Part shown: piece after piece, positions 1 through 64,000 of the stretch
How positions within the stretch are numbered: position 1 is the stretch's first letter
Layout: every line of letters starts with the position of its first letter
Assembly (NCBI GenBank): GCA_014874485.1
Contig: JADBJK010000024.1
Span: forward strand, 62,001 to 126,000
Length of the DNA: 64,000 bases
DNA from: Chloroflexota bacterium
Lineage (GTDB): Bacteria > Chloroflexota > Anaerolineae > DTLA01
Direction of reading: 5' to 3'
The notes under the pieces: model-generated
Seen by the model: only the letters and a program-made list of their open reading frames with translations
Databases searched by the model: none
Told to the model about the DNA's origin: nothing
Position numbers and translations under genes: made by a program

Positions 1-72
1 AGTGGGCTGTTTCTGCACACCCGCAACGTTTCGGGTGCGTTTGCGTTGATAGATACGACAGAAGGGAGCGCA

Positions 73-2961
73 GTGTCCGTGGGTAGGGACAGAATCTTCA
101 TCCGAACGCTGGTCCGCGCGGCAGGGCGCTGCATCCTGGCCCTGGGTGTCCTCTTCGCGCTGCTTCCCGCTGGCGGGCATGCAATGGAAGCAGACCCCTC
201 GGTCAAGATGAGCGCGCTTCTGCAGTATCAACTGGCGCTGAAGCGGGAATTCCTCGCCAACCCCGATGTCGGCATCGCCGAGGCGCTGTCGGCGACGGCA
301 GGCAGTCGCTGGGATCCCCGGCGCCAGCGTGTTTTCGTGTACCTGCGCGGCTCGCCTTCCTCACAGTGGGCGCAGCGCGCTCAGTCGCTGGGCTTCACGG
401 TTTACCCCGAAACGTGGATTCCGCCGGTGGGCGCGCACCCCTATGGGTTCTTGGTGGCCAGCGGCCCCACGCAGCAGGTGGGCGCGTTCGCCGCGAGGGA
501 CGACGTGGTGCGCCTGGACACCGCCGAGCAAATCCTGCACCCGAGCAACGATCTGGCGCGAGACGCCGCGCAGGTGTCGTGGGTACAGGGCTTGGGGTAC
601 ACCGGCGCTGGCGTGCGATTGGCCGTGCTGGATGCGGGTTTGGACCTGATGCACCCGGACATCCCCGTGCCGCTTGTGGCCAAGGACGTGTCCCGCTACC
701 CTGAAACGGACAACGATGTGTGGAACCCGTACTCCGGGCACGGGACGCACGTGGTGGCGACGGCGCTGGGGCGGGGGACGCTGTCCGGCGGGCGGTTCCG
801 AGGCATGGCGCCGGGAGCCGAACTGATCTTCCTCAAGATTGGGTTGGATGAGGAGGGCGCGCCTGCAACGGCGGATGCGTTCGTGGCCGGGATGCACATG
901 GCCGTGGGCTCGGGGGCACACGTCGTCAATGTCAGTTACGGGATGTGGGACGCCTATCACGACGGCTCGTCGCCGCTGGCGCAGGCGGTGGACTGGGCTG
1001 AGGCGCAGGGGGTGCTGGTCTTCTGTGCGGCGGGCAACAGCGCCGATGATGGTCGGCATGCGCTGATCAGCATCGGCGGGAGCGCGTCGCCCGTGGACTC
1101 GGGTTTCCGCGTGAGGGAGACGGCACGGCTTCGCCTGCGGTTGGTGTGGAACGATGGCAAGAACCAGCGCGAGTCCTACGCTGTATCTGTGTTGGACGCC
1201 GCCCGCAACAAGGTGGAACCCGTTACCGTGCTCTGGGAACCCAGCGAAAGCGACTATGGGACCGAGTCGGGGCTGATTGAAGGGCCGATGCTGGGGCCGG
1301 GTGAATACTTCCTGCGGGTGCGCGCCCTGATGCCCACGCCGGCGGGCAGGCGGCTGCACGCATACAGCGAGAACGCCGCGATCGTGTTCGTCTCGCCCGA
1401 CCCCAATTACACCGTGGATACGCCCGCGGACGCGAGGGGGAGCATCGCAGTGGCCGGGTATGTCAGCCGCGCCGCGTGGATGAACTATCAGGGGACTTGG
1501 TTCGCCTTTGACCCGTCGCCCGGCGCGGTGGACGCCGTTGCCCGATACAGCGCGCAGGGGCCGACGGTGGACGGTCGCCCCAAGCCCGACATCGCGGCCC
1601 CGGGCACGGCGGTGGTCTCTGCGCGCGACAGGGGGTATGCCCTCGGCGGCCAATGGGATGCGTACATTGTGGACAACGACGGCATCGCGGATGGCAATGG
1701 CCCTGCGGATTACTTCGTCATGGGCGGGACGAGCATGGCAAGCCCTGTGGCGGCCGGGGCGGCTGCGCTGCTCCTGGAGGCGTATCCCTCGCTGAAGGGC
1801 CGCCGCGACATGCCGGTTATCCTGCGCGCCGCCCTATTGGACGGCGCGGTTACCCACCGGAACCTGTTGTTGGAAGGCAGAGGATACCTGAACGCGCGGA
1901 ACAGTTACGAGTTGTTGCGGCCGTTTGCCGAGCCGACGCCCACGCCGCTGCCCACGTTCACGCCGACCCGGACGCCGACGGCGACGTTGACGCCCACGCC
2001 GACTTCGCAGCCGACGGCTACACCGACTCCGACGGCCACGCCGACATTGCCCTCGCCTTCGCCCACGCCTTCGTTCACTGCCACCGCCACGCCCACGGGC
2101 ACGCTGCCCACGGAAACGCCGAGCGTAACGCCCGCACCGGCCTCGCCTACTCCGACGCCGCAGGAGCCAACGGCCACGCCCACGCTGTCGCCAACGGTTA
2201 CGGCGACGCCCACCGCCACGGCCACTGCCACTGCAACCCCCACGGCGACGGCCACCTGGACGGCAACGCCCACGCCGACCGCTTCGCCCACGCGCACGCC
2301 GGTCGCCCCGCCGCAGTGCTGGCTGCCGCGAGTGGCGCGAAACTACCGGTACCCGTTCGGTGGGACGCCAACGCCGTTCTTTGACGATTTCAGCGACCCG
2401 ATGAGCGGCTGGCCGAGGTCATCGGATAACCCGGCCTACGGGATGGCCTACGTGGGCGGGGAGTACCAGATTCTGGCGAAGCAGAGCGGGCTGGTGTTCG
2501 TGAGCCTCGCGCCGGTGCAGATGCAATCGGACTGGGTTCGGATCAGCGTGAAGGCGCGGCGGGCGGGCGGGGGCGCGCTGGCCTACGGAATCGTTTTCGG
2601 TGGGTCGGGGATGTACGCAATCATGGTGTCGCCGCTGGGGTGGGTGGCGCTGTGGCAGTATGACTCGCAGGCCCGGCAGTGGGTGGAGGTCCGCGGGTGG
2701 ACGCGCTGCAATGCCGTGCGGGGCAGCGACGCGACGAATACCCTCACGGTGGATAAGGAAGACGGCCTGGTGCGCTTCTTCGTCAACGGGACGGCTGTGG
2801 AGTTCACGCCGGCATGGCGAGATAGGGACGCGTTCGTCGTGAGGAGCATGGGGCTGGCCGCCATCCTGTTCTCGGAGTCGGGGCCGCCAGCGGACTGCCG
2901 CTTTGACGACTACGCGGTAACGTACCCTGCCGTTGCTGTGCTGGAGCCTCCCTTGCCGTAG
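73..2961 (+). CDS. Secreted subtilisin-like serine protease with PT-rich linker and C-terminal beta domain
   Basis: S8-family protease that would hydrolyse peptide bonds outside the cell. The catalytic triad is visible: Asp in AVLDAGLD (about residue 187), His in SGHGTHV (about 223) and Ser in GGTSMASP (about 554). The roughly 330 residues between His and Ser are longer than in simple subtilisins and suggest an inserted beta domain. A Pro/Thr-rich linker (about residues 625-745) leads to an LPRVARNY motif and then a [10 protein letters not shown]-type domain that looks like a concanavalin-like sugar- or surface-binding fold. A signal peptide ([21 protein letters not shown]) favours the GTG at 73 (or 79) behind GGGAG over the TTG at 46. 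The reading frame is open to the window edge, so a longer upstream start cannot be excluded. It converges on the DUF47 gene. Confidence 0.85.
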
Positions 2962-2983
2962 GGGACGGGCGCGCGTTCCTCGC

Positions 2984-3610
2984 CTATGTGCCCTTCACGA
3001 CGATGTCGCTGATGAGGTTGGCGGCTTCGTCTCCGCGGTCTGCGCTGTTGCTGAGGTGGCGGAAGATCTCGCGCAGTTTCAGCACGCGCTGCACATCCTG
3101 TACCGTGTTGACATCCTCAAACAGATGGGCGAGCGCCTGGCGGTACAGGTCTTCCACGCGGTTCTCCAGCGACTTGGCGCGTTTGGCGTGCTCTATGGCG
3201 ACGCCCGGGTGGTCGCTGAGGCGCAGCACGGCGAGGTGAATCTCTGTGGCAGCGTCGGCGAGGAGTTTCACGATGGCGACGATGTCCGGGGTCGGTTCCA
3301 CATTGAACAGGGCCATCTCGTCCACAGAAGTGTGGGCGTAGTCAATGATGTCGTCAATGGCGCGGGACAGGCCAAAGATGTCCTCGCGGTCAAAGGGCGT
3401 GGCAAAAGTGCGGTTGAGTTCGTCTATGAGGATGCGGCGGAGTTCGTCGGCCTCTTTTTCGGCGCGGCGCAGGGCGTCTACGATTTCGGGACTCGGGGCG
3501 CGGACGTACTGCTCCAGAAGTTGAACCCCCTCCAGGGTCTTGGCAGCCTGCTCGGCGAGGAGTTGCCGGAATCGGTCGGGTTTCTTGGTGAAAAGGTCTT
3601 TCAAGCCCAT
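2984..3610 (-). CDS. DUF47 (PhoU-like) phosphate transport accessory protein
   Basis: All-helical 208-residue protein of the DUF47/PhoU-like family, whose members sit beside PiT phosphate transporters and are thought to regulate them. It starts MGLKDLFTKKPDRF and has the family's long helices rich in charged residues, including EKEADELRR and an acidic DREDIF segment resembling the metal-binding helices of PhoU proteins. The length matches the family. The ATG follows a GGAGG box. It lies 28 bp downstream of the PiT gene on the same strand, so the two are almost certainly one phosphate-uptake operon read from the promoter near 4.67 kb. The biochemical role is inferred from family and context. 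Confidence 0.88.
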   Translation of the reverse strand: MGLKDLFTKKPDRFRQLLAEQAAKTLEGVQLLEQYVRAPSPEIVDALRRAEKEADELRRILIDELNRTFATPFDREDIFGLSRAIDDIIDYAHTSVDEMALFNVEPTPDIVAIVKLLADAATEIHLAVLRLSDHPGVAIEHAKRAKSLENRVEDLYRQALAHLFEDVNTVQDVQRVLKLREIFRHLSNSADRGDEAANLISDIVVKGT

Positions 3611-3638
3611 CTGTCTGCCTCCAAATTGGGGATAGGGA

Positions 3639-4634
3639 CTAGCCGAGCCACGCGTGAAGTGGCAGGTAAATCAGCGCGGACATGAGCATGGACGCCGGAA
3701 TGGTGAGGAGCCACGCCAGGGCAATGTCCCCTGCGACCCCCCAGCGCACCTTGGACACGCGCTCCGCTGATCCGACGCCGATGATGGTGGAACTGACGAC
3801 CTGGGTGGTGCTGACCGGCCCACCGAGCACCGCCGCGCCCAGGATGACCGCTGCCGAGGCCGCCTGCGCACTGAAGCCATGAATCGGGCGGATGCGGTAG
3901 AACTTGGCCCCCAGCGTCTTGATGATGCGCCAGGCGCCGGTGAACGTGCCCAGGGCGATGGCAGCGGCGCAGACGGCGATGACCCACACGGGCACGTGGA
4001 ACGAGTCAATCAGGCCGCCGCTCACCAGCGCCATGGTGATGATGCCCATGGACTTCTGGGCGTCGTTGGTGCCGTGGCTCAGGGCAAGGCCGATGGAGGT
4101 GAGCACCTGCGCGCCCTTGAAGAAGTCGTTGGCGCGGGGCGTGGCCGCGCGGGAAAGCCATAGCAGGAGTTTCATGAACAGGTAGCCGACGATAAGCCCC
4201 AGAATGGGGGAGGTGAACAGCGCGATGACGGTCTTGCGGATGCCCGCGGCCTGGATGGCCGAGAAGCCGTGCGCCACTGCGACCGCGCCGACCAGTCCCC
4301 CGATGAGCGCGTGGGACGAACTGGACGGGATGCCCAGTATCCAGGTGATGATGTTCCAGGCGATGGCGCCCAGAAGGCCGGCGAAGATGACCGTGGGGCT
4401 GATGGCCTCGGGCAGGACGATCTCGTGGCCGATGGTGGTGGCGACGGCGACGCCGAACAGGAACGGGCCGGCGGCCTCGGCCAGGGCGGCAAGGACCAGC
4501 GCCTTGCGCGGCGACAGGGCACGCGAGGAGATGGTCGTGGCCACGACGTTGGCGCTGTCGTGAAAGCCGTTCAGGAAGTCAAAACTCACGGCCGTAACGA
4601 TGAGGGCGATGGTGATAGCCAGGTTGGCGCTCAT
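3639..4634 (-). CDS. PiT-family inorganic phosphate transporter
   Basis: Inner-membrane low-affinity phosphate permease that couples uptake to a cation (H+ or Na+). The 331-residue protein is almost all membrane helices. It carries both halves of the PiT signature: the N-terminal FDFLNGFHDSANVVATTIS stretch and the C-terminal ALSHGTNDAQKSMGI stretch, plus the SSSSHALIGG loop. It is first in a two-gene operon with the DUF47 protein. A TTGCCA-17-TACAAT promoter lies 37 bp upstream of the ATG, overlapping two direct TGCGATTTTG repeats that may bind a regulator. A GGAGAAG box precedes the start at a rather long distance. Confidence 0.92.
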   Translation of the reverse strand: MSANLAITIALIVTAVSFDFLNGFHDSANVVATTISSRALSPRKALVLAALAEAAGPFLFGVAVATTIGHEIVLPEAISPTVIFAGLLGAIAWNIITWILGIPSSSSHALIGGLVGAVAVAHGFSAIQAAGIRKTVIALFTSPILGLIVGYLFMKLLLWLSRAATPRANDFFKGAQVLTSIGLALSHGTNDAQKSMGIITMALVSGGLIDSFHVPVWVIAVCAAAIALGTFTGAWRIIKTLGAKFYRIRPIHGFSAQAASAAVILGAAVLGGPVSTTQVVSSTIIGVGSAERVSKVRWGVAGDIALAWLLTIPASMLMSALIYLPLHAWLG

Positions 4635-4670
4635 GCCTGCTCTTCTTCTCCATCCAACGGTATGGCGGCG

Positions 4671-4699
4671 ATTGTATCACGAAACTGCGATTTTGGCAA
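4671..4699 (-). promoter_or_regulatory. Promoter of PiT-DUF47 operon
   Basis: On the minus strand TTGCCA (4694-4699) is separated by exactly 17 bp from TACAAT (4671-4676). The -10 box is preceded by TGA, an extended -10. The predicted transcript start is near 4664, about 30 nt before the transporter ATG. Confidence 0.7.
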
Positions 4700-4718
4700 C
4701 GTGTGCATTGCGATTTTG
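4686..4718. promoter_or_regulatory. Direct repeats over the phosphate operon promoter (candidate operator)
   Basis: TGCGATTTTG occurs twice, at 4686-4695 and 4709-4718, 23 bp apart (about two helical turns). The first copy overlaps the -35 box of the PiT promoter. This is the layout expected for a dimeric activator or repressor such as a PhoB-type protein, but the sequence does not match a Pho box that I know. Confidence 0.45.
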
Positions 4719-4827
4719 CGACGAGATTGAGCGCCCACACGCCGCGACCGCGAAGTTCTGATGGGCAGCGTTGACAGCAACGGATGGGATTGCCGCCGCT
4801 CGTTCTCGGCCAGATGGACGCACGACC

Positions 4828-6408
4828 TCAGTCCAGGCGGAAGTGGCAACCGCTGCTCTCGCGGTTTCGCCAGGCGGCCTCGGCCACGATGAGGGCAGCC
4901 TGGACGGCGTTGCGCAGGCCGACAAGGGCGTCGTTGAGCCGCGTGGTGCGGTAGAAGCGCGTGATGTCATCCTGCAGGTCGTACAGGTCGTTGATGGCCC
5001 GCTCCAGGCGCTTGGTGGAGCGAATCAGCCCCACGTAGTTCCACATGATGTGCTGGATGGTGCTCAAGTCCTGCTGGATGAGGGCGGGGTCGGCGAAGTC
5101 CTCCAGGCCCACGTCGCGCCAGGGGGGCAGGTCGGCAGGCCCCAAGGGCGCACGTTTCGGCAGCGTCCGCAGGATGTGCTCGGCGGCGCGCCAGCCCCAA
5201 ACAAGGCCCTCCAGCAGCGACGCGCTGCCCAGGCGGTTGGCGCCGTGCACGCCGGTGCAACTGACCTCGCCCACGGCGTAAAGGTTGCGGATGGTGGTGC
5301 GGCCGAACGAGTCGGCCCAGACGCCGCCGCAGAAGTAGTGCGCCGCAGGAACGACGGGCACGGGTTCTTTGGTGATGTCCACGCCGTACTTGAGGCAGGT
5401 CTCGTAGATATTCGGGAAGCGCCGCAGGATTTTGGCGCGGTTGATGTAGGATGCCAAATCCAGGTACACGCAGTTCGCGCCGGTGGCCAGCATTTCCTGA
5501 TGGATGCTGCGAGCGACGACATCGCGCGGGGCCAGGTCCTTCCACTGGGGCGCGTACTTCTCCATGAACGGTTCGCCGCGGTTGTTGATGAGGCGAGCGC
5601 CCGCGCCGCGCACCGCCTCGCTGATGAGGAACTGGGCCGCGTTGAGGTGGAAGAAGACGGTGGGGTGGAACTGGACGTATTCGGCGTTGATGATGCGCGC
5701 GCCCGCGCGGGCAGCCATGGCAAGGCCATCGCCACGGGCAAGCGGGGGGTTGGTGGTGTGCAGGAAGATGCGCCCCAGGCCGCCCGTTGCCAGGACGGTG
5801 GCCTTGGCCAGGAAGGTGTCCACGCGGTTTTGCGCCTGGTTCAGGACATAGGCGCCGCCGCAGGACAGCGGCTCGTACACGCGCAGGCGGTTATAGGCGT
5901 GGTGGGACGGCGTCAGCAGGTCCACGGCCGTGTGCGACGGCAGGATGCGCACGTTGGGGCACGCACGGAGCGCCTCTATGAGTTTGGTCTGGATGGCCTG
6001 GCCCGTAGCGTCGGCAGCGTGCAGAATTCGCTCGGTGGAGTGGGCGGCCTCGCGGATGTACTCCAACTGGTCGCCGTGGCTGCGTGCGAAGGGGACGCCC
6101 AGCCGCTTGACCAGGAACTCCTCCACGAGGCGCGGCCCCTCGGTAGCGAGGATGCGCACGGCGCGGCGGTTGTTGAGGCCATCGCCTGCGGCGATGAGGT
6201 CTTGCGCCAGGAGCGCGGGCGAGTCGTGGACTCCGCCGCCGATGATGCCGCCCTGGGCGTAGAAGGTGTTGGATTCCAGCGGGTCGGCGGCGCTGGTGAT
6301 GACAGTGATGGACAGCGTCGGGTCTTCGGCCAGGCGGAGCGCCGTTACGGCTCCCGCGATGCCGCATCCGATAATGAGAACGTCGCTTTCATGGACATCT
6401 GCTGACAT
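4828..6408 (-). CDS. nadB: L-aspartate oxidase
   Basis: FAD enzyme that oxidises L-aspartate to iminoaspartate, the first step of de novo NAD synthesis. The N-terminus has the dinucleotide motif (VLIIGCGIAGAVTALRLAE). Family motifs follow in order: SNTFYAQGGI, ATGGLGRIF, the substrate-site HPTVF segment, RGAGARLINNRGEPFM, and AHYFCGGV...GRTTIRNLYAVGE with GVHGANRLGSASLLE. At 526 residues it has the usual length, including the C-terminal helical domain. The ATG is preceded by AGAAGGGG. It is the last gene of nadC-nadA-nadB, 30 bp after nadA. Electrons may go to oxygen or fumarate; anaerobic use of fumarate would fit the rest of the window. Confidence 0.95.
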   Translation of the reverse strand: MSADVHESDVLIIGCGIAGAVTALRLAEDPTLSITVITSAADPLESNTFYAQGGIIGGGVHDSPALLAQDLIAAGDGLNNRRAVRILATEGPRLVEEFLVKRLGVPFARSHGDQLEYIREAAHSTERILHAADATGQAIQTKLIEALRACPNVRILPSHTAVDLLTPSHHAYNRLRVYEPLSCGGAYVLNQAQNRVDTFLAKATVLATGGLGRIFLHTTNPPLARGDGLAMAARAGARIINAEYVQFHPTVFFHLNAAQFLISEAVRGAGARLINNRGEPFMEKYAPQWKDLAPRDVVARSIHQEMLATGANCVYLDLASYINRAKILRRFPNIYETCLKYGVDITKEPVPVVPAAHYFCGGVWADSFGRTTIRNLYAVGEVSCTGVHGANRLGSASLLEGLVWGWRAAEHILRTLPKRAPLGPADLPPWRDVGLEDFADPALIQQDLSTIQHIMWNYVGLIRSTKRLERAINDLYDLQDDITRFYRTTRLNDALVGLRNAVQAALIVAEAAWRNRESSGCHFRLD

Positions 6409-6438
6409 GAAATTGCCCCTTCTGATTCTATTCTGCCG

Positions 6439-7497
6439 TTACGCCAAGGCGAGCATGCGCTCCAGGGCTTTGTTGGCCCATTTCTGGATGGTCTTGGGCA
6501 CACGAACGCGATTGACAAAGCGGCCCTGCGTGAGTTCGTCCAGCGTGTAGGCGAGCGCCTGCGGTGTGATTCGGTACATGGCCCCGCATTGCGAGCGCGC
6601 CAGGGGCACGACGGTCTTGTCGGGATTCTGGGCGGCGAGCCGCTCCACCAGGTGGATTTCCGTGCCGATGGCGACGGTGGCGCCTGCGGGCAGGTCGCGC
6701 ACGTACCGCACGATGCCGCTGGTGGAGGCTGCGGCATCGGAGCGGGCGACCACCTCGGCCGTACATTCGGGGTGGACGACAATCTTGGCGTCTGGGTAGC
6801 GGGCGCGGATGGCGTCCACGTCGGCGGTGGTGAACCGCGTGTGCACGTGGCAGAAGCCCTTCCACACGATCATGCGGGCGTCGCGCAGGGCTTGCGGGTC
6901 GGGCGCGTCGGGGTCCCAGACGCGAATCTGCGACGCAGGCACGCCCAGCGCCAGCGCGGAGTTGCGGCCCAGGTGCTCGTCGGGGAAGAAGATGACGCGG
7001 CCGCGCTGGGAAAATGCCCATTGGAGCACCTTCTGCGCGTTGGCCGAGGTGCAGACGGCTCCGCCGTGCTCGCCGCAGAACGCCTTCAGGTCCGCATACG
7101 AGTTCTGGTACGTAACCGGCACGAGGTCGTCGCCCCAGAGCGCCGTCAGGGCGTCCCAGGCGAGGACAGCCTGCTGGCGGGTGGCCATGGCCGCCATCGG
7201 GCACATGGCGGTTCTGTCGGGTATCAGGACGACCTGTTTAGGCCCGCAGAGCATGGCGGCGGTCTCGGCCATGAAGTCCACGCCGCAGAAGACGATGTAG
7301 CGGGCGTCGCGCACCTGGGCGGCACGCCGAGACAGTTCCAGCGAGTCGCCCACGAAATCGCCGAATGCCACGATGGAGTCACGCTGGTAGTGGTGGGTCA
7401 GAATGACCAGGTCGGGGCCGAGGGCTGCTTTCGCCGCTCGTATGTGTTCCGCGGCCTGCTGTTCAGACAGGCTCGCGTATGCTTGCGGGAGTTTCAT
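6439..7497 (-). CDS. nadA: Quinolinate synthase A
   Basis: [4Fe-4S] enzyme that condenses iminoaspartate with dihydroxyacetone phosphate to quinolinate. The 352-residue protein shows the repeated three-domain layout and the three expected cluster cysteines in CGVDFMAETA, HPECTAEV and SQCGAMYRI, plus LTHHYQRD near the N-terminus and KGFCHVHTRFT. The ATG lies 3 bp after the nadC stop, with AAGGAG overlapping the end of nadC, so translation is probably coupled. The cluster is oxygen-labile, consistent with an anaerobic host. Confidence 0.96.
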   Translation of the reverse strand: MKLPQAYASLSEQQAAEHIRAAKAALGPDLVILTHHYQRDSIVAFGDFVGDSLELSRRAAQVRDARYIVFCGVDFMAETAAMLCGPKQVVLIPDRTAMCPMAAMATRQQAVLAWDALTALWGDDLVPVTYQNSYADLKAFCGEHGGAVCTSANAQKVLQWAFSQRGRVIFFPDEHLGRNSALALGVPASQIRVWDPDAPDPQALRDARMIVWKGFCHVHTRFTTADVDAIRARYPDAKIVVHPECTAEVVARSDAAASTSGIVRYVRDLPAGATVAIGTEIHLVERLAAQNPDKTVVPLARSQCGAMYRITPQALAYTLDELTQGRFVNRVRVPKTIQKWANKALERMLALA

Positions 7498-7500
7498 CGG

Positions 7501-8352
7501 TTACGCTCCTTGCGGGTAGAGTTCCAGGCTGATGTCCAGGGCCTGGGGCGAATGGGTCAGCGCGCCGACGGAGATGTAGTCCACGCCGGTGGCGGCGATT
7601 TTGGTTACGGTGCTCAACGTTACACCGCCCGACACTTCCAGTTTCACGCGACCCTGAGCACGGCGCACAGCCTCGCGGATGTCGTCAAGGCTCATATTGT
7701 CCAGCATGATGCGGTCCACGCCGAGGGCGAGCGCCTCGTCCAGTTCGGCCAGCGACTTGACTTCCACCTCAACGAGGATGCCTTTCGGGATGCGCTCGCG
7801 GACCTTGCGCACGGCCTGGGTGATGCCGCCCGCCGCCGCGATGTGGTTGTCCTTGATGAGCACCATGTCGTAGAGGCCGGTGCGGTGATTCTGAGCGCCG
7901 CCCAGCCGCACGGCCCACTTGTCCAGCAGGCGCAGGCCGGGGCAGGTCTTGCGCGTGTCCAGGATGACGGCGCGCGTGCCGGCGACGGCGTCCACGAATC
8001 GGCGGGTGTCGGTGGCGATGCCCGACATGCGCTGCAGGAAGTTCAGGGCGGTGCGCTCGGCGGTGAGGATGCTGCGGGCCGGGCCGACGACGCGGGCGAC
8101 GACCGTCCCTCGGTTCACGCGGTCCCCGTCGTTGACCAGCGCGGTGAATTGTATGGACGGGTCCACGGTGGCGAAGACGAGCGCGGCCACCTCCAGGCCG
8201 GCGATGACGCCAACCTGCTTGACGAGGAGGTCGCCGCGCAGGCGGAGGTCAGGCGGGATGATCCACTCGCTGGTGATGTCGCCGGAACCGACGTCCTCGG
8301 CGAGGGCGCGGGCGATGAGTTCCAGCACCTGAAGTCGGACTGCGGTGTCCAT
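7501..8352 (-). CDS. nadC: Nicotinate-nucleotide pyrophosphorylase (quinolinate phosphoribosyltransferase)
   Basis: Converts quinolinate and PRPP to nicotinate mononucleotide, closing the NAD branch begun by NadB and NadA. Family motifs visible are EDVGSGDITSEW near the N-terminus, NFLQRMSGIAT, DTRKTCPGLRLLDKWAV, GGAQNHRTGLYDMVLIKDNH and the C-terminal VKLEVSGGV with ISVGALTHS. The ORF track extends to 8688, but the upstream part is repeat-derived. The ATG at 8352 has a strong AAGGAAGGAG box, which gives a 283-residue protein of normal size. First gene of the operon. Confidence 0.95.
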   Translation of the reverse strand: MDTAVRLQVLELIARALAEDVGSGDITSEWIIPPDLRLRGDLLVKQVGVIAGLEVAALVFATVDPSIQFTALVNDGDRVNRGTVVARVVGPARSILTAERTALNFLQRMSGIATDTRRFVDAVAGTRAVILDTRKTCPGLRLLDKWAVRLGGAQNHRTGLYDMVLIKDNHIAAAGGITQAVRKVRERIPKGILVEVEVKSLAELDEALALGVDRIMLDNMSLDDIREAVRRAQGRVKLEVSGGVTLSTVTKIAATGVDYISVGALTHSPQALDISLELYPQGA

Positions 8353-8383
8353 GGGACTCCTTCCTTGGTCTGCGTTTCGGGCC

Positions 8384-8392
8384 ATTATACCA
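8384..8392 (-). promoter_or_regulatory. Extended -10 promoter of the nad operon
   Basis: Minus-strand TGGTATAAT (8384-8392) is an extended -10 consensus. The expected -35 position is poor. The predicted start is near 8377, about 25 nt before the nadC ATG and its Shine-Dalgarno box. Confidence 0.6.
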
Positions 8393-8599
8393 CAGGGCGG
8401 GCGTGGGGGCGAAGCGAGGTGGCTCGGCCACGCGGTTTCTCCCTTTGCTGGTGGGTCGGCAAGCCGCTGTCGTGCTGAGCGAGGCCTCTGGGACGGTGGA
8501 GGTTGCCTCGGGCGCTGCGTGCCCTCGCAACGGCAGGTCATTCTTCCTTCCCCTGCGTTGAGGCCGGCCTTCATCGTGGAGATGCAGAGTGCGCGGTGA

Positions 8600-8840
8600 A
8601 CGGCCGGGGATTTGGAACGCGAAGGGCGCGAAACCCCACGAAAGGCGCGAACGGGTTCGCGTCTTTCGCGTTCTTTCGTGGCTTTCATGGTCCAAACTCT
8701 CTGTTGTCATTGCGAGCGAAGCGATCCTTCACGTGCGACGCACCTCCGAGGTGCGTCGCACGTACCCTCCCGTTCTGTCATTGCGAGCGAAGCGAAGCAA
8801 TCCCAGATCGTGGAGGTTGCTTCGGGCGCTGCGTGCCCTC
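8600..8840. repeat. Repeat island 1 between pfp and nadC
   Basis: The 555 bp between the two genes contain no credible ORF. At 8620-8690 there is an inverted repeat of the form GCGAAnGGGTTCGCG with AAAGGCGCGAA arms. At 8707 a truncated GTCATTGCGAG unit begins, followed by a 33-bp perfect palindrome (8731-8763) with arms ACGTGCGACGCACCTC, and then another GTCATTGCGAG...GAAGCAATC unit. The same families recur at 12.97, 15.9, 29.95, 38.7 and 46.2 kb. Small track ORFs over this stretch are repeat translations. Confidence 0.85.
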
Positions 8841-8907
8841 TGCGCCGGTCTGACCACGAGGGGCAGGCCCGAGACCTGCCCCTGCGGGTTGCCTGTGGGT
8901 GACGGCG

Positions 8908-10203
8908 CTACGACTTGCGATACGCTTGCGGCACGTATTCGGGCAGGCGCTTGGGGGCCATGATGCGCCGAATCCGGGCAAATCGCTGGATGCCGCCGAC
9001 GAGCGGGACGGTTGGCCAGTCCTCGCCGATGAGCGGGCGGGCGTAGCGCACGAAGTCGTCGGTAACGTCCACCTTGCTGGGGGCGAGCCATCGGGCCGGG
9101 AACGTGCGCTCGGAGTTGGCAACCAGGTCCAAGGGCACCTTGTCGTAGTACACGCTGTAGAGGGGGCCGGGCCTGCGAAGGATGGTGGCCATGTACCCGG
9201 TGCCCGACTCGGCGGCGACGATGACCGCGTGTCGTCCCACGTTGTAGGCCTCGTCCAGGTCCACCACGGATGCGTACACCATGTTGTGCCGCTGGTCGGT
9301 GCCGGGGATGTTGCCACGGGCGGCCCCTCGCGCGCGCAAGCCCACCTTGTTCAGGTAGTTGACCACGATTTGCTCCACCGACATCTCGGAGGCGGAGAAG
9401 GAGACGTGGCCGAAGGCATCCCTGACGGCGCCGATGTCGCCCACGTCCAGGCCCTCGCTGACGACGACAAGCGCCCGCCCGCGCTCGCGCAACAGGTCGT
9501 TGACGCGGTCCGCGAGTTCTGGGAGGGTGAGACCCGCCTCGGGCATGTAGATTTGCAGGGGCATTTCCCTGTCGGGGTCGGCCAGGCGGGCGGCGGCGGG
9601 GATGAACCCGATTTTGCGCCCCATGGCCTGGAGCACTAGGACAGGGTCGGCGGGCGATGAGCCTTCGTTCTCCTCGTTGGCGCACTGCACCATGAGCGCC
9701 CAGTAGCGCGCCACGCTGCCGTAGCCCGGCGTGTGGTCAATGAGTCTAAACTCGCTATCGCCCACGTCGTTGTCTATGGTCTTGGGGACGCCCGTCGCCA
9801 CCAGTTCCAGCCCACGCTCGGCGGCGAGTCTGGAGACTTTGTGCGCGGTGTCCATGGAGTCGTTGCCGCCGATGTAGAAGAAATAGCCCACATCGTGCGC
9901 CCGGAACACGTCTATGATGCGCTCGTAGTCTTCAGTCTGCGAGGGCTTGAGTTTGTAGCGGCAGGTGCCGATGACGCCCGCGGCGGGCGTTGTTCGGAGC
10001 AGGGCGATTTCCTCGCGCGGCTGGGCCGAGAGGTCTATGAGTTCTTCTTTCAGGACGCCCTCTATGCCGTGCAGGGCGGCGTAAACCGTGCTGAACGTGT
10101 CGGGCATCTCCGCGCAGGTCTCCACGATGCCGCGCAGGGAGTTGTTGATGACAGGCGACGGCCCGCCTGACTGGGCCACGACGACATTTCGCGGTTTCGG
10201 CAT
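8908..10203 (-). CDS. Phosphofructokinase, PPi-dependent type
   Basis: Phosphorylates fructose 6-phosphate in glycolysis. The active-site loop is GGNDSMD, with Asp where ATP enzymes have the second Gly of GGDGS, and the next motif is VPKTIDND, with Lys where ATP enzymes have Gly. Both changes mark pyrophosphate-using enzymes and make the reaction reversible. The N-terminus has QSGGPSPVIN, and PGYGSVARY and MGRKIGFI follow. The track start at 10350 runs into gnd. The ATG at 10203 follows AGGAGC and gives 431 residues. It ends the minus-strand larA-gnd-pfp unit, 19 bp after gnd. Confidence 0.9.
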   Translation of the reverse strand: MPKPRNVVVAQSGGPSPVINNSLRGIVETCAEMPDTFSTVYAALHGIEGVLKEELIDLSAQPREEIALLRTTPAAGVIGTCRYKLKPSQTEDYERIIDVFRAHDVGYFFYIGGNDSMDTAHKVSRLAAERGLELVATGVPKTIDNDVGDSEFRLIDHTPGYGSVARYWALMVQCANEENEGSSPADPVLVLQAMGRKIGFIPAAARLADPDREMPLQIYMPEAGLTLPELADRVNDLLRERGRALVVVSEGLDVGDIGAVRDAFGHVSFSASEMSVEQIVVNYLNKVGLRARGAARGNIPGTDQRHNMVYASVVDLDEAYNVGRHAVIVAAESGTGYMATILRRPGPLYSVYYDKVPLDLVANSERTFPARWLAPSKVDVTDDFVRYARPLIGEDWPTVPLVGGIQRFARIRRIMAPKRLPEYVPQAYRKS

Positions 10204-10222
10204 AGGCTGTGCTCCTATGTGC

Positions 10223-11641
10223 TTACGGCTCCAGCCACTCGGTGTGGAAGGTGCCCGGTTTGTCAATGCGCTTGTAGGTGTGGGCGCCGAAGTAGTCGCG
10301 CTGCGCCTGCAACAGATTCGCGGGCAGGCGCTCGCTGCGGTAGGCGTCAAAGTAGGCCAGCGAGACGCTCATAGCCGCGCACGGGATGCCCATGCCCACC
10401 GCCGCCTGCACCACGCGCCGCCACGACTCCTGGCGACTCTCCACGGCGTCCTTGAACTCGGCGTCCAGCAGCAGGTTGGGCAAATCTGGGTCGCGGAGGA
10501 ATGCCTCGCGGATGCGGCCCAGGAGTTTGGCGCGGATGATGCAGCCGCCGCGCCAGATGCGGGCGAGTTCGTCCAGGCGCAGGTTGTAGCCGTACTCGCG
10601 GGACGCGGCGCGGAGCAGTGCCATGCCCTGGGCGTAGGAGCAAATCTTGGAGGCGTACAGCGCGCTGCGCACGTCCTGGATGAGGGCCGCGCGGTCGCCG
10701 TGGAAGACGGGCTGTGGCCCGGAGAGCACCTTGGCGGCATGGACGCGCTCGTGCTTGTAGGCGGAAAGGAGACGGCCCTCCACGGCACTGTTGATGGTGG
10801 GCGTGGGCACGCCGAGGTCAAGGGCATTCTGGGAGGTCCACTTGCCGGTGCCTTTCTGCTCGGCCTCGTCCAGGATGACGTCTACAAGCGGCTTGCCCGT
10901 GTCGGGGTCTACCTTGGCGAAGATGTTGGCCGTGATCTCAATCAGGTACGAGGACAGTTCGCCCTGGTTCCACTCGGCGAAGATGTCGTGGAGTTCCGAC
11001 GCCGACAGGCCCAGGCCGCGGTGCAGGATGTCATATGCCTCGCTGATGAGTTGCATGTCGCCGTACTCAATGCCGTTGTGCACCATTTTGACATAATGTC
11101 CGGCGCCGCGCGGGCCGATGTAGGACACGCACGGATCGCCGTCTACCTTCGCAGCGATGGCCTTGAACATGTCCTCTACGAGGGCGTAGGCTTCGGGCTG
11201 GCCGCCGGGCATGATGCTGGGGCCTTTCAGTGCGCCCTCCTCGCCGCCGGAGACGCCCGTACCGATGTACAGCAGGCCGGCTTCGGCCAGTTGGGCGGAG
11301 CGGCGCTCGGTGTCCATGAAGAACGAGTTGCCGCCGTCTATCAGCAGGTCGCCTTTGTCCAGCAGCGGGGCAATCTGCTGGATAACTTCGTCCACGGGCT
11401 TGCCGGCCTTGACCATGATGAGGATCTTGCGGGGGCGTTCCAGGGCGGCGATGAATTCCTCCAGCGTGTACGTGGGGACGATGCGCTTGCCGACGGTGCG
11501 GGTTTCGGCGAATTCCCGCGTGCGCTCGGCCGTGCGGTTGTACACGGCGACGGAGTAGCCGCGGCTCTCAATGTTCAGCGCCAGGTTCTGGCCCATGACG
11601 GCCAGGCCGATGAGTCCGAATTGGCATTTGGATTCTGACAT
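10223..11641 (-). CDS. gnd: 6-phosphogluconate dehydrogenase, decarboxylating
   Basis: Oxidises 6-phosphogluconate to ribulose 5-phosphate, CO2 and NAD(P)H in the oxidative pentose phosphate pathway. The Rossmann motif GLIGLAVMGQNLALN is at the N-terminus, followed by YNRT, the family motif GTGVSGGEEGALKGPSIMPGG, GHYVKMVHNGIEYGDMQ with the catalytic Lys, and GKWTSQNALDLGVPTP. The NRT turn after the second strand favours NADP over NAD. The 472-residue length is that of the dimeric long form. ATG preceded by AAGGAGGG. It is sandwiched between the LarA-like gene (10 bp) and pfp (19 bp). Confidence 0.96.
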   Translation of the reverse strand: MSESKCQFGLIGLAVMGQNLALNIESRGYSVAVYNRTAERTREFAETRTVGKRIVPTYTLEEFIAALERPRKILIMVKAGKPVDEVIQQIAPLLDKGDLLIDGGNSFFMDTERRSAQLAEAGLLYIGTGVSGGEEGALKGPSIMPGGQPEAYALVEDMFKAIAAKVDGDPCVSYIGPRGAGHYVKMVHNGIEYGDMQLISEAYDILHRGLGLSASELHDIFAEWNQGELSSYLIEITANIFAKVDPDTGKPLVDVILDEAEQKGTGKWTSQNALDLGVPTPTINSAVEGRLLSAYKHERVHAAKVLSGPQPVFHGDRAALIQDVRSALYASKICSYAQGMALLRAASREYGYNLRLDELARIWRGGCIIRAKLLGRIREAFLRDPDLPNLLLDAEFKDAVESRQESWRRVVQAAVGMGIPCAAMSVSLAYFDAYRSERLPANLLQAQRDYFGAHTYKRIDKPGTFHTEWLEP

Positions 11642-11651
11642 CTTTCCCTCC

Positions 11652-12914
11652 TTACGTGTGCTTGCTCTCGTCTTTCAGGCGATACAGGGTCTCGCCTGCC
11701 TTGTGCACGACCAGGATGCCTTCGTCCTCCCGCCCCTCCCATTCGGAGATGCGGATGCTGGCGGGGTCCATGTAGCCGAGGTTGACGCGCTTGCAGCGCT
11801 CCTCTGGGATGCCCGTGGCCAGGGTAACCTGGATTCGCGGCCGCTCCACGCCGTTCTCGTATGTGCCGATGCCGCGCAGATGGGTGGAGTGGGCCAGGAC
11901 ACCCCACGGGTAGCCCTTGAACCGGTCCCACTGCTTGGTGAAGTAGTCGCGCACATGGTAGCCGATTTCGTCCAAAATCTTGCCGTGGGTGTACGAGATT
12001 TCGTGGATGTGGGGCGCGTAGATGATGACCTCGCCGCCGTCGGCGATGACCGGCTCGGTCTTGTACATGCCCTTGGCGGCGGTCCACAGGTCGTCGTACA
12101 TGGGCGGGATGATGGACAGCACCCGGCGGTAGGGCCGGTCCACGTAGGTGATGTGCAGATCGGCGGCCAGTTCAGCGGCGAGCCGTTGGGATTCCTCCGG
12201 CGTGCCGAAGTACACCCCGGCCACGCCGTCGTCATGCACGACGATGCTGAAGCAGAACTTGGGCAGGGGAATCATGGACGCCGCGCGGTCAATGACCCTC
12301 CGCACCGGGGTATCCTCGCGCCCGATGATCTCCATGCTGGTAATCAGCGCGCCGAGCCAGTGGGAGAAGTTGATGACGGTGGGGCCGCCGATGCCGGGGA
12401 AGAAGTACTTGTTCCCGCCGGAGAAGCCGACGACCTCGTGCGGGAAGACCGGCCCGCAGATGATGAGGATGTCGTAGTCAAAGATCATCTTGTTGAGGGC
12501 CACATCCACGTCCTGCACCAGCATGCCGTTGGTGATGGACGCGATCTCGGACGCCGGGATGGTCCCCAGCGAGGTGAACGTGCCCGGGAGGTCCCAGCGG
12601 TGGTTGTAGATGTTCACATTGGGGAATCGCCGCGCGCGCTCTTCGGCGGACATGCCCACCAGTTGGGCAATGCCGGCCTCGGACAGGGGCTGGTGGGTGC
12701 CCAGGGCGACGAGGTAGTCCAGTTTCCGCGCCCTGTCGCCGATGGCCTCGTTGATGAGGCGGAAGAACAGCGGGATGGGCGCGGTTCGGGTCGTGTCCGG
12801 GATGATGACCAGGACGCGCAGGCCATCCACGGGGCACTGCGTAAACGCTTCGGCGACGACAATCTGAATCTCCTCATCGGCAAGCGGTTGATAAGGCGAG
12901 TCCAGTCCAATCAT
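11652..12914 (-). CDS. LarA-family protein (lactate racemase-like, DUF2088)
   Basis: Member of the LarA family of 2-hydroxyacid racemases and epimerases, which use a nickel-pincer nucleotide. Visible family motifs are IPDTTRTAP (the D-x-x-R catalytic loop), ALGTHQPLSE with its His, and GFSGGNKYFFPGIGG, equivalent to the Lys-bearing cofactor loop. The track start lies in repeat sequence. The ATG at 12914 behind GGGAGGT gives 420 residues, the family length. No larB, larC or larE (cofactor synthesis) is present. Its place beside gnd and a PfkB kinase suggests a sugar-acid substrate such as gluconate rather than lactate, but that is inference. Confidence 0.82.
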   Translation of the reverse strand: MIGLDSPYQPLADEEIQIVVAEAFTQCPVDGLRVLVIIPDTTRTAPIPLFFRLINEAIGDRARKLDYLVALGTHQPLSEAGIAQLVGMSAEERARRFPNVNIYNHRWDLPGTFTSLGTIPASEIASITNGMLVQDVDVALNKMIFDYDILIICGPVFPHEVVGFSGGNKYFFPGIGGPTVINFSHWLGALITSMEIIGREDTPVRRVIDRAASMIPLPKFCFSIVVHDDGVAGVYFGTPEESQRLAAELAADLHITYVDRPYRRVLSIIPPMYDDLWTAAKGMYKTEPVIADGGEVIIYAPHIHEISYTHGKILDEIGYHVRDYFTKQWDRFKGYPWGVLAHSTHLRGIGTYENGVERPRIQVTLATGIPEERCKRVNLGYMDPASIRISEWEGREDEGILVVHKAGETLYRLKDESKHT

Positions 12915-12972
12915 GGAGACCTCCCATCGGGCCAATGTCAAGCCGACCACCTGGCGCGCTGTCAGCGCACCC

Positions 12973-13084
12973 GTCATTGCGAGCGAAGCGAAGCAATCTC
13001 GGTTGACGAGATTCTTCGCGGCTTCGCCGCTCAGAATGACAGTATGGCGGGATTGCTTCGGGCGCTTCGCGCTCTCGCAATGAC
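12973..13084. repeat. Repeat island 2 in the larA leader
   Basis: A 112-bp unit bounded by GTCATTGCGAG and its inverted copy CTCGCAATGAC. Nested inside is a second hairpin type with GAGATTCTTCG...CTCAGAATGAC. It lies between the promoter near 13.15 kb and the LarA-like ATG, so it would be transcribed in the 5' leader. Confidence 0.8.
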
Positions 13085-13141
13085 ACTCTCGGCAACTGTC
13101 AGGTAACCGGATGGCAAGATACAGTCTGCGCACACGTTTGC

Positions 13142-13170
13142 ATTATGCACGGCATCGGCCTGGTTGTCAA
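13142..13170 (-). promoter_or_regulatory. Promoter of larA-gnd-pfp unit
   Basis: Minus-strand TTGACA (13165-13170), 17 bp, CATAAT (13142-13147). The predicted start near 13135 gives a leader of about 220 nt that includes repeat island 2. This separates larA-gnd-pfp from the upstream pgi-pfkB unit. Confidence 0.65.
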
Positions 13171-13211
13171 GAAGGTCGGGCCGCGAAAGGCGCGAAGGGC
13201 TGCGCAGGCGG

Positions 13212-14108
13212 TCAAGCCCCGCCGTGCGAGTAGGCTGCGCGGATTAGATTCTCCACGTCCTGGACGGTGCGGTCAAACGCGCCTTCTTTCTCCAACTTCA
13301 GGCTGGTTACCGCGGCGGCCCAGATGAGGGCTTCGCGCGGCGGAGTGGACAGGCGTCGGCTCAGGTAGGCGCCGGTGCACGTGTCGCCGCGGCCACTCCG
13401 GCCCCGCACCGCCTTCACGACAAACGGCGCTTCGTGGAGTTCGCCACGGGCGTACAGGACGATGCCCCCGCCGTGGGTGATGAGGACCTCCTGCGGGCCC
13501 CAGGACGCGAGAATGGCGGCGGCTTTGCGCAGGTCGCTCTTGCCGGTCAGGCGCTCGGCTTCCACACAATCGGCCTTGAAGACGTCAACCAGAGGCAGGA
13601 CCTGCTCTTTGCCGGTCCAGTTGTCGTAGACCAGCGTGCCATTCTGGTTCACGCGCACGTAGCCCTGGGCGTCCAGCGAAATCTCGCTGCCCCGCCGTTT
13701 GATGGCCTGGATGACCTCAACGGGCACCTCGCCGCGCATGGACGCGCCGATGTGGAACACGCGGGCCTGGACGCCGCCGATGTCCTCGGGCTGGAATGGG
13801 CCGGCGGAACTGGTGGTGTAGATGGTGCGGTTGTCCAGGTTGGCGGTAGGGTACACCAGACTCAGGCAGGTGGATTGCGGCGTGAAGATGGGGATGACGG
13901 TTACGCCGAGTTGTAGCAGCGGCGCGTAAGAGTCCTTGTCCTCCTCGGCAAGGCGCGTGATGACGGCAACGCGCAGGCCCATCCGGGCCGCGACGCTCGC
14001 GCCGAAGAAGTACGCGCCCCCGTGCTGCGTGTGCTGCCTGTCCGGGTACACGATGGTGTCCTTGGTGTAGTGGCCGACGAACGCGATGTCAAAGGGTGCG
14101 TTGGACAT
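13212..14108 (-). CDS. PfkB-family carbohydrate kinase
   Basis: Ribokinase-fold sugar or nucleoside kinase. The C-terminal signature RGRSGRGDTCTGAYLSRR contains the anion hole and the catalytic Asp of the GxGD motif (here GRGD). The N-terminal GHYTKDTIV and GGAYFFGASVAARMG segment is the substrate-binding region. The substrate cannot be read from sequence; related ribokinase-fold proteins act on ribose, inositol, adenosine or 2-keto-sugar acids. The ATG at 14108 with AGGAGG is preferred over the TTG at 14126. It follows pgi by 30 bp on the same strand and precedes the larA promoter. Confidence 0.88.
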   Translation of the reverse strand: MSNAPFDIAFVGHYTKDTIVYPDRQHTQHGGAYFFGASVAARMGLRVAVITRLAEEDKDSYAPLLQLGVTVIPIFTPQSTCLSLVYPTANLDNRTIYTTSSAGPFQPEDIGGVQARVFHIGASMRGEVPVEVIQAIKRRGSEISLDAQGYVRVNQNGTLVYDNWTGKEQVLPLVDVFKADCVEAERLTGKSDLRKAAAILASWGPQEVLITHGGGIVLYARGELHEAPFVVKAVRGRSGRGDTCTGAYLSRRLSTPPREALIWAAAVTSLKLEKEGAFDRTVQDVENLIRAAYSHGGA

Positions 14109-14138
14109 GGAATTTGCCTCCTGCAATACGATGTGATC

Positions 14139-15764
14139 TCATCCCAGGGCGGCCTGGACGGCCCGATGCAGGGCGTGGGCGGTCTGGTGCGCCTCGCCGG
14201 CAAGGTGGAAGTGCAGCACGGGCCTGCCGGCGGCTTCCAGCGCCTGCCGATCGCCGAGGGCCTGGGCATTCTTCAAGACGCCGAAGGTGTAACGCTCACC
14301 GGGAATCGGCACGTCTTCCGCGTCGTCGGCGGTGAGGATGAGGAAGTGGCCGGTGGCAGGGCCGCCCTTGTGCAACTGGCCGGTGGAATGCAGGTAGCGC
14401 GGGCCGTAGCCAACGGTAACGGCCACGCCGAGGCGCAGGGCGAGTTGCTCCTGCAGTTCGGCGAACAGGGCATCCCACGCGTCGCTGGGCGGGAGATAGG
14501 CCAGGACGGCGTAGTAGTGACCGGGCTGGATTCCGGCGAAGAAGCGGCGCAAGGCTTCTGCGGGCGCGCAGGTGTCGGAATGCGCGCCCAGCGTGATCGC
14601 GTCGGCGGGTTCCAACGCGCCGCGCTGCTCGTAGAGGGCCAGCATGTTGGCCGTGTTGCGCTTGGCCTCGGCGACGTTGGGCTGGTCAAACGGGTTGACG
14701 CCCAGGATGTGGCCCGCAACCGCCGTCGCCATCTCCCAGCAGTAGAATTCGCCGCCCAGGTCGTACAGGTCTGCCAGTTCGCGTGTGAATGCGGTCGGGT
14801 GCGACATCCCGCTCTCGCCGTGGCCGCCGTGCGTGATGGAGACCAGCGCGTGGTCCGCAAGGCGCGGGGCTTCGTCGGCGAGCCGGTTTCCAGATGGGAG
14901 CACGACCGGCAGGATGCCCGTTCCGCGCTTGCCGGTGCTTTCGGCGATGAGTTGCTCAATCCAAAGTCCGAGGTCGGCGAAGCGAGGTGAGATGGCGAGC
15001 GCGAGTTTGTCCCGCCCCTGCCGCGCCATCGCGCCGAGGAACGCGCCCAGCAGCGCGCCCGGATTCTCGCGCACGGGCACCGCCGGGCTGCAACGCGCCG
15101 CCATGCGCTCCGCAGACTGGAGCAGACGGGCGATGTCCACTCCGGCCAGGGCAGCGGGCACAAGGCCGAACAGCGACAGAGCAGAGTAGCGCCCGCCGAT
15201 GTCGGTGGGGTTGAGGAAGATGGCGCGAAACGCATGCTCGCGGGCGATGCGCTCAAGGCCGGAGCCTGGGTCGGTAATGGCGACGAACGCGCGGCCGGGC
15301 GAGGTTGTGATGGCACTGACCTGCTGCCAGAAGTACTTGAACATGGAGAGCATTTCAATCGTGCTGCCCGATTTGCTGGCGACGATGAACAGCGTGTGCG
15401 CGAGGTCTATGGCGCGCGCGCATTGAAGCACGGCGGCGGGCACGGTACTGTCCAGCATGTGGAATCGCGGATATCCGTTCTGCGGGGCGAGGGTCTTCGC
15501 CAGGACGTGGGGCGCGAGGCTGCTGCCCCCCATGCCGAGCAGGACGATGTGGGTGAAGCCCTCGTCCCAGATTTCGCGGGCGAACGCCTGGATTTCCGCG
15601 AGGCGGGGCGTCATGGTGTCCACGACGGTGAGCCAGCCCAAGCGGTCCACGATTTCGCGCCCGTCGGGCGATCCCCACACGGTTGGGTCGCGATCCCAGA
15701 TGCGGGCGATGATGTTGTCCATCTCCAGATGTTGGAGCATCTCCTCTGGTGTGTAGGAATCCAT
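14139..15764 (-). CDS. pgi: Glucose-6-phosphate isomerase
   Basis: Interconverts glucose 6-phosphate and fructose 6-phosphate. SIS-fold motifs are visible: LLGMGGSSLAPHVL, the phosphate-binding VASKSGSTIEML, AITDPGSGLERIA, TDIGGRYSALSLFGLVPAAL and the C-terminal VTVGYGPRYLHSTGQLHKGG. The sequence resembles the isomerase half of bifunctional transaldolase/isomerase proteins. At 541 residues it starts MDSYTPEEMLQHLEMDNI, with no transaldolase domain. ATG with AAGGAGACC. Together with pfkB, gnd and the PPi-type kinase it links upper glycolysis with the pentose phosphate route. Confidence 0.92.
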   Translation of the reverse strand: MDSYTPEEMLQHLEMDNIIARIWDRDPTVWGSPDGREIVDRLGWLTVVDTMTPRLAEIQAFAREIWDEGFTHIVLLGMGGSSLAPHVLAKTLAPQNGYPRFHMLDSTVPAAVLQCARAIDLAHTLFIVASKSGSTIEMLSMFKYFWQQVSAITTSPGRAFVAITDPGSGLERIAREHAFRAIFLNPTDIGGRYSALSLFGLVPAALAGVDIARLLQSAERMAARCSPAVPVRENPGALLGAFLGAMARQGRDKLALAISPRFADLGLWIEQLIAESTGKRGTGILPVVLPSGNRLADEAPRLADHALVSITHGGHGESGMSHPTAFTRELADLYDLGGEFYCWEMATAVAGHILGVNPFDQPNVAEAKRNTANMLALYEQRGALEPADAITLGAHSDTCAPAEALRRFFAGIQPGHYYAVLAYLPPSDAWDALFAELQEQLALRLGVAVTVGYGPRYLHSTGQLHKGGPATGHFLILTADDAEDVPIPGERYTFGVLKNAQALGDRQALEAAGRPVLHFHLAGEAHQTAHALHRAVQAALG

Positions 15765-15877
15765 TTGAGCAGGTCTCCTTCAAGTGCGAAGTATGGGAGC
15801 GGTATCTCGGATAGCGCTTGCGCGCGTTCGGCTGCGCGGGCGGCCATTGGCGAGGGCCGCAGGGTCGCGCGTGGGGA

Positions 15878-15906
15878 AGTTTACCACAGGGACGGCGGAG
15901 CGGCAA
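15878..15906 (-). promoter_or_regulatory. Promoter of pgi-pfkB unit
   Basis: Minus-strand TTGCCG (15901-15906), 17 bp, TAAACT (15878-15883) with an upstream TGG. The predicted leader is about 107 nt. Confidence 0.5.
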
Positions 15907-15924
15907 GCGGCCCGTCATTCGCAA

Positions 15925-16378
15925 TGGCCGAGCGGGGGATTGCTTCGCTTCGCTCGCAATGGCAGGCGGAGATTGGCATTGCGAGGGGCGAAGCCCCGAA
16001 GCAATCCCTGGGTACGAGATTGCTTCGCTTCGCTCGCAGGGACAGATGGCTCTGTCATTCTGAGGCGCGGAGCGCCGAAGAATCTCGCTGACCGAGATGC
16101 TTCGCTTCGCTCAGCATGACAGGCGCGGGATTGCTTCGCTTCGCTCGCAATGACAGATGTGGGGTTGCTTCGCTGCGCTCGCAATGGCAGGCGGCGATTG
16201 TCATTGCGAGGGGCGAAGCCCCGAAGCAATCCCTGGGTACGAGATTGCTTCGCTTCGCTCAGCATGACAGGCGCGGGATTGCTTCGCTTCGCTCGCAATG
16301 ACAGATGTGGGGTTGCTTCGCTTCGCTCGCAATGACGTGAGAAGCACGTGCGACGCACCCCCGAGGTGCGTCGCACGT
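15925..16378. repeat. Repeat island 3, mixed hairpin units with a ~148-bp tandem period
   Basis: About 450 bp built from GATTGCTTCGCTTCGCTCGCAA-type arms in both orientations, a GCGAGGGGCGAAGCCCCGAA hairpin (two copies, near 15980 and 16206), a GTCATTCTGAG...CTCAGCATGAC hairpin and a closing 33-bp palindrome at 16346-16378 with one internal mismatch. A block beginning TCAGCATGACAGGCGCGGG repeats with a 148-bp offset (16111 and 16259). No gene is credible here; ORFs in the track are repeat translations. Confidence 0.88.
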
Positions 16379-16462
16379 GGGCCGACTGGAGGGTTTCGCC
16401 GCGCTCGCAGGGACAACGGGCGATGTCTCTGTGGTCAACGACTACCTGCACGGGGCAAGTTG

Positions 16463-16471
16463 TGATATAAT
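16463..16471 (+). promoter_or_regulatory. Extended -10 promoter of the AAA ATPase gene
   Basis: TGATATAAT (16463-16471) is a perfect extended -10. The predicted start near 16478 is about 34 nt before the TTG start codon. Confidence 0.6.
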
Positions 16472-16511
16472 CGTTCGGGCAGAGTTGCACACGCTGTCAA
16501 AGGAGAAGGCA

Positions 16512-17813
16512 TTGGGCGAGGAGTTCTTTCCTGCGGAACCGCGGTCCCTAGAGGAGACGGGGTTGGGATTGCTGCCGCTGGCCGACCTGGCCCTGAAGAT
16601 TCTGTACGTTACGGGCCAGATGACGGGATTTGACCTGGCCCAGGCGATGGGGCTGCCTTTCCAGGCGGTGGTCAGCCGGGTGCTGGACTTCCTGAAGCGG
16701 GAACGGTATTGCGAGACGCGAGGCGCGTCGGGGTTTGGCGAGGGCGCATACCAGTACTCGGTAACGGACAAGGGCGCTGCGAAGGCGCGGGAAGTGCTGT
16801 GGCGGAATCAGTACGCGGGGCCGGCGCCTGTCCCGCTGGCGGACTATCAGAAAGCGGTGCGCGCGCAGGGCCTGCCGCAGGCTCGCGCCGACCAGGCTGC
16901 CCTACGGGCCGCGCTGGGCGACCTTGTGCTCGGCGACGGCGTGGTGGATCAATTGGGGCCGGCGCTCGCAGGAAGGCACTCGCTGCTGATTCAAGGGGCT
17001 TCGGGCAACGGGAAGACGGCGGTGGCACGCGCCGCGGCGACGCTGCTCGCCAATGGCACGGTCTACGTGCCTTACGCGATAGAGGCGCAAGGGGAGATCG
17101 TGCTGGTCTATGACAGCGCAGTGTACGGCGGTGCCGTGGCTTCGGAATCCACCCCGCAGAATCATGGGGGAGCGCGCCAGGACGGGCGGTGGGTGAGGGT
17201 TCGGCGGCCTGTCGTGTTCCTGGGGGCGGAGTTGCACGCCGACGCGCTGGAGCCCGCGCTAGACGAAACGTCGCGGTGCTACAGCGCGCCACCGCAGGTG
17301 AAGGCCAACAACGGCGTGCTGGTGCTGGATGACCTGGGCCGCCAGGCATCCGCGCCTGCGACGTTTCTCGCCCGCCTCACGCATCTGCTGGAGGCGCGGT
17401 CGGACCGCCTGGTCTTCCGCAGCGGCCAGCATGTGGATGTTCCGTTTGAGGGCGTGGTGATTCTGACCACGCATCTGGACCTTCGGGAATTGGCGGATGT
17501 GGCGCTGCTTCGGCGGATTCGGCACAAGGTGAGCCTGCGCGCGCCGACCTTTGACGAGTATCGCGAGATCTTCCGCCGGGCATGCGAGCGGCGCGGGCTG
17601 ACCTACGACGAGAACGCGCTGGCCTACTTGCTCCAACGGTACTACGTGCAGCCCAAGTTGCCGCTTCGCGCCGCGGACCCGGGCGAGATTCTAGATCGGC
17701 TGCTGGATGTGGCGGCGTTTCGTCAGGTGCGGCCGTCGCTGGCTACTGATTTGCTGGACATGGCTTGCCGCGCCTATTTTGGCAGCGCAGTGGACGGCGC
17801 GCGCGTGTCTTGA
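16512..17813 (+). CDS. AAA-type ATPase with N-terminal winged-helix-like region
   Basis: Predicted ATP-dependent protein of unknown partner. Residues about 15-100 (LALKILYVTGQMTGFDLAQ through YSVTDKGAAKAREVL) look like a winged-helix DNA-binding or adaptor domain. The AAA core follows with Walker A GASGNGKT (about 162) and Walker B VLVLDDLG (about 270), then a RIRHKVSLRAP segment near the sensor region. Between the Walker motifs is VPYAIEAQGEIVLVYD, seen in an uncharacterised bacterial ATPase family. The track ORF begins in repeat DNA. The TTG at 16512 behind AAGGAGAAGG matches the promoter and gives 433 residues. It stands alone upstream of the sensor kinase. Confidence 0.75.
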   Translation: MGEEFFPAEPRSLEETGLGLLPLADLALKILYVTGQMTGFDLAQAMGLPFQAVVSRVLDFLKRERYCETRGASGFGEGAYQYSVTDKGAAKAREVLWRNQYAGPAPVPLADYQKAVRAQGLPQARADQAALRAALGDLVLGDGVVDQLGPALAGRHSLLIQGASGNGKTAVARAAATLLANGTVYVPYAIEAQGEIVLVYDSAVYGGAVASESTPQNHGGARQDGRWVRVRRPVVFLGAELHADALEPALDETSRCYSAPPQVKANNGVLVLDDLGRQASAPATFLARLTHLLEARSDRLVFRSGQHVDVPFEGVVILTTHLDLRELADVALLRRIRHKVSLRAPTFDEYREIFRRACERRGLTYDENALAYLLQRYYVQPKLPLRAADPGEILDRLLDVAAFRQVRPSLATDLLDMACRAYFGSAVDGARVS

Positions 17814-17829
17814 CCGCGGCGTGGTGGTT

Positions 17830-17858
17830 TTGCGCGGGCGGCGGCCCTGTGTTATGAT
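17830..17858 (+). promoter_or_regulatory. Promoter of hybrid kinase-moa region
   Basis: TTGCGC (17830-17835), 17 bp, TATGAT (17853-17858). The predicted start near 17865 is 30 nt before the ATG of the kinase. Confidence 0.55.
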
Positions 17859-17894
17859 TAGGCGCATTTGTCAATCCGCGGGGAGCGGAAAACA

Positions 17895-20594
17895 ATGGTT
17901 GACTCTGGTCCGGCCTCATCCAAGCCCCGAAGGCGAACTCGGCCCGAGGGTCGTGATACCGATGGGTACACGCTGCTGCGGGAAACCAGCCGCCTAATCA
18001 GTTCTGTCCCCGATACCTCGGTGTTGCTGGAACTCCTGTACGAGGAGATACGGAAACTCGTCGCGGCGGACACGTACTACGTTACGCTTTATGACCCCCG
18101 CACGGATGAGGTGAGCATTGAGATTCTGATAGATGAGGGGGCGCGGTTCCCCCGCACGAAGCGGCGCATCACGACGGGCCTCACGCGGTGGATCATAGAC
18201 AATCGCAAGCCCTTGCTGGTGCGCGACATGGAGCACGACCCACTGCCGTGCGCTCCGGTGTTCATGGGCAAGCCGCGCATGTCGCAATCGTGGCTGGGTG
18301 TGCCGATGCTGTTGGGCGACCGGGTTGTGGGGGTTCTGGTCGCTGCCAGTTATACGCCGGGGGCATACACCGAAGCGCATCAGGAAATCCTGCTGCACGT
18401 GGCCAGCCAGGCGGCAGTGGCCATTGAGAACGCCCGACTGTACCAGGAGACGCAGCGGCGAGTCCGCGAACTGGACGCGCTTCAGCAGGTCAGCCTGGAA
18501 CTGGTCTCGTCGCTGGACGTGGCCGCCGTGCTCCGACTAGTGGTCCGCACGGCCCTGGAATTGACCGGTGCCAACGATGCACACGTCTTCCTGTACGACG
18601 AGACCACAGGGCGGCTGTCGTTCGGTGCGGCACTCTGGGCCACGGGAGAAAGCGACCTGCGGCCGCAGACTACGCCGCGCCCGGACGGGATTACGATGAC
18701 CTGCGTGCGCTCGGGCGAGGCGATTGTCATTCACGATTGTGCATCGCATCCGCTGTTTCTGGACCCGATCAAGCGGGGAGAGATGCAGTCTATTGTGAGC
18801 CTCCCGTTGCGGCGCGCTGCTCACGTGCTGGGCGCGCTGAACATCGCGTTCATTACGCCGCATGTGTTCGGCGATGACGAGATGCGGTTGCTGGGCCTTC
18901 TTGCCGACCAGGCCGCTATTGCCATTGACAATGCGCGGCTGTTCCAGGCAGCGCAGGAGCGGGCTGACCGGTTGGCGGCCGTGAGCGAGATCGCGAAGGC
19001 GATTACCCGGAGTTTTGACCTCAAGGAAATCGTATCTGCTGTTTCGCGATCGCTCATGCCGCTGCTGCCCCACGCGCACATGTGCCTGTGGCAGCACAAC
19101 GCCGCAGAAGGCGGCTGGGTCGCAGTGAGCGCAATGGAAGGGAACGCTGCGGCACTGGGCGAGGCGCTGGAGTCGCTTGTGGGCTGGGATGCGCTGACCG
19201 CGCCTCTGGTCTGGACCGCCGACGTCCGACAGGGAGACATCGGGGCCGCGTTGGCTTCGGCGGGACTGGGGACGTTGGCCGTGGTGCCCGTGCTGGCCGA
19301 CGGGAAGTGCGTCGGGCTTTGGACCGTGGGAACAGGCGAGGCCGCTGCCTTTGGCCCCGCACAGTTGGAGTTGCTGAGCCAGGTGTCGGGGCATTTGGCC
19401 ATCGCCATTCAGAACGCGCGGCTGTATTCGGAGGTGGAGGATGCCCTGGAGCGCCTTCGCCAGAGCCAGACGCAGTTGGTGCGGTCCGAGCGGATGCGGG
19501 CGCTGGCCGAACTGTCGGCGGGCGTCGCCCACGATTTCAACAACGTGCTCACGAGCATTCTGGGGCGAGTGCAGTTGATGCTGACGCACGTGCAAGACCC
19601 GGCGGTGCGCGAGTCATTGCAGGTGATTGAGCGAGCGGCGCGCAATGGAGCGCAGACGGTGCGGCGCATCATGGGGTTCGCGCGCCACCGCGAGGGTGAG
19701 GATTTCGTCCCGCTGGACGTGAACGGTCTAGTGGAGGATGCGATCTTGCTGACGGAGCCGCGCTGGCGGGACCCCGTGTCGGATCGGCCACCGATAGACG
19801 TGAAGTTCCGCCGCGGCAGGCGGATGACGGTGATGGGGTCCGCGGCCGAACTGAGCGAGGTGCTCACGAACCTGATTTTCAACGCGGTGGACGCCATGCC
19901 CGCGGGCGGTCGGCTGCTGCTGGAGACCCGTCGCGAGGGAGACGAGGCGGTTATCCGCGTGCAGGATACAGGCGTTGGCATTCCGCCTGAACTGATGAAT
20001 CGTCTGTTCACGCCCTTTTTCACGACGAAGGGTAGCGGGAACGCCGGTATGGGGCTGAGCGTGGCACGCGAGATCGTGGCCCGCCATGGCGGCACGATCC
20101 GAGTGGAAAGCACGGTGGGCAAGGGCAGTACGTTCTCCGTGCACCTGCCGATTGCATGGCACGTTCAGACACACGAGTTTGAGAAAGAGTTGCATATGAC
20201 ACAGCCAACAAAGATTCAGAGGAACCTCAGCATCTTGGTCGTTGAGGACGAGGAAAGCATCCGCCGGTTGCTGGCCAGCATCCTGGGCCTGGAAGGGCAC
20301 GAGGTGCGCACCTTCCGCACGGCATCGGAGGGGATTGCCGCGTTCACCGAGCGGCAGGCCGACTTGGTCATCACGGATTTGGGCCTTCCGGACCAGTCGG
20401 GGTGGGAGGTGGCGCGCCAGATCAAGGCGGCCTCGCCGCAGACACCGGTGATTCTCATCACGGGGTGGGGGGTCAGCGCGGAGGTTACGGAAGCGAGGCG
20501 CAGAGGCGTGGACTACATTTTGCCCAAGCCGTTTGAGTTTGAGGAATTGAGCGAACTGATTTCCAAAGCCCTGGGCGACCTGGGGCAGCGATAG
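17895..20594 (+). CDS. Hybrid sensor histidine kinase with three GAF domains and a receiver domain
   Basis: Cytosolic two-component sensor; no membrane segments are seen. Three GAF-type domains span about residues 25-185, 190-355 and 355-525; they usually bind small ligands or cofactors. The dimerisation helix carries the phospho-acceptor His 546 in LSAGVAHDFNNVL. The ATPase domain shows NLIFNAVDAMPAGG, DTGVGIP and GMGLSVAREIV. A CheY-like receiver is fused at about 775-895, with VVEDEES, Asp 828 in VITDLGLPD and the Lys in LPKPF. The ATG at 17895 is chosen over the TTG at 17868, which sits on the predicted transcript start. An in-frame ATG at 20196 opens the receiver domain. No DNA-binding output is present. 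The next gene starts 10 bp later. Confidence 0.92.
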   Translation: MVDSGPASSKPRRRTRPEGRDTDGYTLLRETSRLISSVPDTSVLLELLYEEIRKLVAADTYYVTLYDPRTDEVSIEILIDEGARFPRTKRRITTGLTRWIIDNRKPLLVRDMEHDPLPCAPVFMGKPRMSQSWLGVPMLLGDRVVGVLVAASYTPGAYTEAHQEILLHVASQAAVAIENARLYQETQRRVRELDALQQVSLELVSSLDVAAVLRLVVRTALELTGANDAHVFLYDETTGRLSFGAALWATGESDLRPQTTPRPDGITMTCVRSGEAIVIHDCASHPLFLDPIKRGEMQSIVSLPLRRAAHVLGALNIAFITPHVFGDDEMRLLGLLADQAAIAIDNARLFQAAQERADRLAAVSEIAKAITRSFDLKEIVSAVSRSLMPLLPHAHMCLWQHNAAEGGWVAVSAMEGNAAALGEALESLVGWDALTAPLVWTADVRQGDIGAALASAGLGTLAVVPVLADGKCVGLWTVGTGEAAAFGPAQLELLSQVSGHLAIAIQNARLYSEVEDALERLRQSQTQLVRSERMRALAELSAGVAHDFNNVLTSILGRVQLMLTHVQDPAVRESLQVIERAARNGAQTVRRIMGFARHREGEDFVPLDVNGLVEDAILLTEPRWRDPVSDRPPIDVKFRRGRRMTVMGSAAELSEVLTNLIFNAVDAMPAGGRLLLETRREGDEAVIRVQDTGVGIPPELMNRLFTPFFTTKGSGNAGMGLSVAREIVARHGGTIRVESTVGKGSTFSVHLPIAWHVQTHEFEKELHMTQPTKIQRNLSILVVEDEESIRRLLASILGLEGHEVRTFRTASEGIAAFTERQADLVITDLGLPDQSGWEVARQIKAASPQTPVILITGWGVSAEVTEARRRGVDYILPKPFEFEELSELISKALGDLGQR

Positions 20595-20604
20595 GAGCGA
20601 ATTC

Positions 20605-20997
20605 ATGACCACCGACCTTGCGAACGAGATTCGTGCGAACCTGCGGGATGGGAAACTGCCGTGCGCCGTGGCGTGGCGCATCGCCGAGCGAATGGGCGTG
20701 GAGCGGCGGGCCGTCGGCGAGATGGCCGACGCGCTGGAGATTCGCATCAGCCACTGCCAACTGGGGCTGTTCGGCTACGGCGAGAAGCGCCTGGGCCAGC
20801 ACAAGATTCTGAAGCAGCCGGAGAGCCCGGACACAGTGCTGGCCGATGCGATCCGCGCGGAAGCCCACGACGGCAAGATAACCTGCGCGCAATTGTTTGA
20901 GATCGCGGGGCGCCTGGGACGCCCACCGATGGACGCCAGCGGCCACGCCGAGGCGCTGGGAATCAAGATCGCGCAGTGCCAGTTGGGGTGTTTCTAG
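20605..20997 (+). CDS. Uncharacterised protein with two tandem copies of a DGK-CA...HCQLG domain
   Basis: I do not recognise a named family. The 130-residue protein is two homologous halves of about 55 residues: residues 4-60 with [17 protein letters not shown] ending in ISHCQLGLF, and residues 74-130 with [17 protein letters not shown] ending in IAQCQLGCF. The predicted structure is helical and helix-turn-helix-like, with one conserved Cys near the start and a CQLG motif at the end of each half. It has a TAGGAGC box, and its stop overlaps the moaC GTG (TAGTG), so the two are translationally coupled. Single-domain relatives near molybdopterin genes are my recollection, not a search result. 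A regulator or metal/cofactor-binding protein for Moco synthesis is plausible. Confidence 0.7.
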
Positions 20998-21506
20998 TGG
21001 GCGAGGGCAAGCGGCTGTCGCACCTGGACGAGTCGGGCAAGGCGCGCATGGTGGACGTGGGCGCGAAGGCGGACTCGGAGCGCGTCGCCATTGCCCGCGG
21101 CGTCGTGCGGATGAGCGCCGAGACGTTGGCCCTGATTCGGGAGGGGGGCATCGCCAAGGGCGATGTGCGCGCGGCGGCAGAACTGGCAGGCGTCATGGGC
21201 GCCAAGCGGACAGCCGACTTGATCCCGCTGTGCCATCCGCTGGCCTTGACGCAGGTGGTCGTGGTTGTGGATGTGGAAGGCGCGACCGTGGATGCCAATG
21301 GGACGGCGGAGGTGGTGATTACGGCGACGGCCAAGACCGTTGGGAAGACCGGCGTGGAGATGGAGGCGCTCACGGCAGTGTGCGTGGCCGCGCTCACCGT
21401 GTACGACATGTGCAAGGCGGTGGACCGGGGGATGCGCATTGCCGACGTGCGGCTTGTGCACAAGAGCGGCGGGCGAAGCGGGACGTGGGATGCCCGCGAG
21501 GTCTAG
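20997..21506 (+). CDS. moaC: Cyclic pyranopterin monophosphate synthase
   Basis: With MoaA, converts GTP to cyclic pyranopterin monophosphate, the first step of molybdenum cofactor synthesis. Signature motifs are [34 protein letters not shown], the active-site LIPLCHPL, and [12 protein letters not shown] with [10 protein letters not shown]. The track start at 20976 lies inside the preceding gene. GTG at 20997, overlapping that gene's TAG, gives 169 residues, close to the usual 160. GTG 20988 is an alternative. Confidence 0.94.
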
Positions 21507-21540
21507 CCAACGCGATGATGGCTTTCAACGTGAGGTGGAT

Positions 21541-21987
21541 ATGCAAGGGCGCATCGTTGCAGTCTGTACAAGCACCAAAAAGGGCGTTGCGAAGAAGGAC
21601 GTGGGGCAGGCCGAGGCCCGCGTGAACTGGGGCCTGGTTGGCGATGCCCACGCGGCCGACTGGCACCGGCAGGTGAGCCTGCTGGCGATGGAAAGCATTG
21701 AGAAGATGCGGGCGCTGGGCCTGAAGGTGCGGCCGGGGAGTTTCGCCGAGAACCTGACGACCGAGGGGATTGACCTGTTGGCCCTGCCCATCGGGAGCCG
21801 CGTGCGTGTTGGGAATGATGTGGTCCTGGAGATCACGCAGCACGGCAAGATTTGCCACGAGAAGTGCGCTATCTATCGCGCCGCCGGCGATTGCGTGATG
21901 CCGCGCGAGGGGATTTTCGCGCGGGTGATCACCGGCGGGACCATCCGCACCGGCGACATGATAACGCCCATCCACGAAGGTGAGTAG
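21541..21987 (+). CDS. MOSC-domain protein, Moco-associated
   Basis: 148-residue stand-alone MOSC domain, a fold that binds or transfers sulfur for molybdenum cofactor proteins. Motifs include GLVGDAHA, RPGSFAENLTTEGIDL, VLEITQHGKICHEKC and the C-terminal GDCVMPREGIFARVI. The three cysteines in the HGKICHEKC...GDC region are typical of this group, which is often fused or adjacent to MoaC or MogA. The ATG follows GAGGTGG, 34 bp after moaC and 5 bp before moaA, so it lies inside the Moco operon. Confidence 0.88.
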   Translation: MQGRIVAVCTSTKKGVAKKDVGQAEARVNWGLVGDAHAADWHRQVSLLAMESIEKMRALGLKVRPGSFAENLTTEGIDLLALPIGSRVRVGNDVVLEITQHGKICHEKCAIYRAAGDCVMPREGIFARVITGGTIRTGDMITPIHEGE

Positions 21988-21992
21988 GCGCG

Positions 21993-22970
21993 ATGGCGTG
22001 CCTGGATTCGTTCAACCGCTCCATCAGTTACCTGCGCGTGTCGGTAACCGACCGCTGCAACCTGCGGTGTGTATACTGCATGCCGCCGGAGGGCGTGCCC
22101 TGGGTTCCCCACGAGAACATCCTGCGCTACGAGGAAATCGTCCGGGTGGTGCGCGTCGGCGCGGAGATGGGCATCACGAAGGTGCGCCTGACGGGCGGGG
22201 AGCCACTGGTGCGGGCGGGGATTGCGTCGCTGGTGGCGATGATCGCGGCCATCCCCGGCGTGGACGATCTGGCCATGACCACGAACGGCATCCTGCTGGC
22301 CCAATACGCCGACGAGTTGGCGAAGGCGGGTCTCCACCGCGTGAATGTGAGCCTGGACACCTTGCGGCCGGAGCGATTCCGGGCCATCACGCGGTTGGGA
22401 AGCCTGGAGGATGTGGAGCGCGGGCTTGTAGCCGCAAGGGCCGCAGGGCTGGAGCCGGTCAAGGTGAACACCGTGCTGATGCGCGGCGTGAACGACGACG
22501 AGGTGGTGGACTTCGCGCGGCGGACGCTGCAGGAGCCGTTCCACGTGCGCTTCATTGAGGAGATGCCGGTGGGGATAGCGGCGGCGACGCGCTTCCTGCC
22601 GGTGGCCGAGGCAAGGGAGCGGATTGAGGCTGCCTTCGGCCCCCTGGAGGCGGCGCACCACCGCATGGGCAACGGTCCCGCATCGTACTATCGCATTCCG
22701 GGCGCGCGCGGCACCATCGGGTTCATCAGCGCGGTCAGCGAGCACTTTTGCCACCAGTGCAACCGCCTGCGCCTGACGGCGGACGGGCGGCTGCGGCCCT
22801 GCCTGCTGTCGGATGCGGAAATCCCGCTGCGCGAGGCGCTGCGGAGCGGGGTCAGCGACGAGGAACTGAAGCAGATCATCCTCGCGGCGGTGGCTGCGAA
22901 ACCGGACGGGCATCATCTGGGAGAAGGGGTGGCCGTTTCGGGTCGCGGGATGTCGCAGATCGGCGGGTGA
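21993..22970 (+). CDS. moaA: GTP 3',8-cyclase
   Basis: Radical SAM enzyme that rearranges GTP to 3',8-cyclo-GTP, the substrate of MoaC. The SAM-cluster motif TDRCNLRCVYCMPPEG is near the N-terminus, with LTGGEPLVR and MTTNG after it. The second [4Fe-4S] cluster that holds GTP is provided by HFCHQCNRLRLTADGRLRPC. The protein ends in the Gly-Gly tail (SQIGG) needed for activity. At 325 residues the length is normal. It starts 5 bp after the MOSC gene. Confidence 0.96.
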   Translation: MACLDSFNRSISYLRVSVTDRCNLRCVYCMPPEGVPWVPHENILRYEEIVRVVRVGAEMGITKVRLTGGEPLVRAGIASLVAMIAAIPGVDDLAMTTNGILLAQYADELAKAGLHRVNVSLDTLRPERFRAITRLGSLEDVERGLVAARAAGLEPVKVNTVLMRGVNDDEVVDFARRTLQEPFHVRFIEEMPVGIAAATRFLPVAEARERIEAAFGPLEAAHHRMGNGPASYYRIPGARGTIGFISAVSEHFCHQCNRLRLTADGRLRPCLLSDAEIPLREALRSGVSDEELKQIILAAVAAKPDGHHLGEGVAVSGRGMSQIGG

Positions 22971-23057
22971 GGGCGCTCTGCGCAGCGAAGCGGGCCGAGC
23001 AACCGAGCGCAGGCGAGAGTGTTGCTATTGCAATAACGATTCTCACGGCGACGAGCG

Positions 23058-23717
23058 ATGGAACACGCAACGCTTTCTGAGAGGGGGCTAGCGCTTCGGC
23101 GCAAGATCATCCGCGGGTTCACCCGTCCCATCATGCACACGCTGTTCAAGGTGCGCGTGTACGGGAAGGAGCACTTCCCGCGCAGCGGGCCTTTGCTGGT
23201 GGTGTGCAATCACTTCCATTGGGGAGAACCGCCCCTGTTGGCACTGTCCAGCCCGTGGGACATAGAGTTCCTGGGGGCGAGGGCTGCCATGATGCACAAA
23301 TGGGTGGGATGGTTCATCCGCCTGTACCGCGCGATTCCGGTGGAGAAATTGGGAGTCAACGTGGAGGCGGTGAGGGAAGCCCTTGACTTCCTGCGGGCGG
23401 GGAAGATCGTGGGGGTATTCCCGGAAGGGCGCACGCATCTGAACCACCTGAGCACGCCGTGGCCGGGGGCTGCATTTATCGCGCTCAAGGCGGGCGTGCC
23501 GGTGTTGCCAGTGGGGATTACCGGCACGTTTGAGGCCCCACAACGCTGGCGGTCGTTCCAGCGTGCGCCGGTGGAAATCCGCGTGGGCGAGGTGTTCGGG
23601 CCGTTGAAGCCGCCGGAGACAGGAGACAGGAAGGCTGCGCTGGAGTGGGCCAGCCGCGAGATCATGCGGCGCATTGCCGCGCTGCTGCCTGAAGGGATGC
23701 GCGGCTCGTTCCTGTGA
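23058..23717 (+). CDS. PlsC-like 1-acyl-sn-glycerol-3-phosphate acyltransferase
   Basis: Membrane-associated acyltransferase expected to make phosphatidic acid from lysophosphatidic acid. The fourth-block motif FPEGRTH is intact, and VPVLPVGITGTFEAP follows. The first motif, normally N-H-x4-D, reads NHFHWGEP, so the catalytic Asp is replaced by Glu, which may alter activity or substrate. The 219-residue length is usual. It is 87 bp after moaA on the same strand and may be a separate unit; an ATTGCAAT palindrome lies in the gap. Confidence 0.85.
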   Translation: MEHATLSERGLALRRKIIRGFTRPIMHTLFKVRVYGKEHFPRSGPLLVVCNHFHWGEPPLLALSSPWDIEFLGARAAMMHKWVGWFIRLYRAIPVEKLGVNVEAVREALDFLRAGKIVGVFPEGRTHLNHLSTPWPGAAFIALKAGVPVLPVGITGTFEAPQRWRSFQRAPVEIRVGEVFGPLKPPETGDRKAALEWASREIMRRIAALLPEGMRGSFL

Positions 23718-23790
23718 GGCCGCGAACAGGGTGATGCGGTAGCCGCCCGCGACCGGAAGTTCGCCGGGCCGCGGACGGGAGGAGGTTGGG

Positions 23791-25074
23791 TTGCGCATGA
23801 GAATCCGCCCCGCGATACGCGCGGGGATTTTGCTGGCCGTGATCGCGACCGTCGTTGTCGCGGCGCAGGGGGCACAGGCGCAGACGCCTGCTGCTACGTG
23901 CGGCGCGTGCCACGCGCAGGAGTACGATGGCTGGGCGGCGTCGGCCCACGCGTACGCGGCAGAATCCCTGGCATTTCACTCGCTGGCGGGCGCGGCTTCG
24001 GCAGTCGCCGGCTGGGGTTCCGATGGGTGCAATCGGTGCCATGCGCCGCTGGTGCGAGGGAGCGCGGAGACAGCCGCCGGCGTGTCGTGCGAGGCGTGCC
24101 ATCTGATACAGCGGGTGGAGGACGCGGGCAGCGGGAATTTCTCGCTGGCGACCGATGGCGTCCTGCGAAGCGTGAAAGTGGGTCCGGCTCCTCATCCCGC
24201 GTCGGCCTCGCCCCTGTTTGGCGACGCGCTGTTCTGCGCGGCCTGCCACGAGCAGTATCACCCGGTCAGTGGAGTGGCGCTCCAGAGCACGTACACGGAG
24301 TGGGTGAACAGTGCGGGTTCCCACGGCGGCAAGACGTGTCAAGCGTGCCACATGGCGGAGGCGTCGTCCGGCCATGCGTTCGGGCCTAGTGCGTCGGACG
24401 TTGCAGCCAAGGGCGAGGCGCTGGCGCGGGCGATCGCGCTGGAAGTGCGCTGGCCGAATTCGGCGCAGGCGGGCAAGGCCCTCATGGTGGATGTGCGGCT
24501 GGAGAACACGGGGGCCGCGCACGCCCTTCCCACCGGCAAGCCGGAAGGCTACGAGATGTGGCTGGAGATGGCGGCCACGGTGGGCGGGCAGACGGTATTC
24601 ACCGAGGCGCTGCCGTATGGCGTGGTCTTCGCAGATGAGGAAGGCAACTACGAGCCGCGGGTAACCTCCTCGGATGCGGCAAGTCTGCTGCGGGACCATC
24701 GGCTGTCCCCCGGCCGTGCGGTGGTAGAGCGGTTCGCCTTTGTCGTCCCGTCGGATGTGCGCGGACAGTTGGACGTGGAAGTTCGGCTGATGTATCGGCG
24801 GACTCCGGCGTGGCTGTCGGACCGGCTGGGGCTTCCGACGGCGCCGGAGGTGGTGGTGCGTCGCGCATCGGCGGCGGTGCCGGTGATGGAGCCGCCCCCG
24901 CGCCCAACGTATGTGGCTCCCACGCCCACGGCGACCCTAGTCCCAACGCCGACCCCTGTGCTAGAAGGCGGCGGGACAATGGAAGGAGAGGGCTGGCTTG
25001 GGCCGTTCCTGCTGGTTGCCGGGTTGGTGCTCCTCGGCGTGGCGGCCTGGGCGGTGAAGGCGCGCGCCGTGTAG
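23791..25074 (+). CDS. Secreted membrane-anchored pentaheme c-type cytochrome
   Basis: Extracytoplasmic electron-transfer protein. After a signal peptide (AGILLAVIATVVVAAQGAQA) it has five CxxCH heme sites: CGACH, CNRCH, CEACH, CAACH and CQACH, all in the first 200 residues, resembling the cytochrome c554/NrfA-like fold. Residues about 210-370 form a beta-rich domain (VDVRLENTGAAHALPTGKPEGY). A short PT-rich linker and a single C-terminal membrane helix (GPFLLVAGLVLLGVAAWAV) anchor it. TTG 23791 lies 5 nt after GGAGG and ATG 23797 lies 11 nt after it; either could be the start. The partner and acceptor are unknown. Confidence 0.85.
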   Translation: MRMRIRPAIRAGILLAVIATVVVAAQGAQAQTPAATCGACHAQEYDGWAASAHAYAAESLAFHSLAGAASAVAGWGSDGCNRCHAPLVRGSAETAAGVSCEACHLIQRVEDAGSGNFSLATDGVLRSVKVGPAPHPASASPLFGDALFCAACHEQYHPVSGVALQSTYTEWVNSAGSHGGKTCQACHMAEASSGHAFGPSASDVAAKGEALARAIALEVRWPNSAQAGKALMVDVRLENTGAAHALPTGKPEGYEMWLEMAATVGGQTVFTEALPYGVVFADEEGNYEPRVTSSDAASLLRDHRLSPGRAVVERFAFVVPSDVRGQLDVEVRLMYRRTPAWLSDRLGLPTAPEVVVRRASAAVPVMEPPPRPTYVAPTPTATLVPTPTPVLEGGGTMEGEGWLGPFLLVAGLVLLGVAAWAVKARAV

Positions 25075-25088
25075 CCCGCGCCTACCGG

Positions 25089-26366
25089 CTACGATTCACG
25101 CGCCGCTGCGAAAGCCGCAGCCCGGCTGCTGAGCAGCGCGCCGTACAAGGCCACGATCTGGTCGGCGATGTGGGGCCACGCGAAGCGTTGTGCCCACTCG
25201 CGGGCGTTTCCCCCCATTTTGTCGCGCAGTTCGGGCTCATCCAGAAGCAGGCAGAGTTTCTCGGCGAGTGCGTTCGGGGAGTTGGCCGGGAACAGAAGCC
25301 CGGTCAGTCCGTCCTGGATGGTGTACATGAGACCGCCCGCCTTGGACGCGATGACCGGAACCCCGCAGGCCATAGCCTCCACTGCCACCATGCCGAAGGA
25401 TTCGTAGTAGGACGGCACGACCACAACGTAGGCCGCCGAGTAGTAGTACGGCAGGGCGTCCTGATCCTTTGACCCCAGGAAGGTAACCAGGTCCCGCAGT
25501 TCCAGTTGCTCGCGCAGTTCGCGCAGGCGCTGTTCCTCTGCCGAACGCGAGGCTTCGGTTTCCTCGCCCTCGCCGCCGATGATGGAGACGCAGATGTTGT
25601 CGCAGAGGCACGGCGTCTCTTTCGCGAGGATGGCGATGGCGCGGAACAGGGTCTCAATGCCTTTGAGCGGCTCAATGCGGCCCACGTACAGGATGAGTTT
25701 GCGTTCCGGCGGGATGCCGATGCAGGCCTTCGCCGTTTCCACGGGGATAGGCCGAAAGCGTTCGGTGTCCACGCCCGCCGGGATGACCCGAATCTTGGCG
25801 GGGTCTGCGGCGTAGAGCCACGCCATCTGCGCTTTCTCCAATGGGCTGGCGGCGATCAGGCAGTCGGCCCACTGCATGACCTGTCCTTCCACCTGGATGC
25901 GCAGGTCGGTTTCCAATTCCTGGGGTGACGCCGCGACGGCGTTTTTCATGTGGCCCAGGGTGTGGAACATGTGGACGACGGGAACTCCCCAGGTGCGTTG
26001 GAGTTCGTGCGCGACCCAGCCCGAAAGCCAGTAGTGGCTGTGGATGAGGTTATAGAAGGTGTGCTCTCGGTTGGCGAACTGGACAAGGGCCTGGGTGAAT
26101 TCCGGCAGGTGGTGGAAGATTCTGTTCTTGTCGTGGGGGGCCTTGGGCCCGGCGGGAAGGTGGATGACCCGCGCGTTGGGCGCGAATTCCTGCATCGGCG
26201 GTGCGTCGGGCGACTGCTGGCGGGTGAAGACGTCTACGGCTATCCCGCGCGTGCCCAATTCGCGCGCCAGGTCGCGCACATACACGTTCATGCCCCCGGC
26301 TTCCTTGCCGCCGAGCGTGGCCAGGGGCGATGTGTGGACGCTGATCATGGCGACGCGAAGGGGCAC
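25089..26366 (-). CDS. GT4 glycosyltransferase, MshA/sucrose-phosphate synthase-like
   Basis: Retaining GT-B glycosyltransferase. The N-terminal GGKEAGGMNVYVRDLA loop is typical of MshA and sucrose-phosphate-synthase relatives and binds the acceptor phosphate. HSHYWLSG and HTLGHMKN lie in the acceptor domain. The donor domain has LYVGRIEPLKGIETL and the E-x7-E pair in ESFGMVAVEAMACG. The sugar donor and acceptor cannot be read from sequence. The track ORF begins inside the neighbouring gene. GTG 26366, 9 nt after AGGAG, gives 425 residues; ATG 26348 is an alternative. It lies 16 bp downstream of the acetyltransferase-like gene, so they are probably cotranscribed. Confidence 0.86.
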   Translation of the reverse strand: MPLRVAMISVHTSPLATLGGKEAGGMNVYVRDLARELGTRGIAVDVFTRQQSPDAPPMQEFAPNARVIHLPAGPKAPHDKNRIFHHLPEFTQALVQFANREHTFYNLIHSHYWLSGWVAHELQRTWGVPVVHMFHTLGHMKNAVAASPQELETDLRIQVEGQVMQWADCLIAASPLEKAQMAWLYAADPAKIRVIPAGVDTERFRPIPVETAKACIGIPPERKLILYVGRIEPLKGIETLFRAIAILAKETPCLCDNICVSIIGGEGEETEASRSAEEQRLRELREQLELRDLVTFLGSKDQDALPYYYSAAYVVVVPSYYESFGMVAVEAMACGVPVIASKAGGLMYTIQDGLTGLLFPANSPNALAEKLCLLLDEPELRDKMGGNAREWAQRFAWPHIADQIVALYGALLSSRAAAFAAARES

Positions 26367-26382
26367 GGGCCACAACTCCTGA

Positions 26383-27408
26383 CTAGGGCTCCAGCGGCTC
26401 AGGGCTGACCAGCACGTTGTGCACTGTGGTGCGGACGGCACCGAACCGGAACTTGTACTCTTCGTCGCCGCGAAGGAAGTCAAACTGCTCCCTGCGCGTC
26501 TCAATGGCGTGGCGAATGCAGTAGGATAGCAGGACGATGCCAGGGCTCAGCGCCGCGTACTGCTCGGGATCGTAGCCGGAGTTATACACCAGGATGCGGT
26601 TGTCGTAGTCAAAGTTCAACATGCTGGCGGCGCGGTTGCCATTGACGAAGATGAACGCAAGGCTGAGCCAGCCGCGCTGAAAGAACGTGCGGCACACGTC
26701 CCGGAAGAAGGCCACCATTTTCTCGTCCATGAAGGCGTCCTTGTCCGGGTTGCTCTTGCGGTGCAGGCGGATGAACGCCTCAATGTCTTCGTCCAGCGTG
26801 GCCGGGTCGTCGGTGATACGCCAGTGGGTGTCGGCGGCGGATTCTATGCGGCGCATCTTGCGGCGGATCTCGTGGCGCTGCTTCTTGTCCAGGCTGTCCA
26901 GGTACTCTTCCCAAGTGGCGGGCAGGGGAATCACCGGACAGACTTCCTGCACACTGGCACGGGCGTAGAGGCCGCGTTCTTGCGCCATGCGGACGATGGA
27001 CTGGTGGGTGGGCGATGCCTCTCGGATGTTGCAGAGGTCTACATAGCGCCAGGCGGGCGCATCGGGGCCTGTGAGGTAGTCTAGGATCGCCATGTACAGT
27101 ACCGTCTCGTAGCCCGGCGCAGCCACGACGTCCAGGTAGTCGGATACATCCACGCAGCCGACCCAGCGGAAGGTGTGCAGGCCGGCCGGGCTGGTAACCC
27201 GACAGAGGGGGGCGACGCCCACGAGCGTGCCGTCATCCTCGCGCAGGGTCAGCAGGTGCAGTTCGCCCTCGCCCAGATGCTTCCACCACGTGGCCTGCCA
27301 CTCCCACGTCAGGAATACGGTGCGGAGCGGGCTGCGCTCCAGAAGCGCGTTCCACTCGGCTTGTAACTGCTCAAATCCGCTGGCGTCGTGCAGGACTTGC
27401 GTTTTCAT
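26383..27408 (-). CDS. FemAB/BcsL-like GNAT acetyltransferase-fold protein
   Basis: Protein of the Acetyltransf_6 (CelD/BcsL-like) group, often found in cell-envelope and polysaccharide loci. The N-terminal half has EWNALLERS and FLTWEWQATWWKHLG. The C-terminal GNAT half includes KKQRHEIRRKMRR, an INDFDYD-like strand (MLNFDYDNRILVYNSGYD) and FLRGDEEYKFRFG, a family hallmark. The substrate is unknown; pairing with a glycosyltransferase 16 bp downstream suggests a surface glycan or glycolipid. The track start lies upstream of the predicted transcript start, so ATG 27408 (or 27426) is preferred. Neither has a strong ribosome-binding site. Confidence 0.8.
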   Translation of the reverse strand: MKTQVLHDASGFEQLQAEWNALLERSPLRTVFLTWEWQATWWKHLGEGELHLLTLREDDGTLVGVAPLCRVTSPAGLHTFRWVGCVDVSDYLDVVAAPGYETVLYMAILDYLTGPDAPAWRYVDLCNIREASPTHQSIVRMAQERGLYARASVQEVCPVIPLPATWEEYLDSLDKKQRHEIRRKMRRIESAADTHWRITDDPATLDEDIEAFIRLHRKSNPDKDAFMDEKMVAFFRDVCRTFFQRGWLSLAFIFVNGNRAASMLNFDYDNRILVYNSGYDPEQYAALSPGIVLLSYCIRHAIETRREQFDFLRGDEEYKFRFGAVRTTVHNVLVSPEPLEP

Positions 27409-27440
27409 CGCGGCGGTACGTACCATCCATATCGGACTGC

Positions 27441-27472
27441 AGCCCTCACGGGCATTGGGAAGCGTGAGGGCT
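27441..27472 (-). promoter_or_regulatory. Perfect 10-bp hairpin at the 5' end of the acetyltransferase mRNA
   Basis: AGCCCTCACG pairs with CGTGAGGGCT across a 12-nt loop, starting about 5 nt after the predicted transcript start. No U-run follows, so it is not a terminator; it may stabilise the mRNA or control translation. Confidence 0.55.
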
Positions 27473-27483
27473 TTCACAAGGGG

Positions 27484-27512
27484 ATTATACACGACGAAAG
27501 ACCAGGGAACAA
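27484..27512 (-). promoter_or_regulatory. Promoter of acetyltransferase-glycosyltransferase unit
   Basis: Minus-strand TTGTTC (27507-27512), 17 bp, perfect TATAAT (27484-27489). Confidence 0.65.
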
Positions 27513-27625
27513 ACCGCGTGGGCCGCTGTGGGGCTGCGGGTTCTGTGTCGTGGTGCGGCCGGCGCTGGCCACGCTATGGGGATAGCCGACGCGCCACTAC
27601 GGGCGGCATCGGAGCCGCGCCCAGG

Positions 27626-27859
27626 CTAGGCCGAGGCCTGATGCCGCGACGCAGGCACCGGGCAGGTCAGGTCGCAGTGGGCGATGATCTGCTCGGCCTC
27701 TTCGGGGGCGAAGAGTTCGGTTACTGTGAGCCCTTCGTCGCAGCAGGTGATTTCGCGGGTCAGTTCGCAGACCAGCGTGTCGGGCTTGCCCCTCTCGCGG
27801 AGCAATTTGCGGATGCGGTTCCTGGCGAGCATGAGACCATCGGTTCCCTTCGTGATCAT
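27626..27859 (-). CDS. Small cysteine-containing protein of unknown function
   Basis: 77-residue protein I cannot assign. The N-terminal half is basic (LARNRIRKLLRERGK); the C-terminal half is acidic with four cysteines in VCELTREITCCDE and HCDLTCPVP, a possible metal or redox site. The track ORF starts at 27910, but ATG 27859 has GGAGGTC at good spacing. The gene sits behind a perfect consensus promoter (TTGACA-17-TATAAT), rare in this window, which supports a real and well-expressed gene. No membrane segment or signal peptide is seen. It is monocistronic. Confidence 0.6.
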   Translation of the reverse strand: MITKGTDGLMLARNRIRKLLRERGKPDTLVCELTREITCCDEGLTVTELFAPEEAEQIIAHCDLTCPVPASRHQASA

Positions 27860-27924
27860 GGGCAGACCTCCAAATAGGGCGACGGGTGCGACCCCGCGCC
27901 GAGTTTCCATATCAGTTGGCTACG

Positions 27925-27953
27925 ATTATAGCACAGTATTATTGCAATGTCAA
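27925..27953 (-). promoter_or_regulatory. Perfect consensus sigma-70-type promoter
   Basis: Minus-strand TTGACA (27948-27953), exactly 17 bp, TATAAT (27925-27930). The predicted start is near 27918, about 59 nt before the small protein's ATG. Confidence 0.8.
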
Positions 27954-28149
27954 GATGTGATAAGAAGCACTTATATTTGTGCGACTCTTCACAGGGTCGT
28001 GGCGAAACGCACAGGCGCGTGGCGAATATGGAAAGCGGTCGCGCGGGATTGAAAGCAAAGGTGAGGGGTGCATTTCAATTTGGGGGCGAGGCTGTTGGAA
28101 TGGGCAGCCTCTTTTACCGCCTGACGTAGAGCGATGGGGCTGCTTGGCC

Positions 28150-28232
28150 TCACCTAACCCCTCCCGCACCCTCCCCTTTCCTCTCCGCCCGCGGAGAGGA
28201 AAGGGGAGGGCCGGGGTGGGGATAGGTGAGGT
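28150..28232. repeat. Long imperfect inverted repeat upstream of glnA
   Basis: An 83-bp near-palindrome. CTCACCTA, CCCTCCC, CCCTCCCCTTTCCTCTCCGC and their complements fold into one hairpin with a CCCG tip. It lies in the 600-bp gap between the small Cys protein and glnA, which otherwise holds the two promoters and the glnA leader. No ORF in the gap is convincing. Confidence 0.75.
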
Positions 28233-28308
28233 AGAGTCCGCTCGGCAACTTAACGATGTTTGGTCATCCCGCCCGAAAACTGAAATACACCCGGTGAGCA
28301 GGTGAAAT

Positions 28309-28337
28309 TTGCCAGGCCGGCCAGAATGTGGTAATAT
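28309..28337 (+). promoter_or_regulatory. Promoter of glnA
   Basis: TTGCCA (28309-28314), 17 bp, TAATAT (28332-28337). The predicted start near 28343 falls on the first base of the leader hairpin. Confidence 0.6.
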
Positions 28338-28342
28338 GAACT

Positions 28343-28408
28343 CCCATGAACGACGAGAACAACGTTCATGGGCAGTGTGGCCCGCAGCCTTCGGTTGGCG
28401 GGCTTTTT
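28343..28408 (+). promoter_or_regulatory. glnA leader: 5' hairpin followed by an intrinsic terminator (attenuator-like)
   Basis: Hairpin 1 pairs CCCATGAACG (28343-28352) with CGTTCATGGG (28363-28372), a perfect 10-bp stem. Hairpin 2 pairs GCCCGC/AGCC (28380-28389) with GGTT/GCGGGC (28393-28403, one bulge) and runs into TTTTT, a standard intrinsic terminator 50 nt before the glnA ATG. GGGC (28370-28373) at the end of hairpin 1 can alternatively pair with GCCC (28380-28383) at the start of hairpin 2, which would disrupt both. It does not show the glnA/glutamine riboswitch consensus that I know. Confidence 0.6.
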
Positions 28409-28458
28409 GTTTGGCGTGTGTGACCCCGTATCACATAACACAATGAGGAGGTGTGGAG

Positions 28459-29823
28459 ATGGCAAGCGCCACAGGCACGAAAGGCAAGCGGCTCACACGG
28501 GAGGAGGTGCTGCAGAAGGCGGAGGAAGAACGCGTGCGGTTCGTCCACCTGCAGTTCACGGACGTGGTCGGCATCGTCAAAGGCGTTACGCTGCCGGTAG
28601 ACCGGTTGGAGGACGCGATGACGCATGGGATCTGGTTTGACGGGTCGTCCATCGCCGGCTTCGCTCGCATCGCCGAGAGCGACATGTACCTGGTGCCCGA
28701 CCCGTCCACCTTCGCGCTGGTGCCCTGGGAAAGTGGCGATGAGGTGCGCACCGCCCGGATTCTGTGCGATGTGTACACGCCCCACGGGGAGCCGTTCACA
28801 GGGGACCCGCGGCAGGTGCTTCGCCGCATGATGAACGAGGCCGCGCAAATGGGGTTCGTGTACAACACCGGGCCGGAACTGGAATTCTTCCTGTTCCGCA
28901 AAGACCAGAATGGGTACGGCACCCCCTCACTGCACGACCAGGGCGGCTATTTTGACCAGTCCACCGACAGGGCGGTGGAAGTGCGCAAGTACATGGTGAA
29001 CGCCCTGAGCGCCTTCGGAATCCGGGTGGAGGCGAGCCATCACGAGGTCGCCCCTGGACAGCACGAGATTGACTTTGAGTACGCCGACGCGCTCCATGCG
29101 GCGGACAACGCGGTAACGTTCAAGTACGCGCTGAAGGCGGTGGCGGGCGCTTTTGGCCTGCACGCGACCTTCATGCCCAAGCCCATCGCCGGAATCAATG
29201 GGTCCGGGATGCACGTGCACCAGAGTTTGGCCCATGTGGATTCGGGGAAGAACGCCTTCGCCGACCCGAACGACCGCTACGGCCTGTCGGCGGTGGCGCG
29301 GCACTTCATCGCAGGGCAGATGGCCCACGCGCGTGGCATGTGTGCCGTCCTGTCGCCGCTGGTGAACTCGTACAAGCGGCTGGTGCCGGGATACGAAGCG
29401 CCCGTGTACATCAGTTGGGCGCGGATCAATCGCTCGGCGCTCCTGCGGGTGCCGCAGGTGAGCCCGGCGAAGGTGGAGCATACGCGCGTGGAACTGCGCT
29501 GCCCCGACCCGTCGTGCAACCCGTATCTGGCGTTCGCGGTGATGCTGGCGGCGGGGTTGGATGGCATCCGTCGCAAATTGGAGCCGCCAGAGCCAGCGGA
29601 GGAGGACCTGTATCACTTGCCTGCGGAGAAGCGCCAGAAGCACAAGACCTTGCCCGGCTCGCTGTGGGAGGCACTGCAGGAACTCCAGCGCGACGAGGTC
29701 ATCAAGGAGGCGCTGGGCAGCCACGCCTACGAGAAGTTCGTGGAAGCCAAGACGCAGGAGTGGGATGAGTACCGCACGCACGTCCACCCGTGGGAGTTGG
29801 ATCGTTACTTGAACATCTACTAG
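28459..29823 (+). CDS. glnA: Glutamine synthetase type I
   Basis: Makes glutamine from glutamate, ammonium and ATP; the central ammonium-assimilating enzyme. Motifs in order: FDGSSIAGF (N-terminal beta-grasp), GPELEFFLF with metal-binding Glu residues, EVAPGQHEIDF, KPIAGINGSGMHVHQSL, and NSYKRLVPGYEAP. The 454-residue length, without the 25-residue insert and with no NLYDLP adenylylation site, indicates the GSI-alpha type, usually feedback-controlled rather than adenylylated. ATG 28459 with GAGGAGGT is preferred over the GTG 6 nt upstream. The leader suggests transcription attenuation. Confidence 0.95.
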   Translation: MASATGTKGKRLTREEVLQKAEEERVRFVHLQFTDVVGIVKGVTLPVDRLEDAMTHGIWFDGSSIAGFARIAESDMYLVPDPSTFALVPWESGDEVRTARILCDVYTPHGEPFTGDPRQVLRRMMNEAAQMGFVYNTGPELEFFLFRKDQNGYGTPSLHDQGGYFDQSTDRAVEVRKYMVNALSAFGIRVEASHHEVAPGQHEIDFEYADALHAADNAVTFKYALKAVAGAFGLHATFMPKPIAGINGSGMHVHQSLAHVDSGKNAFADPNDRYGLSAVARHFIAGQMAHARGMCAVLSPLVNSYKRLVPGYEAPVYISWARINRSALLRVPQVSPAKVEHTRVELRCPDPSCNPYLAFAVMLAAGLDGIRRKLEPPEPAEEDLYHLPAEKRQKHKTLPGSLWEALQELQRDEVIKEALGSHAYEKFVEAKTQEWDEYRTHVHPWELDRYLNIY

Positions 29824-29953
29824 CGGTGGGCCGCATTAGTCCTTGATGGCGCGTCATTGTGGCGAAGAGCGGACGAGTGAACCCCCGTCGTTTGCGGTGG
29901 GCGCGATGCTTCTACTTGACCACAGAGCAAGATTGCCTGTCGGAGCAATCCCC

Positions 29954-30250
29954 ACGTGCGACGCGCCTCGGAGGTGCGTCGCACGTGCTTTCTCATGTCA
30001 TTGCGAGCGAAGCGAAGCATCTCGGTTGGCGAGATTCTTCGCGGCTTCGCCGCTCAGAATGACAGTATGGCCCTGTCATGCTGAGCGAAGCATCTCGGTT
30101 GGCGAGATTCTTCTCGCGCCTCAGTAGGGACAATTCATGAATTGTCCCTACGGGCGCTGTGCGGCTTCGCAATGACAAACGACGAAGAATCCCTGTGGCA
30201 AAGTACTTGTGCTCGCAGTGAGATTCTTCGCCTTCGCCACGGCTCGGAAC
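29954..30250. repeat. Repeat island 4 downstream of glnA
   Basis: It contains a 33-bp palindrome (29954-29986, one mismatched pair), a GTCATTGCGAG unit with nested GAGATTCTTCG...CTCAGAATGAC hairpin, a partial CATGCTGAG unit, and a perfect 28-bp palindrome (30124-30151) with arms GTAGGGACAATTCA that recurs near 46206. The 543-bp gap holds no believable gene. Confidence 0.85.
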
Positions 30251-30283
30251 GATGGCGGGCAATCTTCTCGGCAGCCCACGCGC

Positions 30284-30312
30284 TTGACACCGGCGGACAA
30301 TCCTGCTAGGCT
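30284..30312 (+). promoter_or_regulatory. Promoter of the polytopic membrane protein gene
   Basis: TTGACA (30284-30289), 17 bp, TAGGCT (30307-30312). The predicted start near 30319 is 48 nt before the ATG; a TAAGGAG box lies between. Confidence 0.6.
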
Positions 30313-30366
30313 GTGGCAGCAGTTCGGACTGGCCGTTGGGAGTATCAGTAATAAGGAGTCGCAGGC

Positions 30367-31329
30367 ATGAAAGACAAAGGGCTAACGCTCATCCTGAAGG
30401 CAATTGACGTGTCGCTGGACGTGCAGAAACTCCTGGTCGCCGTTGTGGGGCTGGCGGCCACGCTGGGGGTGGCGGCGTTCCTGGCGTTCTTGGGGAGCCG
30501 CACGGGGGCCGCGGGGCTGTTCCTGTTCACGCTGCTGGCGTTCATTGCGGTGTGGGTGGGGCTGTCCCTCCTGTACGGGATGATAACCCGCATGAGTTAC
30601 CTGCACCTGACGCGCGGCCAAGCAGGCGCGTGGCAGGAGGCTCTGGGCTACGCGCTGGGGCACTGGGCCAGCCTGATGTTCACGGGGCTGGTGATGGCCC
30701 TGGCGGTGCTCGGGGTCTTCCTGGTTGAGGTGATTGCGCTGCTGTTGGGACGCATCCCGTACCTGGGCGAACTGCTGGCGTCGCTTGCGTTTCTGCCGCT
30801 GACGCTCCTCAACGCGTTCGCTCTGCTCGTGGTCATCGTGGGGTCGTGGCTCATCTATCCCATCATCGCGGCGGAAGGGACGGGCGTCGTGGCGACAATC
30901 CAGCGGGTCGTCGGACTGGTGCGGAAGTCGCCCGGGCAGATCGTGGCGTACATTGCCATCGCCATCATTGTGGTGGGGTTCGCGTCGTGGATCATCTTCG
31001 GCCTGGGATATGGCGGGGCGCTGCTGACAGCGGGCGCGACGGTGATCGGCGCGGGGTCGCGGCTCGGGCGGTTGTTCGGCGGCTCATGGCCTGGGATGGG
31101 GATGTACGGGATGCCCTACGGCTTCGGAGGGATGCCCTACCGTGTGAGCCTGCCGTTCACGATGCAGTTGGCGCAACTGATCTACGCGGTGGGCATCGCG
31201 GCACTTGTGGCCATCCTGGTGGCGTTCCCGGCGGTGTTCGTGATGTCGGCAGCGACGGCCACGTACCTGACGGTGGCGGAGTCCGAGGCGGCACCTGCGC
31301 AAGAGACGGGGGCTGAGCCCAAGCCCTGA
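30367..31329 (+). CDS. Polytopic membrane protein of unknown function
   Basis: 320-residue integral membrane protein with about six hydrophobic helices: residues about 22-45, 50-75, 95-125, 130-165, 190-225 and 275-305. A Gly/Met/Pro-rich cytosolic or periplasmic loop (SWPGMGMYGMPYGFGG) sits before the last helix. The C-terminus is acidic and Ala/Pro-rich. It resembles proteins annotated only as DUF or hypothetical membrane proteins with a glycerophosphoryl-like helical core, but I cannot name the family. Monocistronic, with its own promoter and an inverted repeat downstream. Confidence 0.75.
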   Translation: MKDKGLTLILKAIDVSLDVQKLLVAVVGLAATLGVAAFLAFLGSRTGAAGLFLFTLLAFIAVWVGLSLLYGMITRMSYLHLTRGQAGAWQEALGYALGHWASLMFTGLVMALAVLGVFLVEVIALLLGRIPYLGELLASLAFLPLTLLNAFALLVVIVGSWLIYPIIAAEGTGVVATIQRVVGLVRKSPGQIVAYIAIAIIVVGFASWIIFGLGYGGALLTAGATVIGAGSRLGRLFGGSWPGMGMYGMPYGFGGMPYRVSLPFTMQLAQLIYAVGIAALVAILVAFPAVFVMSAATATYLTVAESEAAPAQETGAEPKP

Positions 31330-31374
31330 TTCGGTGAGGATGTCTCCGGGCTTTGGCGCGCGGTATTCACCGGA

Positions 31375-31445
31375 GAGATGCCGAGGGCGCAAGGACGCAG
31401 GAGCAGAAGGCAAGAGGTTTCCTTGCCGCTTGGCCTCGGCATCTC
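31375..31445. repeat. Inverted repeat after the membrane protein gene
   Basis: GAGATGCCGAGG (31375-31386) pairs with CCTCGGCATCTC (31434-31445), with a nested GGCAAG...CCTTGCC hairpin inside. There is no U-run, so it is a repeat element or a Rho-independent-like structure of unknown role. Confidence 0.65.
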
Positions 31446-31496
31446 TGCGCCTCTGCGGTGTAAAGACGCTCCGCCGATAGCGGACAGCGGGTCAAT

Positions 31497-31525
31497 TTGA
31501 CAGGAAGGGGGCTTCCCAATAGAAT
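31497..31525 (+). promoter_or_regulatory. Promoter of tRNA-Glu gene
   Basis: TTGACA (31497-31502), 17 bp, TAGAAT (31520-31525). The predicted start near 31532 gives a 5-nt leader. Confidence 0.7.
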
Positions 31526-31536
31526 GGCGCATGTGT

Positions 31537-31613
31537 GGCGCATTCGTCTAGCGGCCTAGGACACCTCCCTCTCAAGGAGGAGATCGGGGGTTCGAATCCC
31601 CCATGCGCTACCA
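31537..31613 (+). tRNA. tRNA-Glu (CTC)
   Basis: Full cloverleaf. The acceptor GGCGCAT pairs with ATGCGCT, with discriminator A and an encoded CCA. The anticodon stem CCTCC/GGAGG holds loop CTCTCAA with anticodon CTC. The T arm GGGGG-TTCGAAT-CCCCC is perfect. It reads GAG codons. The Memo-like ORF in the track wrongly begins inside this gene. Confidence 0.95.
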
Positions 31614-31614
31614 G

Positions 31615-31640
31615 AAAGCCCCGCACTGTCGGGGCTTTTG
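31615..31640 (+). terminator. Intrinsic terminator after tRNA-Glu
   Basis: AAAGCCCCG (31615-31623), 6-nt loop, CGGGGCTTT (31630-31638), then a short T run. It stands directly after the encoded CCA and before the Memo-like gene. Confidence 0.75.
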
Positions 31641-31674
31641 CTTATTTGCACGCCTGACGGCGACAAGGAGGGCC

Positions 31675-32880
31675 ATGCGACCCAAGTTGCGCCCTATCCA
31701 ACCGCAGTGGGGGCAACAGGACGGGCGGCCGGTGCTTGTCCTGCGCGACCCGCTGGCGCTGAGCGGGAAGGTGCTCGCGGTTCCGCAGCCGCTTGCACCG
31801 CTGCTCGCGCTGTGCGATGGGACGCGGGACGAGAGCGCCTTGCGCGCGGCACTGGAGATTCGCGCGGGCGTGCGCCTGTCGCCCGATGTGCTCGCCAGCA
31901 TCCTTCAGCAGTTGGATGACGCGCTGCTGCTGGAGAACGAGCGATCGGCAGAGGCCCTGCGCGCGGCGTTGGATGCATACCGGTCCGCGCCGTTCCGTGC
32001 GCCTGCGTCCGCCGGCGGCGGGTATCCGGATGACGTGGCGGCGCTGTCCCAGATGCTGCAGGGCTACCTGGACGCGGCGGGGGACGTGCGTCGGTTTCCG
32101 AATGCCCGGGGGCTTGTGTCGCCGCACATAGACTACATGCGCGGGGGCGGTGTGTACGGCGGCGTGTGGGCCGCGGCCGCCGATGCAGTACGCCAGGCAG
32201 AGGTGGCGGTGATTTTCGGAACGGATCACATGGGGGATTTCTCGCCGTTCACGCTGACACGGCAGCACTACGCGACGCCGTTTGGTGTTCTTCCAACCGA
32301 CAGGGACATTGTGGATGCGGTCGCCGCCGCAATCGGGGAAGACCAGGCATTCCGCGACGAAATTCACCATCGGAATGAGCATTCGGTGGAACTGGCCGCT
32401 GTCTGGCTGCATTACGTGAGGCGCGGGAGGCCGTGCGCTCTCGTGCCCATCCTGAGCGGCTCCTTTGAGCGGTTTGTGTGTGGGCAGGGGACGGCCCGGG
32501 ACGATGCGGTGATCGCGCATGGGATATGCGCCCTGCGGCGGGCACTGGAAGGGCGGCGGAGCGTGGTCATCGCCGCGGCCGACCTGGCTCACACGGGGCC
32601 TGCGTTTGGGGACACGATACCCGCAGGGCTGGTGCAGCGCGCCATGGGAAAGAAGGCCGACCAGGCGCTCATGGAGCGGATGTGCGAGGGCGACGCGGAT
32701 GGCTTTCTGGCGCTCATTCGGGAGGAAGGGGATCGGCGGCATATCTGCGGGTTGCCGCCCATCTATCTGGCGTTGCGCCTGCTGGAGCCGGTGAGGGGGC
32801 ACGCGGTTGCCTATGACCACGCGCCTGCGGACAATCAGGGCACGTCGTTTGTGTCGTTCTGCGGCATTGTCTGGGAGTAG
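31675..32880 (+). CDS. Memo-family protein with N-terminal extension
   Basis: C-terminal 270 residues form a Memo (AmmeMemoRadiSam 'B') domain, a dioxygenase-like fold related to LigB. Recognisable pieces are RGLVSPHIDYMRGGGVYGGVWAA, FGTDHMG, EHSVELAAVWLHY and IAAADLAHTGPAFGD, which supply the conserved His residues. Residues 1-120 (PIQPQWGQQDGRPVLVLRDP) are a separate helical domain. The enzymatic role of bacterial Memo is not settled. ATG 31675 with AAGGAGG gives 401 residues; the track start lies in the tRNA. The Nudix gene starts 3 bp later. Confidence 0.85.
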   Translation: MRPKLRPIQPQWGQQDGRPVLVLRDPLALSGKVLAVPQPLAPLLALCDGTRDESALRAALEIRAGVRLSPDVLASILQQLDDALLLENERSAEALRAALDAYRSAPFRAPASAGGGYPDDVAALSQMLQGYLDAAGDVRRFPNARGLVSPHIDYMRGGGVYGGVWAAAADAVRQAEVAVIFGTDHMGDFSPFTLTRQHYATPFGVLPTDRDIVDAVAAAIGEDQAFRDEIHHRNEHSVELAAVWLHYVRRGRPCALVPILSGSFERFVCGQGTARDDAVIAHGICALRRALEGRRSVVIAAADLAHTGPAFGDTIPAGLVQRAMGKKADQALMERMCEGDADGFLALIREEGDRRHICGLPPIYLALRLLEPVRGHAVAYDHAPADNQGTSFVSFCGIVWE

Positions 32881-32883
32881 GAC

Positions 32884-33522
32884 GTGAAGCAGCGAGACAT
32901 CTGGCCGACGCCCGAAGACCTGCACCGTGCGCTCCAGGGGCCTCTGCCTGGCCGCGCGGCGCAACTGTGGATGGCACCCCAGCCGCGCCCGATGGACGCC
33001 GACCACCAGCCGCAGATGGCCGCGGTGCTGTTGCTGCTGTACCCGGGCGAGACCGGATGGTGCTTCCCGCTGACTGTGCGCACGCAGGCCGTTGCGAACC
33101 ACCAGGGACAGGTGTCGCTGCCCGGCGGGGCAAGGCACGGGCGGGAAAGCCTGAAGCGCACGGCCCTGCGCGAGACCGCCGAAGAACTGGGCGTTTCGGC
33201 GCAGGACGTGGAAATTCTCGGGCAATTGACGCCCCTATACGTCGCGGTGAGCGACTTCCAGATATTCCCGTTTGTCGGATGTATGCCCGTTCGCCCCGAC
33301 TTCCGGCCTAGCGCAGATGAAGTAGCCCAGGTGCTGGAAACGCCGCTGGAGATGCTGCTAGACGAGCGGATTCGGTTTGAGGAGGACTGGGATTTGCCCG
33401 ATGGGCGACATTTGCATGTCCCCTACTTTCTCATCCAGGGGCACAAGGTCTGGGGTGCAACGGCGGTCATCCTGGGTGAGTTCGTGTGGCTCTTGAGGCG
33501 GTTGGGGCTGGCGACAAAATGA
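32884..33522 (+). CDS. Nudix hydrolase, CoA pyrophosphatase-like
   Basis: Hydrolyses a nucleoside diphosphate linked to a moiety X; relatives with this pattern cleave CoA or its derivatives. The Nudix box is complete in GARHGRESLKRTALRETA followed by EELGV, with metal-binding REtaEE. Just before it, HQGQVSLPGG matches the UPF0035/CoA-type signature. 212 residues is the usual size. GTG start 3 bp after the Memo stop, so it is translationally coupled to it. Its stop overlaps the arm of a terminator that faces the opposite gene. Confidence 0.88.
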   Translation: MKQRDIWPTPEDLHRALQGPLPGRAAQLWMAPQPRPMDADHQPQMAAVLLLLYPGETGWCFPLTVRTQAVANHQGQVSLPGGARHGRESLKRTALRETAEELGVSAQDVEILGQLTPLYVAVSDFQIFPFVGCMPVRPDFRPSADEVAQVLETPLEMLLDERIRFEEDWDLPDGRHLHVPYFLIQGHKVWGATAVILGEFVWLLRRLGLATK

Positions 33523-33542
33523 CCCGGCGCAGAGGCCGGGTC
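33516..33542 (-). terminator. Terminator of DUF2892 gene
   Basis: GACCCGGC (33521-33528), 6-nt loop, GCCGGGTC (33535-33542). On the minus strand it is followed by ATTTTG. It overlaps the stop codon of the convergent Nudix gene. Confidence 0.65.
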
Positions 33543-33574
33543 GGGTACGGTGCAGGATTGTCGTGCGCGCGGGC

Positions 33575-33790
33575 CTACTTGCCGCCCTTGATAGGCTTGC
33601 CGAACAACGGCGCGAGCAGGCAGTAGTTGAGCGCCCCAACGACGATGAACAGGATGCCCAGCAACAGGAGAATGACCTCCAGCGCGGTGCTCCAATTGGG
33701 GCCGAAAAGCGCCAGCACGACCAGGATGATGCCCACGACGACGCGCAGTGCACGTCCCGCGGTGCTGCTCATGAATCCGACGAAGTCCAT
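33575..33790 (-). CDS. DUF2892-like small membrane protein
   Basis: 71-residue protein with two hydrophobic helices (ALRVVVGIILVVLALFG and LEVILLLLGILFIVVGALNYC) and a short PLFGKPIKGGK tail. This matches the YgaP transmembrane-type DUF2892 family, often linked to sulfur or redox metabolism, though the function is unknown. ATG 33790 has GGGAGGGG at good spacing, while the track start at 33805 has none. An inverted repeat in the promoter region suggests regulation. Confidence 0.78.
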   Translation of the reverse strand: MDFVGFMSSTAGRALRVVVGIILVVLALFGPNWSTALEVILLLLGILFIVVGALNYCLLAPLFGKPIKGGK

Positions 33791-33808
33791 CTCCACCCCT
33801 CCCATGTG

Positions 33809-33838
33809 AGATATTTAGGTTGTCCAATAATGACAACC
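33809..33838 (-). promoter_or_regulatory. Promoter with overlapping inverted repeat (candidate operator) for DUF2892 gene
   Basis: GGTTGTC (33818-33824), 7 bp, GACAACC (33832-33838) is a perfect inverted repeat. On the minus strand TTGTCA within it can serve as -35, with TATCTC 17 bp downstream as a weak -10. The repeat therefore covers the -35 and spacer. Confidence 0.5.
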
Positions 33839-33880
33839 CTCGTGTTTACAATCCGTTGCGCCATCAGGTGGTTCTTGCGA

Positions 33881-33912
33881 GAAAAGAAAAGCCGAGGGGG
33901 ACTGCCCTCGGC
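33881..33912 (-). terminator. Terminator of ferredoxin gene
   Basis: GCCGAGGG (33891-33898), 6-nt loop, CCCTCGGC (33905-33912). Minus-strand TTTTCTTTT follows the hairpin. It begins 21 bp after the ferredoxin stop codon. Confidence 0.85.
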
Positions 33913-33933
33913 TTCGCCGGTTTGTGTGTGCCG

Positions 33934-34107
33934 CTACGCTTGGGAAATGGCTTCCTGCGGGCACTCGTCCACGCATGTGCCGCAGTCCACGCACTTCTCG
34001 GGGTCAATCACGTAGGACTCATCGCCTTCGCTGATGGCCTCCTCGGGGCATACCGCAGCGCACGCGCCACAAGAGATGCACAGTTCGGGGTCAATTTTGT
34101 GAGCCAT
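33934..34107 (-). CDS. 2[4Fe-4S] ferredoxin
   Basis: 57-residue clostridial-type ferredoxin, a low-potential electron carrier. Both cluster motifs are complete: CISCGACAAVCP and CVDCGTCVDECP, each preceded by the usual ID-PE segment. No extra domains. ATG 34107 has GAGGAGA; the track start at 34152 is upstream of any ribosome-binding site. It has its own promoter and terminator, so it is monocistronic. It could serve the radical SAM or HgdC-type enzymes of this genome. Confidence 0.95.
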   Translation of the reverse strand: MAHKIDPELCISCGACAAVCPEEAISEGDESYVIDPEKCVDCGTCVDECPQEAISQA

Positions 34108-34161
34108 GGGAACTCTCCTCGTGTTGTTGGTTTGGGATGCCTCAACGGTCAACCGGCGATT

Positions 34162-34189
34162 ACTATATGCGATTTGTGAAATTCGTCAA
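34162..34189 (-). promoter_or_regulatory. Promoter of ferredoxin gene
   Basis: Minus-strand TTGACG (34184-34189), 16 bp, TATAGT (34162-34167). The predicted leader is about 48 nt. Confidence 0.6.
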
Positions 34190-34255
34190 AAATGCCTTTG
34201 GCTTGCGCTCGCCCAGAACATGACGCAGGTCATGGCGGCCCGTTGCGGCAGGTGC

Positions 34256-34273
34256 TATCTTGAAGGCAAGATA
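34256..34273 (+). promoter_or_regulatory. Stem-loop over the putative -10 of tpx
   Basis: TATCTTG (34256-34262), 4-nt loop, CAAGATA (34267-34273). TATCTT is also the best -10 candidate (preceded by TGC), so this inverted repeat may be an operator or a leader hairpin. Confidence 0.4.
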
Positions 34274-34293
34274 CCATGATGGAGGGCAACGCA

Positions 34294-34809
34294 ATGGAAG
34301 AACGACGTGGCATCGTGAGCGCAGGCGGACAACCGCTGACGCTGGTGGGTACGCCTGTTGTGGTGGGCCAGAAGGCGCCCGATTTTCGGCTCCTGGACAA
34401 TGACGGGCGCCCGGTTACTCTGGCCGATACTGCGGGCAAGGTGCGGCTGATCAGCGTGGTGCCGTCGCTGGACACCCGCGTGTGCGACCTGCAGACCCGG
34501 CGGTTCAACGCCGAGGCCGACAAACTCGGCGACAAGGTGCGCATCCTGACGGTGAGCGTGGACCTGCCGTTCGCACAGAAGCGATGGTGCGGGGCGGCGG
34601 GCGTGGACCGTCTGCAGACGCTTTCGGATCATTACGATACCAATTTCGGGCTTGCCTACGGCTTGCTCATCAAGGAGAAGCGGCTTCTCGCACGGAGTAT
34701 CTTCATCGTGGACGAGCATGACATCGTGCGCTACGTCCAGATCGTGCCCGACCTGGTCCAGGAGCCGGACTACGAGGCTGCACTGGACGCGCTGAAGAAA
34801 CTCCTGTAA
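34294..34809 (+). CDS. tpx: Thiol peroxidase, Tpx-type peroxiredoxin
   Basis: Reduces hydrogen and alkyl peroxides with thioredoxin as donor. The peroxidatic Cys is in PSLDTRVCDLQTRRFN, very close to the family signature, and the resolving Cys is in KRWCGAAGVDRLQTLSD. The 171-residue length is typical. ATG 34294 is preferred: GGAGGG lies 7 nt upstream and inside the longer track ORF. The zincin gene follows by 34 bp. A role in tolerating oxygen exposure fits an anaerobe. Confidence 0.94.
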   Translation: MEERRGIVSAGGQPLTLVGTPVVVGQKAPDFRLLDNDGRPVTLADTAGKVRLISVVPSLDTRVCDLQTRRFNAEADKLGDKVRILTVSVDLPFAQKRWCGAAGVDRLQTLSDHYDTNFGLAYGLLIKEKRLLARSIFIVDEHDIVRYVQIVPDLVQEPDYEAALDALKKLL

Positions 34810-34843
34810 GATAGACGTAGCCTTGTGCTGAGGGGTTGGACAC

Positions 34844-35224
34844 GTGCCGCTGAGGATGAGCCCGGACACGTTTGATGAACTGGTGGTTCAGGCGCTGGAA
34901 TCCCTGCCCGACGAAATCCGCGAGAAACTGGACAATGTGGCCATCATGGTGGAGGATTATCCCACCAGGGCGCAACTTCGCGCGGGAGGCGTCGGGCGGG
35001 GAATGCTCCTGTTCGGCCTGTACGAGGGCGTGCCGCTGACCGGTCGGACTTCGGGGTACAACATGGTGATGCCAGACCGCATCACGCTGTTCCGCGAGCC
35101 AATCCTCATGGCGTGTCGGAGTCTGGACGAGGTCCGGCGGACAATCGCGCACACGGTGCTACACGAGATCGCGCACCACTTCGGGATTTCGGACGCGCGG
35201 CTTCGGGAAATCGGCGCGTACTGA
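34844..35224 (+). CDS. Zincin-like metallopeptidase family protein (DUF1025/PF06262 type)
   Basis: Small 126-residue protein with HTVLHEIAHHFGISDARL, the HExxHxxGxxD motif of the minimal zincin family. The N-terminal half includes FDELVVQALESLPDEI and VEDYPT, which are typical of this group. Activity has not generally been shown for such small proteins. GTG 34844 is 7 nt after GAGGGGT; ATG 34856 lacks spacing to a Shine-Dalgarno. It ends one base before the stop of the convergent CAP gene. Confidence 0.85.
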   Translation: MPLRMSPDTFDELVVQALESLPDEIREKLDNVAIMVEDYPTRAQLRAGGVGRGMLLFGLYEGVPLTGRTSGYNMVMPDRITLFREPILMACRSLDEVRRTIAHTVLHEIAHHFGISDARLREIGAY

Positions 35225-35225
35225 T

Positions 35226-36230
35226 TCAGCGCACCGCGACGATCGCGTTCCCGGCGAATATTCGCTGGCCTTCCCGTTCTATCCACACACGGATGTGGTA
35301 CAGTCCTGGGCGGTCGGATTCGGTGAAGCGAACTGTGGCCCAGAACTTGCTGCCCTCCACCCGCGGCTGCAGTGCCTGAAATATCTCTGCGCGGGGCGTG
35401 TACGAGCCGGTCTGGTTGAGGTCCGCCACGCTCATGGGCGTGGGAAACGGCTCATAGGCCAGGTTGATGAGCGGTGAGGCTGCGCCAGGGAGTAGCCTGC
35501 CCGCGACTTCCACGGCATCGCCCAGTCGTACCAATTCGGGGACCGGATCAAGGGCCACGTACCTGTCCACGAACTCCTGAACAATCCGCACCTCGCCCAA
35601 CGTTGCATTGTAGCCAATTCCGACTCCCACGTGCGTGTGCGAAGGCTGCAGGATATTGTCGCGGTGGCCTGGACTTTCCATGAGCGCTTCCTGTGCCTGC
35701 TCCACAGTGCTCTGCCAGTCCTGGATCGGAATCCCCACGCCTGCCGTGGATCGCTGATAGTAGGCGTACACGTTCTCGCGGACAGCGTCGCGCCCACCTG
35801 CGAAGAAGTAGCGATGCTCCGGGCCGTAGCCTGCCAGGTTCCAGTGGCTCAGGTAGACATAAGTAGCCATCTCCTCGGCATGTGCCTGGGCGGCGCGGGC
35901 TGCGGTTTCATCCCACTGAACCGGCGAGAGTCCCGCGGCCTGGCGGTCTCGGTTGATGAGTTCCAGCATGTAACGGGCGACGGCGGACAGGTCGGGTTGC
36001 GGCGTGGGTGTCCGGGTGGGTTGCAGGGTCAGGGTGGGCACGAGGGTGTTGGTGGGCCGCGGCGTGCGGGGCGCCGGTGTTGTGCTGGGCTGCGTGGGGC
36101 GCGCAGTGGGGCTGCCGATGGCGGCAGGCGGGCGCGTGGGCAGTTGCGGGGCGCGGGTGGCGCAGGCGGTCAGCAGTATGCACAGTGCGACCCCAACCAG
36201 GAACGCAGCGCGTTTGGCAAGACCCGTCAT
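35226..36230 (-). CDS. CAP/SCP-domain lipoprotein
   Basis: Surface lipoprotein. The signal peptide ends in a lipobox (ILLTAC, Cys 23). A 50-residue Pro/Thr-rich linker follows, then a CAP domain (about residues 85-210) with MLELINRDRQAAGLSPVQWD, LSHWN, RENVYAYYQ and SPGHRDNILQPSHTHVGVGI. The C-terminal 100 residues form a beta domain. CAP proteins in bacteria have no single defined activity. Its ATG overlaps the stop of the upstream glycosyltransferase (ATGA), so it ends the asparaginase-glycosyltransferase-CAP operon. Confidence 0.88.
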   Translation of the reverse strand: MTGLAKRAAFLVGVALCILLTACATRAPQLPTRPPAAIGSPTARPTQPSTTPAPRTPRPTNTLVPTLTLQPTRTPTPQPDLSAVARYMLELINRDRQAAGLSPVQWDETAARAAQAHAEEMATYVYLSHWNLAGYGPEHRYFFAGGRDAVRENVYAYYQRSTAGVGIPIQDWQSTVEQAQEALMESPGHRDNILQPSHTHVGVGIGYNATLGEVRIVQEFVDRYVALDPVPELVRLGDAVEVAGRLLPGAASPLINLAYEPFPTPMSVADLNQTGSYTPRAEIFQALQPRVEGSKFWATVRFTESDRPGLYHIRVWIEREGQRIFAGNAIVAVR

Positions 36231-37429
36231 GTTCCCCTCCCTCGTTTCAGCGCGATGGTCTCACGGTAGGCATCGGCGGTTTTCCGGGCGACGGCGCTCC
36301 AATCCATGCTTTGTTCCACAGCGCGGCGGGCTGCGATGCCGAGCCGCTGTCGGAGAGCCGGGTCATTGACAAGGGCCAGGAGGTGGCTTTCCAGGTCGTC
36401 CAGGGAATCGGCGACGAGCGCCGTTTCGCCCGAGTGCACGATGTCCTGCGTGCCCGATCGGTCCGTGGTTACAGCGGGCAGGCCGCACGCCATCGCTTCC
36501 AGCAACGCCATGCCGAAGCCCTCGCTCTGGCTTGGAAATGTGAAGATGTCCATCGCGTTGAGGTAGGCTGGGGTTCGCATCCACGGCTGGAATCCCACAA
36601 AGCGGAAGCGATCGGCTAGGCCATTGCGCAGGACCTCGCCCTCAACCCGTTTCTTGAGCGGGCCACCGCCGACGAGGAGAAAGCGCAGGCGGGCGTCCTC
36701 CTCCGCCAGTCGCTGACCCACGCGGACGAGTTCCACGATCCCCTTGCTGGGCACGAAACGGGACAGGAAGCCGATGACAATATCCCCCTCGCCGAAGCCG
36801 AGGGATGCGCGCATGGTTGCGCGGAGCGAGGCGTCGGGGCGGAACAGGTCCATGTCAATGGCGTTGTGGATCACGAAGGCCCTTGCCCTGCTCCGACTCA
36901 ATTCCTCGGCGGCAGGCTCGCTGACGGCGATGTAGGCCGTGAACTGGTTGACTACGGCCACCATGAGCGCGCGCATGACCGCCCCCACAATCGGCGGCCG
37001 CTTGGGCCGTTCTATCATGGAGTGCTTGGTAATGATGGTCGGGAACCCCATGCGGGCAGCCTTGCGCATCAGGGCGAGCACGAAGGGGCTTTCCACCGTG
37101 TGGCCGTGGACGATGTCGTAGTCGCGCTCGGCGAGCAAATGCCCTAGTTGCGTGATCATGGAAGGATCCAGGGCCGGATCGGATCCATCGGGCAGGCGCA
37201 ATGTCAGGCCGTGCAGGCGCACCACCTCCACGCCGGGCGGGATGATGACCGGAGTGGCGTCGGCTTTTCGGGGGCGGACCTCGCGGTGCGTAACGACGGA
37301 CACGTGGTGGCCCAGGCGAGCGAGTTCGCGCGACAGAGCATACACGTGGTTCTCAATGCCCCCGACGCTGGGCGGATAGCAGTCGGTGATCATGCAGATG
37401 CGCAGGGGGGCGTCCGGCGATTGCAGCAT
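36227..37429 (-). CDS. GT4 glycosyltransferase, PimA/PIG-A-like
   Basis: Retaining GT-B enzyme of 400 residues. N-terminal DCYPPSVGGIENHVYALSREL and HGHTVESPFVLALMRKAARMG are typical of phosphatidylinositol or lipid glycosyltransferases. The donor domain has FLSRFVPSKGIVELV and EGFGMALLEAMACG with the E-x7-E pair. The substrate is unknown. It is 4 bp downstream of the asparaginase gene and overlaps the CAP gene by 4 bp, a tight operon whose logic is not obvious. Confidence 0.9.
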   Translation of the reverse strand: MLQSPDAPLRICMITDCYPPSVGGIENHVYALSRELARLGHHVSVVTHREVRPRKADATPVIIPPGVEVVRLHGLTLRLPDGSDPALDPSMITQLGHLLAERDYDIVHGHTVESPFVLALMRKAARMGFPTIITKHSMIERPKRPPIVGAVMRALMVAVVNQFTAYIAVSEPAAEELSRSRARAFVIHNAIDMDLFRPDASLRATMRASLGFGEGDIVIGFLSRFVPSKGIVELVRVGQRLAEEDARLRFLLVGGGPLKKRVEGEVLRNGLADRFRFVGFQPWMRTPAYLNAMDIFTFPSQSEGFGMALLEAMACGLPAVTTDRSGTQDIVHSGETALVADSLDDLESHLLALVNDPALRQRLGIAARRAVEQSMDWSAVARKTADAYRETIALKRGRGT

Positions 37430-37433
37430 AGGT

Positions 37434-38360
37434 TCAGTCCTCAGGCTCCTTCCACTCGGTGCGATCCACGGCGACGTAGGGCCGGGCCATGCCCTCTGTG
37501 AGGAAGGCCCGGGCCATGCGTTTGGTGTTGTAGGCGAACCCCACCCGGCCCAGGCGGTCCACGACGATGAGTCCCGCGGTGCCGGACACGCGCGCGGCCA
37601 GGGTCTGGATGGCGCGCTCGGCGGCCTCGGCGGGGGTCAGACCTGCCTCAAGTCCCTGCATGGTGCGGTGCGCGAGGGCCATACGCGCGATGGCTTCGCC
37701 AAATCCGGTGCAGGCCACGCCGCCGACGGCGTTGTCCGCGTAGAAGCCGCACCCGACCAGCGGGACATCGCCCACGCGCCCAGGCAGTTTGTTGGGCGTG
37801 CCGCCCGTGGACAGGCCGGCGGCGATGTTGCCGGAAGCGTCCAATGCCACGGCTCCTACGGTATCGGCACGCGGCTCAAATGCATCGCCGAGGTGCGTAT
37901 GACCCCGCCGCTGGTATTCTTGCCAGATGGCGCGCTCGCGTTCCACGATGAGGTCTTCGTTGGCGCAAAGGGGCATGCCGTGCTGCTGGGCGAATCGTTC
38001 AGCGCCCTCACCCACGAGGAGCACATGGGGGCTTTCCAGCACGAGGCGGGCCAGGTGGATGGGCTGGGCGATGTGCTTCACGCAGGCCACCGCCCCCACG
38101 TTCAGGGTTGCGCCATCCATGAGGCTGGCGTCCAGTTCCACTTCGCCATCGCGGGTGAGGCAGGAGCCTCGGCCGGCGTCAAAGATGGGATCGTCCTCCA
38201 TGACGCGGATGGCGGCCTCTACGGCATCCAGCGCCGAGCCTCCGTCGCGCAGGATGGCATAGCCGGTGCGCACGGCGGTCAGGCAGCCCCGCGCATGCGC
38301 ATCTACCTGGTCGTCGGGGATGGCCCACGCCCCACCGTGTACGATCATGGCGACCGTCAT
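37434..38360 (-). CDS. Isoaspartyl peptidase/L-asparaginase, Ntn hydrolase
   Basis: Plant-type asparaginase precursor that self-cleaves to expose a catalytic Thr. The N-terminal block has IVHGGAWAIP and GRGSCLTRDGEVELDASLMDG. The autocleavage site is RADTVGAVALD, where the Thr after Asp is the nucleophile. GLSTGGTPNKLPGRVGD and GFGEAIAR follow as substrate-site motifs. At 308 residues it is full length. It hydrolyses isoaspartyl dipeptides or asparagine. ATG with GGAGGT; first gene of a three-gene operon. Confidence 0.93.
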   Translation of the reverse strand: MTVAMIVHGGAWAIPDDQVDAHARGCLTAVRTGYAILRDGGSALDAVEAAIRVMEDDPIFDAGRGSCLTRDGEVELDASLMDGATLNVGAVACVKHIAQPIHLARLVLESPHVLLVGEGAERFAQQHGMPLCANEDLIVERERAIWQEYQRRGHTHLGDAFEPRADTVGAVALDASGNIAAGLSTGGTPNKLPGRVGDVPLVGCGFYADNAVGGVACTGFGEAIARMALAHRTMQGLEAGLTPAEAAERAIQTLAARVSGTAGLIVVDRLGRVGFAYNTKRMARAFLTEGMARPYVAVDRTEWKEPED

Positions 38361-38396
38361 GTCCTGGCACCTCCCGTGCGGGCTCCCGCGGCGGCT

Positions 38397-38425
38397 ATTC
38401 TACTCCCATCGCACGCAGAAGGCAA
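38397..38425 (-). promoter_or_regulatory. Promoter of asparaginase operon
   Basis: Minus-strand TTGCCT (38420-38425), 17 bp, TAGAAT (38397-38402), with a predicted leader of about 30 nt. Confidence 0.6.
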
Positions 38426-38456
38426 TGTCGGCCTTGCGGCAGCACGCGCTTGTGCG

Positions 38457-38497
38457 CAAAAAGAAAGGGCGGCGCTCTGTGGAATGCACGCCCTTTC
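38457..38497 (-). terminator. Intrinsic terminator of tRNA-Sec gene
   Basis: Minus-strand GAAAGGGCG (38489-38497) pairs with CGCCCTTTC (38463-38471) across a 17-nt loop and is followed by TTTTTG. It begins 12 nt after the tRNA 3' end. Confidence 0.8.
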
Positions 38498-38509
38498 GGT
38501 CCGGCAAGG

Positions 38510-38606
38510 CGGGAGTGGATGGGAGTCGAACCCACCTAGGACGCCTCTGCAGCGCCCCACAGACGGTTTTGAAGACCGCGGAGCCCACCGGGACTCAACC
38601 ACCCCC
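38510..38606 (-). tRNA. selC: Selenocysteine tRNA (anticodon TCA)
   Basis: The 97-nt gene has all bacterial tRNA-Sec hallmarks. There is an 8-bp acceptor stem (GGGGGTGG with CCACTCCC, one G-T), a 6-bp D stem (GAGTCC/GGGCTC) with a 4-nt loop, and anticodon stem GCGGT/ACCGT around loop CTTCAAA (anticodon TCA). A long variable arm (GGGGCGC...) and a 5-bp T stem around TTCGACT complete it. The discriminator is G; CCA is not fully encoded (CCT follows). It reads UGA as selenocysteine, so the genome should also encode SelA, SelB and SelD. No selenoprotein is evident in this window. Confidence 0.93.
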
Positions 38607-38612
38607 ACCGAT

Positions 38613-38641
38613 AGTGTATATGAAATCCCCTTGACCGTCAA
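38613..38641 (-). promoter_or_regulatory. Promoter of tRNA-Sec gene
   Basis: Minus-strand TTGACG (38636-38641), 17 bp, TACACT (38613-38618). The +1 would fall at or within a base or two of the first tRNA nucleotide, so the transcript may have almost no 5' leader. Confidence 0.6.
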
Positions 38642-38706
38642 CTTTGGCAAGGAAGAGACTGGCTTCCGTGTTCCGTTAGTGGATTGCACGCACACGACCC
38701 CGTTCT

Positions 38707-38776
38707 GTCATTGCGAGCGAAGCGAAGCAATCTGCCGCTCCGGGGATTGCTTCGGGGCTTCGCCCCTCGCAATGAC
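38707..38776. repeat. Repeat island 5: single 70-bp hairpin unit
   Basis: The cleanest example of the dispersed family. GTCATTGCGAG (38707-38717) and CTCGCAATGAC (38766-38776) are inverted termini, with internal GCGAAGCAATC and GGATTGCTTCG also pairing around an 11-nt centre. Confidence 0.85.
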
Positions 38777-38801
38777 GTTTACAAATTGGTCAGAGCGCCC
38801 C

Positions 38802-38830
38802 TTGACATATCGTGGAATACACGCTATGCT
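38802..38830 (+). promoter_or_regulatory. Promoter of the 1191-residue surface protein gene
   Basis: TTGACA (38802-38807), 17 bp, TATGCT (38825-38830). The leader is about 53 nt and contains a GGGAGGG box. Confidence 0.65.
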
Positions 38831-38889
38831 GGGTATCCAGTTTCGGCTGAGGACTGGCGGCGCTATTGAGTTGTTGCGGGAGGGTAGCC

Positions 38890-41800
38890 ATGATGCGCAC
38901 TCGCTGGGTCTGGCTGGGTATTGTGGCCTTGGCGCTTGTCCTTGGTCCACTGTTCATTCGGGGCCCGGCGAGCGCGGATCCGTCCCTCAGCGTCTGCGCC
39001 TGGGCGAAGGATGAACTGGGCAATGGCATCCCAGGGGCGCTCATGACGCTGTGGGGGCGGAGCGGCAGCACATGGTACACGCTGGCAAGCGGCTACACCG
39101 ATTCCACAGGAAACCGGCTCCTCATCTACACCGGCCCCGACTATGAACGTTACGCCGTAACCGAGAACAACCCCGCGGGCTACGTGTCCGTTTCGGCTTC
39201 GGGCCTGGGCTGGACCACCATCAACGCCGACCGCGTGGAGGCGACCTCACCGCCGCCCAGTTGTGCAACGTTCATTGACCGGCCCACGCAGGCCACGTCA
39301 ACCCCCACGCCGACCCGCACGCGCACCAATACGCCCGGCCCCACGAACACCCCCACCAAGACGCCCTCGGTCGTTACGCTGTACCGAATCCAGGGCAGGG
39401 TGGAGGATACCTTTGGCACCGGCCTGGCGGGCTGGACGGTGCGCGCAGACCTGTGGACGGGCTCGTCCTGGCAGATCTCGGCGGATCTCACCACTACCGC
39501 GTGGGACGGGAGTTTCACCCTGGAGGTGAATACGCTGGGGCTGCCGGGCTACTTCCGCATCGTCCAGTGGCAAATGCGGGACGGCTATACCGCGTTCAGC
39601 GCCTCCAGCACCCTGCCCGGCAGCGTCATCGTGGACGCCACGACGATTCTGACGACTTTGCCGTCGCCGGGGACATGGGGCCAGGCAACCTTCGTGCGTC
39701 AGGCTCCAACGCCGACGCCAACCGCCACAGCGGTGGACAGCCGCATCGTGGGCTACGTGCTGCAGGACTTGCCGGAGCCTATCGCCATCCCTGGGGTTAC
39801 GGTAACCCTGTACCAGAAAATGCCCGACGATTCGCTGGTGCCTCTAGCGGTGGACGTAACCGACGAATTCGGCTTCTTTGAGTTCGTGGGCAAGTGGCCC
39901 AATATCACGTTGCTGCTGGTGGAGACCGATCCCGTGGGGTTCTACTCTACGCGGGCGGTGGGCGATGCCTACTGGCACGTCATCACGCCCAACGAGATTC
40001 AGGGCGATCCTGTGCCGACCCATTCCGACTGCCTGTACTTCTTTGACCTGCCGCTGCCTACGGAAACGCCCACGCCGACGGAAACGCTGACGCCATCGCC
40101 GACGGCCACGACCACGGGGACGAGGACGTCAACGCCCACGTTCACGCCTAGCCCGACGGCGACCGACACACCAACCCCTTCGGCCACGCCAACGGCGACA
40201 CCCACGCCCACCGCGTCCGACACGGCGACGACGACGCCCACAGCCTCGGCGACACGCACCGGCACCGCGACCGGCACGGCCACGCCCTCGCCCACGCCGA
40301 CGTTCACCCCTAGCCCGACGGCGACCGCAACCAATACGCCGACGAATACACCAACCGCAACGCCGACGCCGACGGCCACGCCTTCGCCGACGCCGACGTT
40401 CACCCCTAGTCCGACGGCGACCGCAACGCCTACGCCGACGGCCACGCCGACATTTACGCCGACGTTCACCCACACGCCTACCCATACGTTCACGGCGACA
40501 TCTACGCATACGCCGTCGCCGACGCCTACTCCGACGTTCACGCCGACGCGCACCCCGACCGCAACGCCAACCTACACGAGCACGAACACGCGCACGCCGA
40601 CGGCGACGCGGACGGCGACGCCTACTCGCACGTCCACGCGAACACGGACGCCTACGCCGACCCCCACGTTCACCGCCACCGATACGCCCACGCGAACACC
40701 GACCCGCACGCCGACGGCGACGCGGATTCCGCCGCCGGTCTGCAATGACCGCGTGTGCGCGTGGAAGTACGTGGCCATTGCAGTGGACGCAGACGATGAT
40801 GGGCACTTCTCGCCGGGCGACATCGTGGAGTACACCATCCTCGTGCAGACGAACCTGCCGATTCCCGCCGTGCTGACGTTCAGCGACCAGGTCCCGCCGG
40901 GGACCGCGCTTGTGCCCGGCAGCCTGTCCATCACGCCGGTCGGGCATGTGGTGAGCGAGATACCCATCATCTGCACAGCGCCTGTGGACCCGGGTCAGTC
41001 ATTTGTGATCACCTTCAGGGTCGTGATACTGGCGGGAACCACCCGCATCTGCAACCAGGGCCTTGTGTCCACACGGTGCGAGGTGGAGCAGTGCATCTGC
41101 GACGAGTTGACCGACGACCCGTACACGCCGTACGACGATGACCCCACCTGCTTTGACGTGGTTACGCCGACGGCAACGCCAACCACGACGGCGACGGCAA
41201 CCAACACCCCCACGCCCACGCGGCAGCCGCCTCCGGGTTGTACCGACGACGTCTGCGCCTGGAAGACGGACTTGCTCGTCATAGATGGGGATGGAGATGG
41301 CCTGCCTTCGCCGGGGGACACGATTGAGTACGAGATTCTGGTGCAGAACAACCTGACGATCCCGTCGGTGATGACGTTCACCGATCAGATTCCCGAGGGG
41401 ACGATGCTCGTGCCCGGGAGCCTGTCCATTGAGCCGGTGGGCGAGGTGGTCAGCGAGATACCCATCATCTTCCGCGCCGAACTGGAGCCGCACCAGGGCG
41501 TAACGATTCGGTTCCGTGTGGTCATCCTGGAGGGTGTGGACCGCATCTGCAACAGGGGCCTGGTCGCGATCCGCTGCCAGGAGGAGCAGTGCGTGTGCGA
41601 CGAACTCACGGATGACCCGGACACGCCGCTGGACGACGCGACCTGCACCGATGTGTACCCTCCGCCGCCGCCTTCACCCACTCCGACGCCTTCGCCGACA
41701 CCAACGCCAACCGCGACGCGAACGCCAACGCCGACGCTGACGCCCACTCGCGGCCCAGGCTGGCAGGGACAGTTCTGGAAGCGAGCGGCGCTGGTCAATG

Positions 41801-42465
41801 ACGCCGATTCCAATGGGGTCGCATCGCCGGGGGACACAATCCGCTACACGTTGACCCTGGTGAACAGCCTGCCCACGGCGACCTATGGGCTTCTCGTCGT
41901 GGACAACCTGCCGCCGCAGTTGGAGTACATCGCCGGCAGCCTGGTGCTGTCCCATGGCGTGGTGCTGACCTACAGCCCGCTGCAGGTGTACATAGACACG
42001 CTGAACGCAGGGGCGACGGCCACGATTACGCTGGACCTTCGCGTGCGGGGTTCGGGGCAGGGCAACGCGGTGAACCAGGCGGTTCTGTACGTTGGGTCGT
42101 TGGTCAGTTACAGCGACGATCCCGATACGCCTGCCCCAGGGGATGCGACGGTCATCGTCATCGTCTGGCCGGGGCCGACAGCGACGCCGACGTTGACGGC
42201 GACTTCCACGCCCGTGCCAACGGTTACCGGCCTGCCGACAAACACGCCGACGGCCACGCGGACGGCGACACGGACTCCCACGGCGACGTTCACCCCGCAG
42301 GCCACCGCGACCGCGACGCGCACGCCGACGGCAACGGCGACGCGAACGCCCACAGCCACGCCGCGGCCGGTAACGCGCAGGGTGTTCTTGCCGTTCGTGT
42401 CCAGAGGCCCGTGGTGGAGCGGGGCGGGCGTGCAAGGGCAGACTTCGTTTGCGCAGGGCTGGTAG
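38890..42465 (+). CDS. Large secreted modular protein with PT-rich linkers and DUF11-like repeats
   Basis: 1191-residue surface or secreted protein. The signal peptide ([22 protein letters not shown]) is followed by three beta-sandwich modules resembling SdrB/CnaB-like or carboxypeptidase regulatory folds (about residues 35-380), separated by short PT linkers. A PT-rich stretch of about 220 residues (400-620) follows. Next are two homologous Cys-rich DUF11-type modules ([17 protein letters not shown]... and [17 protein letters not shown]...), each with about eight Cys, then a third DUF11-like module without Cys. Another PT linker ends in [12 protein letters not shown]. No catalytic motif was seen; adhesion or a cell-envelope role is likely. 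ATG 38890 or 38893 is chosen for its ribosome-binding site and signal peptide. Confidence 0.82.
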
Positions 42466-42491
42466 TCCGATTCGTTGGGGATGACGACAGC

Positions 42492-42525
42492 GGAAGCCCC
42501 CACCGAACGCAGAGTGGGGGCTTCC
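42492..42525. terminator. 12-bp perfect hairpin between convergent genes
   Basis: GGAAGCCCCCAC (42492-42503), 10-nt loop, GTGGGGGCTTCC (42514-42525), 27 bp after the surface protein stop and 11 bp before the stop of the convergent lipoprotein gene. No T-run on either side, so efficiency as a terminator is uncertain. Confidence 0.5.
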
Positions 42526-42535
42526 ACATACTCTG

Positions 42536-43333
42536 CTATTTCGTCCGACCCCGGAGGGTGAGCAGCCCTTCTTCCTGCTTGAACTCGGTGATCACGAAGT
42601 CGCCAAGGTTGACGCTCTTCGGCCGGGCCGGATCCACATACCACAGGGCGTTGTTGACCATGCCCTCGGCCATGGCGTACCAGTTGGCACCCCCGCCGAT
42701 TTGGGCGATTGTGCTCGGGTCCAGCAGGTCGCGCGGTGCCTCGCCGGCAGAAGTCGGGGCGGGCGTGATGCGCAGCCTCGGCTCGCCGTTCACGACCTCA
42801 AAGCAGAAGTAGCACAAAATCCAGGTCTTCATGTCGCTGAGTTTGTAGCGGGGGATGCCGGACTGGAGCACGATGTTACCGTGTACCTCTGCGTCAATGA
42901 CCAGCGCCCGCCCGGTGGCGACCAGCCGTGCGTTGATGACAATCTCGTCCGGATGGATGTGCGCTTCGGGCCAGTAGATTTCGGGGTCCACGGAGTCTTT
43001 GGTGGCCAGGGCGACGAGTTCGCTCAAATCGGCATCGGTCAGGGTTAGTACGAAGTCCTGGTTCTTCCCCGTGGGCAGCCGCTCCAGAAGGCTGAGCACC
43101 GGTGTGCTGGTGGGCGTGGGAGCGACGGTGAACGTCGGCGTGGGTGGAGCGGGGGTGGGGCTGGGCGCGAGCGTCGCCGTCGCAGTTGGGGCCGGCCGCG
43201 TAGTCGCCACAGGTGGCGCGGCGGTGGGTGCGCTGGTGGGGGTGGGGGCTGCGGGTCGCCCGCACGCGCCAAATGTGAGGGCGACGGCGATGAGGCCGGT
43301 GAGGACCGCCGCAGCAAGGGGTCTGAGTTTCAT
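42536..43333 (-). CDS. Lipoprotein of unknown function with PT-rich spacer
   Basis: 265-residue predicted lipoprotein with lipobox LTFGAC near residue 24 and a 55-residue Pro/Thr/Ala spacer. The folded C-terminal domain (about residues 85-265) begins LLERLPTGKNQDFVLTLTD and includes HIHPDEIVINARLV and INAEVHG-like beta strands. It resembles LmeA/DUF2993-type lipid-binding barrels in its pattern of 'degree of accessible strand' repeats, but I cannot assign a family. A CYFC motif is notable. ATG 43333 has AAAGGAGG. Confidence 0.72.
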   Translation of the reverse strand: MKLRPLAAAVLTGLIAVALTFGACGRPAAPTPTSAPTAAPPVATTRPAPTATATLAPSPTPAPPTPTFTVAPTPTSTPVLSLLERLPTGKNQDFVLTLTDADLSELVALATKDSVDPEIYWPEAHIHPDEIVINARLVATGRALVIDAEVHGNIVLQSGIPRYKLSDMKTWILCYFCFEVVNGEPRLRITPAPTSAGEAPRDLLDPSTIAQIGGGANWYAMAEGMVNNALWYVDPARPKSVNLGDFVITEFKQEEGLLTLRGRTK

Positions 43334-43396
43334 TTCTATCCTCCTTTCCTCCGCCGTTGAGCGTGCCAAAGAGCCGTCGTGAATGTTCGCACAATG

Positions 43397-43425
43397 TTGA
43401 CAAACGGCGAAAAGTGTGATAAAAT
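43397..43425 (+). promoter_or_regulatory. Orphan promoter on the plus strand
   Basis: TTGACA (43397-43402), 17 bp, TAAAAT (43420-43425). No plus-strand gene follows; transcription from near 43432 would run through a strong hairpin and then antisense to the acyl-CoA synthetase gene. Confidence 0.5.
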
Positions 43426-43479
43426 ACGACTAGAGAAGTCTGGTTTTGACAACTTCTCACCTAGCCCTCCTCAGGCAGA

Positions 43480-43514
43480 AGCGGCGGCCTGGTACCCCCG
43501 ACCAGGTCGCCGCT
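43480..43514. other. 14-bp hairpin between fadD-like gene and lipoprotein gene
   Basis: AGCGGCGGCCTGGT (43480-43493) pairs with ACCAGGTCGCCGCT (43501-43514), one G-U pair, 7-nt loop. It could end the acyl-CoA synthetase transcript or be the body of a small RNA started at the orphan promoter. It lacks a T-run. Confidence 0.5.
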
Positions 43515-43526
43515 TCACTTTGGGGG

Positions 43527-45212
43527 CTACTGTTGCTTGGCCTTGGCCATCTTCGCACGCTCTTCTTCCACGAGGACGCGGCGGAGGATTTTGCCCACCA
43601 TCGTTTTGGGGAGGTCCTTGCGGAACTCCACAATGCGGGGGACTTTGTACTTGGCGAGGTTCTGGCGGCAGAACTCTATGATTTCCTGTTCGGTCGCCGT
43701 CTCGCCCTCTTTGAGCACGACGTAGGCCTTCACGACCTCGCCCAGGTACTCATCGGGCACGCCCGCAACGACGGCCTCTTTGATTTTCGGGTGCTGGTAG
43801 AGCACCTCTTCCACGTCGCGTGGGTAGATGTTGAACCCACCGGCGATGATCATGTCCTTCTTGCGGTCCACGATCTGGAAGTAGCCGTCGGCGTCGCGGC
43901 GGGCGATGTCGCCGGTGTAGAGCCAGCCTTCACGGAGCACGAGGGCTGTCTCGTCCGGGCGGTTCCAGTACCCCTTCATCACCTGCGGGCCTTTGATGAT
44001 GAGTTCACCAGCCTCGCCCGGCGGCAACTCCCGGGTCCCGGTTTCCAGGTCCACGATTTTGGCGTCGGTATCGGGGAAGGGGATGCCAATGGTGCCGATG
44101 CGGCAGTCGCCGAACACCGGGTTGCCGTGGGTAACCGGCGAGGCCTCGCTGAGGCCGTAGCCCTCCACCAGGCGGCCGCCCGTCAGTTCCTGGAACTTCT
44201 GCTGGACCTCCACGGGCAGGCCCGCGGCCCCGCTGATGCAGGCGCGGATGGATCGCAGGTTGTACTCCTTGATATCGGGGTAGTTGTTGATGGCCACGTA
44301 CATGGTGGGCACGCCGGGGAAGATGGTGGGCTGGTGTTTGTTGATGGCCTCCAGCACGTCTTTGAGTTTGAACTGGGGGAGCAGGATGACGGGCGAGGCC
44401 ATGTAGATGCCCGCGTTCATGCAGGTGGTCATCCCGTAACTGTGGAACAGGGGCAGGGCCGCGAGGAACTTCTCCTGGCCCCTGCGCCCGGAACACCAGA
44501 CCGCGCACTGGATGGCATTGGCGACAAGATTCCGGTGGCTCAGTTCAGCCGCCTTCGGTACGCCGGTGGTGCCGCCTGTGTAAAGGAGGCACGCTGTGTC
44601 TTGAGGCGTAACGGGGACGGGCTGGGGCTTCGCAGGGGCCGTGCGGAGGAAGTCCTGGAACCAGATCGTATTCGGGTCTTTGGAGATGTCCACCGCATGC
44701 CCCTCTTTCTTCTCCTTCAGCAGCGTGAACATGAAGCGAAGGATGGGCGGGAAGTACTCCTTGATGCTGGTAACGATGACGCGCTTCAGCGGAGTGCGGT
44801 CGCGGATGGCCTTGACCACCGGGTACAGTTTGCTCAGGGCGACGATGGTCTCGGAGCCGGAGTCGTTGAGTTGGTGCTCCAACTCGCGGGCGACGTAGAG
44901 CGGGTTGCAGGGTACGACAATGCCACCTGCCCGCAGTGTGCCGTAGTACGCGATGATGAACTGCGGGCAGTTGGGGAGGTAGATGGCAACTCGGTCGCCC
45001 TTTTTGACGCCCATCTGTTGCAGCCCTGCGGCGAAGCGGTCGGCCAATGCGTCCAGTTGTTGGTACGTGAGCACCGCGTCAAAGAATATGGTAGCGGGGC
45101 TCTGGGGATAATCGCGTGCGGCATCGGCAAGGTTCTGGTGGAGCGGGATGTCGGGGTAGGGGATGCTTGCGGGCACACCGGGTTCGTAGAATTTCAGCCA
45201 GGGTCTTTCCAT
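43527..45212 (-). CDS. Long-chain acyl-CoA synthetase, AMP-forming
   Basis: Activates fatty acids to acyl-CoA through an acyl-adenylate. ANL-superfamily motifs are clear: P-loop YTGGTTGVPKAAELSHRN, LPLFHSYGMT, GYGLSEASPVTH, GWLYTGDIARRD, DRKKDMIIAGGFNIYPRDVEE and the catalytic Lys in PKTMVGKILRR. The N-terminus EPGVPASIPYP is typical of FadD proteins. ATG 45212 with AAGGAGGAG gives 561 residues; the track start has no ribosome-binding site. A 136-nt leader carries a CTGCTGC...GCAGCAG hairpin. Substrate chain length is not readable from sequence. Confidence 0.93.
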   Translation of the reverse strand: MERPWLKFYEPGVPASIPYPDIPLHQNLADAARDYPQSPATIFFDAVLTYQQLDALADRFAAGLQQMGVKKGDRVAIYLPNCPQFIIAYYGTLRAGGIVVPCNPLYVARELEHQLNDSGSETIVALSKLYPVVKAIRDRTPLKRVIVTSIKEYFPPILRFMFTLLKEKKEGHAVDISKDPNTIWFQDFLRTAPAKPQPVPVTPQDTACLLYTGGTTGVPKAAELSHRNLVANAIQCAVWCSGRRGQEKFLAALPLFHSYGMTTCMNAGIYMASPVILLPQFKLKDVLEAINKHQPTIFPGVPTMYVAINNYPDIKEYNLRSIRACISGAAGLPVEVQQKFQELTGGRLVEGYGLSEASPVTHGNPVFGDCRIGTIGIPFPDTDAKIVDLETGTRELPPGEAGELIIKGPQVMKGYWNRPDETALVLREGWLYTGDIARRDADGYFQIVDRKKDMIIAGGFNIYPRDVEEVLYQHPKIKEAVVAGVPDEYLGEVVKAYVVLKEGETATEQEIIEFCRQNLAKYKVPRIVEFRKDLPKTMVGKILRRVLVEEERAKMAKAKQQ

Positions 45213-45354
45213 TTCAGTCTCCTCCTTGTTCTCTGATGGCCGGGTGTCGGCCACGGCGGATAGGGACTGGCCTGCTGCAAGGTGCAGCAGGGGTGCCGAA
45301 TACCACGACGAAACCAGGGGTGTATGCCTACGACGAGGGTGCCTTCCGAGAGAT

Positions 45355-45384
45355 AGTATAGCGTGGAATGGGTTGTGGTGTCAA
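45355..45384 (-). promoter_or_regulatory. Promoter of acyl-CoA synthetase gene
   Basis: Minus-strand TTGACA (45379-45384), 18 bp, TATACT (45355-45360). The -35 overlaps the last bases of rnc. Confidence 0.65.
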
Positions 45385-46079
45385 GAGGGAATTGAGTTTT
45401 CGGCCTGCAAAAGGCGCAGAGCAGCCGACGCAGCCTGCTGGGCAGCCGCTTGCTTGCTGGCCCCGGTCCCAACGCCGAGGACGCGGTCGTTCAACACGAC
45501 CTGGACGGTGAAGACCTTGGCGTGGTCTGGGCCTTCCTCCGAGACCGTTTCGTATGTGGGCGTGAGGTGGTAGCGCGCCTGGACCCATTCTTGGAGCAGG
45601 CTCTTGGGGTCGCGTGCCGATTGATCGTGCAGGGCGCGCTCCAGTTCAGGCGCGAGGATGGGCTTGAATATGGCGCGGACAACGTCCAGACCCGCGTCCA
45701 GGTACACCGCGCCGACCAGGGCTTCAAAGGCCGCGCAGAGGTTGTGGGGGCGGGAGCGCCCTCCGCTTTCGGCCTCGCCCTTGCCGAGCAGAAGGTGCTC
45801 GCCCAGGCGAATTCCCTGGGCCAGACGGGCGAGCGTGTCCTCGCGGACGAGGCGGGCGCGCAAGTTGGTCATCTCGCCCTCCGCGAGGTCGGGGTGCTCG
45901 CGGAAGAGCCATTCGGCCACCATGAAATCCAGCACCGCGTCGCCCAGGTATTCCAGCCTTTCGTTGTCCGCCAGCAGGCTGTCGCGGTTTTCGTTTACAT
46001 AAGACGAGTGAGTCAGCGCCTGCTGGAGCAGTGCAGGATCGCGAAACTCGTAGTGCAGGATTTGTTCAAGAGGGTGCAT
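45381..46079 (-). CDS. rnc: Ribonuclease III
   Basis: Double-strand-specific RNase for rRNA and mRNA processing. The catalytic domain has ALTHSSYVNE, the signature NERLEYLGDAVLDF and the second acidic cluster AAFEALVGAVYLDAG with the catalytic Glu. The C-terminal dsRNA-binding domain (about 160-228) shows DPKSLLQEWVQ, TYETVSEEGPDHAKVF and GASKQAAAQQAASAAL. ATG 46079 gives 232 residues, close to the norm; the longer track start lies upstream of the promoter region. Hairpin repeats nearby are natural potential substrates, which is only a thought. Confidence 0.95.
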   Translation of the reverse strand: MHPLEQILHYEFRDPALLQQALTHSSYVNENRDSLLADNERLEYLGDAVLDFMVAEWLFREHPDLAEGEMTNLRARLVREDTLARLAQGIRLGEHLLLGKGEAESGGRSRPHNLCAAFEALVGAVYLDAGLDVVRAIFKPILAPELERALHDQSARDPKSLLQEWVQARYHLTPTYETVSEEGPDHAKVFTVQVVLNDRVLGVGTGASKQAAAQQAASAALRLLQAENSIPS

Positions 46080-46110
46080 AAACGTCGCCTCTGGCGCGAA
46101 CTTCTGGGGG

Positions 46111-46139
46111 AGTATAGCACGCTGGCGGGCGGCGGGCAA
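46111..46139 (-). promoter_or_regulatory. Promoter of rnc
   Basis: Minus-strand TTGCCC (46134-46139), 17 bp, TATACT (46111-46116) with upstream TGC. Confidence 0.6.
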
Positions 46140-46179
46140 GAATGCGCCTGCCCGCATTAGGTTCTAAGTTCGCGGTATC

Positions 46180-46690
46180 TGTCATTGCGAGGGCGCGCGG
46201 CGCCCGTAGGGACAATTCATCAATTGTCCCTACTGAGGCGCGCAGGGCCGAAGAATCTCGTCAACCGAGATGCTTCGCTTCGCTCGCAATGACAGCCCCA
46301 GCCCTGTCATTCTGAGGCGCGCAGCGCCGAAGAATCTCGTCAACCGAGATGCTTCGCTTCGCTCAGCATGACAGATGGAGCGTGGGGATTGCTTCGCTTC
46401 GCTCGCAATGACAGCCCCAGCCCTGTCATTCTGAGGCGCGCAGCGCCGAAGAATCTCGTCAACCGAGATGCTTCGCTTCGCTCAGCATGACAGATGGAGC
46501 GTGGGGATTGCTTCGCTTCGCTCGCAATGACAGCCCCAGCCCTGTCATTCTGAGGCGTGAAGCGCCGAAGAATCTCGTCAACCGAGATGCTTCGCTTCGC
46601 TCGCAATGACGCGAGAAGGCACGTGCGACGCACCTCCGAGGTGCGTCGCACGTGGGAATTGCTTCGCTTCGCTCGCAATGACAAAACCAA
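46180..46690. repeat. Repeat island 6 with a ~120-bp tandem array
   Basis: About 510 bp. It begins with a 28-bp near-perfect palindrome (46206-46233, arms GTAGGGACAATT), continues with alternating GTCATTCTGAG...CTCAGCATGAC and GATTGCTTCGC...CTCGCAATGAC units, and ends with a 33-bp perfect palindrome (46621-46653). ACAGCCCCAGCCCTGTCATT starts at 46291, 46411 and 46530, giving tandem periods of 120 and 119 bp. The 748-bp gap between rnc and the glycyl radical gene holds no gene. Confidence 0.9.
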
Positions 46691-46748
46691 ATCGTGTGCA
46701 TGCAATTCGCCATCAGAAGACGGAACAGAGTGGCTGGCTGGAACGACT

Positions 46749-46777
46749 TTGCCGTTGGCGCGCTCCTGCGCTATACT
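46749..46777 (+). promoter_or_regulatory. Promoter of the glycyl radical enzyme operon
   Basis: TTGCCG (46749-46754), 17 bp, TATACT (46772-46777). The predicted start near 46784 gives a leader of about 44 nt with GGGAGGA. Confidence 0.6.
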
Positions 46778-46827
46778 AGCGGCGTTCTGAGTGTCTGTTG
46801 TCCAGACCTGAAAGGGAGGAAGACTTC

Positions 46828-49233
46828 ATGAGCACGTCAGAGACCTGCACAGTTGTGTCCCCTGCACAGATTTGGTCCGCCGCCGAAACCCTGTCCCCAC
46901 GCATCCGACGACTGCGCGATGAGTATTGGTCTTTCTACACGCGCGACTTCACGAACGAGGTGCGGGCCTATACCACAGGGACGCCGTGGGATGTCGTGTA
47001 TTCCATCTGGAACTGGACCAATGTTCCCGAAGTGGCGATGTTCCAGCGCGGGTATCGGAGTTACCTGCTGGCGGCGGCGACTCCTGTGGCACTTCCCGCG
47101 GGATTCTGGGATGAGCCTCTGGTGGTGCGGCGCGCGCTGTTTTTCCGCGAGGTGTTGCGACACCACCTGCCCGTGCAGATACGGGAGGGGGAATTGGTCG
47201 TCGGCTCGCACTTCAATACCGGCTTGTCGCGGTGCCTGAAGCGCGATGAGGCCAAGCAGCGGGACCGCGAGGAGGAAGCGTTCTTCAAAGAGTGGGACAA
47301 ACTGAACAGTGTGGGCGTGGGCAACTGCGGGGCGGTGCCCGGACATCTCATCCCGAATTACCCCAAGGCACTGCGCATGGGGTGGAAGGGCATTCGGGAC
47401 GAGGCGCAGGCCGTTGCCGATGATCCCCAGAGTACGAGAGAGCAGCGCGATTTGGCGCGCGCTGTGGTCATCTGCGCGGAGGCGGTGCCGGAGTTCATGG
47501 AGCGGTATGCTGCGGAGGCCGAGCGGCAAGCCGCCGAGGTGGCCGACCCTGCCCGTCGCGCCGAACTGCTGGAGGTCGCCCGCATCTGCCGCAAGGTGCC
47601 CTGGCTCCCGCCGGAGACCTTCCCCGAGGCGCTGCAGGCGCTGTGGACCACGCACATGCTGCTCATGGCGGCGGAGAGTTATCCGGGGCCTGGCGTGTCC
47701 CCTGGGCGGGTGGACCAGTACCTGTATCCGTACTACGAGGCCGACATCCAGTCGGGCCGACTGACCCGCGAGCAGGCGAAGGAATGGCTGGAATGCTGGT
47801 GGATCAAGCACAACTACGTGTACGATTACCAGGGCTGGGTCGGGACGAATCAGGGCATCAATTCATCCTTCGGCCAGTTGATTACGCTGGCGGGGATGAA
47901 GGCGGATGGGAGCGATGCTTCCAATGATCTGACCTACCTCATGCTGGACATCATAGAGGAGATCAACCTGCTGGAGCCGAAGCCGAACGTCCGGGTGCAC
48001 GCGCGCACGCCGGATCGGTTGCTGCAGCGCCTTGTGGACATGCTGTCCAAGACGCAGGGTTCGGCGTTCCTCATCAATTTTGACGAAAACTCCATGGCCG
48101 GGCTGCGATGGCAGGGGCTGCCGGAAGACCGCCTGTGGGACTACGCGCCTGTGGGCTGCCTGGAGAACACGCTGCAAGGGTGCGACCGCTCGGGCACGGT
48201 GGATGTGAATCTCAATCTGGCGAAGGCGGTGGAACTGGCGCTGAACGATGGCCGGGATATGGCCACAGGCAAGCAGATCGGCCCGAAGACGGGCGACCCA
48301 CGCGGGTTCCGCTCCTTTGACGAGTTCTACGCCGCTTTCCGCGCGCAGTTGAAGCATCTGTTGGAATGGATCATCCGCGTGAACGACATGGCCGACGCTG
48401 GGCGGGCGCGCTGGGAGCCGGTGCCGTACATGAGCGCGCTGGTGGACGGGTGCCTGCAAAGCGGCAAGGACAGCAATGCCGGCGGCGCGGAGTTCAACTT
48501 CCTGACGGTGGAGGGAGTTGCGCTGGCGACGGCGGCAGACAGCCTCGCGGCCGTGAAGAAGTTGGTCTTTGAGGAGAAGCAGATCGCCATGGACGACCTG
48601 CTCGCGGCGCTGCGGGCGAACTTTGAGGGCCACGAGGCGCTGCGTCAGACGCTCATCAACAAGTCGCCGAAGTACGGGAACGACGACCCCTACGTGGACG
48701 ACATCGCGCGGGATGTGAGCCGTTTCTGGACGGAGGAGGCCTTCAAGCACGTGTCGCCCACCGGGAAGCGTTACCGCGGGGGGTATCTCTCGTGGAACTA
48801 CTGGATCGCGTATGCCCCGACGACCGCGGCCACGCCCGACGGCCGCCGCAGAGGCCAGTACCTGTCCAATGCCGTGTGCCCGGTCAACGGGGCGGACCAC
48901 AAAGGCCCGACGGCTGTCATCAAGAGCGTGGGGCGACTTGGCCTGGAGACGGCGCCGAATGGCGCAAGCCACACCATGAGTTTCAGCCCGGCGTTGCTGC
49001 GGAACCCCGAGCAGCGGCAAAAACTGGCTGCGCTGCTGCGCGCGTATGGCAAGGTGGGGGGCACGTGCCTGCAGATCAACGTCATCAGCCCTGAGACGCT
49101 TCGCGAAGCCCAGAAGCACCCCGATGAGTACCGCAACCTGCTGGTGCGGGTTACGGGGTACAATGCGTACTTCGTGGGGCTGGGCAAGGAGATTCAGGAC
49201 GAGATCATCGCCCGCGAGAGCCACGCGCTGTAG
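46828..49233 (+). CDS. Glycyl radical enzyme of the PFL/dehydratase superfamily
   Basis: Oxygen-sensitive radical enzyme. The glycyl radical motif VTGYNAYFVGLGKEIQDEII places the radical at Gly 777. The active-site loop reads VGCLENTLQGC, with Cys 444 and Glu 446 in the C-x-E arrangement of eliminase/dehydratase members such as glycerol or diol dehydratase and choline lyase, rather than the Cys-Cys pair of pyruvate formate-lyase. The substrate cannot be assigned. The 801-residue length is normal. ATG 46828 with GGGAGGA. It is followed 20 bp later by its activase and heads a six-gene operon. Confidence 0.9.
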   Translation: MSTSETCTVVSPAQIWSAAETLSPRIRRLRDEYWSFYTRDFTNEVRAYTTGTPWDVVYSIWNWTNVPEVAMFQRGYRSYLLAAATPVALPAGFWDEPLVVRRALFFREVLRHHLPVQIREGELVVGSHFNTGLSRCLKRDEAKQRDREEEAFFKEWDKLNSVGVGNCGAVPGHLIPNYPKALRMGWKGIRDEAQAVADDPQSTREQRDLARAVVICAEAVPEFMERYAAEAERQAAEVADPARRAELLEVARICRKVPWLPPETFPEALQALWTTHMLLMAAESYPGPGVSPGRVDQYLYPYYEADIQSGRLTREQAKEWLECWWIKHNYVYDYQGWVGTNQGINSSFGQLITLAGMKADGSDASNDLTYLMLDIIEEINLLEPKPNVRVHARTPDRLLQRLVDMLSKTQGSAFLINFDENSMAGLRWQGLPEDRLWDYAPVGCLENTLQGCDRSGTVDVNLNLAKAVELALNDGRDMATGKQIGPKTGDPRGFRSFDEFYAAFRAQLKHLLEWIIRVNDMADAGRARWEPVPYMSALVDGCLQSGKDSNAGGAEFNFLTVEGVALATAADSLAAVKKLVFEEKQIAMDDLLAALRANFEGHEALRQTLINKSPKYGNDDPYVDDIARDVSRFWTEEAFKHVSPTGKRYRGGYLSWNYWIAYAPTTAATPDGRRRGQYLSNAVCPVNGADHKGPTAVIKSVGRLGLETAPNGASHTMSFSPALLRNPEQRQKLAALLRAYGKVGGTCLQINVISPETLREAQKHPDEYRNLLVRVTGYNAYFVGLGKEIQDEIIARESHAL

Positions 49234-49253
49234 GCCGGGCACGGGGGAGACCA

Positions 49254-50177
49254 TTGGCGACGACAGGCTTTACATTCAACATTCAGCAGTTCAGCACAGA
49301 GGACGGCCCGGGGATTCGGACGACTGTGTTCATGAAGGGCTGTCCACTACGGTGCGCGTGGTGTCATAATCCCGAGGGGCTGCGAAGCCAGCCCGATCTG
49401 GTCTGGCACGACACCCGCTGCATTGCCGCGCGCGATTGCATGCGCGTGTGCCCAGAGGGCGCATTGCAGTTGACGCCGCAGGGTATGCGGATTGACCGCG
49501 AACGATGCACGGTATGCGGCCTGTGCGTGGCGGCGTGCCCGGCAGCGGCGCTTGAAGTGATCGGGCGGCGCTGGAGCGTGGAGGAACTGGTTGCCGAAAT
49601 CCTGAAGGACAGGGTGTTCTACGAGACATCGGGGGGCGGCGTAACGTTCAGCGGCGGGGAGCCGATGATGCAGGTGGGGTTCCTTGCGGAACTGGCGAGG
49701 CGGTGCAAGGAGGAGAACATTCACGTCGCCCTGGATACAAGCGGCGTGCTCCCCTGGGAAGCCTACGAGCAAGTACTGCCGTTCGTGGACCTGGTGCTGC
49801 TGGATTTGAAGATTCTGGATGCCCAACGGCACCGAGTGGCGACCGGCATGGACAACGCGAATGTGCTGGAAAACGCGCGCCGCCTGGCGGCCATGGACAA
49901 ACCCATGTGGATCCGAACGCCGGTGATTCCCGGCTACACCAGCGACGCCGAGAACATTGAGGCGATCGGCCGATTTATTCGCATATACCTGCCCAACGTG
50001 GAGCGGTGGGACTTGCTCGCGTACACGAACCTGGGCAAGCCCAAGTACCATCGGTTGGATTTGCACTACGCGCTGGACTCGGTGCCGCTCATGGCGCGGT
50101 CGGAGATGGAGGCGGTCTGGGACGTGGCATCGCGGCATGTGCCCGTGGCCCAATGGTCCGGCGCCACTCGTGATTGA
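49254..50177 (+). CDS. Glycyl radical enzyme activating enzyme (radical SAM)
   Basis: Installs the glycyl radical on the neighbouring enzyme by reductive cleavage of SAM. The N-terminal STEDGPGIRTTVFMKGCPLR leads into the radical SAM motif CPLRCAWC. A ferredoxin-like insert carries two further cluster motifs, CIAARDCMRVCP and CTVCGLCVAACP, as in activases of dehydratase-type enzymes. GGGVTFSGGEPMMQ and DTSGV follow. The start is TTG 49254 behind GGGGGAGA. 307 residues is typical. Confidence 0.93.
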   Translation: MATTGFTFNIQQFSTEDGPGIRTTVFMKGCPLRCAWCHNPEGLRSQPDLVWHDTRCIAARDCMRVCPEGALQLTPQGMRIDRERCTVCGLCVAACPAAALEVIGRRWSVEELVAEILKDRVFYETSGGGVTFSGGEPMMQVGFLAELARRCKEENIHVALDTSGVLPWEAYEQVLPFVDLVLLDLKILDAQRHRVATGMDNANVLENARRLAAMDKPMWIRTPVIPGYTSDAENIEAIGRFIRIYLPNVERWDLLAYTNLGKPKYHRLDLHYALDSVPLMARSEMEAVWDVASRHVPVAQWSGATRD

Positions 50178-50188
50178 AGGGAGGACAG

Positions 50189-50989
50189 ATGGGCATCCTT
50201 GACACCGTGCCAGGACTGCTGGACGCCTTGCGAGGCGAGATGACACCGAAGTTCCTCGCGACCCGGAACTCGGCCGGGATGCCGAATGTGGTGCCGGTCG
50301 TTTCCATCCTGCCCTCGGATGACGAGCCGGACACGCTGTTTTTCGGCAACTTCCTGTTGCGCAAGAGCATCCAGAACCTGCAAGAAGACCCGCGGGTTTG
50401 CGTGCTGGTGATCACGCCGCAACTGGAGGGTTGGGTGCTGCTGGCGGATTTCGTGGAGTTCCAGCGCACTGGGCCCTATGTGGAGCGACAGATGAACAGT
50501 TCGCTCCTGCGCTACAATGCCTACACGGGCGTGCGGAATGCGGGCATCCTGCGCGTCAAGTCTGCGCTGGGCGGATTCAAGATCGGTCGACTGAACGTGG
50601 CGCTGGACTATATCCGCACGAAGGTGGCCGCTATGGGCGCGGGAGATGGACAGGCGGGTGGTATCGTCGTGCCGCGGCCCGTGTGCGCCGAGTTCGCCAA
50701 GATGGTGGCGGTGAAGGTGCTGGCGTGGATCGGCCCGGATGGCTACCCGCGCATCGCACCGGTGCTTTCGCTGCAGCCGGCAGGGCGGGGCGTGATGATC
50801 CACTGGCTGGGGAGCCAACCCCTGGGCTGGCCAAGCGATGGGGATTCTGTCGCCTGCAACATCCTCACGTTTGAGGCGGTGTCCTACCAACTCAAGGGGC
50901 AGTGGGCGAAGCGGGGCAAGACCGGCGCAGTAACGGTGCGCGAGGTGTACGCGGGAGGCCCGCCTCTGCCGGGTGGCCGCATCGCGTAG
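50189..50989 (+). CDS. Pyridoxamine 5'-phosphate oxidase-like (split-barrel, FMN-binding) protein
   Basis: 266-residue protein whose N-terminal half (about 1-150) reads as a PNPOx-like flavin-binding split barrel: FLATRNSAGMPNVVPVVSI, LFFGNFLLRKSIQNLQEDPRVCVLVI and EFQRTGPYVERQ. The C-terminal half (from KMVAVKVLAWIGPDGYPRI) repeats the same pattern, so it may be a fused double barrel. The likely cofactor is FMN or F420; the substrate is unknown. It starts 11 bp after the activase with AAGGGAGG, so it belongs to the operon, perhaps as a redox partner or an oxygen or flavin scavenging protein. Confidence 0.75.
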   Translation: MGILDTVPGLLDALRGEMTPKFLATRNSAGMPNVVPVVSILPSDDEPDTLFFGNFLLRKSIQNLQEDPRVCVLVITPQLEGWVLLADFVEFQRTGPYVERQMNSSLLRYNAYTGVRNAGILRVKSALGGFKIGRLNVALDYIRTKVAAMGAGDGQAGGIVVPRPVCAEFAKMVAVKVLAWIGPDGYPRIAPVLSLQPAGRGVMIHWLGSQPLGWPSDGDSVACNILTFEAVSYQLKGQWAKRGKTGAVTVREVYAGGPPLPGGRIA

Positions 50990-51009
50990 TCATACGTTGG
51001 GAGGAGAAC

Positions 51010-51450
51010 ATGACCGTGCGCATTCTAGTGCTGAATGGCCCGAACCTGAACCTGTTGGGCACACGCCAACCCGAAATCTACGGGGCGGACACCCTGGAGG
51101 AGATTCAGCGACGGCTGGAGCAGCATTTCGCGGGTCGGGATGTGGAATTGCGTTTCCACCAGTCCAACCATGAGGGCGAAATCATTGAGCAGATTCATCA
51201 AGCCCGCACCTGGGCGAATGGAATCGTGCTGAACCCAGGGGCCTATTCCCATTACAGCGTTGCGATTCGGGACGCGATCTCTAGCGTGAACCTGCCGGTG
51301 GTGGAAGTGCACCTGTCCAACATTCATGCGCGTGAGGCGTTCCGACACAATCTGGTGATCACGCCCGTCTGCGTCGGCAGCGTTGTGGGCTTTGGATGGC
51401 GGAGTTACTTGTGGGGGATAGAGGCGCTGCTGGCGCACCTGTCGCGCTGA
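51010..51450 (+). CDS. aroQ: 3-dehydroquinate dehydratase, type II
   Basis: Dehydrates 3-dehydroquinate to 3-dehydroshikimate (shikimate or quinate pathway). Family motifs: LNGPNLNLLGTRQPEIYG with the catalytic Tyr in the flexible lid, HQSNHEGEIIEQIHQA, LNPGAYSHYSVAIRDAI with the active-site Asn and the His region, and VEVHLSNIHAREAFR. At 146 residues it is the standard dodecameric form. ATG 51010 behind GGGAGGAG. No other aro gene is nearby; its presence in the glycyl radical operon is unusual. Confidence 0.95.
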   Translation: MTVRILVLNGPNLNLLGTRQPEIYGADTLEEIQRRLEQHFAGRDVELRFHQSNHEGEIIEQIHQARTWANGIVLNPGAYSHYSVAIRDAISSVNLPVVEVHLSNIHAREAFRHNLVITPVCVGSVVGFGWRSYLWGIEALLAHLSR

Positions 51451-51478
51451 GGGAGAGTGGGCCGGGAGCGAAGGGACT

Positions 51479-52144
51479 ATGGGCAACGATTCCGAAGGCG
51501 ATGTGCCCATGCTGGTCATGCTCGGGCCGGTGGCTGCCCGCTATCCGTTGGTAGGGCGGCGGGTAACCATCGGTCGCGATCCCGAGAATGACATCGTGAT
51601 TCCCGACCGGCGCGTGTCCCGCCGACATGCCGAGGTGGTCCTGGTCGGGGCGGACTTTGTGCTGCGCGACTGCGAGAGCAAAAACGGCACGTTTGTGAAC
51701 GGGGAGCGCGTCGTACAGGAACGGCGGCTGCAAGATGGCGACGAGATTCAAGTAGCCCTGTGCTGCCAGATGGTTTTCGTCGGGCCTGGGGCTACAGCGC
51801 CGCTTTCTGTTGGTCAGGCTGTGCGTGCTGAGCGTGGACTCACCCTGTCGCTGGATGTCGCCGCGCGACGGGTGTGGGTAGGCGGCGCGGAGGTGGATCC
51901 ACCCCTGTCGCCAGCCCAGTTCCGCTTGCTACAAGCGCTGTGGGAGGGTCGCGGCAGGGTGGTGAGCCGCGAGGAGATCGTTGCCGCGGTGTGGCCTGGC
52001 GAAAGCGACGAAGGGGTGAGCGAGCAAGCCATTGACGCGCTGGTGCGCCGGCTGAAGGAGCGGCTTGGCGCTTACGGCGCAGAGGATTTGGTGGTAACCG
52101 TCCGCGGGCATGGGTTCCGGCTCAGGGAACCGGTGGAAGGGTAA
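51479..52144 (+). CDS. FHA domain-winged helix DNA-binding regulator
   Basis: Fusion of an N-terminal FHA phosphothreonine-binding domain (about residues 20-95: RVTIGRDPENDIVIPD, VSRRHAEVV, DCESKNGTFVNGERV) and a C-terminal OmpR/PhoB-type winged helix (about 120-220: LSPAQFRLLQALWEGRGRVVSREEIV, SEQAIDALVRRLKERLG, VVTVRGHGFRL). It has no receiver domain, so the input is probably Ser/Thr phosphorylation of a partner. It is a candidate regulator of its own operon. It starts 28 bp after aroQ, and the ATPase gene starts 8 bp after it. Confidence 0.88.
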   Translation: MGNDSEGDVPMLVMLGPVAARYPLVGRRVTIGRDPENDIVIPDRRVSRRHAEVVLVGADFVLRDCESKNGTFVNGERVVQERRLQDGDEIQVALCCQMVFVGPGATAPLSVGQAVRAERGLTLSLDVAARRVWVGGAEVDPPLSPAQFRLLQALWEGRGRVVSREEIVAAVWPGESDEGVSEQAIDALVRRLKERLGAYGAEDLVVTVRGHGFRLREPVEG

Positions 52145-52152
52145 TCGCGGCG

Positions 52153-52923
52153 ATGCAATGGGTGGGGCTTGACATTGGCTCACTGACCGTGAAGATCGTG
52201 GCCCTGGATGAGGGCGGCGATCTTGTTTTTGCCAAGGTTGTGCCGTCGGGGCGGTCGGGAATCCAGGTGGCCAAGTCGCTTCTGGGCGAAGTCCCGACGT
52301 CGCGCCGGTTCGTCGTCGTAACCGGCTACGGGCGAGTCTGCATGGAGGGGGCCGACCTGGAGGTGTCGGAGATCACGTGCCACGCGCGGGGCGCCGCACA
52401 CTTGTACGCCGATGTGGGCACGGTGATAGACATCGGTGGTCAGGATAGCAAAGTGCTGCGGGTTGAGCCGGGTGGTCGGGTGGTGCAGTTTGCCATGAAC
52501 GACCGCTGCGCCGCCGGGACGGGCCGATTCCTGGAGGTGATGGCGCGTGCGCTGGACGTGCCCGTGGCCGACCTGGATGACCTGGCGGCTGCGGCGGTGG
52601 AACCTGTGCCCATCAGCAGTACGTGTGCGGTGTTCGCCGAGTCCGAGGTGGTGGGACATCTGGCGGCGGGGCGGCGGGTGGAGGACGTGGTTGCGGGGCT
52701 GCTGGACGGAATCGCTGCGCGGGTGGCGGGGTTGGCACGGCAGGTTGGGGTGAGGCCCCGCGTTGTCATGACGGGTGGGGTAGCCCTGAACTCAGGCGTC
52801 GTGTCGCGGCTGGAAGCGTTGCTCGGGATGCCGATTTCGGTGCCGGCGAACTGCCAGGTGGTAGGGGCGCTGGGGGCTGCATTGCTGGCTATGGAGCGTG
52901 GGCAGAAGGCCGCGCTCGGTTAG
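52153..52923 (+). CDS. BadF/BadG/HgdC-type ATPase (2-hydroxyacyl-CoA dehydratase activator-like)
   Basis: ASKHA-fold ATPase that in characterised relatives carries one [4Fe-4S] cluster per dimer and drives ATP-dependent electron injection into 2-hydroxyacyl-CoA dehydratases or benzoyl-CoA reductases. The phosphate-1 motif is GLDIGSLTVKIV, phosphate-2 is IDIGGQDSKV, and the cluster cysteines are in NDRCAAGTGRFLE and SSTCAVFAESEV, with adenosine motif VMTGGVALNSGVV. At 256 residues it is a stand-alone activator. No dehydratase or reductase subunits are in the window, so its partner is unknown. Last gene of the operon. Confidence 0.9.
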   Translation: MQWVGLDIGSLTVKIVALDEGGDLVFAKVVPSGRSGIQVAKSLLGEVPTSRRFVVVTGYGRVCMEGADLEVSEITCHARGAAHLYADVGTVIDIGGQDSKVLRVEPGGRVVQFAMNDRCAAGTGRFLEVMARALDVPVADLDDLAAAAVEPVPISSTCAVFAESEVVGHLAAGRRVEDVVAGLLDGIAARVAGLARQVGVRPRVVMTGGVALNSGVVSRLEALLGMPISVPANCQVVGALGAALLAMERGQKAALG

Positions 52924-52965
52924 GGCGCGGCGGAGGCGCGGCCACCGATTTTCTGCAACGCACAT

Positions 52966-53042
52966 GACTTCGCATAGTCATAAAGAACGACAACCTCGCC
53001 GGGCAGGATTTTCCCTAAACAGAGATTAGGCTATGCGAAGTC
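52966..53042. repeat. 77-bp inverted-repeat element, copy 1
   Basis: GACTTCGCATAG (52966-52977) and inverted CTATGCGAAGTC (53031-53042) bound a 53-bp core. The left end reads TTCGCATAGTCATAA, which is identical to one end of the copy near 59.1 kb. It lies in the 271-bp gap between the ATPase and polyprenyl synthase genes, which holds no other feature I can call. Confidence 0.6.
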
Positions 53043-53194
53043 TCACGGCATGATTTCCCAACGCGCGGGTTGGCAACAGGCCGCGCGCCTTTTCCGTGAT
53101 GTTTTGTATCCGATAGGGCCACGTTGTTAAGTGCGAGTGGAGAATCGCGCGGGGGAAACGACGGCCGGTCTCGTTGTAGTGCCCAATGCGGGGG

Positions 53195-54256
53195 TTAGGT
53201 CTGGCGACCCAGCAAGGATTCTGCCAGCGCAACTAGAGCCTGGCGCGGGTGGGGCACGAGACCAGGCGCAGAAAGTGCCGCCAGCGCTTGCTCCGTATAT
53301 TCCTTGCTCAATTGCGCACAGTAGTCTTTCGCGCCGGACTGCTCCAGCGCCGCAAGCACGCGGCGCAAATCCTCATCAGATTCCACGCCATGCTGATACA
53401 CCTGTCGCACGATCTCGGCGGCATCCCTCAGGTGGGGCGGGGAGCCGGGGAGCAGTCCGTGCTCTAACACATACACCACCGGAAGCGTCTTCTTGCGATT
53501 CAGAACATCGTCTCCGGCGGGCTTTCCCGTGGTCTCGGGGCGTCCCCAGATGCCCAGAATGTCGTCGTCCATCTGGAACGCCATGCCCAGGTTGTAGCCG
53601 AAGTCGTGGAGTGCCTTGATGATGCCGGTGTCCCCGGAGGCCACCATGGCGCCCATCTCGCAAGCGCAGGCGATTAGCGAAGCCGTCTTGCCACGGATCA
53701 TCCAGAAGTAGTCGTCCAGCGACACCGAGTCCACCGTCTCAAACTGCATGTCCAGAAACTGCCCCTCCGTGAGGGCAACGCAGGCCGCATCCAGGACGTG
53801 GAAGATGCTGGCCACCCGCATCGCGGGCACGCCGACGTCCAGCAATCGCCCCAGTTGCAAGCGCGCGAGCGCAAACAGGCCATCGCCGACATTGATGGCG
53901 TGCGCATCGCCCCACAGGTGCCAGACAGTTTCCCGATGCCTACGAAACTCGCTTCTGTCTTCTATATCGTCGTGGACGAGCGAGAAGTTGTGGACGAGTT
54001 CCACGGCGACGGCAGCAGGGAGAGACTGGGCCGCGTCCCCTCCGGCGGCCTCGCACGCGAGTAGCGTGAGCAGAGGGCGCAGGCGCTTCCCGCCCTTGTG
54101 GGACACAATCTCACCAAGATTCCTGTCCAGCCAGCCCAGGTGATACTGCATCATCCCGTAGAACCGCGCCAGCGCCGGATGGGGCACCGCAAGCGCCTCG
54201 CGGAGTGCCGCCTCCACCAGATTGAGCAGCCGCGTGTAGTCGGGTTTGTCGGTCAA
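53195..54256 (-). CDS. Polyprenyl diphosphate synthase (trans-isoprenyl, GGPP-like)
   Basis: Condenses isopentenyl diphosphate onto allylic diphosphates. Motifs: GGKRLRPLL (IPP-binding), the first Asp-rich motif in LVHDDIEDRSEFRR, GDGLFALA, KTASLIACACEMGA, and the second Asp-rich region FQMDDDILG. At about 353 residues it is in the family range. The track start is GTG 54265, but TTG 54256 has GAGGAG at 8 nt and overlaps the idi stop (TTGA), fitting coupled translation. Cotranscribed with idi, which supplies its allylic substrate. Product chain length is not certain. Confidence 0.9.
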   Translation of the reverse strand: MTDKPDYTRLLNLVEAALREALAVPHPALARFYGMMQYHLGWLDRNLGEIVSHKGGKRLRPLLTLLACEAAGGDAAQSLPAAVAVELVHNFSLVHDDIEDRSEFRRHRETVWHLWGDAHAINVGDGLFALARLQLGRLLDVGVPAMRVASIFHVLDAACVALTEGQFLDMQFETVDSVSLDDYFWMIRGKTASLIACACEMGAMVASGDTGIIKALHDFGYNLGMAFQMDDDILGIWGRPETTGKPAGDDVLNRKKTLPVVYVLEHGLLPGSPPHLRDAAEIVRQVYQHGVESDEDLRRVLAALEQSGAKDYCAQLSKEYTEQALAALSAPGLVPHPRQALVALAESLLGRQT

Positions 54257-55296
54257 GTCGTCCACTCCTCACGCAAACGATTCGTACACCGCAGGGACGG
54301 GATATTCTTCGCCCCGATGCAGAACATTGCCAGCCGCAAGCCGTGCAGCACCCGCATCACTTCGTGGCGCAGGGCATCCTCCGAAACCGCAGCAGCCTTC
54401 AAGAAAGGCAACGCAATGCCACCGATGTCTGCGCCGAGCGCGAGAGCCTTGGCCAAATCAACGCCGCTGCGAAGCCCTCCGCTGCCAATGAGGGGGATGC
54501 TGGGACATTCGGCACGGACTTGGCGAATCGCCTCGGCAGTCGGAATCCCCCAGCCACGGAAGTCCTCGGCTACCTTCCGTCGCAGGTCATCGGGCTCCAT
54601 GCGAAGGCTCTCTATTTCGCTCCAAGATGTGCCGCCCGCACCGGCCACGTCAATCGCAGCCACTCCGCAATCCACCAATTGCCGCGCAATGTCGCCGGAG
54701 ATGCCCCAGCCCACTTCTTTGACAACCACCGGCACGGGGAAATCCCGCACCAGTGCCTCTATTTTGCGGAGAAGACCGGCGAACCGCGTATTCCCGCTGG
54801 GCTGGAATGCTTCCTGAAGCGGATTGAGGTGGAGCACAAGGGCATCGGCCCCGGTGATCTCCACAGCGCGCAGGCACTCGTCGCGCCCGTACCCGTAGTT
54901 CAGTTGCACCGCGCCGAGATTGCACAGCAAGAACACATCGGGCGCCCATCGGCGAACCTGGAAGGTGGGGGCCAGGCTGTCATTCTCAACCGCGGCGCGT
55001 ACCGAACCCAAAGCGAGGGCCAGGCCGTATTCCTGGGCGACACGCGCCAGGCGTTCGTTCAGTTCTCCAGCCGCGGGAGTGCCGCCGGTCATGCTGGATA
55101 TCAGGAGAGGGGCCGCGAGGCTGCGACCGAGGAACAAGCACGCCGTGGACACGTCGTCCAGGTCAATCTCGGGCAGGGCCGAGTGCACGAACCGGTATCG
55201 CTCAAAACCTGACTTTACATAACTAGAGGATGCCGGTTCCTCAAGGGCGATTCGCAGGTGCTCTGCTTTCCTTTGCTCGTGAATATCCCTGGACAG
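54253..55296 (-). CDS. idi: Isopentenyl-diphosphate delta-isomerase, type 2
   Basis: FMN- and NAD(P)H-dependent isomerase of IPP and DMAPP. Motifs: [50 protein letters not shown] and [15 protein letters not shown]. The track ORF begins at GTG 55188, but the frame continues upstream without a stop and encodes [13 protein letters not shown] and [15 protein letters not shown], the conserved N-terminus with the substrate-binding RKxEH. The only in-frame stop is at 55303-55305, and no ATG, GTG or TTG lies between. CTG 55296, 8 nt after GGGGGT and about 33 nt after the predicted transcript start, is the best start (347 residues). Confidence 0.88.
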
Positions 55297-55335
55297 CGCA
55301 ACTTACCCCCACACAAGGTGTTTCTGCTGACGAGT

Positions 55336-55364
55336 ATATTAGCCGTGAAATCCTTGCTTGTCAA
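55336..55364 (-). promoter_or_regulatory. Promoter of idi operon
   Basis: Minus-strand TTGACA (55359-55364), 17 bp, TAATAT (55336-55341). The predicted start is near 55329. Its -35 overlaps the -35 of the divergent acpP promoter. Confidence 0.7.
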
Positions 55365-55387
55365 CGCGGCGGGGAATGTGGTACAAT
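55358..55387 (+). promoter_or_regulatory. Promoter of acpP
   Basis: TTGTCA (55358-55363), 18 bp, TACAAT (55382-55387). The predicted start near 55394 leaves a 46-nt leader with AAGGAGG. Confidence 0.6.
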
Positions 55388-55439
55388 GCCCCACAGCCGG
55401 CTCAGAACCTGCGACTTTCCACAACTAAGGAGGCGAGAA

Positions 55440-55676
55440 ATGACCATCTTTGAGCGTGTCAAGAAGATCATCGTGGAGCAGTTGGGTGTCCCAGAGGAGA
55501 AGGTGGTTCCGGAGGCCCGCTTCCGGGAGGACCTCGGGGCAGATTCGCTGGACCTTGTGGAACTCATCATGGCGTTTGAGGATGAGTTCGGAGGGCGAAT
55601 CTCCGACGAGGATGCCCGCAAAATCCAGACGGTGGGCGACGCGGTCGCGTTCCTGGAACAGCACGGCGCGCAGTAG
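55440..55676 (+). CDS. acpP: Acyl carrier protein
   Basis: Carries acyl chains on 4'-phosphopantetheine during fatty acid synthesis. The modification site is in [20 protein letters not shown], a canonical DSL motif. The 78-residue acidic four-helix protein starts [17 protein letters not shown]. The track ORF begins in upstream noncoding DNA; ATG 55440 follows AAGGAGGCG. It is transcribed divergently from idi and ended by a strong terminator, so it is monocistronic. Confidence 0.96.
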
Positions 55677-55713
55677 CATCTGTTCCGCACCAGGCAACCG
55701 AAAAACCTTCACG

Positions 55714-55739
55714 AAGGGTCAGGCCGACTGACCCTTTTT
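55714..55739 (+). terminator. Intrinsic terminator of acpP
   Basis: AAGGGTCAG (55714-55722), 5-nt loop, CTGACCCTT (55728-55736), then TTTT and further T-rich sequence. Confidence 0.88.
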
Positions 55740-55763
55740 CGTTTTTCGCAAGGAGAATGCGAC

Positions 55764-55793
55764 TTGCCACACCGTGCGCGGGTATGCTATTAT
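55764..55793 (+). promoter_or_regulatory. Promoter of hflX
   Basis: TTGCCA (55764-55769), 18 bp, TATTAT (55788-55793) with an upstream TGC. The predicted start is near 55800, 26 nt before the ATT proposed as start codon. Confidence 0.6.
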
Positions 55794-55825
55794 GAAACCA
55801 GGCATAGACGAGAGGAGGTGCACCG

Positions 55826-57130
55826 ATTACGAACGTCCGTTTGCACGAGGTTGCTGAGCCAAAAGAGCAAGGCTTTCTCGTTGGCGCACAACTCAAGAGC
55901 CAACGGGAGCGTTGGGACATCAGCGATTGCCTGGATGAACTGGAACTGCTGGCGAACACCGCGGGGATAGAGGTCGTTGGGCGCACATACCAGTACCTGG
56001 AAGCGATCAACCCGGCAACGTACATCGGCCCGGGCAAGGTAGAGGAGATTCGCTCCCTGCGTGAAACCCTGGGCTACAACGTGGTCATCTTTGACGACGA
56101 ACTGTCTCCTCGCCAGTTGCGGGAACTGGAGGAGGCGCTTGACGTCAAGATTTTGGACCGCACGTCGCTCATCCTGGACATCTTCGCAGCACGGGCGCAC
56201 ACTCACGAAGGCCGGCTCCAGGTGGCGCTGGCTCAGTACGAGTACCGCCTGCCGAGGTTGACGCGGGCCTGGACGCACTTGGCGCGCCAAGTGGGCGGCT
56301 CGGCCGGACGGGGCGGCATCGGCGGAGTTGGGCTGCGCGGGCCAGGCGAGACCCAGTTGGAGGTGGACCGCCGCGAAATCCTGCGCCGCATCGCCCAACT
56401 CAAGCACGAACTGGATGCGGTCAGACAGCACCGCGAACAATACCGCAGGCGGCGCGAGCAGGCCAATCTGCCCGTAGTCGCCATTGTCGGCTACACCAAC
56501 GCCGGCAAGTCCACGCTGCTGAACACCCTTGCCGGCACGGACCTGCTCGCCGAGGACAAGTTGTTCGCGACTCTGGATCCGACGACGCGGCGCATTGCGC
56601 TCCCCGGGGGCCAGGCGGTGCTCTTCACCGACACCGTTGGGTTCATCCGCAAGTTGCCCACGATGCTTGTTGCGGCCTTCCGCGCGACTTTGGAAGAGAT
56701 CGCTGACGCCGATCTACTTCTGCATGTGGTGGACGTCTCCCACAAGAACGTCCTGGAACATCTAGAAGAGGTGGACACCACGTTGCGGGAGATCGGTGCG
56801 CACCAGATTCCGGTGCTCACTGCATTGAACAAAATAGACCGGCTGGCAAACCCTGAGATTGTCAATGCGCTCCGCCGCGAGTACCAGAACGCCATCCCCA
56901 TCTCGGCGAAGACGGGCCAGGGCATTGACGACCTGCTCAGGGGGGTGGCGCGTATGCTGTCCGAGCAGTGGGTTACCGTGGAGGCGAACATCCCCTATAC
57001 TCAGGGGGAGATTGTGGCGCTGTTCCACGAGCGTGGCGTGGTAGAACGCGAGGAGCACCAGGGAACCGGCACCCACATCGTGGGACGCATCCCGCGATGG
57101 CTGCTTGCATCTGTCCGGCCATATCTATGA
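55826..57130 (+). CDS. hflX: GTPase HflX
   Basis: Ribosome-associated GTPase that rescues or splits stalled 70S ribosomes. The N-terminal domain has TYIGPGKVEEI and FDDELSPRQLRELEE; a coiled linker (LKHELDAVRQHREQYRRRRE) follows GGSAGRGGIGGVGLRGPGE. The G domain shows G1 GYTNAGKST, G3 DTVGF, G4 NKID and G5 SAKTG. The track start is TTG 55841, 21 nt from the Shine-Dalgarno. ATT 55826 is in frame and lies 6 nt after AGGAGGT, so initiation at ATT is likely (434 residues). The small membrane-protein gene follows by 28 bp. Confidence 0.92.
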   Translation: MTNVRLHEVAEPKEQGFLVGAQLKSQRERWDISDCLDELELLANTAGIEVVGRTYQYLEAINPATYIGPGKVEEIRSLRETLGYNVVIFDDELSPRQLRELEEALDVKILDRTSLILDIFAARAHTHEGRLQVALAQYEYRLPRLTRAWTHLARQVGGSAGRGGIGGVGLRGPGETQLEVDRREILRRIAQLKHELDAVRQHREQYRRRREQANLPVVAIVGYTNAGKSTLLNTLAGTDLLAEDKLFATLDPTTRRIALPGGQAVLFTDTVGFIRKLPTMLVAAFRATLEEIADADLLLHVVDVSHKNVLEHLEEVDTTLREIGAHQIPVLTALNKIDRLANPEIVNALRREYQNAIPISAKTGQGIDDLLRGVARMLSEQWVTVEANIPYTQGEIVALFHERGVVEREEHQGTGTHIVGRIPRWLLASVRPYL

Positions 57131-57158
57131 TCACGACAACGGTCTGGAGAGACACGCG

Positions 57159-57356
57159 ATGAAGGTCATGTTGAGATTCTTTGACTGGCTCGCCAACCAC
57201 AAAGGTGTTCCCGTGCTCCTGGCCATTGGCCTGATTGTGGTCAACTTCCTGCTCGTGCTTCTAAATCCGGAAGGGTGGGGGGCCCGGACCAATGTATGCC
57301 TGCATGTGGGGCTTGTCATCGGCCTCTTTGGCGAGTTGCTTGCGGATGTCCTGTAG
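57159..57356 (+). CDS. Small membrane protein of unknown function
   Basis: 65-residue protein with an amphipathic N-terminus (MLRFFDWLANHKG) and two hydrophobic helices: VPVLLAIGLIVVNFLLVLL and VCLHVGLVIGLFGELLADVL. I do not recognise it. ATG 57159 follows GGAGAGA; the track start lies at the end of hflX. It may be cotranscribed with hflX. Confidence 0.55.
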   Translation: MKVMLRFFDWLANHKGVPVLLAIGLIVVNFLLVLLNPEGWGARTNVCLHVGLVIGLFGELLADVL

Positions 57357-57507
57357 CGCGGCTGGCGGTTCTTCGTGCGGCACCCTGGCGCGACGTGGGC
57401 CGGGGTTTCTGCAGGCCGGGGTGGGGCGTACGACAGGCGGGTTTCGGCCCACATTCTAACTTCCGACTAGATATATTATGTCTACAACTGCCTGTCTGGA
57501 CAGCGGA

Positions 57508-57708
57508 AACTTTACATAACCTGCACACTGGACAAGCCGCCACGGGCCGCGACATATCTACGCACCAACGGCCAACCCTGCCCGAGATCGCTGCCACACG
57601 GCGACCGTGGGTTTGGTAATCTCCCGCGTCTGTGCTAGAATGCACCGTGCATCCAGTGAATCCCCCAACGACCTGACGTGGGATGCTACAATTCCTTTAT
57701 GTAAAGTT
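57508..57708. other. Gene-free leader region of smpB with inverted AACTTTACATAA motifs
   Basis: The 369-bp gap between the small membrane protein and smpB has no ORF. AACTTTACATAA (57508-57519) and its inverse TTATGTAAAGTT (57697-57708) flank it. GACTTTACATAA also occurs inside idi (55211-55222). A TTGGTA-17-TAGAAT promoter (57613-57641) and an extended -10 TGCTACAAT (57684-57692) point towards smpB; the second motif sits on the latter's expected transcript start. Confidence 0.45.
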
Positions 57709-57725
57709 ATCGCGGCGCGTTCGTG

Positions 57726-58190
57726 ATGGATGAAACCAAAACCGTTGCCACTAACCGAAAAGCCTACCACGATTTCTTCATAGAAGAGACGTTTGAGGCG
57801 GGAATCGCCCTCACGGGGACAGAAATCAAGTCCGTCCGTGCAGGCCGCGTCAACCTGCGGGACAGTTTTGCCCAGATCAAGGATGGCGAACTGTGGCTGC
57901 AGAACGCGCACATCAGCCCTTATGAGCACGGCAACCGAGCCAACCACGACCCCAAGCGGCCCCGCAAACTCCTCATGCACAAAAAGGAGATTCTGAGGCT
58001 CCAGAGCAAGGCTCAAGAACGAGGCTACACCATCGTGCCCCTCCGCATGTACATCAAGGCGCGGCGGGCCAAAGTGGAAATCGCCCTGGCAAAGGGCAAG
58101 AAGTTGTACGACAAGCGCGAGGCCATCGCGAAGCGAGACTCCGACCGCGCCCTGCGCCGTGCCCTAAAGGGCCGAGGCGAGGACATGTAG
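57726..58190 (+). CDS. smpB: SsrA (tmRNA)-binding protein
   Basis: Partner of tmRNA in trans-translation, the release of stalled ribosomes. Motifs: [60 protein letters not shown] and the C-terminal [19 protein letters not shown] tail that enters the mRNA channel. At 154 residues it is standard. ATG 57726 is preferred to the GTG 3 nt upstream; neither has a clear Shine-Dalgarno. No tmRNA gene was recognised nearby. Confidence 0.95.
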
Positions 58191-58196
58191 CCTACC

Positions 58197-59150
58197 CTAC
58201 CGAGTGTACAGGTATTCCAGAAGGACCCTACCCACCATCTCCAGGCTCTTCGCCGACACTTTATCCGCCGTGTCGGCTGTCGTGTGCCAGTAGGGGTAAT
58301 CAAAGTCAATGATGTCCACAGAGGGCACGCCGCGGCGCAAGAACGGCACGTGGTCGTCCACAAGGGTGTACCGTACCTCGGGGACAAATCGGTCTCCCAG
58401 TCCAAGCCTGCGCGCCACATTCCAGATTTCCGCCGCGAGTTGGGAATCGGAATTGCCCTCCAGGTAAATCTGGAGGTCCGCATCCCCGACCATGTCCACC
58501 AGGATCATCCCAGAAAGCCCGCGGCCCATCCTCTCGGCAACCATATCCGCGCCTACCGAAAAAGGCCACCCGTCTATGCCACCCCTGTCCTCGCCATCAA
58601 AGAATGCCAGCATGACTTCGTACTGGCACCTGGCCGGATCAAAGACGCGGGCCAGTTCCAGAAGGACCGCAACGCCGCTTGCGCCATCGTTGGCACCCAG
58701 AATCGGCTCGCCCCGCCGGGATGCATCCGGGTCCCGGTCGGCCGCGGGCCGCGTATCGTAGTGAGCACCGATGAGGATTTTGCCTTTCCTGCCACCTGCC
58801 CCCTTCTCGGCGACGATATTCCGTATGGGAATGCCGCGATACTCCCCCTCTACCCGCAATGGAACCCACCCCGCCGCCTTCAGAGACGACTCAATGTAGT
58901 CAGCGGTCTTGCCAAGAGCCTCGCTTCCCACCGGCCTCGGGCCAAAGGCAACCTGGGCCAGGACATGCTCATAGGCCTTCTGCCCGTCAAACTGCACTGG
59001 CGCCCTGCCCTGGCATCCCACACCGACAAGCACGGCAAGCGCAGCGGCCAGCACAACCATTGACTTCGCATAGCATAGCAGCCTTTTCAGAAACAATTTC
59101 CAGCGAGGCCTGGCTTCTCCCTCGTTATGACTATGCGAAATGATGCTCAT
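58197..59150 (-). CDS. M28-family zinc peptidase lipoprotein, glutaminyl cyclase-like
   Basis: Surface lipoprotein with a zinc-hydrolase fold. The lipobox is VGVGC (Cys 46) after a basic, hydrophobic signal. Metal-site motifs: [36 protein letters not shown], and [34 protein letters not shown] is close to glutaminyl-peptide cyclotransferases, so either aminopeptidase or cyclase activity is possible. ATG 59150 with AGGAGA overlaps the trmFO stop by 4 bp. Residues about 4-30 are encoded by a palindromic element (59062-59140). An alternative start at the internal Met 31 would skip it but leaves a signal without basic residues. Confidence 0.87.
59062..59140. repeat. 79-bp inverted-repeat element, copy 2, inside the M28 gene
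   Basis: GACTTCGCATAG (59062-59073) and inverted CTATGCGAAA (59131-59140). Read on the minus strand, TTCGCATAGTCATAA matches the left end of the 52966 element and GCTATGCGAAGTC matches its right end; the cores differ. It is in frame and encodes the N-terminal part of the signal peptide, including LLCYAKS. Confidence 0.6.
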
Positions 59151-60505
59151 TGTCTCTCCTGCAGGCTGCCCGACGTAGCGTGCACCTCCTCGCCATGCGC
59201 TTCAAGATACGCGCGCATGGCAGCCAGGGCCCGTTCCGCATACTCCCGATACCGCAGCCGCTTCCCCATTGGCGCATCCAGCGGCGGCAACAACCCGAAA
59301 TTGGCCTTCATCGGCTGGAATTCCTGCTCCGAAGGTGTCGTGATGTACCGCAGGAGCGCCCCCACCATCGTCTCCGGCGGGAATATCAATAGCGGCTCGC
59401 CGCGCAAGAACCGAGCGGCGTTGATGCCGGCCACCAGCCCCGAGGCCGTAGAGCCGACGTAGCCCTCGGTGCCCGTAATCTGCCCGGCGAAGAAGAGGCT
59501 ATCCCTCACCCTGCTCTGCAGCGTCGGCTTGAGAACACGAGGCGCATTCAGGAAGGTATTCCGGTGCATCTGTCCGTATCGCACAAACCGCGCACGTTCA
59601 AGCCCGGGAATCATTCGGAAAACGCGCTCCTGCTCAGGCCACCGCAAATTGGTCTGGAAACCCACCATGTTGTACAGCGTGCCGGCAAGGTCATCCTGGC
59701 GCAACTGAACGACGGCATAGGGCCGGCGTCCCGTGCGCGGATCCTTCAGCCCCACCGGCCGCAGCGGGCCAAAGGCCAGGGCGTCGTGCCCCCGCCGAGC
59801 GATTTCCTCCACCGGCAAGCAAGCCTCAAAGAAACGCCTATCCGCCGCCTCAAAATCCCTGAGTGGTATCGTCTCCGCCGAAACCAGAGCCTCCACGAAG
59901 CGGTCGTATTCCTCTTTCGTCATGGGGCAATTGATGTAGTCATCGTCGCCACGCCCGTACCGCGAGGCGGCGAATGCAACCGTCATGTCAATGGAATCCG
60001 CCGCGACGATAGGCGCCATGGCGTCAAAGAAACTCAGATGCTCGCCGCCCAACGTCTCCGCAATCCTGTCCGCCAGTGCATCGCTGGTGAGGGGGCCCGT
60101 GGCAATGATGACCACCCCGGCCGGAATGTCCTGCACTTCCTGTCGCACCACCTCTATCAGAGGATGGGATTTCACGGCCTCGGTTACCCTCGCGGCGAAT
60201 TCCTCCCTGCCGACCGCCAATGCGCCCCCTGCCGGGACCGCGGTCTCCCGCGCGCACCGGATGATGAGCGAGCCCAACATCTCCAACTCGCGCTTCAGCA
60301 GCCCCAGCGCCCGGTCCGGCAAGTCGGAGCCAAGCGAGTTGCTGCACACCAACTCCGCGAACTTGTCGGTGCGGTGCGCAGGTGTCATGACGACAGGGCG
60401 CATCTCATAGAGGCGCACCCTGACCCCGCGGCAGGCGATTTGCCAAGCCGCTTCGGAACCCGCCAGACCAGCCCCCACCACTGTGATGATGGCTTCCTCG
60501 CTCAC
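59147..60505 (-). CDS. trmFO: Methylenetetrahydrofolate-tRNA-(uracil-5-)-methyltransferase
   Basis: FAD- and folate-dependent enzyme that makes m5U54 in tRNA T loops. Motifs: [103 protein letters not shown] and [12 protein letters not shown]. The 452-residue length is typical. GTG 60505 with GGAGGG. The M28 gene overlaps its stop by 4 bp. It uses methylene-THF, the same folate that the nearby MetF-like protein reduces. Confidence 0.95.
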
Positions 60506-60523
60506 TGTTCACCCTCCGGTGCA

Positions 60524-60552
60524 AGTATACCACGTCCGCCCGACCAGGACAA
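60524..60552 (-). promoter_or_regulatory. Promoter of trmFO-M28 unit
   Basis: Minus-strand TTGTCC (60547-60552), 17 bp, TATACT (60524-60529) with an upstream TGG. Back-to-back with the promoter of the oxidoreductase gene. Confidence 0.65.
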
Positions 60553-60556
60553 AGGT

Positions 60557-60585
60557 TTGACACTCGCCCGCCCACGTGCTACACT
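60557..60585 (+). promoter_or_regulatory. Promoter of oxidoreductase-metF-like unit
   Basis: TTGACA (60557-60562), 17 bp, TACACT (60580-60585). Only 4 bp separate its -35 from that of the divergent trmFO promoter. Confidence 0.65.
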
Positions 60586-60626
60586 GCACAAAACGCTTCA
60601 CCGTAACCCCCGACGGAGGAGACAAC

Positions 60627-61841
60627 ATGGCACGTCAATACGTCATCATCGGCAACGGCATCGCCGGCGTTACCGCCGCAGCCACCCTGGCGGACGGCGA
60701 CCCGAACGCGCAGATCACGATTTACACCGACGAGAAGTATCCCTACTACCGGCGGCCCTGGCTCCCCGATTTTCTCGCGGGGCGGTATCGGATGGAGGAA
60801 CTCTACCCCTACCCCGAGTCCTGGTACTCCAAACGGCGAATCCGTGTACACCTCAGCCATCCGGTGGCACAGATTGTCCCCGGCGAGAGGAGTATCCTAC
60901 TGGCGTCCGGCGAGAAAGTCCCCTACGATGCCCTGCTGTTGGCCTGCGGCGGGTACTCATTTGTTCCGCCCATCGCGAACGCGGGCCTGAAGGGCTGCTT
61001 TACCCTTCGCACCCTGGACGACGCGCGAGCGATTCATGACTATGCGCAAAACAAGGGGGCGGCAGTGGTCATCGGCGGCGGACTGCTGGGCCTTGAGAGC
61101 GCACGCGGACTCAACGCGCTGGGGCTGCACGTTACCGTCATTGAGGTGTTCCCCCGCCTCCTCCCCCGCCAACTGGATGCGGAGGGCGCTGCGATCCTCA
61201 CGCAACTCATTGAGCAAATGGGAATCACCGTCATCACAGGCGCTACCGTTGAGGGCATTGTCGGCACCACCGGCGCAGACGGCGTGCAACTCAAAGACGG
61301 CAAAACCCTGCCGTGCGACATGGTCCTGTTCTCCGCAGGCATTCGCCCCAAACTCCAGTTGGCGAAGGATGCGGGGCTGGCAATGAACCGGGGAGTGCTC
61401 GCCAACGAGTACATGCAGACCAGCGATGCGGATATTTATGTGGCAGGCGACGTAGCCGAGTTCCGCGAGCGCATCTATGGCATCATCCCCGCTGCCATAG
61501 AACAAGCGCGCGTGGCCGCCGCCAACATGATCCAGCCGCGCAGCGAGACCTATACAGGAACCACTCCCATCAACACGCTGAAGGTCATGGGCATAGACCT
61601 CACGTCCATAGGCGTCGTGAACCCCGAAGAGCCTGGCTACACATCCTACCGCCGAAGCGATCCAGCCAGAGGGCTTTACAAGAAACTCGTCTTCAAAGAC
61701 GGCGCGCTGGTTGGGGCGATTCTGCTTGGCGACCGCAAGAGCGTTACGCTCATGACGCGACTCGTAAATCGCAAAGCGCCTGTGGAGTCGGTGGCCAATC
61801 AGATGCTGCAGGATGACTTTGACCTCAAATCCCTGCTGTAG
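60627..61841 (+). CDS. FAD/NAD(P)-dependent oxidoreductase (NADH:rubredoxin reductase/NirB-like)
   Basis: 404-residue pyridine nucleotide-disulfide oxidoreductase fold without the redox-active disulfide. FAD motif YVIIGNGIAGVTAAATL at the N-terminus, PYYRRPWLPDFLAG in place of the redox Cys region, NAD motif VVIGGGLLGLESARGL, ATG-like SAGIRPKLQLA, and FAD-closing DADIYVAGDVAEF. Relatives reduce rubredoxin, nitrite reductase or oxygen. It is 11 bp upstream of the MetF-like gene, so it may supply electrons to that reductase. ATG 60627 with GGAGGAG. Confidence 0.85.
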   Translation: MARQYVIIGNGIAGVTAAATLADGDPNAQITIYTDEKYPYYRRPWLPDFLAGRYRMEELYPYPESWYSKRRIRVHLSHPVAQIVPGERSILLASGEKVPYDALLLACGGYSFVPPIANAGLKGCFTLRTLDDARAIHDYAQNKGAAVVIGGGLLGLESARGLNALGLHVTVIEVFPRLLPRQLDAEGAAILTQLIEQMGITVITGATVEGIVGTTGADGVQLKDGKTLPCDMVLFSAGIRPKLQLAKDAGLAMNRGVLANEYMQTSDADIYVAGDVAEFRERIYGIIPAAIEQARVAAANMIQPRSETYTGTTPINTLKVMGIDLTSIGVVNPEEPGYTSYRRSDPARGLYKKLVFKDGALVGAILLGDRKSVTLMTRLVNRKAPVESVANQMLQDDFDLKSLL

Positions 61842-61852
61842 GTCCAGGTGGC

Positions 61853-62686
61853 ATGACAAGCCCGACGCTACCCGAACTGGCGGCGAGCACCTTCGTGCAC
61901 TGCCTGGAGGTGCTCCCGCCGCGAGGGCATGACCCGTCTCGCATCTTCGCGTGCCTGCGAGCCTTGCCAGCGGGGTGTGTCCACTTCGTGAACGTGGCCG
62001 ACTCGCCGATGGCCCGGCCCCGCATGAGCGCGACTTCGCTGGCCACCGCCCTGCGACTGCAGGAGGGCTGGGACACCATCGTGCACATGACCGTGCGCGA
62101 CCGGAACCGCATCGCTGTGGAGGCAGATATCCTCGGTGCCCAGGCCGCGGGCATTCGCAATCACCTGGCCGTGTCCGGCGACCCCATCGCGTTCTCCGAC
62201 CGAAAGCCCGTCAAGGCTGTCCGAGACCTGTCCGTGTTTGACCTGATACGGCTCTGCGCCAGCCTCGGGCAGGTCGTGGGTGCGGTCTTTGACCCGACTC
62301 CCGCCGCGCGAGACACCGAACTGAGGAAACTTGAGCGCAAGATTCAGGCGGGAGCCCGTTTCGTCATCACGCAGCCCATCTACGACGAGGCCATCGTCCA
62401 CGCGGTGCGAACCCAGACCAGCCCCCTCGGCATACCGATCCTCATGGGGGTCTTGCCCTTGTACTCCGCGAAGCACGCGGAGTATCTACACCGCAACGTG
62501 CCAGGCATCCAGATTCCTGAGTCGCTGCGGCAACTCATGGCCCAGAGCGACAATGCCGTGCTGCAAGGGATCGCCATCGCCCGCGCACTTCGCAAGGCAG
62601 CGAAGGACGCGGGCTTCCAGGGAATCTGCCTCATGCCGCCGTTCGGGCACTATGAACTCGCAGGGCCTATTCTGATAGACGCGTAG
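61853..62686 (+). CDS. Methylenetetrahydrofolate reductase-like protein
   Basis: TIM-barrel protein of 277 residues expected to reduce 5,10-methylene-THF to 5-methyl-THF. Motifs: LEVLPPRGHDPSRI near the start, HMTVRDRNRIAVEADILGAQAAGIRNHLAVSGDP, and ARFVITQPIYDEAIV with GIPILMGVLPLYSAKHAEYLHRNVPGI. The pattern resembles short MetF forms and the reductase half of BHMT-MTHFR fusions. It follows the FAD oxidoreductase by 11 bp; this pairing suggests a two-component reductase for methionine synthesis or one-carbon metabolism. Confidence 0.85.
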   Translation: MTSPTLPELAASTFVHCLEVLPPRGHDPSRIFACLRALPAGCVHFVNVADSPMARPRMSATSLATALRLQEGWDTIVHMTVRDRNRIAVEADILGAQAAGIRNHLAVSGDPIAFSDRKPVKAVRDLSVFDLIRLCASLGQVVGAVFDPTPAARDTELRKLERKIQAGARFVITQPIYDEAIVHAVRTQTSPLGIPILMGVLPLYSAKHAEYLHRNVPGIQIPESLRQLMAQSDNAVLQGIAIARALRKAAKDAGFQGICLMPPFGHYELAGPILIDA

Positions 62687-62775
62687 TTCCACAACGCCAC
62701 AAACTGGGGCGTGGCTCCCGTATCTCCACGCGCTTTCGCAAGTTTGGCAAAGAGTAGCAGGGTACTATTTTCCTA

Positions 62776-62804
62776 TTGAAGCGCCGCGCCCGGACGGATA
62801 TACT
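62776..62804 (+). promoter_or_regulatory. Promoter of the terminal secreted protein gene
   Basis: TTGAAG (62776-62781), 17 bp, TATACT (62799-62804). The predicted leader is about 61 nt with GAGGAG before the ATG. Confidence 0.6.
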
Positions 62805-62871
62805 GGTGTTGAATCTGGCGAAGTGCAGGCCGTGATTGCCTGCCCGACATCATGTGCTGAGGAGCCCGGTT

Positions 62872-64000
62872 ATGACAGACCAGAAGAAACGCAGAATCGG
62901 ATTTGTGCTTGCGCTTTTCCTGCTGTTGTCTATCGCATTGCCCGCGGCAGCAGATCAGCCCCCACGCATTCCATCCGCATTCTATGGCACCGTGAAACTG
63001 AACGGCGCTAACGTGCCCAACGGTACCCTGGTTTCTGCGTGGATCAACGGGGTGAAATACGCCGAGACGACAACCTTCATGACCATGATCAATTCGCAGC
63101 AGGTGTCCGTCTATACGATCACGGTGCCCGGCGACGACCCGTCCACGTCTGGCGTTGAGGGCGGCAACGAGGGCGACACGGTCGTTTTCAGAGTCGGCAC
63201 CGACCTCGCCGACCAAACAGGCACGTGGCACGAGGGCACAGATGTGCGGGTGGATCTCACCGTTACGATCAACTACCCGCCCTCGGCGGTCTCCGTCAGC
63301 CCCTCGCAAAGCAACACCATGCCGCTCTTCTTCAACCCGTTCGTAACGGTTTACGAAGACGCCAACGGCTGGGACGACTTGCGCCAAGTGTACTTGATGT
63401 GGAACACAAGCCCAACCGACAACATCCAGCGGTTCCGGTACGATGTTCTGGAGCAGAAACTGTACATTCCCAACGACACAAACGACGGCTGGATCGGAGG
63501 GTTCGCGCCTGGGACGAACGTCCAACTGAGCAACACCAACGTTACCCTGGACGTATCCCGAACGCAGGTGGTTACCACCACAACCCAACTGCAGGTTACG
63601 TGGTACATATCCGAGAAGCAACCCATGACCTCGGTAAACTGGAATTTGTACCTCAAGGCTATTGACTCGGCCTCGCAGTCCACAGGCTGGGTGAGCCGTG
63701 GAACCCGACGCGTCAACATGTTCCCGAACGTGGGAGGCCTCACGCCGGCATCAGGGACGGTGCCTGTGGGAACCCCGCAGACCTTCACCATGACCTACTC
63801 CGACGAAGATGGCACGGGCACCCTTACCATGGCATTCATCAGAGTTACCATGCAGACGCCGCCGTACACAGAGCAATTCCGCGCCTGCTACAGGACTGCG
63901 ACCAATGATGTGCTTGTTTACACCGGCAGCCAGTGGCTCGGCCCGTTGCCAATGGGCCAGCCCGGCACCCTTGAGACGGCGTACGTCCGCATAAACCTGG
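62872..64000 (+). CDS. Secreted beta-rich protein, incomplete at window end
   Basis: Open reading frame from ATG 62872 (behind TGAGGAG) that runs off the window, so it is missing from the ORF track; 376 codons are visible. The signal peptide is MTDQKKRRIGFVLALFLLLS to PAAA. Residues about 35-125 (FYGTVKLNGANVPNGTLVSA, WINGVKYAETT) look like a carboxypeptidase-regulatory or 'pilin-carrier' beta module common in secreted Chloroflexota and archaeal proteins. Ig-like strands follow from about residue 128 (NYPPSAVSVSPSQ). No catalytic motif is visible. Function unknown; probably a surface or S-layer-associated protein. Confidence 0.8.
   Translation, partial: MTDQKKRRIGFVLALFLLLSIALPAAADQPPRIPSAFYGTVKLNGANVPNGTLVSAWINGVKYAETTTFMTMINSQQVSVYTITVPGDDPSTSGVEGGNEGDTVVFRVGTDLADQTGTWHEGTDVRVDLTVTINYPPSAVSVSPSQSNTMPLFFNPFVTVYEDANGWDDLRQVYLMWNTSPTDNIQRFRYDVLEQKLYIPNDTNDGWIGGFAPGTNVQLSNTNVTLDVSRTQVVTTTTQLQVTWYISEKQPMTSVNWNLYLKAIDSASQSTGWVSRGTRRVNMFPNVGGLTPASGTVPVGTPQTFTMTYSDEDGTGTLTMAFIRVTMQTPPYTEQFRACYRTATNDVLVYTGSQWLGPLPMGQPGTLETAYVRINL

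Follow-up and report, generated by a model that had tools for sequence, protein, structure and literature searches.

A solitary tRNA-Sec gene and a large predicted selenoproteome in an Anaerolineae genome

The tRNA-Sec gene described here is almost certainly a functional, single-copy selC that is transcribed alone and serves UGA decoding in its genome. It lies in a 64,000-nucleotide stretch of DNA that was analysed as a whole (the window), which belongs to a metagenome-assembled genome of the class Anaerolineae (3.74 Mb in 122 contigs, 95.7% complete, 3% contamination). The features expected of a functional Sec-decoding trait, namely SelA, SelB and SelD in one genome, conserved genes with in-frame UGA, and SECIS-like hairpins, all occur in this assembly.

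The tRNA-Sec gene and its transcription signals

The gene occupies 38510..38606 on the minus strand, with G1 at 38606, the discriminator G at 38510 and the anticodon TCA. ARAGORN calls it tRNA-SeC(tca) at 38508-38606 on the same strand, and the Rfam model RF01852 matches over its full length (model positions 1-91) at 67.9 bits (gathering score 47, E 1e-11). A stem check found 8/8 pairs in the acceptor (GGGGGUGG/CCACUCCC), 6/6 in the D stem (GAGUCC/GGGCUC, loop CGGU) and 5/5 in the T stem (GUGGG/CCCAU). The anticodon stem has five pairs and a C-C mismatch at the sixth, with the anticodon UCA in the loop CUUCAAA, and the variable arm is long. Both score and structure (8-bp acceptor/5-bp T stem, 6-bp D stem, UCA, long variable arm) thus place the gene in RF01852, and an earlier note that had read it as a complete tRNA-Sec with 8-bp acceptor, 6-bp D stem and TCA anticodon was correct. 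Judged by its sequence, the tRNA itself is canonical, intact and of the ordinary bacterial type, an already known kind of gene. Like the E. coli selC type and RF01852, it has the 8+5 acceptor/T architecture, a 6-bp D stem with a 4-nt loop, the UCA anticodon, a long variable arm and a discriminator G. Unlike them it lacks an encoded CCA (GCCT stands there) and has a start predicted at G1, and its variable loop carries a 5-nt insertion relative to the Rfam model. In a search of the whole assembly, no other tRNA-Sec passed the family cut-off.

Upstream of the gene, a consensus scan identified a -35 box (TTGACG, 38636..38641, minus strand) and a -10 box (TACACT, 38613..38618, minus strand) separated by 17 nt. 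This promoter scores 9/12 in a scan where shuffled sequence gives 0.3 sites per region, and shuffling the 60 bases upstream of the tRNA 200 times never produced as high a score. Both boxes are retained in two other genomes of the same genus, the sole other members of the order in the set examined (L062 and L063), where the arrangements are TTGACG-N17-TACACT-6 nt-G1 and TTGACG-N17-TAGACT-7 nt-G1. The tRNA-Sec flanks of these congeners align at 80-91% identity, with promoter and tRNA conserved.

With 6 nt between the -10 box and G1, the probable transcription start is G1 itself or a neighbouring base. It is rather unlikely that RNase P trims a longer leader in the usual way and that chance promoter placement accounts for the apparent +1 at G1, even though initiation can move by 1-3 nt and the gap between -10 box and G1 spreads from 6 to 27 nt across those tRNA-Sec genes of the Anaerolineae whose promoter is clear. 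Against this reading, the gap hardly varies within the genus, whose three species have 6, 6 and 7 nt despite differences in the intervening bases, and in this genome it is the shortest among the clear tRNA promoters. A predicted start at G1 is therefore well supported inside the genus, without being a rule for the class. In other tRNA genes of the genome whose promoters are clear, the gap measures 8-13 nt and the predicted leader is likewise short, so tRNA-Sec is the extreme of a trend. The description of the gene as having almost no leader thus holds for the placement of its promoter, which the genus conserves, but not as a peculiarity of this tRNA.

Downstream, folding revealed a rho-independent terminator on the minus strand (GAAAGGGCG ... 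CGCCCTTTC followed by TTTTT; 38458..38497), in which the hairpin spans 38497-38463; the 59-nt stretch 38507-38449 that contains it folds at -26.0 kcal/mol. A simple terminator scan did not pick it up because the loop limit of that scan is 8 nt. Promoter scan and hairpin fold together bear out the claim that the tRNA has a promoter and a terminator of its own. The terminator stands between the tRNA and the next gene downstream, an isoaspartyl peptidase/asparaginase family gene (PF01112; 37434..38360, minus strand) with no relation to selenium.

Immediately upstream of the promoter, at 38706-38784, lies a copy of an interspersed palindromic repeat (CATTGCGAGC...GAAGCAATC...CGCAATGAC) that has many other copies; 1.25 Mb of the genome contain CGCAATGAC 359 times, and the window contains it 18 times. 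Beyond it, 38890-42462 on the plus strand holds a 1191-aa reading frame with a signal-peptide-like beginning and no Pfam match.

Selenocysteine machinery and UGA-containing genes

The window itself holds no selA, selB or selD by profile search, and none of its UGAs passed the coding-signal scan convincingly, in agreement with the earlier note, which had seen neither these genes nor a selenoprotein there. The sole match to the SelB profile, at about 56.5 kb, was rejected as a GTPase relative below the cut-off (24.7 bits). Elsewhere in the assembly all three components of the decoding system (TIGR00474/5/6) score above their curated cut-offs: SelA (C120:23622-24953, 592 bits), SelB (C22:138441-140318, 349 bits) and SelD (C120:14696-15628, 372 bits). 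The closest named match of SelA is from Anaerolineae bacterium A05DMB-I-30 (96% identity). A Se/S-carrier-like ORF (PF11823) lies upstream of SelD, which, as in many bacteria, is a UGA gene itself (LASCAG-U-AGKMG on read-through). Unlike a system encoded in one place, the genes here are spread over several contigs away from the tRNA, with SelA/SelD, SelB and tRNA-Sec each on a different contig of the MAG. A binning error is nevertheless unlikely, since both congeneric genomes conserve the tRNA and homologues of five selenoproteins.

A codon-bias scan covered a third of the genome (1.25 Mb in ten contigs with matches from earlier searches, the window's contig in full). We identified ten UGA-containing candidate selenoprotein genes in this third, a number that is a lower bound because of that coverage. 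Besides SelD, family searches with read-through yielded two FdhA-type proteins (C56:75196-77907, TIGR01591; C73:21930-18892, TIGR01553, formate dehydrogenase-N alpha), both with the UGA in the context ARL/ARI-U-HS, and FlpD (C115:21520-21975, motif VAG-U). The codon-bias scan added HdrA (C8, CSI-U-ILGPKM), a thioredoxin (C115, NT-U-SAC), a UshA-like protein (C120, PCG-U), an OsmC-like protein (C22, LAA-U-M), a multihaem cytochrome (C56) and a small thioredoxin-like protein (C115). Pfam and NCBIfam matches back most of these candidates. Other UGA matches, among them C8 +34675, C115 +22644 and C56 +59304, were rejected as junctions between a stop and the next gene, and the CMD/AhpD family of the genome has no in-frame UGA.

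The prediction that UGA-encoded selenocysteine would be found elsewhere in the genome is thus substantiated, as is the expectation that standard annotation would truncate such genes: several are cut or split by standard ORF calling, and under table 11 the UshA-like protein and the cytochrome are listed as shortened ORFs of 251 aa and 362 aa. In all five genes compared, the congeners have UGA at the same codon, and downstream of it their substitutions concentrate at third codon positions. More distant Anaerolineae retain the UGA in the thioredoxin, the OsmC-like protein and the UshA-like protein, where one relative has Cys instead. The last two families are listed in a 2026 review (PMC13188914). 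The curated UshA-like PCGU (seleno)protein (NF041198) and OsmC-like (seleno)protein (NF041052) are the best or near-best profile matches, with Sec at the expected motif; with scores of 161.7 against a cut-off of 275 and 34.8 against 95, respectively, the proteins here are divergent members. Sec-FlpD on C115 (L177:8985-13972) sits between the gene for a 1512-aa HdrA-like fusion protein upstream and a MetF-like gene downstream, a neighbourhood that suggests an electron-bifurcating or folate-linked unit.

The earlier note had proposed a search for in-frame UGA with SECIS elements, and over the 1.25 Mb a SECIS-like hairpin lies downstream of the UGA in 8/10 candidate genes. Both FdhA genes have the loop GGUCU, and the UGAs of SelD and the thioredoxin have no hairpin by the simple SECIS rule. 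Counting only those that fold at <= -5 kcal/mol with a G[G/U] loop, a hairpin follows 7/10 of the UGAs vs 10% of 4068 control codons, and 0/20000 random sets were as low as the candidate set, a P value that is not fully independent because the loop rule was fixed after looking at the folds. General folding z-scores downstream of the UGAs were uninformative.

Could the tRNA be a relic left after the loss of selenocysteine use? It does stand alone among unrelated genes, yet its stems are intact except for one C-C position, its promoter is conserved in three species, and ten UGA genes accompany the machinery. The earlier note had named absence of SelA/SelB/SelD from the genome as the sign of a relic; their presence in the same assembly refutes this reading, to which we give practically no weight. 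It is only marginally less improbable that a variant UCA tRNA suppresses UGA or inserts an amino acid other than Sec. Natural UGA-suppressing tRNAs with a TCA anticodon occur, but the gene shows the identity features of tRNA-Sec (8-bp acceptor, 6-bp D stem, long variable arm), and the UGAs fall at known Sec positions in FdhA, HdrA, SelD and the UshA-like and OsmC-like proteins. Moreover, UGA also works as a normal stop codon here, HdrA and FlpD being examples of genes that end with it, which makes insertion necessarily context-dependent.

In a working selC system, the gene would be transcribed alone from its sigma-70-type promoter, with a start at or next to G1, and the transcript would end at its own terminator and receive CCA post-transcriptionally. 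By analogy with the established bacterial pathway, SerRS would charge the tRNA with serine, SelA would convert the seryl form using selenophosphate from SelD, and SelB would deliver the charged tRNA wherever a SECIS hairpin follows a UGA codon. The sequence directly shows the tRNA with its promoter and terminator, the genes for SelA, SelB and SelD, the UGA genes and the hairpins; from these we infer Sec insertion itself, the transcription start and the origin of the MAG contigs from one organism.

Two candidate selenoprotein families

The chances that the small thioredoxin-like protein and the multihaem cytochrome represent selenoprotein families outside the 2026 inventory seem to us evenly balanced. 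Neither is obviously among the 119 families of that review (PMC13188914), part of which were compared, and both may be new.

The small protein has 117 aa and contains SCFSGGUGPHWSSEETTR (general motif SCxSG(G)UGP..SSEETTR). Its gene adjoins that of the Sec-thioredoxin, both with in-frame UGA, at L177:18593-19659 (C115:26593-27659) and at L268, L270 and L271, so that the pair is present in at least four Anaerolineae genomes (G000, G400, G401 and G402). The relative in G402 has a UGA at the equivalent place, and a match in G409 contains one in-frame UGA as well. DUF1462 gives a weak profile match below its cut-off (E 0.0016), and the archaeal thioredoxin PDB 1nho matches with E 0.001; Sec in the motif sets the small protein apart from DUF1462 and thioredoxin-like proteins. 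DUF1462 (PF07315) is not named in the review (PMC13188914), and no paper in the literature searched mentions it together with a selenoprotein.

The cytochrome is a lipoprotein-like multihaem protein of 466 aa (L205:14132-15529; C56:96132-97529). Its in-frame UGA lies between the first two CxxCH motifs, is followed by a strong hairpin and is conserved in both congeners. An NCBIfam search found no match to the known Sec cytochromes ExtKL NF040886 and TIGR04315, which the review includes (PMC13188914); the nearest family is ExtN/ExtO (43 bits, cut-off 200). A rhodanese-domain gene lies upstream of the cytochrome, and downstream, on the other strand, is a CopA-like ATPase whose N-terminal metal-binding domain is of the UxxU type.

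Distribution in Chloroflexota

Selenocysteine use had been called patchy in Chloroflexota, a description that holds only in part. That some lineages lack SelA is real, but the trait is common: SelA is present in 318/400 sampled genomes (about 80%), 239/307 of those of good quality and 171/222 genera. The Rfam tRNA-Sec tally of 325/400 genomes is inflated, since the controls Caulobacter, Thermus and Thermotoga also give Rfam matches and genomes such as G005, G016, G032 and G247 have weak matches only, without SelA; SelA is the better count.

A 2006 survey credited three selenoproteins to Chloroflexota (PMC1794560). Set against the frequency of SelA, this number makes it probable that annotation misses selenoproteins throughout the phylum. 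The lone tRNA-Sec proved a reliable flag, as following it up revealed a complete Sec system and, in a third of the genome, ten probable selenoproteins, in an order with three genomes in the set examined. The interest lies less in the tRNA than in the unexpectedly large selenoproteome to which it points.
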